A DNA stretch of 36,845 nt from Actinomycetes bacterium (GTDB lineage Bacteria > Actinomycetota > Acidimicrobiia > Acidimicrobiales > RAAP-2), in contig JAKBTL010000103.1 in assembly GCA_021844425.1 (NCBI GenBank), positions 1 to 36,845 of the forward strand. The letters run 5' to 3'. Position 1 is the stretch's first letter. Each line of letters starts with the position of its first letter. The translations under genes were made by a program, and so were the position numbers. Shown here piece by piece: positions 1 to 36,845 of the stretch. Below the pieces are notes generated by a model. It made no database searches. It was not told where the DNA came from and saw only the letters and a program-made list of their open reading frames with translations.

Positions 1-12
1 AGCGGGGCTCTC

Positions 13-64
13 CCTCCCCACGGCCAGAGCCGGGGGCTTCCCGTCCCGCACCCGATTTCGGGTG
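13..64 (+). mobile_element. IS200/IS605 right-end-like hairpin element, copy 1
   Basis: This copy aligns closely with positions 26574-26625: a CTCCCCACGGC arm, a GCCGGGGG arm, then TTCCC, a C-rich stretch and ATTTCGG. The arms form a strong stem around a short loop. Hairpins of this look are found at the right ends of IS200/IS605-type (TnpB-carrying) elements; that assignment rests on resemblance only, because no transposase or TnpB gene lies inside the window. It abuts the point where the following dehydrogenase loses its N-terminus, as expected of an insertion boundary with the element body to the left of the window. Confidence 0.5.
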
Positions 65-1003
65 AGCATCACGGCTCCCAACGCCATGCACGCCGAGGTC
101 ATCGGCGCGGCCGCCGACGCCCGAAAGGCGTTCTGGGTGGAGAAGCCGGTCGGGCGCTCCCCACGCGACGCCATCGGCGCGGCCGCGGCGGCGCGCGCGG
201 CCGGGGTGATGAGCGCCGTGGGCTTCGACTACGAGGTGGTCCCCGCAGTCGTGCACGCGCGCCATCTCATCGACGACGGGACGCTCGGGCCGGTCCGCAC
301 GTACCGCGGGCGCTTCCTCGCCGACTACGCGGCGGACCCCAGTGTCAGCCGATCGTGGCGCTTCGTGCGGAGCGAGGCGGGCACCGGGGTGCTCGGCGAC
401 CTCATGACCCATGTCATCGACCAGGCGTTGCTGCTCTGCGGCCCGATCGACGCAGTGGTCGCGGACGAGGCGACCTTCGTGACCGAGCGGCCCCAGCCGA
501 CCGGCGACATGGCCGGCCACTTCGCCAGGGCCGAAGGCGCGCCAATGGCTCCCGTCGAGAACGAGGACTATCTTGGCGCCCTGGTCCGCTTCACCTCTGG
601 CGCCCGGGGAACGCTCGAAGCAGGGCGCAGCGTCGTCGGTCGGCACGTCCAGGTCGGCTTCGAGCTGGAAGGGGCCGGAGCGGCTCTTGGCTGGACATTC
701 CAGCGGATGAACGAGCTGCAGGTGGCGACGTCCACGCACGGGCCTGACGGCGGGTTCACCGTCGCCTATGCCAAGGACGGGTACGGCGACTTCTCCCGCT
801 TCCAGCCGGGTCCGGGCATCCCGATGGGCTACGACGACCTGAAGGTGATCGAGGGAAGCCGTTTCGTCCGCTCCGTCCTCGCCGACCAGCCCTTGCGCCC
901 GAACATCGACACGATGGCAGAGGTGGCCGAGGTCATAGTGGCACTGCAGCGCTCGGTCGCGTCGGGGAGATGGGAGAAGGTCGCCGCCCTCGGGGACCGG
1001 TGA
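62..1003 (+). pseudogene. Gfo/Idh/MocA oxidoreductase lacking its N-terminal Rossmann region
   Basis: This is the C-terminal 313 residues of a Gfo/Idh/MocA-type NAD(P)-dependent sugar or cyclitol dehydrogenase. It begins at the fourth Rossmann strand (SITAPNAMHAEV), continues through the EKPVG motif with the catalytic Lys and reaches the DLMTH motif, which supplies the Asp and His of the inositol dehydrogenase active site. The GxGxxG motif and first roughly 65-70 residues are absent. The frame is open back to base 2 but encodes nothing like a Rossmann fold; those bases are a hairpin repeat shared with 26574-26625. I infer interruption by an insertion element, so the GTG at 62 is probably not a natural start and the product cannot bind cofactor normally. 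It is the only plus-strand gene in the inositol region. Its last codons and stop lie in the first unit of a tandem repeat. Confidence 0.75.
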
Positions 1004-1102
1004 CGCCTCGCCGCCCTCGGGGACCGGTGACGCCTCGCCGCCCTCGGGGACCGGTGACGCCTCGCCGCCCTCGGGGACCGGTGACGCCTCGCCGCCCTCG
1101 GG
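981..1102 (+). repeat. 27-bp tandem repeat, about 4.5 copies, carrying a stop codon
   Basis: Four identical 27-bp units (981-1007, 1008-1034, 1035-1061, 1062-1088) are followed by a half unit. The first unit contains the last codons (VAALGDR) and TGA stop of the oxidoreductase fragment. Because 27 is a multiple of three, the same TGA recurs in frame at 1028, 1055 and 1082. It fills the space between two convergent genes. There are no variable spacers, so this is not a CRISPR array. Confidence 0.95.
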
Positions 1103-1112
1103 CCCTCCTGGC

Positions 1113-2015
1113 TCACCGCAGCGCGCCGATCATGAAGCCTCCCGAGCCTGCGAGCGCGACGCCCCACAGCGCGACCCGGGCAGCCCGCGAGCCCGGAGGA
1201 GGGACCTTCAGAACCCAGATCCCGATGGCTGCGTTCACGAGAAGGCTGAGCTGGGCGACCGTGAAGCCCACGCCGGTGCCGAGGCGATGGACCACCACGA
1301 GAAGCACCACGTCGCCGATGCCGAAGATCGCCCCGGACCCGACGAGGGCCCCGATCCGCCTGGCCGCGCCGGTGCCTGCATCGAGTCGCAGCGAGCTTCT
1401 GGCCGCCGCGACCATCACCAGCGCGCCAGACAGGATGCCGAGGGCCAGGGGGAAGTTGCCGGCCTGCGCGGACACGCCAGCCCATTGGGCGGGCACGAAG
1501 TACCCGCCCCAGAGGATCCCGGCCGCGATCGCCCAGAGGAGCCCCGCACGCCGCTGCGTGGGGGACCCGCGCGCCTCGTGGGCGGCGCCCTGCGACCCGA
1601 CGATGACGAGCACGCCGAGCACCACGAGCACCAGCGCCACCCCCAGCACCGTCAGGCGTGCCGGGCTCGAGCGGGCGAGCTCGCCGAAGAGCGTGATCCC
1701 GAGCACGAACGCGGTCACGATGTTGAGCGGCGTCCAGGTGCCGGCAGCCCGGGCGAGCCCGGTGAGCTCGGTCGCCCGGAACGCGGCGTAGACCCCGACG
1801 GTCCACGCGACCCCTCCCGCGAAGGGCAGCCAGAGCGCTCGCCACCCGGCTGTCAGGTGGGCGCCGCCCACCGCCAGTGCCACAGACGCCACCACCATGT
1901 TGCCGATCGCCACGTAGACGATGCGGGTCTGCTGGCTCGCCCCGCGCACCGACTGGGAGAGGGGGATCCAGGTGCCGAAGCAGGCCACCATCAGGAGTGC
2001 CAGGACCGCGGTCAC
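1113..2015 (-). CDS. DMT/EamA-type ten-helix transporter, probably sugar or cyclitol
   Basis: This is an integral membrane protein of 300 residues with about ten hydrophobic segments arranged as two similar halves, as in the drug/metabolite transporter superfamily (EamA and GRP/RhaT-like sugar permeases). Recognisable pieces are LLMVACFGTWIPLS at the N-terminus and a second-half segment with WGGYFVPAQW. I chose the GTG at 2015 because it lies 4 bases after the stop of the upstream isomerase gene and begins directly with the first membrane helix; longer versions add an arginine-rich leader overlapping that gene. As last gene of the unit starting near 9300, it may import or export a cyclitol, sugar or product of this pathway. 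The substrate cannot be told from sequence alone. Confidence 0.8.
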   Translation of the reverse strand: MTAVLALLMVACFGTWIPLSQSVRGASQQTRIVYVAIGNMVVASVALAVGGAHLTAGWRALWLPFAGGVAWTVGVYAAFRATELTGLARAAGTWTPLNIVTAFVLGITLFGELARSSPARLTVLGVALVLVVLGVLVIVGSQGAAHEARGSPTQRRAGLLWAIAAGILWGGYFVPAQWAGVSAQAGNFPLALGILSGALVMVAAARSSLRLDAGTGAARRIGALVGSGAIFGIGDVVLLVVVHRLGTGVGFTVAQLSLLVNAAIGIWVLKVPPPGSRAARVALWGVALAGSGGFMIGALR

Positions 2016-2019
2016 CGAG

Positions 2020-2823
2020 TCATCCGGTCGCCTTCGCCGGGCTCCCACGTTCGCCGAAGATGCCGCGGAAGCGCTCGATCGCCAGCTCAGGAGTCTCCGA
2101 CGCCCACGCCTCCAGCCCGACCACCCCGTCGTAGCCGAGCGCCCCGAGACGGCGCGCGACGAAGGGGTAGTCGATCTCACCGGTCCCCGGCTCCGTCCGC
2201 CCGGGCACGTCGGCGACCTGCACCTCCCCGACGTAAGGCAGTGACTCCTCGATCAGCCGGGAGAGGTTCCCCTCGCCGATCTGGGCGTGGTAGAGGTCGA
2301 GGTTCATCCGCAGGTGGGGGCTGCCGACCGCGGCCACGAGCGCGCGCACGTCCGCAGCGCTGGCGAACGGCGTGCCCGGGTGGTCCACGGCGACGTTCAG
2401 GTTCTCCAGCGTGAACACCCGACCCGCGCGCTCGCCCAGCACTGCGACGTGGTCGAGCGTCCGCAGCGCCGTCAGCCACATCGACGGGGTGACGACACCC
2501 ACCGGTCTCACGGGCAGCCCGTCTGCGCCGAGCCCCGTGCCGTGGAGGTTCAGGCGGGGGCAGCCAAGCTCCTCGGCGACCTCCAGCGACCTCGCCGCGC
2601 TCGCCAGGAGCTCTGCTGCACCGCCGGGGTCCGAGAGGGTGCCCGCCACGTAGCCGGTCATCGAGGAGAAGGTCGCCCCGGTGCGACGCAGCGACCCGAT
2701 GTCCTTGGCGGTCCAGTCCCACAGCTCCACCTGGAACCCGAGGTCGTCGAGACGCCGCACCCGCTCGACGAACGGCAGGTCGCAGAAGAGCATCTCCGCG
2801 CACGCCGCGAGCTGGAAGGCCAC
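2020..2823 (-). CDS. Hydroxypyruvate isomerase-like TIM-barrel isomerase
   Basis: This 267-residue protein belongs to the AP-endonuclease-2-like sugar isomerase/epimerase barrels. The segment QVADVPGRTEPGTGEIDY near residue 210 is the hallmark of the Hyi (hydroxypyruvate isomerase) branch. Metal ligands are expected from the conserved Glu and His residues around TLENLN, NLDLYHAQIGEGNL and GLEAW. The GTG start at 2823 lies 2 bases after the TAG of the dehydrogenase upstream and encodes VAFQLAACAEMLF, a typical family beginning. Barrels of this fold in inositol loci include IolI and IolH (inosose isomerase and related enzymes), so here it may isomerise a keto-inositol or the sugar acid produced by the neighbouring dehydrogenases rather than hydroxypyruvate. 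The fold is secure and the substrate is open. Confidence 0.8.
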   Translation of the reverse strand: MAFQLAACAEMLFCDLPFVERVRRLDDLGFQVELWDWTAKDIGSLRRTGATFSSMTGYVAGTLSDPGGAAELLASAARSLEVAEELGCPRLNLHGTGLGADGLPVRPVGVVTPSMWLTALRTLDHVAVLGERAGRVFTLENLNVAVDHPGTPFASAADVRALVAAVGSPHLRMNLDLYHAQIGEGNLSRLIEESLPYVGEVQVADVPGRTEPGTGEIDYPFVARRLGALGYDGVVGLEAWASETPELAIERFRGIFGERGSPAKATG

Positions 2824-2825
2824 GG

Positions 2826-3884
2826 CTAGGCCTCCGGACGATGCTGCCCCGCTGCGCAACGACCGGCGAGGGGCGCTGGCGCATGCCGGCGAACCGACTC
2901 GACGCAGGCGAGGGCGACCCGCAGCGCAGCGCGGGCATCCGCCGGGCCGACTGGCGGACGCGTGCCGCCCTGGACCGCCTCGGCGAACGCCGAGAGCTCT
3001 GCGACGTAGGCGGCATCGAAGAGCTCGGTGTCGCTGCGCACGGTCGCCTGCAGCACACCGGCGGCGGAGTAGCGCACCGCGGCGCCGCGCTGGGGCGCAC
3101 CCGCGGTCATCATGCCGTTGGACCCGAAGACCTCCGCTCGCACGTCGTAGCCGTACACCGCGGAGAAGCTGGCCTCGGCCACGGCCAACGCTCCGTTGCT
3201 GTAGCGGATGGTCACCATCGCGGTGTCGAGGAGGCCGTGCTCCCTGTATGCCGGTGCGACCAGTGCGTCTGCGAACGCGACGACCTCCACTGCTTCCGCG
3301 CCGGGGTTCAAGAACGCCAGCATGTCGAAGTCGTGGATCAGGGTCTCCAAGAAGATCGTCCATGGCGGCACGCGCTCGGGCGCGACCAGCCCGGGGTCAC
3401 GGGTGAGGGACCGTAGGAGCTGCACCGATCCGAGGTCGCCGCTCGCCGCGGCGTCGTGCGCAGCGAGGAAGTCGGGCGCGAACCGCCGATTGAACCCCAC
3501 CTGCACCGCCAGCCCCGACTCCCCTGCGGCCTCCACCACCCGGTCCACCTCGTCGGAGGTGACCGCCATCGGCTTCTCGCAGAAGACCGGCTTGCCGGCT
3601 GCGAGCGCCGAGAGGACCAGCGCTGCATGGTGGCGAGCCGGCGCGGCGATGACGACCGCCTCCACGCGCTCGTCGGCGAGGAGCGCACCGGCATCCCCGT
3701 AGGCAGCAGCCACGCCGAGCTCGGCGGCGAGCGAGCGCGCGCGCTCCTCGTCGGCGTCGGCGACGGCTACGAGCACCGTGTGCGGAAGGCGCCTGGCGAG
3801 CGTGGCGGCGTGGAAGCTCCCCATCCTCCCTGCGCCGATCAGCCCCATGCCGACAGGGGCAGCACCTCTCCTGCGTGGGCTCAC
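2826..3884 (-). CDS. Gfo/Idh/MocA dehydrogenase, inositol 2-dehydrogenase-like, with Asp-to-Glu change
   Basis: A complete NAD(P)-dependent dehydrogenase of 352 residues. The Rossmann motif GAGRMG is at about residues 17-22, CEKPMA with the catalytic Lys near 100, GFNRRFAPDF near 125, and ETLIHDFD near 185. In inositol dehydrogenases the active-site pair is Asp and His spaced as D-x-x-x-H; here the Asp position is Glu, while His is kept. It would oxidise a cyclitol or sugar hydroxyl to a ketone. The GTG start overlaps the TGA of the preceding dehydrogenase in a GTGA, implying coupled translation. It is one of two adjacent paralogues in this transport-linked unit, suggesting that different stereoisomers (scyllo, chiro) or sugars are handled. 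Exact substrate is not decidable. Confidence 0.85.
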   Translation of the reverse strand: MSPRRRGAAPVGMGLIGAGRMGSFHAATLARRLPHTVLVAVADADEERARSLAAELGVAAAYGDAGALLADERVEAVVIAAPARHHAALVLSALAAGKPVFCEKPMAVTSDEVDRVVEAAGESGLAVQVGFNRRFAPDFLAAHDAAASGDLGSVQLLRSLTRDPGLVAPERVPPWTIFLETLIHDFDMLAFLNPGAEAVEVVAFADALVAPAYREHGLLDTAMVTIRYSNGALAVAEASFSAVYGYDVRAEVFGSNGMMTAGAPQRGAAVRYSAAGVLQATVRSDTELFDAAYVAELSAFAEAVQGGTRPPVGPADARAALRVALACVESVRRHAPAPLAGRCAAGQHRPEA

Positions 3885-4987
3885 GTCCTGCCCGCCGGGT
3901 GCCCGACGTCAAGGGCGTCGTCCGTCTCGATGTCGTAGCGGACGCCGTGAGCCGTCGGGTGAGGTCGGGTCCGCACTGGCCGTCCTGCGCGCTGGGAGCG
4001 CGCCGCTGCCATGCCCAGCTCGAACGCAGCCAGCGCGTCCCACCCGCTCGCCCGCACCGGCGCACCGTCGAGCACGCTCGCCGCGAACCCCTCCAGCTCC
4101 AGGCGGTACGCGAGCGGGTAGCGCTCCGTGAAGTCGCGGGCCACCGCGAGGCTCCGCCAGCCCGGCATCCGTGACTCGACGCCGTGCGGTGGGCGGTTGC
4201 CGATGTACATGGAGGCCTTGCTCCCGACGACCTCGGCCGAGCTCTCGTAGCCGTACCCGGCCGAGCGGCCGTTGTCGATCACTCCGAGCGCGCCGCTCTC
4301 GAACCTGAGCGTGATGACCGCCACGTCCACGTCGCCGTGGTCCGCGAAGGCCCTGTCGGTCAGCACGGCCCCTTGCGCCCAGACCTCCACCACCTCCCCC
4401 ATCCACCAGCGCGCGACGTCGAGGTCGTGGAGCGAGACGTCGAGGAACATCCCGCCCGACCCGGTGAGGAAGCTCGCCGGCGGAGAGGACATGTCCCTGA
4501 GCGCCGCACGGTAGAAGTAGAGGTCGCCGAGCTCCCCTCCCCGGGCCCGATCCGCCACCATCACCCAGTCCGGGTCGAACCGCCGGTGCAGCCCCACCTG
4601 GAAGACCACGCCGGATCGCTCGATTGCCTCGAGCGCGGCGAGCGTCTCGTCGTGGTCCAAGGAGATCGGCTTCTCGCAGAACGTGTGCTTGCCGGCTCGG
4701 GCGGCCGCGATCGACAGCTCGGCGTGCGAGGCCGAAGGGGTGGCCACGACGACGGCGTCGACGCCGCCGTCCGCCAAGACGGCATCGGGATCGGCGACGA
4801 ACGGGACGCCCAGCTCGCGAGCGACCTGCTCTCCTCGATCGGCATCGAGGTCCGACACGCAGGCGAGATCGCAGCGCGCCACGCGCCCGGCGAGGTTCTC
4901 TGCGTGGAAGCGCCCCATCCGTCCCAGCCCGAGCACGCCGACCTGCAAACGGCGGCGCGCGTCGGGCGAAGAGCCCGAGCCCGCCAT
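3881..4987 (-). CDS. Gfo/Idh/MocA dehydrogenase, inositol 2-dehydrogenase-like
   Basis: A 368-residue Gfo/Idh/MocA protein with all expected catalytic features: GLGRMG in the N-terminal Rossmann fold, CEKPIS carrying the catalytic Lys, and GGMFLDVSLHDLD, where Asp and His stand in the canonical D-x-x-x-H arrangement of inositol dehydrogenases. Of the intact paralogues in this window it is the closest to the canonical active site. The ATG at 4987 shares its A with the stop of the ABC ATPase gene (TGATG); an in-frame GTG at 4990 directly before it is possible. It sits immediately behind an ABC sugar transporter in the same operon, so it likely oxidises the imported substrate as the first intracellular step. 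Inositol, scyllo-inositol or a pyranose are all reasonable candidates. Confidence 0.87.
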   Translation of the reverse strand: MAGSGSSPDARRRLQVGVLGLGRMGRFHAENLAGRVARCDLACVSDLDADRGEQVARELGVPFVADPDAVLADGGVDAVVVATPSASHAELSIAAARAGKHTFCEKPISLDHDETLAALEAIERSGVVFQVGLHRRFDPDWVMVADRARGGELGDLYFYRAALRDMSSPPASFLTGSGGMFLDVSLHDLDVARWWMGEVVEVWAQGAVLTDRAFADHGDVDVAVITLRFESGALGVIDNGRSAGYGYESSAEVVGSKASMYIGNRPPHGVESRMPGWRSLAVARDFTERYPLAYRLELEGFAASVLDGAPVRASGWDALAAFELGMAAARSQRAGRPVRTRPHPTAHGVRYDIETDDALDVGHPAGRT

Positions 4988-5826
4988 CACTCGGTCGTGA
5001 TGGCGCGGATGACGCCCATGTCGACCTGCTCCCTCTCGATGCCCATCTCCGCCAGCTTCCCCTCGATGATGTAGTGCGCCAGGTCCTGCTCGCTCTGACC
5101 GGTGTTGACGATGTCGGCGATCTTGCGGCCGTGGTAGAAGACCACGAAGCGGTCCGCGACGTCGCGTACCTGCGTGAGGTTGTGCATCACGGCCAGGACA
5201 GCCAGACCGCGGTCTCTCGCAGCCCGCATGAACTCGAACACCTTCTCGGTCTCCTGGATCGACAGCGCCGAGGTGGGCTCGTCGAGGATGAGCATCTTGC
5301 GCTGGAAGGCGACGGCCCGGCCGATGCTGATCGCCTGGCGCTCGCCTCCCGACAGCCGGCTCACGTCCTGACCGATCGCCCGGAGATTGCCGAGCCCGAT
5401 CTCCCTCAGCATCGCCGAGGTCTCGCGCTCCATGCGCTTCAGGTCGAGGAAAGGGCCCTTCCGACGTTCGGCTCCGAGGAAGAAGTTGCGGGCGATGCTC
5501 ATCGAGTCGACGAGCCCCAGGTCCTGGTGCACGGTCTCGACGCCCATCGCCCGGGCATCCGCGGCCGAGTGGAACCGGACGGGCTTCCCCTCGACGAGCA
5601 GAGACCCGCTCGACGCCTGGTACACGCCCGAGAGGATCTTGACGAAGGTCGACTTCCCCGAGCCGTTGTCGCCGATCAGGCCCACGACCTCCCCGAGGGA
5701 GAAGCTGACGTCCACGTCGGAGAGCGCGATCACCGCGCCGAACTGCTTGGTGATGCTGCGCGCCTCGAGCCAGAGAGGCCCCCGAGCCGCGTGCTCCTGC
5801 TCGTCGTTCGTCGTAGGTGCGCTCAT
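4987..5826 (-). CDS. Sugar ABC transporter ATP-binding protein, single nucleotide-binding domain
   Basis: This ATPase of the carbohydrate uptake transporter-2 class powers import of a sugar or cyclitol. It has Walker A GDNGSGKST, signature LSGGERQ, Walker B MLILDEPTSAL and the switch His in MHNL. At 279 residues it carries one nucleotide-binding domain, like FrcA-type ATPases, not the duplicated RbsA or XylG form of about 500 residues, so it presumably acts as a homodimer. The ATG start lies 1 base beyond the permease stop. With the permease and binding protein upstream it forms a complete importer. The C-terminal 25 residues after the ATPase core are short and may contact the dehydrogenase or permease, but nothing indicates a regulatory domain. 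Confidence 0.93.
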   Translation of the reverse strand: MSAPTTNDEQEHAARGPLWLEARSITKQFGAVIALSDVDVSFSLGEVVGLIGDNGSGKSTFVKILSGVYQASSGSLLVEGKPVRFHSAADARAMGVETVHQDLGLVDSMSIARNFFLGAERRKGPFLDLKRMERETSAMLREIGLGNLRAIGQDVSRLSGGERQAISIGRAVAFQRKMLILDEPTSALSIQETEKVFEFMRAARDRGLAVLAVMHNLTQVRDVADRFVVFYHGRKIADIVNTGQSEQDLAHYIIEGKLAEMGIEREQVDMGVIRAITTE

Positions 5827-5827
5827 G

Positions 5828-6919
5828 TCAGCTCTCCGCTCCGTGGACGACCGCGCCGATCCGGGTGTGCATCGCGACCGCGACGATGATGATGATCCCG
5901 ACCACCGCCTGATACCAGTAGGGCGACACCCCGCTCAAGATGAGGCCGCTCGCGAGCATCTGGAGGATCACCGTCCCCACGACGATGCCGACCATCGAGC
6001 CGCGCCCGCCCGTCAGCGCGCATCCCCCCACGACCGACGCCGCGATCGCCTCGAGCTGGTACGCGCTGCCGTAGCCGGCAGACATGGAGCCCAAGTGCGC
6101 GAGCTGGACCGCGCCTGCGAAGGCGGCCAGCATCCCGCACAGCACGAACGCGAGGACGCGGGTCCGCGCCACGGCGACCCCCGCCTCCCGGGCCGCCATG
6201 CGTTTCCCGCCGATCGCATAGATCCAGTTGCCCGTCACGGTCCGGTGGAGCACGACGCCGACGACGAGCGCGATCCCGAGCCACCACAGGATCTCCGAGC
6301 GCATCTGGTCGCCGATGAAGCCGCCGAGCACGTTGAGCAGGGTCGGGGTAGGGGGAAGGATCGTGATGGTGGTCCCGCCGGTCACGATGAGCACCACCGC
6401 GCTCCACAGGAAGTACGTCCCGAGCGTGGCGATGAACGACGGGATGTTGAGGAACACCGTGACGATGCCGTTCAGGAGCCCGATCCCGATCCCGATGCCC
6501 AGGTCGACCAGCAGGCCCTCGATCGGCGGGTACCCGTCGTGGACCATGGTGGCCATGACCAGCGCTGCGAAGGCGAAGTTGGCGCCCACCGAGAGGTCGA
6601 ACTCGCCAGAGATCATGAGGAACCCGACCCCGACGGACACGATGCCCAGCTCGGCGGCGCTGCTCCCGATGCCGCCCCACGTCTGGAAGCTGTCGAAGGT
6701 GCCGCTCGAGGCGAGCGAGAAGACGGCGAAGAGGACGACACCGACCGCGATGATGCCGAACTCCCGCTGGCGGACGAGGCGCGTCAGCGGGGAGCCGCTG
6801 CCCCACCTCGAGAGCGCAGGAGCCTCCGGGGCGACCACGCCTCCACCCGGTCCGCCCGACGTCGGCGCGGACGAAGCCTCCCTGCTCCTGAAGCCGGATC
6901 CCATTGTCCTCAGGCTCAC
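5828..6919 (-). CDS. Sugar ABC transporter permease, RbsC/FrcB family
   Basis: This is an inner-membrane permease of the BPD_transp_2 type with 8-10 hydrophobic helices, forming the translocation channel for the importer. GEFDLSVGAN after the second helix and NIPSFIATLGT in the middle are classic RbsC-family segments, and the EAIAASVVGG region near the C-terminus contacts the ATPase in this family. I place the start at GTG 6919 because GGGGGAG lies 7 bases upstream. An ATG at 6904 gives a product 5 residues shorter. The first 50 residues are Gly/Ser/Pro-rich and probably cytosolic. The 155-base gap to the binding-protein gene holds a strong stem-loop that could set the ratio of binding protein to membrane components. 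Confidence 0.92.
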   Translation of the reverse strand: MSLRTMGSGFRSREASSAPTSGGPGGGVVAPEAPALSRWGSGSPLTRLVRQREFGIIAVGVVLFAVFSLASSGTFDSFQTWGGIGSSAAELGIVSVGVGFLMISGEFDLSVGANFAFAALVMATMVHDGYPPIEGLLVDLGIGIGIGLLNGIVTVFLNIPSFIATLGTYFLWSAVVLIVTGGTTITILPPTPTLLNVLGGFIGDQMRSEILWWLGIALVVGVVLHRTVTGNWIYAIGGKRMAAREAGVAVARTRVLAFVLCGMLAAFAGAVQLAHLGSMSAGYGSAYQLEAIAASVVGGCALTGGRGSMVGIVVGTVILQMLASGLILSGVSPYWYQAVVGIIIIVAVAMHTRIGAVVHGAES

Positions 6920-7025
6920 TTCACTGCTCCCCCGATTGCCGGTGGTGGAGCCTTCGGCAGCCTCGCACACCGAACGCTCCACGACTCTTCCGCACACGCC
7001 CGCCGATCGTCAATGGCAGGCACGT

Positions 7026-7067
7026 GCCGGCTGCGACCGCGCCCGACACGACGCGGCCGCAGCCGGC
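7026..7067 (-). promoter_or_regulatory. Long stem-loop between binding-protein and permease genes
   Basis: A 10-bp perfect stem (GCCGGCTGCG with CGCAGCCGGC) continues after one A-C mismatch with a 5-bp stem (CCGCG with CGCGG) and a 10-base loop. It begins 7 bases after the binding-protein stop codon. No T-run follows, so it is not a textbook intrinsic terminator. In ABC operons such intercistronic hairpins commonly protect the upstream mRNA or attenuate downstream expression; that role is inferred here. Confidence 0.7.
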
Positions 7068-7074
7068 GGAATGC

Positions 7075-8202
7075 TCAATACCCGGTCAGTGTGACGAACT
7101 TGCCGAGCTTCTTCACGTTCTTCGGGGTCAAGAAGGCCGGGCCCGTGTAGATGGTGACAGGCGCCGCGCCGACCGTCGAGCGCAAGAAGAGCTCCTCGAC
7201 GCTGTAGTAGCCCTGGAGGTACGGCTGCTGGTCGAGGGTGAACCCGACCAGGCCCCTCTTGATGTAGTTGAGCACGGTCGAGCTCAGGTCGAACCCGCCG
7301 ATCGGGATCCCCTTCAGGTTGTCGGCCTTGAGCGCTCCCACCGCCTGCTGCGCGCCCGTCGGGCCGAGCTCCATGATGGCTTTCACTGTCTTGTGCGTGG
7401 TCAAGTAGGCGGAGAGCACGCTCGTGCCCGAGCTCACTGTTGTCGAGGTGTTCACGACGGTCGTGGTGATGCCCGCTGGGCCCATGGCCGCCTCGATCCC
7501 CTTGTCCCGCGCGGTCAGTGAGATGTTGGTCGGCTCCTGGTCGACGATGACCACCGGTTCCCCGCTCTTGAGGTGGAAGAGCTTGATGGCCTCGGTCCCC
7601 GCTTCGACCCCCGCTGTGTAGTTGTCCTGTCCGATGTAGGCGAGGTAGGGGTTCGTCGCGGTGGGCTTGCCTGTGTTGGTGGGTGCCGTGTTCATGACGA
7701 CCACCGGGATGCCGTCGTGTGTGGCGGTCTTGAGCGCCGAGCTGAACGCCGTCGGGCTCTCGACTGTCGCCACGATGCCGTTCGGGTGCGCAGCGATCGC
7801 CGTGCTCAGGAGTGTGACAACCGCGGAGACGTTTGTGCACTGCGCGGTCGTGACCTTCAGGATCTTCACGTTGACCCCGAACTGCTTGCCCGCGTCTCGG
7901 GCGCCGTTCCAGACGTTCACCCAGAACGTTGTGGTCGGGCACCCGTGGGACACGAAGTAGTACGTCAGCTTGCCGTGCTTGGGCAGCTTCGCCTTCTTGG
8001 GCTTCTTGGCCCGCGGGGACTCCGCGTGCCTCGCGCTCTTGGACGTGGTGTGGTGCGCCGACGCTGCGAGCGCCGGACCAGCCGCCACGCCCACGAACCA
8101 CGCGCCGAGGGCGACGACGACCGCCGCGACGCCCAGCAGCCGGGCCCCGCCGCCGCCACGCCCTCTCCAGGCATGGTTCCCTGCTCCCGCTCCTCTTCTC
8201 AT
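7075..8202 (-). CDS. Periplasmic sugar-binding protein of ABC transporter (peripla_BP_4 type)
   Basis: An exported substrate-binding protein of 375 residues that captures the sugar or cyclitol for the permease and ATPase encoded downstream. ATG 8202 is preceded by GGAAGGAG at a 6-base distance. Residues 1-47 form an Arg-rich, then hydrophobic signal peptide ending in an Ala-x-Ala-like site; no lipobox cysteine is seen, so it may be a secreted or otherwise anchored protein. After the signal comes an unusual Lys/Ala/Pro-rich segment (residues 55-75) before the binding fold starts at KLTYYFVSHGCP. The two-lobed RbsB-like fold is supported by AYIGQDNYTAGVEAG in the middle and IGGFDLSSTVLNYIKRG near the hinge. 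The ligand is inferred from the inositol neighbourhood only. Confidence 0.9.
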   Translation of the reverse strand: MRRGAGAGNHAWRGRGGGGARLLGVAAVVVALGAWFVGVAAGPALAASAHHTTSKSARHAESPRAKKPKKAKLPKHGKLTYYFVSHGCPTTTFWVNVWNGARDAGKQFGVNVKILKVTTAQCTNVSAVVTLLSTAIAAHPNGIVATVESPTAFSSALKTATHDGIPVVVMNTAPTNTGKPTATNPYLAYIGQDNYTAGVEAGTEAIKLFHLKSGEPVVIVDQEPTNISLTARDKGIEAAMGPAGITTTVVNTSTTVSSGTSVLSAYLTTHKTVKAIMELGPTGAQQAVGALKADNLKGIPIGGFDLSSTVLNYIKRGLVGFTLDQQPYLQGYYSVEELFLRSTVGAAPVTIYTGPAFLTPKNVKKLGKFVTLTGY

Positions 8203-8217
8203 GTGTGCTCCTTCCAC

Positions 8218-8271
8218 TTGGCTCTGAAGTGCCCTTTGGCTCTGAAGTGCCCTTTGGCTCTGAAGTGCTCT
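8218..8271. repeat. 18-bp tandem repeat, three copies
   Basis: Units at 8218-8235, 8236-8253 and 8254-8271 differ only near the end of the third. They fill the space between the aldolase-like gene stop (8280) and the ribosome binding site of the binding-protein gene. Function is unknown. Confidence 0.95.
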
Positions 8272-8279
8272 GGCTGGCT

Positions 8280-9242
8280 CTAGCTGCGAGACGACGACGC
8301 GGGGACCTCGTCGGCGCGTCCGAGCAGGCGGACGACCTGGTGCACCGCGCCGGCGACGTCGTCGTCGTCGGGGTAGAGGAGCCGCCGTCCCGCTGCGACT
8401 CCTCTCACCCCCGGAAGGCTCAGCACGCGCTCGAAGCTCGCCATCGCCTCGTGCGATCCCTCTCCGCCCGCGTCGCCGCCGAGCACCACCACCGGAAGCG
8501 TGGTCGCCGCGAGCACCCGCTCCATCTCGGCGATGATCGGCAGCTTGAGCCAGGTGTACGCGCTCGTGGCGCCGAGCGCCGACGTCACGGTCACCGAGCG
8601 CACCACGAGCTCCGTCGCGTACTCGTTGCGCACGTGGCCCGGACGGTCGTGCGTGGCCCAGAACGGCTCGATCATCGCCATCAGGCCGAGTGCGGCGAGC
8701 TCGGTCACTGCCCGCCCGCACGCCTCCAGCGTCCGGACGGTGGCGGGGTCGTCCGGCGCGATGCGACACAGCATCTTGCCCCCGTCGAGGCCCATCCTGG
8801 CGATGGCCGCCGGGTCGAACGCGGTGAACCTGTCGTCGAGCTCGAAGACCGACCCGCGCAGGCCGCCGCGGTTCATCGAGCCGACGACGACCTTGCCGTC
8901 GAGCGCGCCCAGCAAGAGGAGGTCCTCGACGATGTCAGGGGTCGCCAGCACGCCGTCGACTCCGGGCAGCGCCAGCGCCTCGCAGAGCCGGTCGAGCAGG
9001 TCGTCGCGATCGGCCATCGCCATCGGCCGATCACCGACCGCCAGGGCGCCGCGAGCCGGGTGGTCCGCGGCCAGCAAGAAGAGCTTCCCGTCACCCTGCA
9101 CCAGCGGGCGCCGCGTCCGCGTGGCCGCCTCGGCAATGGCCTCGGGCGCACGCAGTCGCAGCTCACGCACTCGATCCGCCCGACGCTCGGTCACGGCATG
9201 GCCTACGGCGCAGGCGTCCTGCATGCTCGGCTCGCTGGGCAC
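8280..9242 (-). CDS. Cgl0159-like (beta/alpha)8-barrel aldolase-fold protein
   Basis: A 320-residue barrel resembling the DeoC/LacD class I aldolase group and, more specifically, the Cgl0159-type proteins found in actinobacterial inositol loci. Visible features are KLFLLAADHPARGAL near the N-terminus, GLDGGKMLCRI in the middle, AYTWLKLPI with a Lys positioned like a Schiff-base lysine, and VVLGGDAGGEG followed by GVAAGRRLL, a phosphate-binding-like loop. It may cleave a phosphorylated deoxy-keto acid, complementing the aldolase-like domain of IolC, though this family's reaction is not well established. It is first in the transporter operon. I start it at GTG 9242 because GGGGAGG lies 10 bases upstream and a good promoter precedes it; ATG 9224 is a close alternative. 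Confidence 0.8.
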   Translation of the reverse strand: MPSEPSMQDACAVGHAVTERRADRVRELRLRAPEAIAEAATRTRRPLVQGDGKLFLLAADHPARGALAVGDRPMAMADRDDLLDRLCEALALPGVDGVLATPDIVEDLLLLGALDGKVVVGSMNRGGLRGSVFELDDRFTAFDPAAIARMGLDGGKMLCRIAPDDPATVRTLEACGRAVTELAALGLMAMIEPFWATHDRPGHVRNEYATELVVRSVTVTSALGATSAYTWLKLPIIAEMERVLAATTLPVVVLGGDAGGEGSHEAMASFERVLSLPGVRGVAAGRRLLYPDDDDVAGAVHQVVRLLGRADEVPASSSRS

Positions 9243-9290
9243 ACTCGAGCGACCTCCCCCATTTCCACGCGGGTCACGATGTTGCAGGAA

Positions 9291-9341
9291 GGTTAATGCG
9301 GTGGTGATCGACTTGTCAAGACCAGAGTATGTCCAGACATA
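9291..9341 (-). promoter_or_regulatory. SigA-type promoter with two GTCNNGAC palindromes
   Basis: On the minus strand a perfect -35 TTGACA (9319-9314) is separated by 17 bases from TTAACC (9296-9291). Two palindromes of the form GTCNNGAC lie at 9315-9322, overlapping the -35, and at 9331-9338 inside a longer inverted repeat TATGTC/GACATA. HutC-type GntR regulators commonly bind GT-x-TA-x-AC palindromes, so the regulator at 17737-18519 is a natural candidate repressor. The operon downstream runs to 1113. Confidence 0.6.
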
Positions 9342-9415
9342 AGCGCAGTGGCACGCCCGGCTGCTGGCGACCTGGGGCGACGCAGCCAGCGCCCTGGCCG
9401 CGGCGCCCGAACGCC

Positions 9416-10462
9416 TCAGGTGTACAACGGCGGCCTCGCCTCGAGCACGACCGCCTGGCGTGCCCCGGTCTCGAGCGCGACCGCGGCGGACTCCGCCACC
9501 GCCGTCGCCGCGTACCCGTCCCAGGCGGTGGCCGCGCCCGTTGCCACCGGCCGTTCGGCCCCCTCCGTTGCATGCGCCCGCACCGCCGCCACCCACTGCT
9601 GGACCTCGCTGCGGTACGCGGACGCGAAGCGGTCGCGCCAGTCCCAGACGACCGCCCGTCGCCGCGCGCCCTCGAGCGCCACCGTGCTCGAGGAGGGCTG
9701 GTCCAAGCTGATCGCGCCCAACGACCCGACCAGCTCGGCGCGCACGTCGTACCCGTACTGACAGTTCACGAACACCTCGGTGTCGACCACGATCCCCGAC
9801 TCGGTCTCGAGCAGCACGATCTGCGGATCGCGCAACCCCTCGGGCGCGAGCGGGCTCGTCCGGGTGGGCACGACGGTGACCGCGACGATCTCCTCGTCGA
9901 GAAGCCAGCGCATCGTGTCGACCTCGTGGATCACCGAGCTGGTGAAGGACATCGCGCTCGTGAAGCCCGGAGGGGAGGTGGCGTTCCGATGGACGCAGTG
10001 CGAGGTGACCGGTTGGCCGATCACGCCATCGCGCACCGCGGCCTTCAACGAGCAGAAGCCCTCGTCGTAGCGGCGCATGAAACCGACCTGCACCAGCATG
10101 CGCCCGGCCGCCTGCTCGGCCGCCACGATCTCCAGGGACTCCGTGACGGTGGGTGCGAGCGGCTTCTCGCACAAGACGGGCTTTCGAGCGCCGATGCTGG
10201 CGAGCACCATCTCGGCGTGGCTCTCGTCGGCGCTCGCGACCAGGACCGCGTCGACCGCCGGGTCCTCGATGACGTCGCCTGCGCTGCGGCGTACCTCCGC
10301 GCCCACCTCGGCGCCGACCGCAGCCGCGCGCGCCGAGTCCACGTCGAACACGCTGTGGACACGTGCACCTGCAACTGTGCGTGCGAGGCGCCGGGCGTGA
10401 TCGGCGCCGATGCTCCCGGTGCCGATCAGGCCCACCGACAGCAGGGCGCTCGGCGGGCTCAT
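9416..10462 (-). CDS. iolG: myo-Inositol 2-dehydrogenase-like (IolG-type) Gfo/Idh/MocA enzyme
   Basis: This NAD-dependent dehydrogenase of 348 residues is the best candidate for the first step of myo-inositol catabolism (inositol to 2-keto-inositol) because it follows iolD and has the IolG-like segment SSVIHEVDTMRWLLDEE. The Rossmann motif VGLIGTGSIG is close to the N-terminus, CEKPLA carries the catalytic Lys, and GFMRRYDEGF matches the substrate-binding helix. At the position of the usual active-site Asp (four residues before the His) this protein has Ser, a variation I note but cannot interpret. I prefer ATG 10462, with GGAG 8 bases upstream; ATG 10510 would add 16 residues without improving the fold. 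A 170-base gap separates it from iolD, with no clear promoter or terminator. Confidence 0.82.
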   Translation of the reverse strand: MSPPSALLSVGLIGTGSIGADHARRLARTVAGARVHSVFDVDSARAAAVGAEVGAEVRRSAGDVIEDPAVDAVLVASADESHAEMVLASIGARKPVLCEKPLAPTVTESLEIVAAEQAAGRMLVQVGFMRRYDEGFCSLKAAVRDGVIGQPVTSHCVHRNATSPPGFTSAMSFTSSVIHEVDTMRWLLDEEIVAVTVVPTRTSPLAPEGLRDPQIVLLETESGIVVDTEVFVNCQYGYDVRAELVGSLGAISLDQPSSSTVALEGARRRAVVWDWRDRFASAYRSEVQQWVAAVRAHATEGAERPVATGAATAWDGYAATAVAESAAVALETGARQAVVLEARPPLYT

Positions 10463-10632
10463 GGACGCCGCTCCGATGCCGTGGCCGCATGCGATCGTGG
10501 GGTTCGACATGTCATTGCACAGGCTCCCTTACCTCCCTCGTCGTGTCGGGATCCGACCTCGCGCACCCCTGCCCCGCCGCGCCGCAGGTGGTCCCAGCCG
10601 GCGGAGCTGCCCCGTCCCCTGCAGAGAGGGGA

Positions 10633-12516
10633 TCACAGGTACGTGCGCTGGCGTTCCTTCTCGCGGTCGTAGGTGCGGCGGGCATCGGTGGTCGACTCGA
10701 GGCCGGCCGCCTCCGCCACCGGCACGTCCCACCACGCCTCGCTGGACGGTGCCGCCAGGCGAGGGTCGGTCTCGATGTGCACCAGCGTCGGGCCCGGTGC
10801 GGAGCGGGATGCCACGAGCGCGTCGCGCAGCTCCTCGACGCTGCGCGCTCGATGCACCTCGACGCCCAGGCTCGCGGCATTGGCGGCGAGGTCCGTGGGG
10901 ACGAAGTCGCCGTCCAGCCGGCCGGTCGAGTCGTCGCGGAACCGGTAGGCGGTGCCGAAGCGCTGCGAGCCGACCGACTCGGAGAGCGCCCCGATGGAGG
11001 CGAAGCCGTGGTTCTCCACGAGCACGACGGTGAGCTTGACGCGCTCTTGCACCGCCGTCACCAGCTCCTGCGCCATCATCAGGTAGGAGCCGTCGCCGAC
11101 CATGACGAAGACGCCCCGGTCGGGCTCGGCCAGCTTGACGCCCAGACCGCCGGCGATCTCGTAGCCCATGCACGAGTAGCCGTACTCCACGTGGTAGCCG
11201 CTCGGATCGCGCGACCGCCAGAGCTTGTGGAGGTCTCCGGGCATCGACCCCGCCGCGCAGACCACGACGTCGGTGGGCTCGGTGACCTCGTTCACCACCC
11301 CGATCACCTCCGACTGCGAAGGCAGCGGGGAGTGGCGCGTCGTGAAGGCCTCGTCGACGGTGGCGTTCCAGCGGTCGACGAGCCGGGAGACCTCCGCTGC
11401 GTAGTCCGGCGAGACCGACCATCCCTCGAGCGAGCCGGCGAGAGCCTGGAGAGCGGCGCGCGCGTCGGCGACCACGAGCAGCCCGCCCATCTTCGCGGCA
11501 TCGAACCGGGTGACGTTGCAGTTGACGAAGCGCACCTCGGGGTCCTTGAACAGGGAGCTCGATGCAGTCGTGAAGTCCGCCCACCGGGTCCCGATACCGA
11601 GGACCACGTCGGCCGACGCTGCGATCGCGTTCGCCGCCGTCGAACCGGTGACGCCGATCGCGCCCACCGCCTGGGGATGCTCGAAGTGCAGCGACCCCTT
11701 TCCCGCCTGCGTCTCGGCGACGGGGATACCGGTCGCTGCGGCGAGCGCGCCGAGCGCCGCCTCCGCCTCCGAGTAGTGCACGCCACCCCCGGCGACGATG
11801 AGCGGACGGCGTGCCGACCGCAGGACCGCTACGGCACGCGCGAGCGCGGCCGGGTCCGGCACCGGGCGCTCCACGTGCCACACCCGCCGAGCGAAGAGCT
11901 CCTCCGGCCAGTCGAAGGCTTCGGCCTGCACGTCCTCGGGCAGGCACAGGGTGACCGCCCCGGTCTCGGCAGCGTCGGTGAGCACTCGGGCTGCCCCGAG
12001 CAGCGCGGCGGGCAGCTGCTCGGGCCGCTGCACGCGGTCGAAGAACCGGCTCACCGGCCGCAGGGCGTCGTTCACCGAGATGTCGCGCCCGATCGGGTGC
12101 TCCAGCTGCTGGAGGACCGGATCGGCCACACGGGTGGCGAAGACGTCGCTCGGCATGAGGAGGACCGGCAGCCTGTCGATGGTCGCGAGCGCCGCGCCCG
12201 TGACCATGTTGGTCGCGCCAGGCCCCACCGAGGTGGTGCAGGCGAGCGTCGAGAGGCGGCGGCGCGCGCGGGCGAAGCCCGCCGCGGCGTGCACCATGGC
12301 CTGCTCGTTGCGCGCCTGGTAGTAGCGGAGCGTGCCGGGCTCGTCGAGCTCCAGCTCGAGCAGCGCCTGGGAGATGCCCGCGACGTTGCCGTGGCCGAAG
12401 ATGCCGAAGCAGCCCTCGACGAGGCGGTGCTCGCGCCCGTCGCGCTCGGTCCACTGGCTGGCCCAGAAGCGCACCGCCGCCTGGGCGACGCTGAGGCGCA
12501 CGGTCGCGGCGCTCAC
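10633..12516 (-). CDS. iolD: 3D-(3,5/4)-trihydroxycyclohexane-1,2-dione hydrolase, IolD
   Basis: This thiamin diphosphate enzyme opens the ring of the trihydroxycyclohexane-dione made by IolE, giving 5-deoxyglucuronate. The 627-residue length is normal for IolD. The N-terminal PYR domain has FGIFGHGNVAGIS and the conserved Glu in ARNEQAMVHAA, which activates the cofactor; the central domain contains VVLGIGTRWADFT; the C-terminal PP domain carries the GDGSYLMMAQEL...ENHG metal and diphosphate motif. The GTG start at 12516 overlaps the iolB stop as GTGA, so the two are translationally coupled. It acts in the cytoplasm between IolE and IolB, both encoded directly upstream. Confidence 0.95.
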   Translation of the reverse strand: MSAATVRLSVAQAAVRFWASQWTERDGREHRLVEGCFGIFGHGNVAGISQALLELELDEPGTLRYYQARNEQAMVHAAAGFARARRRLSTLACTTSVGPGATNMVTGAALATIDRLPVLLMPSDVFATRVADPVLQQLEHPIGRDISVNDALRPVSRFFDRVQRPEQLPAALLGAARVLTDAAETGAVTLCLPEDVQAEAFDWPEELFARRVWHVERPVPDPAALARAVAVLRSARRPLIVAGGGVHYSEAEAALGALAAATGIPVAETQAGKGSLHFEHPQAVGAIGVTGSTAANAIAASADVVLGIGTRWADFTTASSSLFKDPEVRFVNCNVTRFDAAKMGGLLVVADARAALQALAGSLEGWSVSPDYAAEVSRLVDRWNATVDEAFTTRHSPLPSQSEVIGVVNEVTEPTDVVVCAAGSMPGDLHKLWRSRDPSGYHVEYGYSCMGYEIAGGLGVKLAEPDRGVFVMVGDGSYLMMAQELVTAVQERVKLTVVLVENHGFASIGALSESVGSQRFGTAYRFRDDSTGRLDGDFVPTDLAANAASLGVEVHRARSVEELRDALVASRSAPGPTLVHIETDPRLAAPSSEAWWDVPVAEAAGLESTTDARRTYDREKERQRTYL

Positions 12517-13409
12517 CGCCGCACCTCGCCGGCGGGCTGGTCGTCGACCAGCCGCGGATCGACGGCCTCGGTCCTCCACGTTGTCCTCACCCACGCGTAG
12601 GTCGGGTCGTCGGAGGCGAGCCAGGTCCGCTCCGGCCCACCCATCACGTTCAGGTAGTACAGGTCGTAGCCCGGAGGCGCCATGGCCGGGCCGTGGTAGC
12701 CGTGGGGGACGGCCACGACGTCGCCGCCGTGCACCGCACCGAGGAGCTCGATGGGCCGCGCGTCGGTGCCGTAGAGGCGCAGGTACGCGGCACCCGGGTC
12801 GTGACCGTGGCCGTCGAGCTCGAAGTAGTAGATCTCCTCCAGCTCGGTCTCGCCTGGACGCTCCTCGTCGTGCTTGTGCGGCGGGTACGAGGACCAGTTG
12901 CCCGAGGGCGTGATCACCTCGCAGACGAGCAGGCGATCGGCCTCGAACGTGTCCGCCATGCAGTAGTTGACCACCCGGCGCGAGCAGTTCCCCGCTCCAC
13001 GCAGCTCCACCGAGACGTCCGGCGCCGCCTGGCGGCGCAGCGGCATCCTCCTCCGGGCCTCTGCCCCACCAAGCGCGAAGCGTCCGCCGGCAGGGCTCGT
13101 CACGGCGACCTCGGCATCGCGCGGCACGTACGCGAAGTCGCTCGGCGACGAGAACACGTCGCTGCGGCCTTCGAGCACCACCGCCTCGCCGTCGCAGGAG
13201 ACCGTGCAGGAGCCTTCGAGCGGCAGGACCAGCATCTCCTCGGGCCCGCTCGCGAAGGCGTGCGACGCGCCGGCGCCGAGGGCGAGCACGCGCAGCGAGG
13301 TCCAGCGCCAGCCGGTCGCTTCGGGCGTGAGCTCGAGCGCCCACGGTCCGCGAGCCAGCTCGCCCGCGGCCCAGTGGAGCTGACGCGTCGCTGCCCCCGC
13401 GCCGGTCAC
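12513..13409 (-). CDS. iolB: 5-Deoxyglucuronate isomerase, IolB
   Basis: This cupin-fold isomerase of the KduI/IolB family converts 5-deoxyglucuronate to 5-dehydro-2-deoxygluconate. It is 298 residues long. The metal site is visible as YPPHKHDEE with two His, the following EEIYYFE glutamate, and VPHGYHG with a further His. The C-terminal LYYLNVMGG and PTYAWVR segments are typical of IolB. The start GTG 13409 overlaps the iolE stop as GTGA, and its own stop overlaps the iolD start. A long upstream reading-frame extension exists but lies wholly inside iolE and is not needed. Confidence 0.95.
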   Translation of the reverse strand: MTGAGAATRQLHWAAGELARGPWALELTPEATGWRWTSLRVLALGAGASHAFASGPEEMLVLPLEGSCTVSCDGEAVVLEGRSDVFSSPSDFAYVPRDAEVAVTSPAGGRFALGGAEARRRMPLRRQAAPDVSVELRGAGNCSRRVVNYCMADTFEADRLLVCEVITPSGNWSSYPPHKHDEERPGETELEEIYYFELDGHGHDPGAAYLRLYGTDARPIELLGAVHGGDVVAVPHGYHGPAMAPPGYDLYYLNVMGGPERTWLASDDPTYAWVRTTWRTEAVDPRLVDDQPAGEVRR

Positions 13410-14335
13410 CGCCCACCCCCTCCGTCTGCGTCGGACCCGGGCCCGAGCCCGGCGAACCCGACCTCCGCGAGGAACCTCCGGGACGCGATCGCATCCGCGA
13501 GGGGGACGGAGTCGCCGGTGGGGCTCGCATCCTGCTCCACGGTCAGCCACCCGTCGTAGCCCAGGTCCTCGAGGCACCGGCGCAGGCCGACGAAGTCGAC
13601 GCTGCCTCTCCCGAGCACGCAGAAGACCCCGCGCCCGTAGGCCTCCCAGAAGCCTGCCTTGTCGCGCCGCGCCCCGTCGAGGACGGGCACGCTCAGGTCC
13701 TTCAGGTGCACGTAGGCGAGACGGTCCGCGTAGGTCCTGCAAAGCTCGACCGGGTCCATCCCCGCGTACGTCGAGTGCCCGGTGTCCACGCACAGGCGCA
13801 CCAACGCCGGGTCGGTGTCCTCGAGGAGCCGCTCGACCTCGTCTCGGAACTCCACACGCGTCCCTGCGTGCGGGTGGAAGGTGGCCACCAGGTCACGTGC
13901 AGCGGCCACCTCGGCCAACCGCTGGACGGTGTCGGTGAGGGTCCGCCACGCGGCGCCGTCGAGCCGCTGCGCGTCCTCGCTGCGACCCGCAGTGCGCTCC
14001 CGGTCCGGCGTGATGCCGTCGATGATCACGTAGTACGAGGCACCCAATGCTTCGGCGAGGTCGCAGGTCAGCTCCGCATCACGCACCAGCTCGGCGGTGC
14101 TCCCCCGGTCTGCGAGCGGCGTCATCACGTTGGCCGCGCTGAGCCCGAGGCGCCGCTTGGCCAGCTCGGCAGCGAGCTCCTCGGGGCGGTCGGGCAGAAA
14201 GCCGCGGGGGCCCAGCTCCAACCCGTCGTAGCCGGCCTCGGCGACCTGGTCGAGCACGGTCTGCCACAGCGGGTACGCCGGGTCGGCAGGCTTCTCGATC
14301 CCCCACGAGGTGGGGGCATTGCCGATTCGGATCAT
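13406..14335 (-). CDS. iolE: 2-Keto-myo-inositol dehydratase-like barrel, IolE
   Basis: A TIM-barrel of the sugar isomerase/epimerase superfamily, 309 residues, most likely the inosose dehydratase that removes water from 2-keto-myo-inositol. Characteristic parts are IGNAPTSWGIE at the start, LELGPRGFLP, the FHPHAGTRVE segment, LCVDTGHSTYAGMDP, YVHLKDL and GWLTVEQD; the His, Asp and Glu in these form the metal site. Position between the alcohol dehydrogenase and iolB supports IolE over the related IolH or IolI enzymes, but these barrels are close and the exact step is not certain. ATG 14335 overlaps the upstream stop as ATGA. The last 15 residues are a Gly/Asp-rich tail. Confidence 0.82.
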   Translation of the reverse strand: MIRIGNAPTSWGIEKPADPAYPLWQTVLDQVAEAGYDGLELGPRGFLPDRPEELAAELAKRRLGLSAANVMTPLADRGSTAELVRDAELTCDLAEALGASYYVIIDGITPDRERTAGRSEDAQRLDGAAWRTLTDTVQRLAEVAAARDLVATFHPHAGTRVEFRDEVERLLEDTDPALVRLCVDTGHSTYAGMDPVELCRTYADRLAYVHLKDLSVPVLDGARRDKAGFWEAYGRGVFCVLGRGSVDFVGLRRCLEDLGYDGWLTVEQDASPTGDSVPLADAIASRRFLAEVGFAGLGPGSDADGGGGR

Positions 14336-15513
14336 CGCGCTCCTTCCGCACCCGACACCTGCCGGGGGCTCTGCCCACGAGGGTCCAGCACGACCTGCAT
14401 CGCCTCGTCACGCTGCGCGAGCTGCAACGCGGTCACGACTGTGCCCAGGGGGATCCTGTGCGAGACGATCTTCTCCAACGGGTAGCGACCAATCTGCGCG
14501 GCCATGAGATCGAGCGACGGCTCGTAGGAGACCGTCGTCTCGCCGCCGACACCGATGATCGAGACGTTCGGCGCGCAGATGTCCGCGCTCGGGTTGACGC
14601 CGACGGTTCCGAGGTCCACGAACGCACCGACCTCGACGATCACACCGCCCGGCGCGACCATCCTGAGGCTCTCCTCGAACGTCTCGGGGACCCCGCTGCA
14701 GTCGACGACGATCTCCGCGCCACGGCCATGCGTGCGCTCCAAGAGCGCCTCCGCGCGCTCGTCGGACGACGTCGTCGACACGTTCCACACCGCATCGGCA
14801 CCGAGCTCCTCCGCGAGCGCCAGCCGGCTCGAGAACCGGTCCGTCGCGAAGATCTTCCCCGCACCACCGAGGCGCGCCTTCACCACGTGGCACAGGCCGA
14901 GTGGCCCCACGCCGAGCACGAGCGCGCCGTAGCCGAACGACGGCCTGCCGTGGAGGGCCAGCACCGCCTGCGCCGTGTCGATCCCGTGGGTCACGGCCAT
15001 GACCTCGGTGAGCACCGCGACCTCGTCGGGCAGCTCGGGTGGGACTCGGAAGATCGGCGTGTTGGGCAGCAGGTACAGGTACTCCGACCATCCGCCGAGC
15101 AGATGCGGCTCGCGGGAGCAGCTCAGGCTGTTGCCGTAGTTCTCCAGGTGATCGCACATGTAGTACGGGTACCCGTTCAGGCAGTAGTAGCACCTCCCGC
15201 ACGCGACGTTGGCGGCCGGGACCACGCGATCGCCCACGCGAAGCGCCGACCCGTCGGTGGCGAGCACCTCGCCGCCGACGTCCGCGACGATCCCCACGTT
15301 CTCGTGGCCGCAGATGACGGGGAACGCCGTGCGTCGCTCGTGCTGCGTGCCGGCGTACTGCGTAGTCTCTCCCCTGAAGCTGTGCTTGTCGGTGCCGCAG
15401 ATGCCAGCGAGGGACATCTGCAGGACGACCGACCCTTCCTCGGCCTCGGGAACCGCGAAGCGCTCGATCGCGATCTCTCCGGGGCCCTTCATGACTGCGG
15501 CGCGCGCGTGCAT
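14332..15513 (-). CDS. Zinc-dependent medium-chain alcohol dehydrogenase
   Basis: This 393-residue MDR-family dehydrogenase is related to threonine and sorbitol dehydrogenases. The catalytic zinc ligands are in GICGTD and GHENVG, and a second zinc site is seen as the four cysteines of ACGRCYYCLNGYPYYMC, with spacing slightly longer than usual. The NAD-binding Rossmann motif is GVGPLGLCH. It lies 16 bases after iolC and overlaps iolE by ATGA, so it is an integral part of the iol operon although no canonical inositol step needs it. It could oxidise an alternative polyol or cyclitol or act on a side product. ATG 15513 was chosen; ATG 15492 would trim 7 residues. Confidence 0.85.
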   Translation of the reverse strand: MHARAAVMKGPGEIAIERFAVPEAEEGSVVLQMSLAGICGTDKHSFRGETTQYAGTQHERRTAFPVICGHENVGIVADVGGEVLATDGSALRVGDRVVPAANVACGRCYYCLNGYPYYMCDHLENYGNSLSCSREPHLLGGWSEYLYLLPNTPIFRVPPELPDEVAVLTEVMAVTHGIDTAQAVLALHGRPSFGYGALVLGVGPLGLCHVVKARLGGAGKIFATDRFSSRLALAEELGADAVWNVSTTSSDERAEALLERTHGRGAEIVVDCSGVPETFEESLRMVAPGGVIVEVGAFVDLGTVGVNPSADICAPNVSIIGVGGETTVSYEPSLDLMAAQIGRYPLEKIVSHRIPLGTVVTALQLAQRDEAMQVVLDPRGQSPRQVSGAEGAR

Positions 15514-15529
15514 GCTCGACGCTCGTTCC

Positions 15530-17479
15530 TCACCTGCTCGTCGTCTGGGGGTTGTTCACGTCCCTGCGCAGCGGTTCCGCACGTTCCTTGGCAGCGCTCC
15601 ATACGTCGATCAGCGCGCAGAACCTCGACCGCACCTGCTCGACCACCTCGCGGTCGTCGATCTCGCCCATGAGCCACCGGCGAGCCGGCTCGGCGAAGAT
15701 CCTCCTGCCGACGGCGAAGCCGGCGCAGGCCGGCTCGGTGGCGGCCGCCTCGAACGCCGCGGCAAGCTCCTCCGCCGAGCTCTCGTGCCCCAGGACGAGG
15801 AGGCCCCGGCAGTAGGGGTCCGCCGCGCTGACGACGCCCCCGACCTGCTGCCATGTGGCGGCGTCCTGCATCGGGGGCAGCTTCCACCAGTCGGGCCGCA
15901 GTCCCGCGCCGTACAGGTCGGCGATCGTCGCGGCCAGGTCGCCAGGACCGAACCTGGTGCCGCGCGGTGACTGCAGCTCCACCAGGAGCTCGTGCCCGCT
16001 CAGCTCACACGCGTGCTGGAGCCGCACGAGCGTGTGACGCTGCGCGTCTACCAAGTCGAGCGGGTCCTCGGGGTGCCAGTAGGCGATGACCTTGACGACC
16101 TGGTCAGCCGGCCACTGGTGGAGGGCCGTCGCCAGCTCTGGCTCGCCCTCGAGCTCCACCGGTCTCGTCCCGGCGATCTCGATCGCCCGCGCCAACCATC
16201 GCCCGGAGCCCGACTCCGCTTCCAGCACGGAGCCGCCGTAGCGGGTGTCGGCGAGCAGCCCCGTGTCACGGCGGCGGACGGCCACCTCGAGGTAGCCGGC
16301 ATGGACCAGCTCCTTCAGCTCCCGGATCCGGTCGGTGCCCACGCCGGCCTCGCCGGCCATCTCCTCGAGCTGCCAGCGATGGTCGATGGCCAGCACGTGC
16401 AACCTCGGCCACTCGCCACGACGCGTGCCGGCACGGTGGAGCGTCACGAGCGCTCGATCCTCCTGCACGCGGGAGATCTCCTTCGATCGAGCCAGGAACG
16501 ACGCGAGCTCGGCAGCAGTCGGCATGGCCGGTGAGCACCCGTGACGAGACACGACGATGGCGCCCGCCGCGTTCCCGGCCTCTGCGCACCCGGAGGCCGG
16601 CTCGTGCCGCAGCCACCGGCTCAGGAACCCTGCCATGAAGCCGTCGCCGGCACCGACGGTGTTCAGGACCTCCACGCGGAACCCCGGGTACCATGTGCCG
16701 TCCTCCCAGTGAGCGGCCAGCGCTCCGTCGATCACCGAGCAGCCCCTCACCCCGGCCTTTACCACGATGACCGCGTCGGTCCGGTCGCGCAGCTCTCTTA
16801 GCGCCTCGTCGATGTCCGGGCGGGCCGCGGCGGCCATCATCTCCTCGCGCGTGCCGACCACCAGATCGCAGTCGCCGAGCACGCTCTTGAAGGCGTCGGC
16901 CACCTGCGGCGCGATGACGTTCGTGGCATTCCCCGCCGCCAGCGGTGCGAGCCCCCAGAGCCCCGGGCGCACGTCGAGGTCCAACGCGACGCGTGCCCCA
17001 CTGTCCTTCGCACACCCCACCAGGCGCGCCATCGCTGCCCGGAGACGCTCGGAGGACAGGTACGAGCCGGTGAGGAGCACAGCTCCCGCCCGAGCGACCA
17101 GTGACGGGTCCACGTCCTCGGGCCCCAACGCCATGTCCGCGCTGTCCACGTAGTAGAAGATGCGCGGGAAGTCGTCGGACTCCCGGACCGCCAGCATCAC
17201 CACTCCCGACAGGCGCTCGGGGTCCAGGCTCACGCCCGTGACGTCGACGCCCTCACGCTCGAGCTCCTGGCGAAGGAAGTGCCCCATCGGCTCGTCACCG
17301 ACCCTCGTCAGCATCGCCGTTCGCATACCGAGCCGCTGGGTCCCCACGCAGATGTTGGCCGCACTGCCGCCCAGGTACTTGGCGAACGAGGACACTCCCT
17401 CGAGAGTCGCACCGACCTGCTCGCTGTAGAGATCGACGCAGATCCGGCCAGCGCAGAGGAGATCGATCGGCTCCTCCAT
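15530..17479 (-). CDS. iolC: 5-Dehydro-2-deoxygluconokinase fused to DUF2090 aldolase-like domain, IolC
   Basis: A two-domain protein of 649 residues. Residues 1 to about 330 are a PfkB/ribokinase-type kinase: GGSAANICVGTQRLG near the N-terminus and NTVGAGDGFMAGF with the catalytic Asp near residue 275. It would phosphorylate 5-dehydro-2-deoxygluconate. From about 340 onwards is DUF2090, beginning HVLAIDHRWQLEEM and including KVIAYWHPED and PDWWKLPP, an aldolase-like barrel found fused to IolC in many bacteria and thought to cleave the phosphorylated product to dihydroxyacetone phosphate and malonate semialdehyde. ATG 17479 follows GGTGA; GTG 17488 is possible. It heads the iol operon, downstream of the GntR gene and a palindromic site. 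Confidence 0.93.
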   Translation of the reverse strand: MEEPIDLLCAGRICVDLYSEQVGATLEGVSSFAKYLGGSAANICVGTQRLGMRTAMLTRVGDEPMGHFLRQELEREGVDVTGVSLDPERLSGVVMLAVRESDDFPRIFYYVDSADMALGPEDVDPSLVARAGAVLLTGSYLSSERLRAAMARLVGCAKDSGARVALDLDVRPGLWGLAPLAAGNATNVIAPQVADAFKSVLGDCDLVVGTREEMMAAAARPDIDEALRELRDRTDAVIVVKAGVRGCSVIDGALAAHWEDGTWYPGFRVEVLNTVGAGDGFMAGFLSRWLRHEPASGCAEAGNAAGAIVVSRHGCSPAMPTAAELASFLARSKEISRVQEDRALVTLHRAGTRRGEWPRLHVLAIDHRWQLEEMAGEAGVGTDRIRELKELVHAGYLEVAVRRRDTGLLADTRYGGSVLEAESGSGRWLARAIEIAGTRPVELEGEPELATALHQWPADQVVKVIAYWHPEDPLDLVDAQRHTLVRLQHACELSGHELLVELQSPRGTRFGPGDLAATIADLYGAGLRPDWWKLPPMQDAATWQQVGGVVSAADPYCRGLLVLGHESSAEELAAAFEAAATEPACAGFAVGRRIFAEPARRWLMGEIDDREVVEQVRSRFCALIDVWSAAKERAEPLRRDVNNPQTTSR

Positions 17480-17583
17480 CGGCGTCACCGGGCCGCTCGA
17501 CCGAGAAGCAGCGCCCGTGGCCTCGCAGTCCTGCCAGCTCGGCGCCCGAGCAGCGAACGCACCCTCACGGCATCATCTCCACT

Positions 17584-17604
17584 TTGTCATGACCTCTAGT
17601 CGAC
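17584..17604. promoter_or_regulatory. Putative GntR/HutC operator upstream of iolC
   Basis: TTGTCATGACC at 17584-17594 contains GTCATGAC, the same GTCNNGAC pattern and flanking bases as the site overlapping the transporter promoter (TTGTCAAGACC at 9313-9323). A GTCGAC palindrome follows at 17599-17604. The site lies about 100 bases upstream of the iolC start codon and 130 bases beyond the GntR gene. I could not place a convincing -35/-10 pair for iolC. Confidence 0.45.
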
Positions 17605-17702
17605 ACCACAATATGCCACCTGGCTCCCCCCGCGGCAAGCGGTCGCGGGCAGGTGCGCAGCGTCGGGACGCGCGCTGGGGGGCACGACGACGACCTCCCC
17701 CC

Positions 17703-17721
17703 GTCCCCCGTGCTCGGGGAC
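17703..17721 (-). terminator. Possible stem-loop terminator after the GntR gene
   Basis: GTCCCC and GGGGAC pair around a 7-base loop, starting 15 bases after the regulator stop codon on the minus strand. There is no T-run, so termination is uncertain. Confidence 0.3.
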
Positions 17722-17736
17722 GCCAGCGCACGAGCC

Positions 17737-18519
17737 CTACTTGAGCGACAAGCTGATCTGGAAGCTGTAGCGGCTGGCCAGGTAGGAGTGGGAGCCGAAC
17801 TCGATGGTCCTTCCCGTCGGGTCCCACGCCGTGCGGAACATGACGAGCATGGTCGCCGAGCGCGAGCACCCCAAGAGCGCGGTCTCCTGCCTCGTCGCGG
17901 TGCGAGCGCCGACGACCTGGTTCGCGGTATGGAAGCGGACCCCCTGGGCACGAAGCAGCCGATAGAGCCCGTCGGACTCGAGCGCCTCGGAGGTCAAGGG
18001 CTCGGCCAGCACCTCCAAGGGGATCGTGTTGTGCATGAGGGCGAGCGGCAGGCCTTCGGCGAACCGCAGCCGCTGGAGCCACAGGACGGGGTCGCCTACG
18101 CCGATGGCGAGCTTCTCGGCCGTGTCGAAGTCGGCGACGCGCTCTTCGATGTCGAGCACCTTGGTCGTCGGCTGACGCTCCGCTGCCCACAGGTCGTCGA
18201 AGAGGCTGGTGAGCGCGACCGGGCGGTTGATCCTGCGATTGGCCACGATCGTCCCCACACCGCGCTGGCGGACCACGAGCCCCTTTTGGACGAGGGCTTG
18301 GATCGCCTGGCGCACGGTCGGGCGGCTCACGCGGAACCGTTCGGAGAGATCCACCTCGTTGTCGAGCCGGTCTCCGGGCTTCAGCTGCTCGGTCTCGATC
18401 ACCGTGCGGAGGCACTCGGCGATCTGGAACCACAGCGGCACCGGGCTCTCCCGATCCAACAGATTGGCGTCGAGCTGCAGTGGCGCCCGGTCACTGCGAA
18501 GCCGCTCGGCGTTCAACAC
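17737..18519 (-). CDS. GntR-family (HutC-type) transcriptional regulator
   Basis: A 260-residue regulator with an N-terminal winged helix (about residues 30-95: IAECLRTVIETEQLKPGDRL, then SERFRVSRPTVRQAIQALV as the recognition region and QRGVGTIVA wing) and a C-terminal UTRA effector domain (residues 105-255), which defines the HutC subfamily. Its likely effector is an inositol intermediate. It sits upstream of iolC on the same strand, and GTCNNGAC palindromes occur both before iolC and over the promoter of the transporter unit. GTG 18519 was used: a -10-like TAAGCT ends 6 bases before it, fitting a leaderless transcript, and no ribosome binding site is visible. Confidence 0.9.
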   Translation of the reverse strand: MLNAERLRSDRAPLQLDANLLDRESPVPLWFQIAECLRTVIETEQLKPGDRLDNEVDLSERFRVSRPTVRQAIQALVQKGLVVRQRGVGTIVANRRINRPVALTSLFDDLWAAERQPTTKVLDIEERVADFDTAEKLAIGVGDPVLWLQRLRFAEGLPLALMHNTIPLEVLAEPLTSEALESDGLYRLLRAQGVRFHTANQVVGARTATRQETALLGCSRSATMLVMFRTAWDPTGRTIEFGSHSYLASRYSFQISLSLK

Positions 18520-18525
18520 GTCGCC

Positions 18526-18531
18526 AGCTTA
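18526..18531 (-). promoter_or_regulatory. -10-like TAAGCT for a leaderless GntR transcript
   Basis: TAAGCT on the minus strand is followed by 6 bases and then the GTG start, the spacing expected of leaderless actinobacterial genes. No -35 is obvious. Confidence 0.35.
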
Positions 18532-18635
18532 GGGGGCAGTCATCACGTGCGGGCGAAAGTGCGCCGCCCACGTCCCGCGCGCACCGGTGCAACTTCGCGC
18601 GAGACCGCCGACGCGCAGCGTGCCCGGCTCCCTGC

Positions 18636-19109
18636 TCAGCCGCGCTCGAGGTCGGCGAGGTCGGCGAGGTCGGCGAGCACCATGGCGGCGAAGCCTTCGA
18701 CGTCGGTCACGTCGTAGGAGCGCCGGATGACTCCCGAAGGGTCGATCAGGTAGGCGATCCGCTTCGCGTAGTCGGCGTACTGCTCGCCCGGCGCCCGGAC
18801 AACCTCGTAGCGCCGCCCCACTTCACGGTCGGTGTCCGAGAGGAGCCGGAACGGAAAACCCTCGGCGACGCAGAACGCCTTGTTCTCCCCAGGCGTGTCG
18901 AAGGACGCGCCGAGCACCACTGCGCCGGCCTCCTGGAGCTCTTCGGACCTGTCACGCAGGCCCCGTCCCTGGATCGTTCAGCCAGGCGTCGATGCCTTCG
19001 GGTACCACCACAGCACGACCCAGTGACCTCGCTCGTCGGCGAGGCGCACCTCGGTGCCATCCTGGTCGGGAAGGGTGAAGTCGGGTGCGACCGTTCCTGG
19101 AGCGAGCAT
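18636..19109 (-). CDS. Peroxiredoxin (BCP/AhpE-like) with in-frame TGA at the peroxidatic Cys: likely selenoprotein
   Basis: Translated with the internal TGA as one residue (U), this is a full-length 157-residue thioredoxin-fold peroxiredoxin that would reduce hydroperoxides. It starts MLAPGTVAPDFTLPDQDG and continues to WWYPKASTPG-U-TIQGRG, where the family has the peroxidatic Cys in PGCT; the TGA at 18980-18978 is codon 44. The protein then carries on in the same frame through RDRSEEL, VVLGASFDTP, LLSDTDREVG and YLIDPSGVIRR. No frameshift is needed and no other codon is disturbed. A 7-bp stem-loop begins 14 bases after the TGA. ATG 19109 has AGGA upstream; ATG 19118 is possible. The normal terminator is also TGA. 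The alternative is a TGC-to-TGA nonsense mutation or sequencing error. A second Cys (KAFC) lies downstream. Confidence 0.8.
18648..18677 (-). repeat. 9-bp coding repeat at peroxiredoxin C-terminus
   Basis: Three 9-bp units plus a remnant encode the repeated Ala-Asp-Leu run (LADLADLADL) at the end of the protein, just before ERG and the stop codon. Confidence 0.85.
18945..18963 (-). promoter_or_regulatory. SECIS-like stem-loop after the internal TGA
   Basis: GGGCCTG pairs with CAGGTCC (one G-U) around the loop CGTGA. The stem starts 14 bases and the loop 21 bases after the TGA. Bacterial SECIS elements lie within the reading frame directly downstream of the UGA, with a small apical loop usually containing GU, about 16-37 bases away; this one fits. 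A bulged U as in the E. coli fdhF element is not seen. Folding was done by eye. Confidence 0.55.
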
Positions 19110-19161
19110 GGTCGCCATCCTACCGGGCTGCCCGGCCCTCCGGCCAGCGTCGTCCGAAGCC

Positions 19162-19301
19162 CTCGGCCCGCGTCGAGCGCAGCGCCAGCCTCGGCCCGCG
19201 TCGAGCGCAGCGCCAGCCTCGGCCCGCGTCGAGCGCAGCGCCAGCCTCAGCCCGCGTCGAGCGCAGCGCCAGCCTCAGCCCGCGTCGAGCGCAGCGCGGA
19301 G
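19162..19301. repeat. 28-bp tandem repeat, five copies, seeded by the trpA 3' end
   Basis: Units at 19162, 19190, 19218, 19246 and 19274 are near-identical (CTCGG or CTCAG start); the fifth diverges in its last bases as it enters trpA. The unit contains trpA's final codons (RAALDAG) and TGA. The repeats occupy most of the gap between trpA and the peroxiredoxin start. There are no spacers. Confidence 0.95.
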
Positions 19302-20051
19302 CTGGCCGACGAACTCCCCCGCCGCGTCCGGTCCGCCGCCCTCCAACAGTCGCCGCACCAGCGCGGAGCCCACGACCACGCCGTCGGCGACCTCGCACAC
19401 CGCGCGCGCCTGGGAAGGCGTCGACACGCCCACGCCGACGCACACCGGAGCGTCGGTCACCGCGCGGATCCGCCGGACGACCTCGGTGGTCTCGTTGCCG
19501 AGCGACTCACGCTCCCCCGTCACGCCCATCCGCGCGACGGCGTAGACGAACCCGCGCGAGCGCGCGCAGATCCTCGCGACCCGAGGCTCCGGGGTCGACG
19601 GCGCGACCAGTAGCACGGTGGCGACCTCGGCGGCGTCTGCTTCCGCGGCCCAGGGTTCGAGCTCTTCGAGCGGGATGTCCGGGACGATCGCGGCACCGAC
19701 CCCTGCGGCTCGGAGGGACTGGGCCATCCTCCGGTGCCCGGCGCGGAAAACGACGTTGTAGTAGGTCATCACCGCGACGGGGACGCCGAGCTCGGCTGAA
19801 GCGAGCGCGCCCACGACCCTCGCCGGCGTCGCGCCGCGGTCGAGCGCGTGCACGCCCGCCTGCTGGATGACCGGCCCGTCCATCATCGGGTCGGAGAAGG
19901 GGATCCCGACCTCGACGGCGTCCGCCCCCGCGGCCGCCACCGCTTGCAACGCCTCGACCCAGTCCTCGCCCATCCCCCCCATGAGGTATGGCACGAGCAG
20001 CTTGCGCCCCGCGCGGCACCGCTCGCGCAGCCAGGGCTCGAGCGCGATCAC
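19275..20051 (-). CDS. trpA: Tryptophan synthase alpha subunit
   Basis: This subunit cleaves indole-3-glycerol phosphate to indole and glyceraldehyde-3-phosphate in complex with TrpB. The 258-residue TIM barrel has the catalytic Glu in [16 protein letters not shown], which also contains the second catalytic Asp region, the [12 protein letters not shown] strand, IVPDIPLEE, and the phosphate-binding [10 protein letters not shown] and GSALVR loops. The GTG start at 20051 overlaps the trpB stop as GTGA, ensuring coupled synthesis. It is the last gene of the trp unit; beyond its stop lie copies of its own 3' end and then the peroxiredoxin gene. Its N-terminus begins directly in the first helix, slightly shorter than many homologues. 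Confidence 0.96.
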
Positions 20052-21292
20052 CGCTCGGAGTCCCCCGAGGCGAGCAGCTCGCGCACCTGGGCGACGTCCT
20101 TGTCCCCGCGCCCCGACAGCGTGACGAGCACGGTGGACCCCTTCGGGATCGAACGACCCGCCTCGCGCACGACCCACGCGAGCGCGTGCGCCGGCTCGAG
20201 CGCGGGCAGGATGCCTTCGGTGCGAGCGAGGAGGCGGAATGCGGCGAGCACCTCCTCGTCGGTCGCCTTGTCGTACTGCGCCCTGCCGGAGGCCGCCAGC
20301 CACGCGTGCTCGGGACCGATTCCGGGGTAGTCGAGGCCTGCAGAGATGGACTCGGCCTCCAGGATCTGGCCTTCCTCGTCTTGGAGGAGCAGCGACTTCA
20401 TCCCGTGCAGCACGCCGGTGATCCCGTCGCTCACGGCTGCGCCGCCCGCGGCCTCCACTCCGACGAGGCGTGCGCCGCTGTCCGCGAACCCTGCGAACGT
20501 GCCCGCGGCATTCGACCCCCCGCCGACGCACGCGACCACGACGTCGGGATCGGCCCCGCCGAGCAGCGCCTGGCACTGTGCGCGGGCTTCGTCGCCGACG
20601 ACGCGCTGCAGCTCGCGCACCATGTAGGGGAACGGATGGGGCCCCATGACCGACCCGAGGCAGTAGTGGGTGCGGTCCACGGTCGCGACCCAGTCCCGCA
20701 GCGCCTCGTTCACGGCGTCCTTGAGCGTCCGGCTGCCCGAGCTGACCGGCCGCACCTCCGCGCCGAGAAGCTCCATCCGGAACACGTTCAGCTCCTGGCG
20801 CTCGGTGTCGAGCTCGCCCATGTACACGGTGCACTCGAGCCCCAAGAGCGCCGCGGCGGTCGCGGTCGCGACGCCGTGCTGCCCTGCGCCGGTCTCGGCG
20901 ACGAGGCGCTCCTTGCCCATCCGAACGGTGAGGAGCGCCTGCCCGAGCACGTTGTTCAGCTTGTGCGAGCCCCCGTGGACCAGGTCCTCGCGCTTCAAGA
21001 GCAGCCGCACGCCGAGCTCCTCGGAGAGACGCGCACACTGGGTGACCGGCGTGGGACGACCGCCGTAGTCGCGCAGGACGGACGCCAGCTGCGTGCGGAA
21101 CGAAGCGTCGGCCCATGCGGCGGCGAACGCCTCTTCGAGCTCCATGCACGCCGGGACCAGCGACTCAGGGACGAAGCGCCCTCCGTACTCGCCGAACCGC
21201 CCGTCGGGGCCAGGCGTGCCCATGACCGCAGCCGGCGCGTGGGCCGCGGAGCGGGAGCCCGCGTCGGCGGGCGGGCGGGCCGACGCGCTCAT
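20048..21292 (-). CDS. trpB: Tryptophan synthase beta subunit
   Basis: This pyridoxal-phosphate enzyme joins indole with serine to make tryptophan. Residues 30-45 show [13 protein letters not shown], the PLP lysine is in HGGSHKLNN, the catalytic Glu in ETGAGQHG, and the phosphate-binding loop is [12 protein letters not shown]. At 414 residues it is a normal TrpB1 type. ATG 21292 overlaps the trpF stop in ATGA. The N-terminal 25 residues before the conserved fold are Ala/Pro-rich. The gene is followed without gap by trpA, matching the need for equal amounts of the two subunits. Confidence 0.97.
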
Positions 21293-22191
21293 CGCTCCAT
21301 CCAGTCGTAGGGAGCATCCGAGGGCTCGCCACCCTGGGAGGGCTCGCCACGCTCGGAGGGCTCGCCACGCTCGGAGGGCTCGCCACGCTCGGAGGGCTCG
21401 CCGGCCCAGGGGGGCTGGTCGCGCTGGGCGCGATCGTCGTGATGGGCGCGCCGGGAGCGCCCGCCGGGCTCGTCCCACTCGCCGCCGGCTCCGGCGCCGC
21501 GCCCGCCGCCCGCGTCCAGGCCGTACGCTGCGCCGCTCGGCGCGGCGTCCACGCCCCGGGACGCCATCCTGGCAGCCAGAGCAGCTGCGCGCGCCGAGTG
21601 GATGAAGGCCCGCAGCTTCTGGGGGTCCTTCTTCCCTGGCGAGGCCTCGACCCCGCTCGACACGTCGACCCCGCGCGGGCGAAGCGCCGTGATCGCGTCG
21701 CCCACGTTCTCGGGGGTCAGGCCGCCGGAGACGAACATCCGCCCCGCGTCCACCACCCCTTCGGCGAGCCTCCAGTCGAACACCTGCCCGGAGCCCGGGC
21801 TCGGCCCGTCGACGAGCAGGTAATCGGCGCCGAAGTCAGCGAGCCGCGCGATCGAGGGGTCGCCCGCCGCGAAGGCCCTGATCGTGCATGCGACACGCTC
21901 GCGGATCCAGCGGGACTGCCCTGCGGTCTCGTGCCCGTGCAGCTGGACGGCGCCGAACCCGACGGTGTTGGCGATCTCGACGACACGCTCCGGCGCCTCG
22001 TCCCTGAAGACGCCGACGGTGAGGACGTCGTGGGGAAGCCGCTTCACGATGTCAGCGGCCACGGACACGGCGATCTGTCGGGGCGACGGGGCGAGGATGA
22101 AGCCGATCGCGTCCGCCCCGAGACCGACGGCGAGCAGCGCGTCGGGTTCATTGGTGACGCCGCAGATCTTGATGAGGAAATCCTCGTGCAC
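21289..22191 (-). CDS. trpF: Phosphoribosylanthranilate isomerase with long repetitive C-terminal tail
   Basis: This enzyme converts phosphoribosylanthranilate to the carboxyphenylamino-deoxyribulose phosphate used by TrpC. The barrel occupies residues 1 to about 205: IKICGVTN with the catalytic Cys, [20 protein letters not shown], and [10 protein letters not shown] with the catalytic Asp. Family members stop near residue 205, but here about 95 further residues follow, Gly/Arg/Asp-rich and then five GEPS units (three of them GEPSER), ending in WMER. The tail looks disordered and appears to be intergenic DNA captured by read-through, since the repeat resembles the tandem repeats at other gene borders. 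The GTG at 22191 lies 18 bases after trpC; the stop overlaps the trpB start. Confidence 0.93.
21320..21408 (-). repeat. 18-bp tandem repeat coding GEPSER units in trpF
   Basis: Four full 18-bp units (21320, 21338, 21356, 21374) and a partial fifth lie in the 3' end of trpF. The length is a multiple of three, so the frame is kept and each copy adds six residues. The repeat ends about 30 bases before the trpB start. Confidence 0.95.
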
Positions 22192-22209
22192 CAGCTGTCC
22201 CGCTGCCTG

Positions 22210-23049
22210 CTACGCCGTCACACGACGCGCATCGGCCACGCGGCCGGCCGAGGCGCCGCGACTGGTCACCGGGTGACCGCACAGCGCACGGACGGCCGCC
22301 GAGGGATCGTCGGAGGTGACGACCGACTCCCCGACCAAGATCGCGTCGTAGCCCGCGCCGGCGAGCCGCCGCGCGTCGTCAGGCCCGCGGATCCCCGACT
22401 CGGCGACCGCGACGGCGCCGGGCGGGATCTCGGCGGCGAGCCGCACGGCCCGCAGGGGATCGAGCTCGAAGGTCGCCAGGTCCCGCTGGTTCACCCCCAC
22501 GAGCCGGGGGCCCAACGCCAGCGCGCGCTCGAGCTCTGCCTCGTCGTGCACCTCCACGAGCACGTCGAGCCCGAGGCGACCCGCGAGCTCGTAGAGCGAG
22601 GCGAGCTCGTCCTGCGAGAGCGCCGCGACGATGAGTAGCACCGCGTCGGCGCCCATCAGGCGCGCATCGCAGACGTCGGCCGGCGCGACCGTGAAGTCCT
22701 TTCGCAGGACCGGGAGCCCGCTCGCCGATCGAGCTGCCGCGAGGTCGCCGGCGTTCCCGCCGAAGAACGCCTCGTCGGTCAGGACCGACAGGCACGCTGC
22801 GCCGCCGCCGGCATAGGCACGCGCGACCGCGGCTGGATCGAGACCCGCGGCGAGCTCCCCTTTCGACGGCGACCGACGCTTCACCTCTGCGATGACCGCA
22901 AGCCCGGCGGCGCTCGATCGGAGCGCCTGCGCGAACGGCCTGGGCGGCGGCGCCTCGAGGGCGCGGGCGACGAGCTCGCCGAGGTCGCGCGGGTCGGCCG
23001 CAGCCGTGCGCCGGTGCGCGGCGACGATCTCGGGGAGGTAGGCGGCCAT
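22210..23049 (-). CDS. trpC: Indole-3-glycerol phosphate synthase
   Basis: A 279-residue TIM barrel that closes the indole ring. It shows VIAEVKRRSPSKG with the catalytic Lys, LSVLTDEAFFGG, PVLRKDFT with the second Lys, DAVLLIVAAL, GVNQRDL and AESGIRGPDD, all family hallmarks. ATG 23049 (MAAYLPEIVAAHR) is the natural start; upstream frame extension runs through hairpin-bearing repeats. Unlike most junctions in this unit it is not overlapped with its upstream neighbour: 123 bases containing three tandem hairpins separate it from ygfZ. The last 20 residues are an Arg/Ala-rich extension. Confidence 0.96.
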   Translation of the reverse strand: MAAYLPEIVAAHRRTAAADPRDLGELVARALEAPPPRPFAQALRSSAAGLAVIAEVKRRSPSKGELAAGLDPAAVARAYAGGGAACLSVLTDEAFFGGNAGDLAAARSASGLPVLRKDFTVAPADVCDARLMGADAVLLIVAALSQDELASLYELAGRLGLDVLVEVHDEAELERALALGPRLVGVNQRDLATFELDPLRAVRLAAEIPPGAVAVAESGIRGPDDARRLAGAGYDAILVGESVVTSDDPSAAVRALCGHPVTSRGASAGRVADARRVTA

Positions 23050-23080
23050 CGGGCCCAAGCGTAGTGCCGGTGCGGCCCAC

Positions 23081-23166
23081 CCCCGAGGCTCGGGGCGAAC
23101 GGACCCCATCCCCGAGGCTCGGGGCGCACGGACCCCATCCCCGAGGCTCGGGGCGACCGGACCCCA
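23081..23166 (-). repeat. 29-bp repeat, three copies, each a hairpin, ahead of trpC
   Basis: Units at 23081-23109, 23110-23138 and 23139-23166 each contain CCCCGA and TCGGGG, able to form a 6-bp stem with a 3-base loop. They lie between the ygfZ stop and trpC start. Three consecutive hairpins in the transcript could affect read-through or mRNA stability; this is inference. No leader peptide with Trp codons was recognised here. Confidence 0.9.
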
Positions 23167-23172
23167 CCCCCC

Positions 23173-24117
23173 TCAGCCGACGAGCGGCAGCGGTCGCGCC
23201 TGGGCCGGTCGGCGGCGTGCCTGCGCAGCGTCCTCGCCGCGTGCCCACACGACGGCACCGGGGACGACCACCGAGCGGTGCAGGTACGCAAGGGCGCCGA
23301 CACGCCCGAGGCCCGGGCACCACGACGCAGACGTGCAGCGTCCGACCACCTTGTCCCCGCCCGGCGTCCACAACGCGGCTCCGGCGAGCTGCACCGCCTC
23401 GCCCGGCTCGGCGTCTTCGGCCACGACCCCGCACAGCCGCCGCGCCACGCGGCTGCCTCGTGCGTCCAGCCGGGCGACGAGCTCCTGGCCCGTGTAGCAG
23501 CCCTTCGTGAAGCTCACGGTGCGCTCCACGAGGTGCGCCTCGGCGGCGATCGTGCGGGAGTCCAGCTCGGCCCCCATCTTCGGGATCCCCGCCTCGACCC
23601 GCAGCGCCTCCCACGCGGCGGCGTCGCACCACAGCGCGTCGGCTGGCACGAGCGCGTCGGCGCCGGGTCCGAGGAGATCGACGCCGCACACGCCGTTCCA
23701 GTCGACCGGGAGCACGAAGGGCGGCCCTTCGCCACGAGAAGCGCCGCCAACCCGCTCGCCGCGCAGCGCGATGCACGGCCAGTCGAGCTCGTCGATGGCG
23801 ACCTTGGTCCTGAGCTTGAAGCGCTGCAGCCTTGCCGCGACGGCCCCGCCGAAGCCCGCGTCGGTGTCGAGGACGTAGGCGTCCTGCGAGGTGCGCGTCA
23901 CGCGCACGAGCGCGCTCAGCTTTCCGTCGGGCTCCAAGAGCAGCGCAACCGCGGAGCCCCCGACCCCGAGCGGCGCGACGTCCTGGCTCAGCTGGCCCTG
24001 GAGGTAGGCAGTCGCGTCCGGTCCGGCGACGGCGACCGTGTCGACCGCCACGCGGTAGGCGCCGACCCCGCGGCGCAGCGCCTCGTAGGCCTCGTCCGTC
24101 GTCGCCGCGGCGCTCAC
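23173..24117 (-). CDS. ygfZ: YgfZ/GcvT-type folate-binding protein
   Basis: This 314-residue protein belongs to the YgfZ (COG0354) family, folate-binding proteins that help maintain iron-sulphur cluster enzymes. The diagnostic KGCYTGQE motif with its conserved Cys is near residue 220, after AYLQGQLSQDV near residue 40 and LLEPDGKLSALVRV. The C-terminal barrel domain follows. GTG 24117 overlaps the trpE stop as GTGA, placing a cluster-repair protein inside the tryptophan unit, an unusual setting. No Trp-pathway enzyme made here has an Fe-S cluster, so co-transcription may reflect general supply or chance. The C-terminal 20 residues are Arg/Ala/Pro-rich. Confidence 0.9.
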   Translation of the reverse strand: MSAAATTDEAYEALRRGVGAYRVAVDTVAVAGPDATAYLQGQLSQDVAPLGVGGSAVALLLEPDGKLSALVRVTRTSQDAYVLDTDAGFGGAVAARLQRFKLRTKVAIDELDWPCIALRGERVGGASRGEGPPFVLPVDWNGVCGVDLLGPGADALVPADALWCDAAAWEALRVEAGIPKMGAELDSRTIAAEAHLVERTVSFTKGCYTGQELVARLDARGSRVARRLCGVVAEDAEPGEAVQLAGAALWTPGGDKVVGRCTSASWCPGLGRVGALAYLHRSVVVPGAVVWARGEDAAQARRRPAQARPLPLVG

Positions 24118-25697
24118 GGGCGCGCCTCGGCGACCGCGTGCGGCTCGGCGCAGGTCTGGAGCTGCTCGGCGGCGGTCACCGCGGCGAGCAGCGCTGCGGC
24201 CTTGTGCCGGCACTCCGCCTCCTCGGTGGCGGGGTCGCTGTCCGCCACGATCCCGGCGCCCGCCTGCACCGACGCCCGACGCTCGGGCCCCACGACCATC
24301 GTGCGGATCGCGATCGCGGTGTCGAGGTTCCCCGAGAAGTCGAGGTAGCCGACGACGCCGCCGTAGACGCCGCGCTTGGTGGGCTCGAGGTCGTCGATGA
24401 TCTCCATCGCCCGCACCTTCGGCGCGCCCGACAACGTCCCGGCCGGCAGCGTCGCGCGCAGCACGTCGATCGGTCCGAGCTCGTGGCGGAGGCGGCCGGA
24501 CACCTGCGAGGTGAGGTGCATGATGTGGCTGTAGCGCTCGACGGTCATGAGCTCGTCGACGTGCTCGGTGCCGTACTCGACGACCCGGCCGACGTCGTTG
24601 CGCGCGAGGTCGACCAACATCACGTGCTCGGCGAGCTCCTTCGGGTCCTCGACGAGCTCGGCGCCGAGGAGACGGTCCTCCTCTTCGCTCGCGCCGCGGG
24701 GCCGCGAGCCCGCGATCGGGCGCGAGGTGACGACCCCGTCGCGCAGGCGCACCATCGGCTCGGGGGACGACCCGACCACCGTGACGGCGTCGAACCGCAG
24801 GAAGTAGAGGTAGGGGCTCGGATTGAGCAGCCGGAGCGCGCGGTAGACGTCGAACGGGTCCACCTCGAGATCGAGGTCGAAACGCTGGGAAAGGACGACC
24901 TGGAAGACGTCTCCCGCGTCGATGTGCGCCTTGGCGACGCCGACCGCGGCGCGGTACGCGTCCGGCGTCATCGTCCGGTGCGCAGCGGCGGGGACCGGGC
25001 GCTCTGGCATCGCGACCGGGGACGGCGCGGCGCCCGAGAAGCAGTCCCTCGCCAGCTCGGCGACCCTGCGTCCGGCGGCCGCGTACGCCTCGTCGAGCTC
25101 CGCCGGCGACCACGCGGCGTCGACCACCACGTTGTCGATCAGCACCACCCGCTGGAGCCAGTGGTCGAAGGCGGCCAGCTGGCCGATCACCGCGAGCGCC
25201 GCGTCGGGATGGCCCAGGTCGTCGTGCGGGACGCTCGGCAACCGCTCGATCTCCCGCACGACGTCGTACCCGAGGTAGCCGACGACGCCGGACTGCAGCG
25301 GGGGCAGCTCGGGGAGGACAGGAGCCTTGCATTCGGCGAGCACGCGCTCGAGCGTCGCGAGGACGCCCCGACGGTCCGCGACCGGGACGCGCAGATCGCC
25401 CTGCGAGACGACCGTCGTGCCGTACGCGGTGAGCGTCGCGAGCGGCCGCCGCCCGACGAAGGAGTACCGCCCCCACCGCTCGCCGCCTTCGACCGACTCG
25501 AGGAGGAAGCCGGGCGCGTCCCCGACGACCGCCCGGAACGTCCCGACCGGCGTCAGCTGGTCGCCGACGACCGCCGCCCACACCGGGACGATCCGCTGGC
25601 CCGACCGCACGAGCGCGCCGAACCCCTCGCGATCGGGGCGCACCGGGAGCGTGGCGCCCGCACGAGCGTCACCCGTGCACACCTCGGCCCTCGGCAT
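24114..25697 (-). CDS. trpE: Anthranilate synthase component I
   Basis: This 527-residue enzyme converts chorismate to anthranilate using ammonia from a TrpG subunit that is not encoded nearby. FLLESVEGGERWGRYSF near the N-terminus carries the LLES motif that binds tryptophan for feedback inhibition. The catalytic domain shows VFQVVLSQRF, PSPYLYFL, SRPIAGSRPRG, DLARNDVGRV, PAGTLSGAPKVRAMEII and GAGIVADSDP, the last two with active-site and Mg-binding residues. ATG 25697 shares its A with the hisI stop (TGATG). Its end overlaps ygfZ. There are no signs of fusion to a glutaminase domain. Confidence 0.96.
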   Translation of the reverse strand: MPRAEVCTGDARAGATLPVRPDREGFGALVRSGQRIVPVWAAVVGDQLTPVGTFRAVVGDAPGFLLESVEGGERWGRYSFVGRRPLATLTAYGTTVVSQGDLRVPVADRRGVLATLERVLAECKAPVLPELPPLQSGVVGYLGYDVVREIERLPSVPHDDLGHPDAALAVIGQLAAFDHWLQRVVLIDNVVVDAAWSPAELDEAYAAAGRRVAELARDCFSGAAPSPVAMPERPVPAAAHRTMTPDAYRAAVGVAKAHIDAGDVFQVVLSQRFDLDLEVDPFDVYRALRLLNPSPYLYFLRFDAVTVVGSSPEPMVRLRDGVVTSRPIAGSRPRGASEEEDRLLGAELVEDPKELAEHVMLVDLARNDVGRVVEYGTEHVDELMTVERYSHIMHLTSQVSGRLRHELGPIDVLRATLPAGTLSGAPKVRAMEIIDDLEPTKRGVYGGVVGYLDFSGNLDTAIAIRTMVVGPERRASVQAGAGIVADSDPATEEAECRHKAAALLAAVTAAEQLQTCAEPHAVAEARP

Positions 25698-26125
25698 CAG
25701 CCGCCGGCGCCCTCGGCCTCCCGGCCCGGTGCAGGCACCCCGGGACCGCTGGCGAGGGAGCGGAAGAAGCAGGACCACGACTTCGTGTGGCACGCGCCGT
25801 CTCCGTGCTGGTCGACGAGCAGGAGCAGCGCGTCGCCGTCGCAGTCGACCCGCACCTCGCGCACGTACTGGCGGTCGCCCGAGGTCTCGCCCTTGCACCA
25901 CAGCTCCTGGCGGCTCCTCGAGAAGAACCACGAGCGCCCGGTCCTGACCGTGCGCTCGAGCGCCTCCCGGTCCATGTACGCGACCATGAGCACGTCCTTC
26001 GACGTCGCGTCCACGGCGACGGCGGTCACGAGCCCCTTCGCGTCGAACTTGACCTGGCCGAGGAGCTCGTCGTCGAGGTCGCCCAGGGGCACGCCCGGAG
26101 CCGCCACGGATGTCGGAGGCGTCAC
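25697..26125 (-). CDS. hisI: Phosphoribosyl-AMP cyclohydrolase
   Basis: A 142-residue HisI that opens the adenine ring of phosphoribosyl-AMP in the third histidine step. The core has [27 protein letters not shown], the metal-binding [13 protein letters not shown] and GDGACHT with Cys and His ligands. It lacks a fused HisE domain, and hisE is not in the window. It sits away from the main his operon, at the head of the trp genes: GTG 26125 overlaps the GroES-like gene as GTGA, and its stop overlaps trpE as TGATG. The first 15 residues are a variable Pro/Ala-rich lead. Confidence 0.96.
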
Positions 26126-26532
26126 AGGTAGAGCCCGGTGCTCCCGTCGAGGCGCGCCGACGCCACGGCGTGCACGTCGCGCTCGCGCAAGATGACGTAC
26201 TCCTCACCTTGCACCTCGACCTCGTAACGGTCCTCGGGGTTGAACAGGACCTTGTCCCCGGGCTTCACCGCCCGGACGTTCGGCCCCACCGCGACCGCCT
26301 CGGCCCAGGTGAGGCGGCGCGAGACCTGCGCGGTGGCCGGGATGAGGATCCCGGCACGAGAGCGGCGCTCGCCCTCGGTCGGGGTGACCTGCACCATCAC
26401 CCGGTCGAAGAGCACCGTGATGGGCTCCTTCGGGCCGCTCGGCTTCGTCGGCGCGGAAGGCCCGGCCAGAGCGCCCGGCTCCGCCGCTGGCGGTCCTGCG
26501 GCGAAAGTCTCGGCGTCGGACGTTCGGCTCAT
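26122..26532 (-). CDS. GroES-like co-chaperonin paralogue
   Basis: A 136-residue protein whose last 95 residues match the Cpn10 fold: [52 protein letters not shown], ending with STGLYL. This is a known actinobacterial GroES-related family that occurs without groEL next to it. The GroEL-binding mobile loop region (SRAGILIP) differs from standard GroES, so its partner is unclear. The first 38 residues are Pro/Ala/Gly-rich and likely disordered. ATG 26532 was chosen; GTG 26538 is two codons earlier. It overlaps hisI by GTGA and so leads the hisI-trp unit. Confidence 0.85.
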
Positions 26533-26544
26533 GGACACACTCGC

Positions 26545-26572
26545 ACGGTACCGCATGGACGCAGAACTTGAA
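26545..26572 (-). promoter_or_regulatory. Candidate promoter of the groES-like-hisI-trp unit
   Basis: On the minus strand TTCAAG (26572-26567) and TACCGT (26550-26545) are 16 bases apart, and the -10 ends 6 bases before GTG 26538 or 12 before ATG 26532. The -35 abuts the hairpin element at 26574-26625. The match is moderate. Confidence 0.35.
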
Positions 26573-26573
26573 T

Positions 26574-26625
26574 CCTCCCCACGGCTGTAGCCGGGGGGGT
26601 TCCCACCCCCACCCCATTTCGGTGA
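26574..26625 (+). mobile_element. IS200/IS605 right-end-like hairpin element, solo copy 2
   Basis: This is the second copy of the element at 13-64, same strand: CCTCCCCACGGCT / AGCCGGGGG arms forming a stem, then TTCCC, a C-rich stretch and ATTTCGG. No transposase or TnpB remnant flanks it. It sits in the divergent gap between the GroES-like gene and the hydrolase gene, beside the candidate promoter of the former. Confidence 0.5.
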
Positions 26626-26757
26626 CCCCTCCGGGCCCGCGGCACGGAACCGGCCGCCGCAGCACTCGGTGCTAGCGTGCGCGTCGGGCGTCTCCCGATT
26701 GGAGGACGCCTTGGAGCAGCGAGAAGGCGTGCCCACGAGCGGTGGTCGGAGGGCCCG

Positions 26758-27471
26758 ATGAGCGAGGTCGAATACCGCTCCGGCGATGCAGAGGTGCCTG
26801 CCTACGTCGCCGAGCCTCCCGGGGACGGTCCGTGGCCCGGCGTCGTCGTCCTCCACGACGTCTTCGGCATGACGGCCGACGTGCGGCGCCAGGCCGACTG
26901 GCTCGCACGCGCCGGGTTCCTGTCGCTTGCGCCCGATCTGTTCTCCCGGTCGAACAAGGCGATGTGCATCTGGTCGGTCTTCAAGGACCTGCGCGCGCAG
27001 CGCGGGCACACCTTCGACGACGCCGACGCAGCCAGGCGCTGGCTCGAAGCAGACCCGAGGTGCACGGGCAAGGTCGGGGTCGTCGGCTTCTGCATGACGG
27101 GCGGCTTCGCGCTCCTGCTCGCACGGGGCCACGGGTTCGCGGTGTCGTCCGACAACTACGGGAACCTGCCGGCCAACCTCGACGAGGTAGTCGACGGCGC
27201 GTGCCCGGTCGTCGCAAGCTACGGAGCGCGCGACAGGTCGCTGCGCGGTGCTGCCAAGCGCCTCGAGCAGGCACTCGAGAAGGCGGGCGTCTCCCATGAC
27301 GTGAAGGAGTACCCCGACGCCGGGCACGGTTTCATGAACCACCACGACAACGCGCTGTGGCGGGTGATGGAGCGCACCGGCACCCTCGGCTACGCGCCGG
27401 CGCCGGCCGACGACGCCCGGCACCGCATCGTCGAGCTCTTCACCGAGCACTTGGCCGGACCCCGGTCCTGA
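26758..27471 (+). CDS. Dienelactone hydrolase family protein
   Basis: A 237-residue alpha/beta hydrolase that cleaves esters or lactones. The nucleophile is Cys in GFCMTGG, the acid Asp in YGARDRSL, and the His in AGHGFMN; VVVLHDVFGM near residue 30 provides the oxyanion region. All fit the dienelactone hydrolase group, where Cys replaces Ser. ATG 26758 has GGAGG 6 bases upstream; the open frame extends 27 codons further but lacks conserved sequence. The gene lies alone on the plus strand between the his and trp units, convergent with hisF. Substrate is unknown. Confidence 0.92.
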   Translation: MSEVEYRSGDAEVPAYVAEPPGDGPWPGVVVLHDVFGMTADVRRQADWLARAGFLSLAPDLFSRSNKAMCIWSVFKDLRAQRGHTFDDADAARRWLEADPRCTGKVGVVGFCMTGGFALLLARGHGFAVSSDNYGNLPANLDEVVDGACPVVASYGARDRSLRGAAKRLEQALEKAGVSHDVKEYPDAGHGFMNHHDNALWRVMERTGTLGYAPAPADDARHRIVELFTEHLAGPRS

Positions 27472-27478
27472 TCCGCGG

Positions 27479-27531
27479 CCACAGCGCGCGGCCCCAGCGC
27501 GCGACGCGAGCGCGCGACGCCAGCGCGCGCC
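27479..27531. repeat. Imperfect 13-bp GC-rich repeat, about four copies
   Basis: CAGCGCGCG-type units recur about every 13 bases between the convergent stop codons of the hydrolase (27471) and hisF (27539). The copies differ in 2-3 bases. No terminator hairpin with a T-run is seen. Confidence 0.7.
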
Positions 27532-27538
27532 GCCACGC

Positions 27539-28306
27539 TCAGGCCGGCCGCACCGTCACCCCGTTGGCCGCCATGAACCTCTTCGCCTCGGCGATGGTGT
27601 GCTCACGGCGGTGGAAGATCGACGCAGCGAGCACCGCGTCGGCGCCCGCTGCCGCTCCGTCGACCAGGTGCTGGAGCGTGCCGACCCCCCCCGACGCCAC
27701 CACCGGGACGCCGACGGCGTCGACGACTCGGTGAGTGAGCTCGAGGTCGTAGCCGTCGCGCGTGCCGTCGCAGTCCATCGAGGTGAGCAGGATCTCCCCC
27801 GCGCCGAGCGCGGCGGCACGCGCCGACCACTCCAGCGCGTCGATGCCCGTCGGGCGCCGGCCTCCGTGGGTGCACACCTCCCAGGAGCCACCGGGGGCGT
27901 CCTTCCGGCGGCGCGCGTCGACGGCGACCACGACGCACTGCGCCCCGAGCTCACCGGCGACCTCGGCGATCAGCTCGGGACGTTCGAGCGCCGCGGTGTT
28001 GAGCGCCACCTTGTCCGCGCCCGCTCTGAGCAGCCGGCGCGCGTCCCCGATGGCGCGGACCCCCCCACCGACCGTGAAGGGGATGAAGACCTGCTCCGCG
28101 GTCCGGGCCACCACCGAGAGCATCGTCTCGCGACCCTCGACGGACGCGGTGATGTCGAGGAAGGTGAGCTCGTCGGCCCCCTCGGCGTCGTAGCGCCGGG
28201 CGAGCTCGACCGGGTCGCCCGCGTCGACGAGGTCGACGAAGCGCACCCCTTTCACGACGCGACCCGCCGTCACGTCGAGGCACGGGATCACCCGGACGCT
28301 GCGCAC
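27539..28306 (-). CDS. hisF: Imidazole glycerol phosphate synthase cyclase subunit
   Basis: This barrel enzyme uses ammonia from HisH to form imidazole glycerol phosphate and AICAR. Its 255 residues include RVIPCLDV with the first catalytic Asp, [50 protein letters not shown] with the second catalytic Asp, and [11 protein letters not shown] 28306 overlaps the end of hisA by 19 bases; a later GTG at 28291 would cut the conserved RVIP start. It is the last gene of the his unit. Its 3' end is followed by GC-rich repeats. Confidence 0.96.
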
Positions 28307-29049
28307 GCGGCGACCGCCTCCTCCACCTCGATCGAGCCGTCGACGAGCGCCCGGCCCACGACGGCCCCGGCGAGCGAGCGCCCCGCAGCCGAGCGCAGCC
28401 GCGCGAGCGCCGAGAGGTCGTCGGCGCTACCCACGCCGCCCGACGCGACCACCGGGAGGGCGGTCGCGTCGAGCATCGATGACAGGCCCTCGATGTCCGG
28501 GCCCTGGCGCGTGCCGTCCCGATCGATCGCCGTCACGACGACCGCGGCGAGCGGCACGCCTGCCAAACCGGCCAGCAGCTGCGCCGGACCGGCTCGCGCG
28601 CGCTGCGTCCAGCCGCGCAGCGCGAGCTCGAGGCCGCCGCCCGGCGTACGGCGGTAGTCCAGCCCGACGGCCACCTTCCCCGGGTGGCGCGACGCGTGGC
28701 GCGCGGCGGCGCCGGGCTCCTCGATCGCCACGGTGCCCAGCACCACCCGGTCCACGCCCGCTGCGAGCAGCTCGTCGACGTCCCGGCCGTCGCGCACTCC
28801 TCCCCCGACCTCCACTCGGGCACCCGCGCGCCGTGCCTCCGCCGCGAGCGACAAGACGACCGCCCGGTTCACCGGTGTTCCAGTTCGGGCCGCGTCGAGG
28901 TCCACCACGTGGAGCCACGGCGCGCCCGCGGCGAGGAACCGCCGAGCGACGTCGAGGGGGTCGCCGAAGCCCTGGGGCGCGTCGAGCTCCCCCTTCACGA
29001 GGCGGACCGCGCCCCCGTCCATCACGTCGACCGCTGCGAACAGCTCCAT
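28288..29049 (-). CDS. hisA: ProFAR isomerase (HisA), possibly also PriA-like
   Basis: A 253-residue barrel that isomerises the 5-ProFAR intermediate in histidine synthesis. It shows [18 protein letters not shown] with the catalytic Asp, [46 protein letters not shown] with the second Asp, and VVASGGVGS. In some actinobacteria this gene (priA) also does the TrpF step, but a separate trpF is present here, so dual function is not required. ATG 29049 shares its base with the hisH stop (TGATG). The order hisH-hisA-hisF is conserved. Confidence 0.94.
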
Positions 29050-29693
29050 CACCGGGCGCCCGTCCCGGCGCAGCGCGCCACGAAGTTCGAGAGGATCTCG
29101 AGGCCCGGCGCGCCCGACTTCTCGGGGTGGAATTGCGTCCCCCACACGGTCCCCGCCTCCGCCGCAGCGCCGAGCGTCCCCCCGTACTCGCAGGTTGCGA
29201 CCGTCTCGGGCCCGACGTCGGGGGCGTAGGAGTGGACGAAGTACACCCACGGCTCGTCGCCGAGCCCCGCGAGCATGGACGAGGGCCGCACCGAGCGCAA
29301 CGCGTTCCACTGCATCTGGGGGATCTTCACCCGCGCGGGCAGGCGGCGGACCCTGCCCGCGAGCACGCCGAGCCCGGCCTCCCCGGGCGCCTCCTCGGAT
29401 CCCTCGTAGAGCAGCTGGAAGCCCACGCAGATCCCGAGGAACGGCACGCCGGCCTCGATCGCGCCGAGCGCGGCCTCGTCGAGCCCCGTCCGCCTGAGGG
29501 CGGCCGCGCACGGCCCGAACGCGCCGACTCCGGGCAGCACGACCCCTGCCGCGCCCGCGACGTCCGCGGGGTCGGTGACGAGCCGGGCCGCCGCGCCGAC
29601 GTGGACCAAGGCGCGCTCGGCCGACCGCAAGTTGCCGATCCCGTAGTCGAGGACGGCGATCGTCGACGCGGCCTGCGGCTCGGACGCCCTCAG
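29049..29693 (-). CDS. hisH: Imidazole glycerol phosphate synthase glutaminase subunit, probable CTG start
   Basis: This class I glutaminase, 214 residues, supplies ammonia to HisF. It has VLDYGIGNLRSAE, VLPGVGAFG, the nucleophile Cys in FLGICVGFQLL, and the His/Glu pair in TQFHPEKSG. No ATG, GTG or TTG in frame lies near the natural N-terminus; the nearest ones are deep inside hisB. A CTG at 29693 overlaps the hisB stop as CTGA, exactly the geometry of the ATGA/GTGA junctions of its neighbours, and AAGGGG lies 5 bases upstream. I therefore take CTG as the start. The first ten residues (LRASEPQAAS) are not conserved. Confidence 0.93.
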   Translation of the reverse strand: MRASEPQAASTIAVLDYGIGNLRSAERALVHVGAAARLVTDPADVAGAAGVVLPGVGAFGPCAAALRRTGLDEAALGAIEAGVPFLGICVGFQLLYEGSEEAPGEAGLGVLAGRVRRLPARVKIPQMQWNALRSVRPSSMLAGLGDEPWVYFVHSYAPDVGPETVATCEYGGTLGAAAEAGTVWGTQFHPEKSGAPGLEILSNFVARCAGTGAR

Positions 29694-30310
29694 AGCGTCC
29701 CCTTGGTCGAGGGCACGCCGTCGCCTTCCCTTCGCACCGCGTCGCGCAGCGAGCGCGCGACCCCTTTGAAGACGGCTTCCACCACGTGGTGCGTGTTGCG
29801 GCCCTCCCGCCGTCGGACGTGGAGGGTGATCCCCGCCGAGCTCACGAAGGCACGCCAGAACTCCTCGGCGAGCTGCGGGTCGAACGGCGGCGACCCGAGG
29901 CCAGGCGTGTCGGGCGCGAACGGCACGTCGTACGCCAGGTACGGGCGGCCCGAGAGGTCGAGGGCCACCTCCACGAGCGCCTCGTCGAGCGGCAGGAGGA
30001 ACGAGGCGAACCGCCGCACGCCCGCTCTGTCGCCGAGCGCCTCGGCGAGGCACCCTCCGAGCACGATGCCGACGTCCTCCACGGTGTGGTGCGCGTCGAC
30101 CTCGAGGTCCCCCTGCGCGCGCACCACGAGGTCGAAGCCGCCGTGGGCGGCGAGCTGCGAGATCATGTGGTCGAAGAACGGGAGCCCCGTGGCGACCTCC
30201 GCACGGCCCGACCCGTCCACGTCGAGCACGACCTCGACCGCGGTCTCCTTCGTGGCGCGCCGGCGCTCGGCGTGCCGGGACTGCTGCGCAGCGCTCGCCC
30301 GCGGGCTCAT
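29690..30310 (-). CDS. hisB: Imidazoleglycerol-phosphate dehydratase
   Basis: A 206-residue monofunctional HisB dehydratase, without the phosphatase domain of enteric bifunctional HisB. Manganese-binding histidines are in GLPFFDHMISQLAAHGGFD, VDAHHTVEDVG and the later NTHHVVEAVFKG, with RPYLAYDVPF between. ATG 30310 overlaps the hisC stop as ATGA. Its stop TGA is shared with the proposed CTG start of hisH. About 20 variable residues rich in Ala, Arg and Gln precede the conserved fold. Confidence 0.97.
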   Translation of the reverse strand: MSPRASAAQQSRHAERRRATKETAVEVVLDVDGSGRAEVATGLPFFDHMISQLAAHGGFDLVVRAQGDLEVDAHHTVEDVGIVLGGCLAEALGDRAGVRRFASFLLPLDEALVEVALDLSGRPYLAYDVPFAPDTPGLGSPPFDPQLAEEFWRAFVSSAGITLHVRRREGRNTHHVVEAVFKGVARSLRDAVRREGDGVPSTKGTL

Positions 30311-31380
30311 CGCAGCGCAGCGTCGAGCGCGTCGAGGAACCGCGCGTTCTCCTCGGGCGTCCCCACCGTGACGCGCAGGCACCCCTCGAGGCCCGGGCGC
30401 GAGGAGAAGTCACGCACGAGGACGCCGTCTTTCAGGAGGCTCGACCACACGTGGGCTGCGTCCTTCCCGAGCGGTCTGAACAAGATGAAGTTCGCGTCCG
30501 ACGGCCACGTCTCCACCGGGCGCTCGGCGAGGCCGCGCGCAAGCTGCTCGCGCGCGCCGGCGACCTTGCGCACGCGCTCGGCCATCTCCTCGCGGTAGCC
30601 GAGCGCGAGCACGCCGGCGAGCTGGGTCTGGGCGGAAAGGTGGTAGGGCAGGGCGGCCGCGGCACATCCCGCCACCACCTCTGGGTCGGCGACGAGGTAC
30701 CCCAGGCGCGCGCCCGCCATCGCCCAGGTCTTGGAGAAGGTGCGCACGACGACGAGCCCCTCCCTCCCCAGCGCCCCGTCGCGCAGCGACAGCGCCGACC
30801 AGCTCGAGAACTGGCCGTAGGCCTCGTCGACGACGACCAGCCCCGGCGCGGCGTCGACGACGGCGGCGATGACCTCGGGGTCCTCGATCCGGCCCGTCGG
30901 GTTGTTCGGCGAGCAGAGGAACACCACGTCGGGCCCGACGCGCTCGAGCGCAGCGAGGCCGGCGTCGATCCCGACGCGCAGGTCGGGCCCGCGCCCTTCG
31001 GTCACCACCTCGAGGCCGGCGAGCCCTGCGATGTGCGTGTGGAGCGCGTAGGTCGGCTCGAAGACGAGGGCCCGCCGCCCGGCCCCGCCGAAGGCGAGGA
31101 GCAGGCACTGGAGGACCTCGTTGGAGCCGTTCGCGCAGAAGACCTCCTCGGCGCCGACCCCGTGCAGCTCGCCGATCGCCTCCCGGAGCGCCGTCGCCTC
31201 GCGGTCGGGGTAGCGGCGGAAGTCCGCTGCGCGCAGCGCCTCTGCAAGCGCGCGCTGCCACGCGTCCGGGGGAGGGTACGGCGACTCGTTCGTGTTCAGC
31301 CGGACCTCGGCGGCCACCTGCGGCGAGTGGTACCTGCCGAGCGCGGCGAGCTGGTCGCGCATCGCGACGCGCGCGCTCAC
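30307..31380 (-). CDS. hisC: Histidinol-phosphate aminotransferase
   Basis: This PLP aminotransferase, 357 residues, converts imidazole acetol phosphate to histidinol phosphate. It shows RLNTNESPYPPP at the substrate entrance, RRYPDREATALREAI, FCANGSNEVL binding the PLP phosphate, CSPNNPTG, VVVDEAYGQF with the PLP-pyridine Asp, and the Schiff-base Lys in TFSKTWAMAGARLGY. GTG 31380 overlaps the hisD stop as GTGA. Met 7 (VAMRDQL) is a possible later start. The gene continues into hisB with ATGA. Confidence 0.96.
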   Translation of the reverse strand: MSARVAMRDQLAALGRYHSPQVAAEVRLNTNESPYPPPDAWQRALAEALRAADFRRYPDREATALREAIGELHGVGAEEVFCANGSNEVLQCLLLAFGGAGRRALVFEPTYALHTHIAGLAGLEVVTEGRGPDLRVGIDAGLAALERVGPDVVFLCSPNNPTGRIEDPEVIAAVVDAAPGLVVVDEAYGQFSSWSALSLRDGALGREGLVVVRTFSKTWAMAGARLGYLVADPEVVAGCAAAALPYHLSAQTQLAGVLALGYREEMAERVRKVAGAREQLARGLAERPVETWPSDANFILFRPLGKDAAHVWSSLLKDGVLVRDFSSRPGLEGCLRVTVGTPEENARFLDALDAALR

Positions 31381-32684
31381 CTGGTGCCCTCCTCGCGCAG
31401 CTGGGCACGCCGCAGCGCGATCGACGCCGCGTGCGCGGGCAGCCCCTCGGTCTCCGCCAGCGTCTCCACCGCAGGGCCGAGCGTCTCCATGGCGCTCGGC
31501 TGCGCGCTCACCGCGTGCACATGGCGCCTGAAGTCGTCGGCCCGCAGCGCGGACGCGAAGCGCGCCGTGCGATCGGTCGGCAGCACGTGGTTCGGCCCTG
31601 CGACGTAGTCGCCGAGGCTTGCCGGAGACCACGGGCCGCAGAACACCGCCCCGGCCGCGCGCACGCTCCCGAGCAGCGTCTCGGCCCCCTCGAAGAGCAG
31701 CTCCAGGTGCTCGGGCGCCACCACGTTCGACACCGCGAGCGCCTGCTCTGCGTCGTCCACGATGCAGGTGTAGCCGCCCCTTGCGAGCGTCGACGCGAGG
31801 TCGTCGCGCCGGGGGGACCCGGCGACGACGCGCTCGAGCGCGGCCTCCACCTCGCTCGCCTTCTCCTCCGACCAGGTGACCAACCACGCGAGGCCGTCGG
31901 GGCCGTGCTCGGCCTGGACGGCGAGGTCGATCGCGGCGAAGCTCGCCGGGGTGTCGGGCGAAGCCACGACCACCACCTCGGAGGGCCCCGCGAACGCCGA
32001 GGCGACCCCCACGGCGCCGGCAACCTGCCGCTTCGCCTCGGCGACGTAGCGGTTGCCCGGTCCTACCACCACGTCGACCCGGCGCACGGACTCGGTCCCG
32101 TAGGCCATCGCGGCGACGGCCTGGGCACCGCCGATCGCGTACACCTCGTCGACCCCGGCGAGCGCGGCCGCGGCGAGCGTCGCGTCGTCCACCGTGCCGT
32201 CGCGGCCCGGCGGCACGCAGAGCACCACCTCTTGGACGCCTGCCACCCTGGCGGGCACCGCGCACATGAGCACGGTCGACGGGTACCGGGCGCGGCCTCC
32301 CGGCGCGTAGCACCCGACTCGGTCCACGGGGCGCACGAGGTGCCGGATCCGGAGCCCGTGCGCCACGAAGTCGGGCACCGTCGCCATCTCGTAGGCGTGG
32401 TACGCGGCGATGTTGCGGTGGGCGACGAGAAGCGCCTGGCGGAGCTCCTCGGGAATGCGCGCGAGCGCGTCGTGGAGCTCGGCGTCGGGGACCCTGAGCC
32501 GCTCGAGCACCACCCCGTCGAGCTTCTCGGTCAGCTCGAGCAGCGTGCGATCTCCGCCCTCGCGCACCGCGTCGATGATGGATGCGACCGCCTCACGCTC
32601 GGCGCGCCCGGGCTCTTCGGGGCGCGGCAGCGCCGCGGCCAGCGCTGCGCCTTTCCGGCCGCGCACGTCGATCCTGGTCAGCAC
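31377..32684 (-). CDS. hisD: Histidinol dehydrogenase
   Basis: A zinc-dependent enzyme of 435 residues doing the last two oxidations to histidine. Hallmarks are RVGCYAPGGRARYPSTVLM, DEVYAIGGAQAVAAMAYG, VVVGPGNRYVAEAKR, AGPSEVVVVA, the zinc/catalytic residues in VQAEHGPDG, VVAPEHLEL and GDYVAGPNHVLPT. It heads the his unit. I use GTG 32684 (VLTRIDVRG) by comparison with typical HisD starts, but the strong GGAGGAG lies only 2 bases before it; the next codon, CTG 32681, has a 5-base spacing and would parallel the CTG start proposed for hisH. A -10-like TAGCAT lies at 32713-32708. Confidence 0.95.
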   Translation of the reverse strand: MLTRIDVRGRKGAALAAALPRPEEPGRAEREAVASIIDAVREGGDRTLLELTEKLDGVVLERLRVPDAELHDALARIPEELRQALLVAHRNIAAYHAYEMATVPDFVAHGLRIRHLVRPVDRVGCYAPGGRARYPSTVLMCAVPARVAGVQEVVLCVPPGRDGTVDDATLAAAALAGVDEVYAIGGAQAVAAMAYGTESVRRVDVVVGPGNRYVAEAKRQVAGAVGVASAFAGPSEVVVVASPDTPASFAAIDLAVQAEHGPDGLAWLVTWSEEKASEVEAALERVVAGSPRRDDLASTLARGGYTCIVDDAEQALAVSNVVAPEHLELLFEGAETLLGSVRAAGAVFCGPWSPASLGDYVAGPNHVLPTDRTARFASALRADDFRRHVHAVSAQPSAMETLGPAVETLAETEGLPAHAASIALRRAQLREEGTR

Positions 32685-32828
32685 CGCTCCTCCGTCACGA
32701 GGACCTGATGCTACCGGGGCGCTGCACGGGCGCCGGAAGGGCGGGAGCGGTGCCTGCCGGCAGCCGAGCGGGGCCGGCACCAGCGGGCGACAGGGCGGGC
32801 CCAGCCACCGCCGCGGCATGATGCGTGC

Positions 32829-33032
32829 GTGGCCACAGCCCGCGCCGAGCTCTCGTCGATCACCTCGACGCTGACCGACCTGGCCCGGCGGGTGACGGCG
32901 CTCGCAGAGCGCTCGCGCGACGGCGCCGACGCCGACCTCGCGGCGGAGCTGTTCGCGGTCGAGCGAGACCTGCGGGGCGCGTTGCGCCGCTTGGAGAGGG
33001 CGTCGCCCGAAGGGCGCTCCCGGAGGTCGTGA
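32829..33032 (+). CDS. Small hypothetical protein, coiled-coil-like
   Basis: A 67-residue reading frame starting with GTG, divergent from hisD. The sequence has a heptad-like pattern of Leu and Ala with charged residues (LTDLARRVTALAERS, then LAAELFAVERDLRGALRRLE), suggesting two amphipathic helices that could form a helical hairpin. No signal peptide or membrane segment is seen. Similar small proteins of unknown role seem familiar from actinobacteria next to his genes, but I do not recognise a named family. No clear ribosome binding site precedes the GTG. Confidence 0.6.
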   Translation: MATARAELSSITSTLTDLARRVTALAERSRDGADADLAAELFAVERDLRGALRRLERASPEGRSRRS

Positions 33033-33050
33033 CCGGCGCCGTACGACAAC

Positions 33051-33112
33051 GTCGGACCGCGTCAGACCGTGTCAGACGGTGTCAGACGGCGTTCAGACCG
33101 TGTCAGACGGCG
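33051..33112. repeat. About six 10-bp units around the toxin stop codon
   Basis: GTCAGACCGT/GTCAGACGGC-like 10-bp units run from 33051 to 33112, one with an extra base. The last unit contains the TGA of the PIN-like gene (33105-33103), and the other GTCAGAC units each carry a further TGA on the minus strand. The repeat lies between the convergent small ORF and toxin gene. Confidence 0.9.
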
Positions 33113-33495
33113 TACTGGACGAGCTCGTGGCCGAGCAGCGACGTCGCGGCGCGCAGGGCCGCCTGGCGCGTGCTCACGATCGCCGCGTTCCGGCGCGCGG
33201 CGAGCTCCGCCGTCGACACCGCGACGAGGTCTGCGGTGCCGGCGCGAGAGGAGAGCTCGCCGATGCGCTGCGCACCCTCTCTTCCGAGGGGCTCCACGTC
33301 GGCTCCGCAGAGCAGCGCGTCCAACCGGTCCTTGCGCACCCCGGTGCGGTAGGCCTCGGCGACGGCGCCGACCGCCACGACAGGCACGACGCCGTAGGAG
33401 AGGGCGGCACGGTGCAACGCCCACATCATCCGGTCCCCGTGTGCTGCGGCGCGCAGCGCCCCCACGCCGTAGGCGAGTCCGTCGCGCGCCGTCAC
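33103..33495 (-). CDS. VapC/PIN-like toxin homologue lacking several catalytic acids
   Basis: At 130 residues and directly downstream of an antitoxin gene, this resembles VapC-type PIN-domain RNases: an N-terminal YGVGALRAAAHGDRMMWALHRAAL, VVAVGAVAEAYRTG, VEPLGREGAQRIGEL, GTADLVAVSTAELA and a C-terminal AAIVSTRQAAL. In active relatives the first segment reads like YDAGAL with a metal-binding Asp; here it is Gly-Val. The Asp expected in the last segment (TSD-like) is also missing, and one of the two acids in the ADLV segment is Ala; the Glu of AEAY and the Asp of ADL remain. It is thus likely inactive or altered as an RNase. GTG 33495 overlaps the antitoxin stop as GTGA. Confidence 0.72.
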   Translation of the reverse strand: MTARDGLAYGVGALRAAAHGDRMMWALHRAALSYGVVPVVAVGAVAEAYRTGVRKDRLDALLCGADVEPLGREGAQRIGELSSRAGTADLVAVSTAELAARRNAAIVSTRQAALRAATSLLGHELVQYAV

Positions 33496-33761
33496 GGCCG
33501 GCGACGGACTCGCGATGCCATGCCAGACACCCCCGACAAGAGCCGGCTGAGGAGCGCTTCTCCTGCCGCGATCTCCTCTGCGGTGAGCGGCCCTGCCTCC
33601 GACTCCCATGCTGCGACTCCCCGCAGCCCCTGACGGACGCGCAACTGGCGTTCCGCCGCCCCCGAGAGCCACGCGCTGAACGAGACGCCATCCTCCTTGG
33701 CCGCCACCTCCACCGCCTTCGCCACGTCGTCCGACATCGACACCGAGCGCTTGGTGACCAT
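33492..33761 (-). CDS. VapB/ribbon-helix-helix-like antitoxin
   Basis: An 89-residue protein starting MVTKRSVSMSDDVAKAVE, with the strand-then-two-helix layout of ribbon-helix-helix antitoxins (VAAKEDGVSFSAWLSGAAERQL), followed by an acidic toxin-binding tail (AWESEAGPLTAEEIAAGEALLSRLL). It would neutralise the PIN-like protein encoded just downstream and repress the pair's promoter. ATG 33761 has AAGG very close upstream, so GTG 33764 or a later ATG is possible. The stop overlaps the toxin start. Upstream lies 284 bases with a stem-loop and a palindrome. Confidence 0.8.
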   Translation of the reverse strand: MVTKRSVSMSDDVAKAVEVAAKEDGVSFSAWLSGAAERQLRVRQGLRGVAAWESEAGPLTAEEIAAGEALLSRLLSGVSGMASRVRRRP

Positions 33762-33868
33762 CACCTTAGGGTAGCACCGCAGGTACCACCCCCCGCGCGA
33801 GCCGGTCCGGCCGGGCGGAGGTGGAAGCGAAGGAGGGAGGAGGTGGCCCGGGTCCAGACCCGGAGGTC

Positions 33869-33892
33869 GGAGTTCGGAGTTCGGAGTTCGGA
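33869..33892. repeat. 7-bp GGAGTTC repeat, three copies plus
   Basis: GGAGTTC occurs three times in a row and is followed by GGA, just left of the long stem-loop. It belongs to the 284-base gap between the antitoxin start (33761) and the nth stop (34046). Confidence 0.9.
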
Positions 33893-33896
33893 CGCG

Positions 33897-33926
33897 ACGA
33901 CGGCGCCCGTGAAAGGGCGCCGTCGT
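33897..33926. terminator. 12-bp perfect stem-loop between nth and the antitoxin gene
   Basis: ACGACGGCGCCC pairs perfectly with GGGCGCCGTCGT around the loop GTGAAA. It lies about 120 bases beyond the nth stop on the minus strand. The stem is as strong as an intrinsic terminator, but no T-run follows on either strand. It may end nth transcription or act as an attenuator in the toxin-antitoxin leader. Confidence 0.6.
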
Positions 33927-33978
33927 GCGAGCGGGCCAGGCGGCGGATCCCGGCGCTTCGCTCTGGAACCAGGTGGCG

Positions 33979-34004
33979 GGAACCGGTTCCGTGGCGATCT
34001 TATA
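33979..34004 (-). promoter_or_regulatory. Possible vapBC promoter with palindromic operator
   Basis: TATAAG (34004-33999, minus strand) has a weak CAATTG 17 bases upstream. Directly downstream is the 12-bp palindrome GGAACCGGTTCC (33979-33990), a plausible repressor site at the transcription start. The leader to the antitoxin start would be about 230 bases. Low certainty. Confidence 0.3.
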
Positions 34005-34045
34005 GCGGCGCCCCCTGCACGCAATTGCACCTGCCACTGTTCCGT

Positions 34046-34723
34046 TCACCGAATCGCAGGCAGCGACGGTTCGAAGAGGTGCGCAGAGGGGCACACGTCG
34101 GAGAGCTCGCACGTCTCGCAACGCGGCTTGCGCGCCCGGCAGACCGCCCGGCCGTGCAGGATGAGCCGGAGGCTCAGCGCGCCCCACTCCTCGGGAGGCA
34201 CGAGGGCCTCCACGTCGCGCTCGACCACCTCGGGATCCGAGGAGGCCGTGAAGCCCAGCCGGCGCGACAGCCGGCCGACATGCGTGTCGACGGCGAACCC
34301 GGGCGCGCCGAACGCGACGCTGAGCACGACGTTCGCGGTCTTCCTGCCCACACCGGGGAGCGTGACGAGGTCCTCCATCGAAGACGGCACCTCGCCGCCG
34401 AAACGCTCGACGAGCGCCTGGGAGGCTCCGAGCAGGCTCCTCGCTTTCGATCGGAAGAACCCGGTCGAGCGGATGAGCTCTTCCAGCCGTGTCGGGCTCG
34501 CGTGCGCCAGCGCGTCGGCGTCCGGGTACGCCGAGAACAAGCCGGGCGTCACCAGGTTGACCCGCTCGTCGGTGGTCTGGGCCGACAGGATCGTCGCCAC
34601 CAGCAGCTCGAACGGGTTGTCGTGGCGGAGCGCGCACAGCTGCTTCGGCGTGCCCGGGTACTGCGCTCTGAGCCGCTCGACGACCACCTTCGCCCGGGTC
34701 TTGAGGCTCCGCGAGACCGCCAC
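34046..34723 (-). CDS. nth: Endonuclease III
   Basis: This DNA repair glycosylase/AP lyase, 225 residues, removes oxidised pyrimidines. It has LVATILSAQTTD, the helix-hairpin-helix LPGVGRKTANVV with the catalytic Lys, AVDTHVGRLSRRLG with the catalytic Asp, and a C-terminal [4Fe-4S] site with the C-x6-C-x2-C-x5-C pattern (CRARKPRCETCELSDVC). GTG 34723 is chosen; only 17 bases separate it from the divergent mshD ATG, leaving no room for promoters between the two start codons, so a later start or promoters within the genes are possible. No Shine-Dalgarno sequence is seen. Confidence 0.96.
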   Translation of the reverse strand: MAVSRSLKTRAKVVVERLRAQYPGTPKQLCALRHDNPFELLVATILSAQTTDERVNLVTPGLFSAYPDADALAHASPTRLEELIRSTGFFRSKARSLLGASQALVERFGGEVPSSMEDLVTLPGVGRKTANVVLSVAFGAPGFAVDTHVGRLSRRLGFTASSDPEVVERDVEALVPPEEWGALSLRLILHGRAVCRARKPRCETCELSDVCPSAHLFEPSLPAIR

Positions 34724-34740
34724 GAGAGGCGAGGATAGCG

Positions 34741-35748
34741 ATGCGCCACGTCCTCGCCGGTAGCCTGCTCGCGATGTCGCCCCTGCCGGAGCCCTTCGTT
34801 CGCGTCGCGACGGGCGCGCAGGTGGACGGAGAGGCACGAGCCGAGGTCCTGACCCTGCTGGACGAGGCGCAGAAGGCCGACGGGTTCCCCGGTCTGAGCG
34901 ATCAGGCGTCCCTCGCCGTCGCGGACGGCGCGATAGGCGAGGCGGTCTCCCTGCTCGCACGCGTCTCGGGCACACACGCGCTCGCCGGGTACGGCGCGCT
35001 CACGAGGCGCGACGGCGTCTGGAGCCTCGAGACAGTGGTCCGGCCCGATCTTCGCGACGCCCCGATTGACGTCCACGGCGCGCTCGTGGATGCCGCGCTC
35101 GGCGAGGCGGCCGCACGAGGCGGCGGCACGATCAGGGTATGGCTCCGGACCGACCACGAGCACGGCGCGAACCGACTGGCCGCGCGCGGGCTGCACCCGG
35201 GACGAGAGCTCTTGCAGCTGCGCGCGCCTCTGCCCCCCGAGGCGCTGCAGGACGCCGCCTCCCCACCGGTCGCGGTGCGCCCGTTCCGCCCAGGCCGCGA
35301 CGAGCGGGCGTGGCTCGAGGTCAACGCACGTGCGTTCGCCGGCCACCCCGAGCAGGGCTCCTGGACGCTCGCCGACCTCGAGCGCCGAGAGCGCGAGCCG
35401 TGGTTCGACCCTCGCGGCTTCCTACTCCACGAAGAAGGCACGCGCCTCGCTGCCTTCTGCTGGACGAAGGTGCACCTCAGCCCTGTCCTCGGCGAGATCT
35501 ACGTGATCGGAGTCGACCCCGACTACCAGGGCCGGGGGCTCGGCCGCGCGCTCACGAGAGCCGGGCTCGGCCATCTCGCCACTCGAGGGGTGCAGACCGC
35601 CATGCTCTACGTGGAGGGCGACAACACGCCTGCGCTCGTCCTCTACCGCTCCCTGGGCTTCGCCGAGCACCATCGAGAGGTGCAGTACACCGGGGAGATC
35701 GAGCCGGCGGGTCAGGTCGACACGCCGACGACGCGGCCGATCCCGTAG
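34741..35748 (+). CDS. mshD: Mycothiol synthase
   Basis: This protein acetylates the cysteine of Cys-GlcN-inositol in the last step of mycothiol synthesis, and its presence marks the organism as actinobacterial. The 335 residues hold two GNAT domains: a degenerate N-terminal one (residues 20-160) and an active C-terminal one with the acetyl-CoA loop VIGVDPDYQGRGLGRALTRA and LYVEGDNTPALVLYRSLGF. ATG 34741 is supported by GAGGA 6 bases upstream; ATG 34774 is a shorter option. The 3' end overlaps the convergent VIT1-like gene by 37 bases. Mycothiol contains inositol, a loose metabolic link to the iol locus. Confidence 0.94.
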   Translation: MRHVLAGSLLAMSPLPEPFVRVATGAQVDGEARAEVLTLLDEAQKADGFPGLSDQASLAVADGAIGEAVSLLARVSGTHALAGYGALTRRDGVWSLETVVRPDLRDAPIDVHGALVDAALGEAAARGGGTIRVWLRTDHEHGANRLAARGLHPGRELLQLRAPLPPEALQDAASPPVAVRPFRPGRDERAWLEVNARAFAGHPEQGSWTLADLERREREPWFDPRGFLLHEEGTRLAAFCWTKVHLSPVLGEIYVIGVDPDYQGRGLGRALTRAGLGHLATRGVQTAMLYVEGDNTPALVLYRSLGFAEHHREVQYTGEIEPAGQVDTPTTRPIP

Positions 35749-36458
35749 GTGACCGCGGCGGCGACCGCGGCCACGAGCAGCTGGCGCGCAGCCGCCTTCA
35801 GCATCGACCGCCCGGTGAGCGCGCCGAGCACCACGCCGATGCCGATCGCTGCGACCGCGCCGACCCCGACGGACGCGACGAGCGCGCCGTTGCCTTTACT
35901 GAGGAGCCAAGGGAGGAGCGGGAGCAGCGCGCCGAGGGCGAAGGCGGCGAACGAGCTCACCGCGGCCAAGACGGGTGAGCCGAGCGATGTCGGGTCGATG
36001 CCGAGCTCCTCTCGGGCGTGCGTCTCGAGCGCCGTCTTCGGGTCGCGCATCATCAGCTCTGCGAGCTCGCCGGCGAACTCCGATGTGAGGCCTCTGCGCT
36101 GGTAGATCGCCACGAGCTCCCTGCGCTCGGCGGCAGGGTTGCGCTCGAGCGCCTCTCGCTCGACCTCGAGCTCGCGCTCGAAGAGGTCCCGCTGCGCCTG
36201 CATCGAGACGAGCTCGCCTGCCGCCATCGAGAACGCGCCTGCGACGAGACCCGCGAGCCCCGAGAGCCTGACGACCGTCCCCGCCGGGTGCGCGCCGGCC
36301 ACGCCGAGAATGAGCGAGACGTTCGTGACGAGCCCGTCGCTGATCCCGAAGACGGCCGCCCTGGCACCGCCGGACTTGACGTTGCGGTGCTGGCGCTCGC
36401 CGTGGGCGTTGGTCGCCGGCGTCCGCCTACGAAGGCGTGCACGGGTGCTCGTCGTCAC
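35712..36458 (-). CDS. VIT1/CCC1-family iron/manganese transporter
   Basis: A membrane protein of 248 residues matching the VIT1/CCC1 group of metal-ion transporters. FGISDGLVTNVSLILGVAGA is the signature first helix with its conserved Asp, followed by GAFSMAAGELVSMQAQRD, a cytosolic acidic/charged segment (about residues 90-150; rich in Glu, with EELGIDP) that binds metal in relatives, and three C-terminal helices. It probably exports Fe(II) or Mn(II) from the cytoplasm. GTG 36458 is used; the first 28 residues are Arg/Thr-rich. It overlaps mshD at its 3' end. Confidence 0.9.
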   Translation of the reverse strand: MTTSTRARLRRRTPATNAHGERQHRNVKSGGARAAVFGISDGLVTNVSLILGVAGAHPAGTVVRLSGLAGLVAGAFSMAAGELVSMQAQRDLFERELEVEREALERNPAAERRELVAIYQRRGLTSEFAGELAELMMRDPKTALETHAREELGIDPTSLGSPVLAAVSSFAAFALGALLPLLPWLLSKGNGALVASVGVGAVAAIGIGVVLGALTGRSMLKAAARQLLVAAVAAAVTYGIGRVVGVST

Positions 36459-36499
36459 GCGAGCAAGCGTACCGACGGCACAGCTCGGGCCGCAGCTGG

Positions 36500-36505
36500 C
36501 ACAAT
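36500..36505 (+). promoter_or_regulatory. -10-like CACAAT for a leaderless transcript
   Basis: CACAAT is followed by 6 bases and then ATG 36512, as in leaderless genes and with the same spacing as the GntR gene's TAAGCT. No clear -35. Confidence 0.3.
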
Positions 36506-36511
36506 GGTCGA

Positions 36512-36845
36512 ATGCCAGGTCGTTGGATCGATCACAGCCAGCCCCAGACGCTCCAAGGAGCAGTGCTCTTCTCCTACCTGAACGCGGCGCTGGCGCTCGT
36601 CTTCACCCTGATCCTTGGCCAGTCGCCGTTCCTCGTCGTCTTCATCCTCCTCGCCGTCGCAGCATTCGGCATCGCCAACGACCGGCGCGTGGCGTACTGG
36701 GCGGCGGTCGTCCTCGCCTGCGCCTACGTGCTCGGCGTGCTCGCCATCATGGTGACCGGGGGCGGCTTCGGCAGCATCTTGAACCTCCTGTTCGCCGGCA
36801 TCCTGGTCGCGCTGCTGCTCCATCCCGAGAGCCGGCACTACCAGC
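36512..36845 (+). CDS. Small integral membrane protein, C-terminus beyond window
   Basis: The frame from ATG 36512 stays open to the window end, giving 111 residues that begin MPGRWIDHSQPQTLQG. Four hydrophobic segments follow (about residues 18-34, 36-50, 56-77 and 84-103), separated by short loops such as NDRRVAYW. The last visible residues, HPESRHYQ, look close to a natural C-terminus. No family is recognised. It is divergent from the VIT1-like gene with 53 bases between start codons. No ribosome binding site is present, consistent with a leaderless transcript. Confidence 0.7.
   Translation, partial: MPGRWIDHSQPQTLQGAVLFSYLNAALALVFTLILGQSPFLVVFILLAVAAFGIANDRRVAYWAAVVLACAYVLGVLAIMVTGGGFGSILNLLFAGILVALLLHPESRHYQ

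Follow-up and report, generated by a model that had tools for sequence, protein, structure and literature searches.

A peroxiredoxin gene with a conserved in-frame TGA at its peroxidatic codon, a probable selenoprotein of an acidimicrobial actinomycete

The minus strand of the window, i.e. the whole stretch of 36,845 nucleotides that we have analysed, carries a peroxiredoxin gene, the features of which are collected in Table 1. When TGA is read as selenocysteine (Sec, U), the translation runs through 157 residues with a single internal TGA, at U44; this bears out the description given in the initial annotation, i.e. a complete peroxiredoxin frame that is broken by one TGA at the codon of the peroxidatic cysteine, and all the motifs that were quoted there on either side of the TGA are present in frame. 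The same source expected that ordinary gene calling would split or drop the gene, and the table 11 listing indeed holds no open reading frame of at least 100 amino acids in this frame.

Table 1. Positions of the peroxiredoxin gene and of its features in the window.
Feature	Coordinates	Strand	Basis
Predicted Sec peroxiredoxin gene (BCP/PrxQ type), 157 residues	18636..19109	minus	read-through translation, Pfam, orthologues
In-frame TGA, codon 44, peroxidatic position (TPG-U), predicted to be read as Sec	18978..18980	minus	sequence and homologues
Terminal TGA of the peroxiredoxin gene	18636-18638	minus	translation
Bacterial SECIS-like hairpin, 7-bp stem, loop CGUGA, 15 to 33 nt past the TGA	18945..18963	minus	fold and conservation
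Codon 49 (Arg), Cys in PGCTxxxC-type homologues	18963..18965	minus	homologue rows
Codon 80 (Cys), possible resolving residue	18870..18872	minus	aligns with 5iox residue 84

The Pfam domain AhpC-TSA (PF00578) covers residues 5-130 (8.4e-34), and the nearest solved chains are those named "bacterioferritin comigratory protein" (5iox, 6.4e-23), while the chain of Rv2238c (1xxu), which we take to be AhpE, is a weaker match (1.2e-10); since the 5iox chains match better than 1xxu, BCP/PrxQ suits the gene better than AhpE. None of the listed NCBIfam models is reached at its cut-off: the top model is PRK09437 (107.7 against 140), and the thiol peroxidase model Prx-SUH (NF045827) gives 33.4 bits against a cut-off of 298. 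At the C-terminus, a 9-bp tandem repeat (18647-18677, 3.4 copies) encodes the stretch LADLADLADL, absent from the relatives whose translations were compared; a second tandem repeat, of 28 bp (19161-19297, 4.9 copies, 99% matches), is located between the peroxiredoxin gene and trpA. Among five same-genus loci, nucleotide similarity reaches the trp genes (19245 upward) in four (L055, L056, L058 and L059; not L057) and extends on the GntR side in two; the comparison of these five loci has revealed no functional link from the gene neighbourhood, and the search of a plasmid collection has given no match.

The state of codon 44 has been compared at three scales. In the first, a sample of 61 genomes (the genome of the window and 60 relatives), an orthologue at 6e-45 or better is found in ten genomes; nine of these copies have one internal TGA, located at codon 44 in every case, and the tenth has none, with TGC at this codon (locus L029, identical with L058, in genome G011; 75% identical to our gene, genome 59% complete). 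One weaker match with an internal TGA (L035) also has TGC at codon 44. Low-score peroxiredoxin-like matches with one TGA (e.g. G002:C82, G007:C141 and G009:C99) are possibly other selenoproteins or merely gene ends. In the second, a class sample of 395 genomes, 42 have a match at 1e-30, with an internal TGA in 39 and none in three; codon 44 is TGA in all 30 loci examined out of those 39 genomes. The scan of genome contigs, from which the best 80 of 371 relatives were taken, places the near loci among those 80 in Actinomycetes and Acidimicrobiales metagenome-assembled genomes. In the third, 133 homologue rows, which are the top matches of searches with this protein and thus an uneven sample of the family, codon 44 is TGA in 49 and a Cys codon in 84; five loci (L055-L059), the matched sequences of which are identical to those of L026-L030, were dropped ahead of these counts. 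The 49 Sec rows comprise 39 from the actinomycetal group of the window (52-99% identical; L060 and L138 are one sequence), nine from Marinimicrobia and one deltaproteobacterial record. The gene thus has an in-frame TGA where homologues carry Cys, as expected of a bacterial selenoprotein.

These comparisons bear directly on the initial annotation, which judged that a random nonsense mutation would strike the one residue where Sec is functional only by coincidence: the same codon is TGA in 38 further rows of the group. Its question whether relatives carry TGC or TGA has a divided answer, with independent assemblies retaining the TGA and one copy, L029, having TGC; the extra stops that it named as contrary evidence are absent from the TGA copies compared, which are open, save for codon 44, until the terminal stop.

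Our second line of evidence is the structure that follows the TGA. A bacterial SECIS element is described, in the available text of PMC1088965, as a stem-loop directly downstream of the UGA with a G in its small apical loop; the hairpin of Table 1 has this arrangement, and the 45-nt stretch of the window, taken alone, folds no better than its dinucleotide shuffles (z 0.08). No Rfam family matches anywhere in the window at the gathering thresholds. The signal lies in the comparison: at least six of the seven stem pairs are formed in 47 of the 49 Sec rows (the two exceptions being L031 and L135) versus four of the 84 Cys rows, with mean values of 6.7 pairs for Sec rows (5.1 after synonymous recoding) and 3.7 for Cys rows (3.7 after recoding). 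The arms of the stem vary among the Sec rows, in 24 combinations, with the pairing being kept; the loops mostly start with CGUGA, the others being CGGGAU (seven rows) and CGUGCCA (one row). The fold energy relative to synonymous recoding gives a mean z of -2.27 in 21 Sec rows, 13 of them below -2, and 40 of the 83 Cys rows average 0.02, with two of them below -2; in L031, L033 and L072 the z value of the hairpin is above -1.1. As the tested positions were picked after viewing the folds of the Sec rows, the Cys rows are the sole independent control of these comparisons.

The sequence beyond the TGA is under purifying selection: relative to the two nearest copies (L026 and L027), dN is 0.03 and dS is 0.23 and 0.33, with 4, 1, 19 and 2, 4, 24 differences at the three codon positions, respectively; the three same-genus copies that lie further away give a dN of 0.18-0.20 and a dS of 0.41-0.48. 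The TGA could also be a nonsense mutation in what was once a Cys peroxiredoxin gene and is now a decaying pseudogene. The genome of the window does contain two further stop-free homologues (39% and 25% identical), the closer of which is an uninterrupted BCP-like gene, and the loss of our gene could therefore be tolerated; against this stand the low dN past the TGA, the conserved hairpin and the occurrence of the same TGA in the 38 other rows of the group, and we regard a pseudogene as very improbable.

A search for the Sec machinery, proposed in the initial annotation, has found it in the same genome (G000; 3.0 Mb, 138 contigs, 91.8% complete). A tRNA-Sec gene is located at C93:18412-18503 (67.8 bits, cut-off 47), the sole one over the cut-off among the 13 matches listed, and ARAGORN reports a tRNA-SeC with anticodon tca at the same position; contig C58 carries consecutive genes for a SelB-like protein, selD (322.5 bits, cut-off 125) and selA (380.7 bits, cut-off 267.9). 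The SelB-like gene is below the cut-off of TIGR00475 (213.9 against 242.25) and has the GTPase, SelB beta-barrel and SelB-wing_3 domains of Pfam; selA, selB, selC and selD are thus all present, with SelB being assigned by its Pfam domains. Across the 61 genomes, selA is over the cut-off in all nine genomes with a TGA orthologue versus 18 of the 52 others, G011 among the 18 (hypergeometric 2.7e-4, uncorrected for kinship), and tRNA-Sec is over the cut-off in eight of the nine, the exception being G005 (58% complete). The opinion that Sec would be unusual in an actinomycete of this kind is not borne out, with selA above the cut-off in 27 of the 61 genomes, our own included. For the synthesis of the mycothiol that the initial annotation assumed, the best candidate is an MshC-like gene (G000:C75:12228-13325), which scores 416.6 bits and is under the cut-off of 485.1.

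A changed genetic code, in which TGA would specify one of the standard residues (Trp or Gly), has in its favour that the frame is open whichever residue the TGA stands for; it is contradicted by the gene itself, which terminates in TGA, as do several of the relatives' copies, by the tca-anticodon tRNA at the locus examined (L001), which is tRNA-Sec, and by the Cys of the homologues at codon 44, and we give it next to no credence. That codon 44 was misread in sequencing or misassembled is less likely still: the genome is in 138 contigs, of which the window is one, and yet TGA occurs at the same codon in separate assemblies of other species.

Two other genes of the genome have an in-frame TGA, and both support the Sec reading of the peroxiredoxin gene. 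The first (L024, contig C93, 4703 onward on the plus strand, TGA at 5921) encodes a fusion of an NHL/YNCE beta-propeller with a redoxin, with the motif FASW-TGA-GPC, and adjoins the tRNA-Sec gene; it is a candidate second selenoprotein, and its assignment to NF041054 has been rejected (46.3 against a cut-off of 300). The other (L170, contig C23, TGA at 1726) is a formate dehydrogenase alpha gene with the motif SCNRT-TGA-HAPS (606.8 bits, under the cut-off of 666.25); the fold past its TGA has an energy of -28.6 kcal/mol, a value that stands without a control.

The conserved TGA at codon 44, the conserved hairpin, the Sec machinery and the purifying selection together support what the initial annotation had called a probable selenoprotein: with a probability of about 0.96, as judged from sequence, the gene encodes a peroxiredoxin with Sec as the peroxidatic residue, inserted in translation at UGA44. 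By analogy with the known bacterial pathway, SelD would produce selenophosphate, SelA would form Sec-tRNA, and SelB would bind the hairpin and bring the Sec-tRNA to UGA44. In the enzyme, the selenolate would attack the peroxide and give a selenenic acid, which may be resolved by Cys80 in this protein and by an outside thiol in most relatives of the group.

Pro37, Thr41 and Arg117 are invariant across all 49 Sec rows. One PrxQ subtype has its resolving Cys five residues past the peroxidatic residue, at position 49, where many PrxQ enzymes carry it; our gene has Arg there and does not belong to this subtype. If L029, which has Gln, is left out, Cys49 occurs in 75 of the 83 remaining Cys rows versus one of the 49 Sec rows. 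Cys80, which aligns with the residue that we take to be the resolving Cys of 5iox, occurs in three of the 39 Sec rows of the group (our own and those of the two closest relatives), in five of the nine Marinimicrobia rows and in four of the 83 Cys rows, and a Sec44-Cys80 bond is possibly formed in this enzyme. In 22 of the 39 group rows there is no Cys in the aligned region; because most relatives of the group have neither Cys49 nor Cys80, an outside thiol would be needed as their reductant. More generally, peroxidatic Sec might go with the loss of Cys49, most of these proteins being one-Sec peroxidases that are recycled by an outside thiol, with selenium replacing the built-in resolving Cys; we offer this tentatively, at rather less than even odds. 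The link between Sec and the loss of Cys49 may also stem from one ancestral event, as the tree gives no sign of independent origins.

The tree of the 133 rows requires two changes of the Sec/Cys label. L029, the TGC copy, is located inside the 40-row clade of the group (100/97), sister to five same-genus Sec rows; it retains all seven hairpin pairs, as do 8% of recodings, and its genome has selA and tRNA-Sec. Remnants of a Sec-to-Cys change have been described before, in the accessible part of PMC1794560, and a recent change of this kind is probable for L029, as the simplest reading. Without L029, one Sec/Cys change is required, with a support of 80/2 and in 83% of bootstrap trees; separate Sec origins for the Marinimicrobia and for the group of the window, which had been entertained, were therefore dropped, and a single transition, weakly supported, may suffice. 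The Sec rows without Cys49, the Cys rows with Cys49 and the TGC copy that keeps its hairpin offer a natural comparison for the question of how a peroxidase gains from selenium. The gene moreover encodes a well-supported selenoprotein of the sort missed by ordinary annotation, and its internal-TGA homologues at 1e-30 or better occur in 39 of the 395 sampled genomes of the class.

Among known systems, PrxU (NF040737), which we identify with the Sec peroxiredoxin from Eubacterium acidaminophilum, is likewise a peroxiredoxin by name, and our gene scores 49.4 bits against the cut-off of 270 of its model. The Cys PrxQ/BCP protein of 5iox is the best sequence match among the solved chains, with its residue 84 aligning with Cys80; it differs in having Cys at its peroxidatic site, where Sec is predicted here. 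The closest counterpart is a published selenoprotein family, the Sec-Prx with TxxU of COG1225 (Bcp), represented by 43 sequences in the consulted part of PMC1088965, and also listed in a table of PMC9312934 and in the tabulated families of PMC13188914, which also cites a Sec peroxiredoxin from Eubacterium acidaminophilum; as far as their available texts go, PMC5029168 counts 91 such proteins in 78 organisms, and PMC1794560 has a peroxiredoxin selenoprotein in Symbiobacterium, placed there under Actinobacteria. In the literature retrieved, itself partial, selenocysteine in Acidimicrobiia or Acidimicrobiales appears solely in a paper on sponge symbionts, the bins of which belong to various phyla and are reported to have SelA and SelB, and Sec peroxiredoxins together with a resolving Cys lead to nothing beyond chloroplast peroxidases; the available portions of PMC1088965 and PMC9312934 contain no statement on the actinomycetal group and its lack of Cys49. 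Our protein has T41-P-G-U44 within PF00578, the features by which we place it in COG1225, and since this family is already published, the gene adds another member to it. The two have in common the peroxiredoxin fold family, a peroxidatic Sec (predicted, in our case), the T-x-x-U motif and a SECIS-like hairpin past the UGA; we have found no difference of kind, and what is local to the group of the window is its near-universal lack of Cys49.
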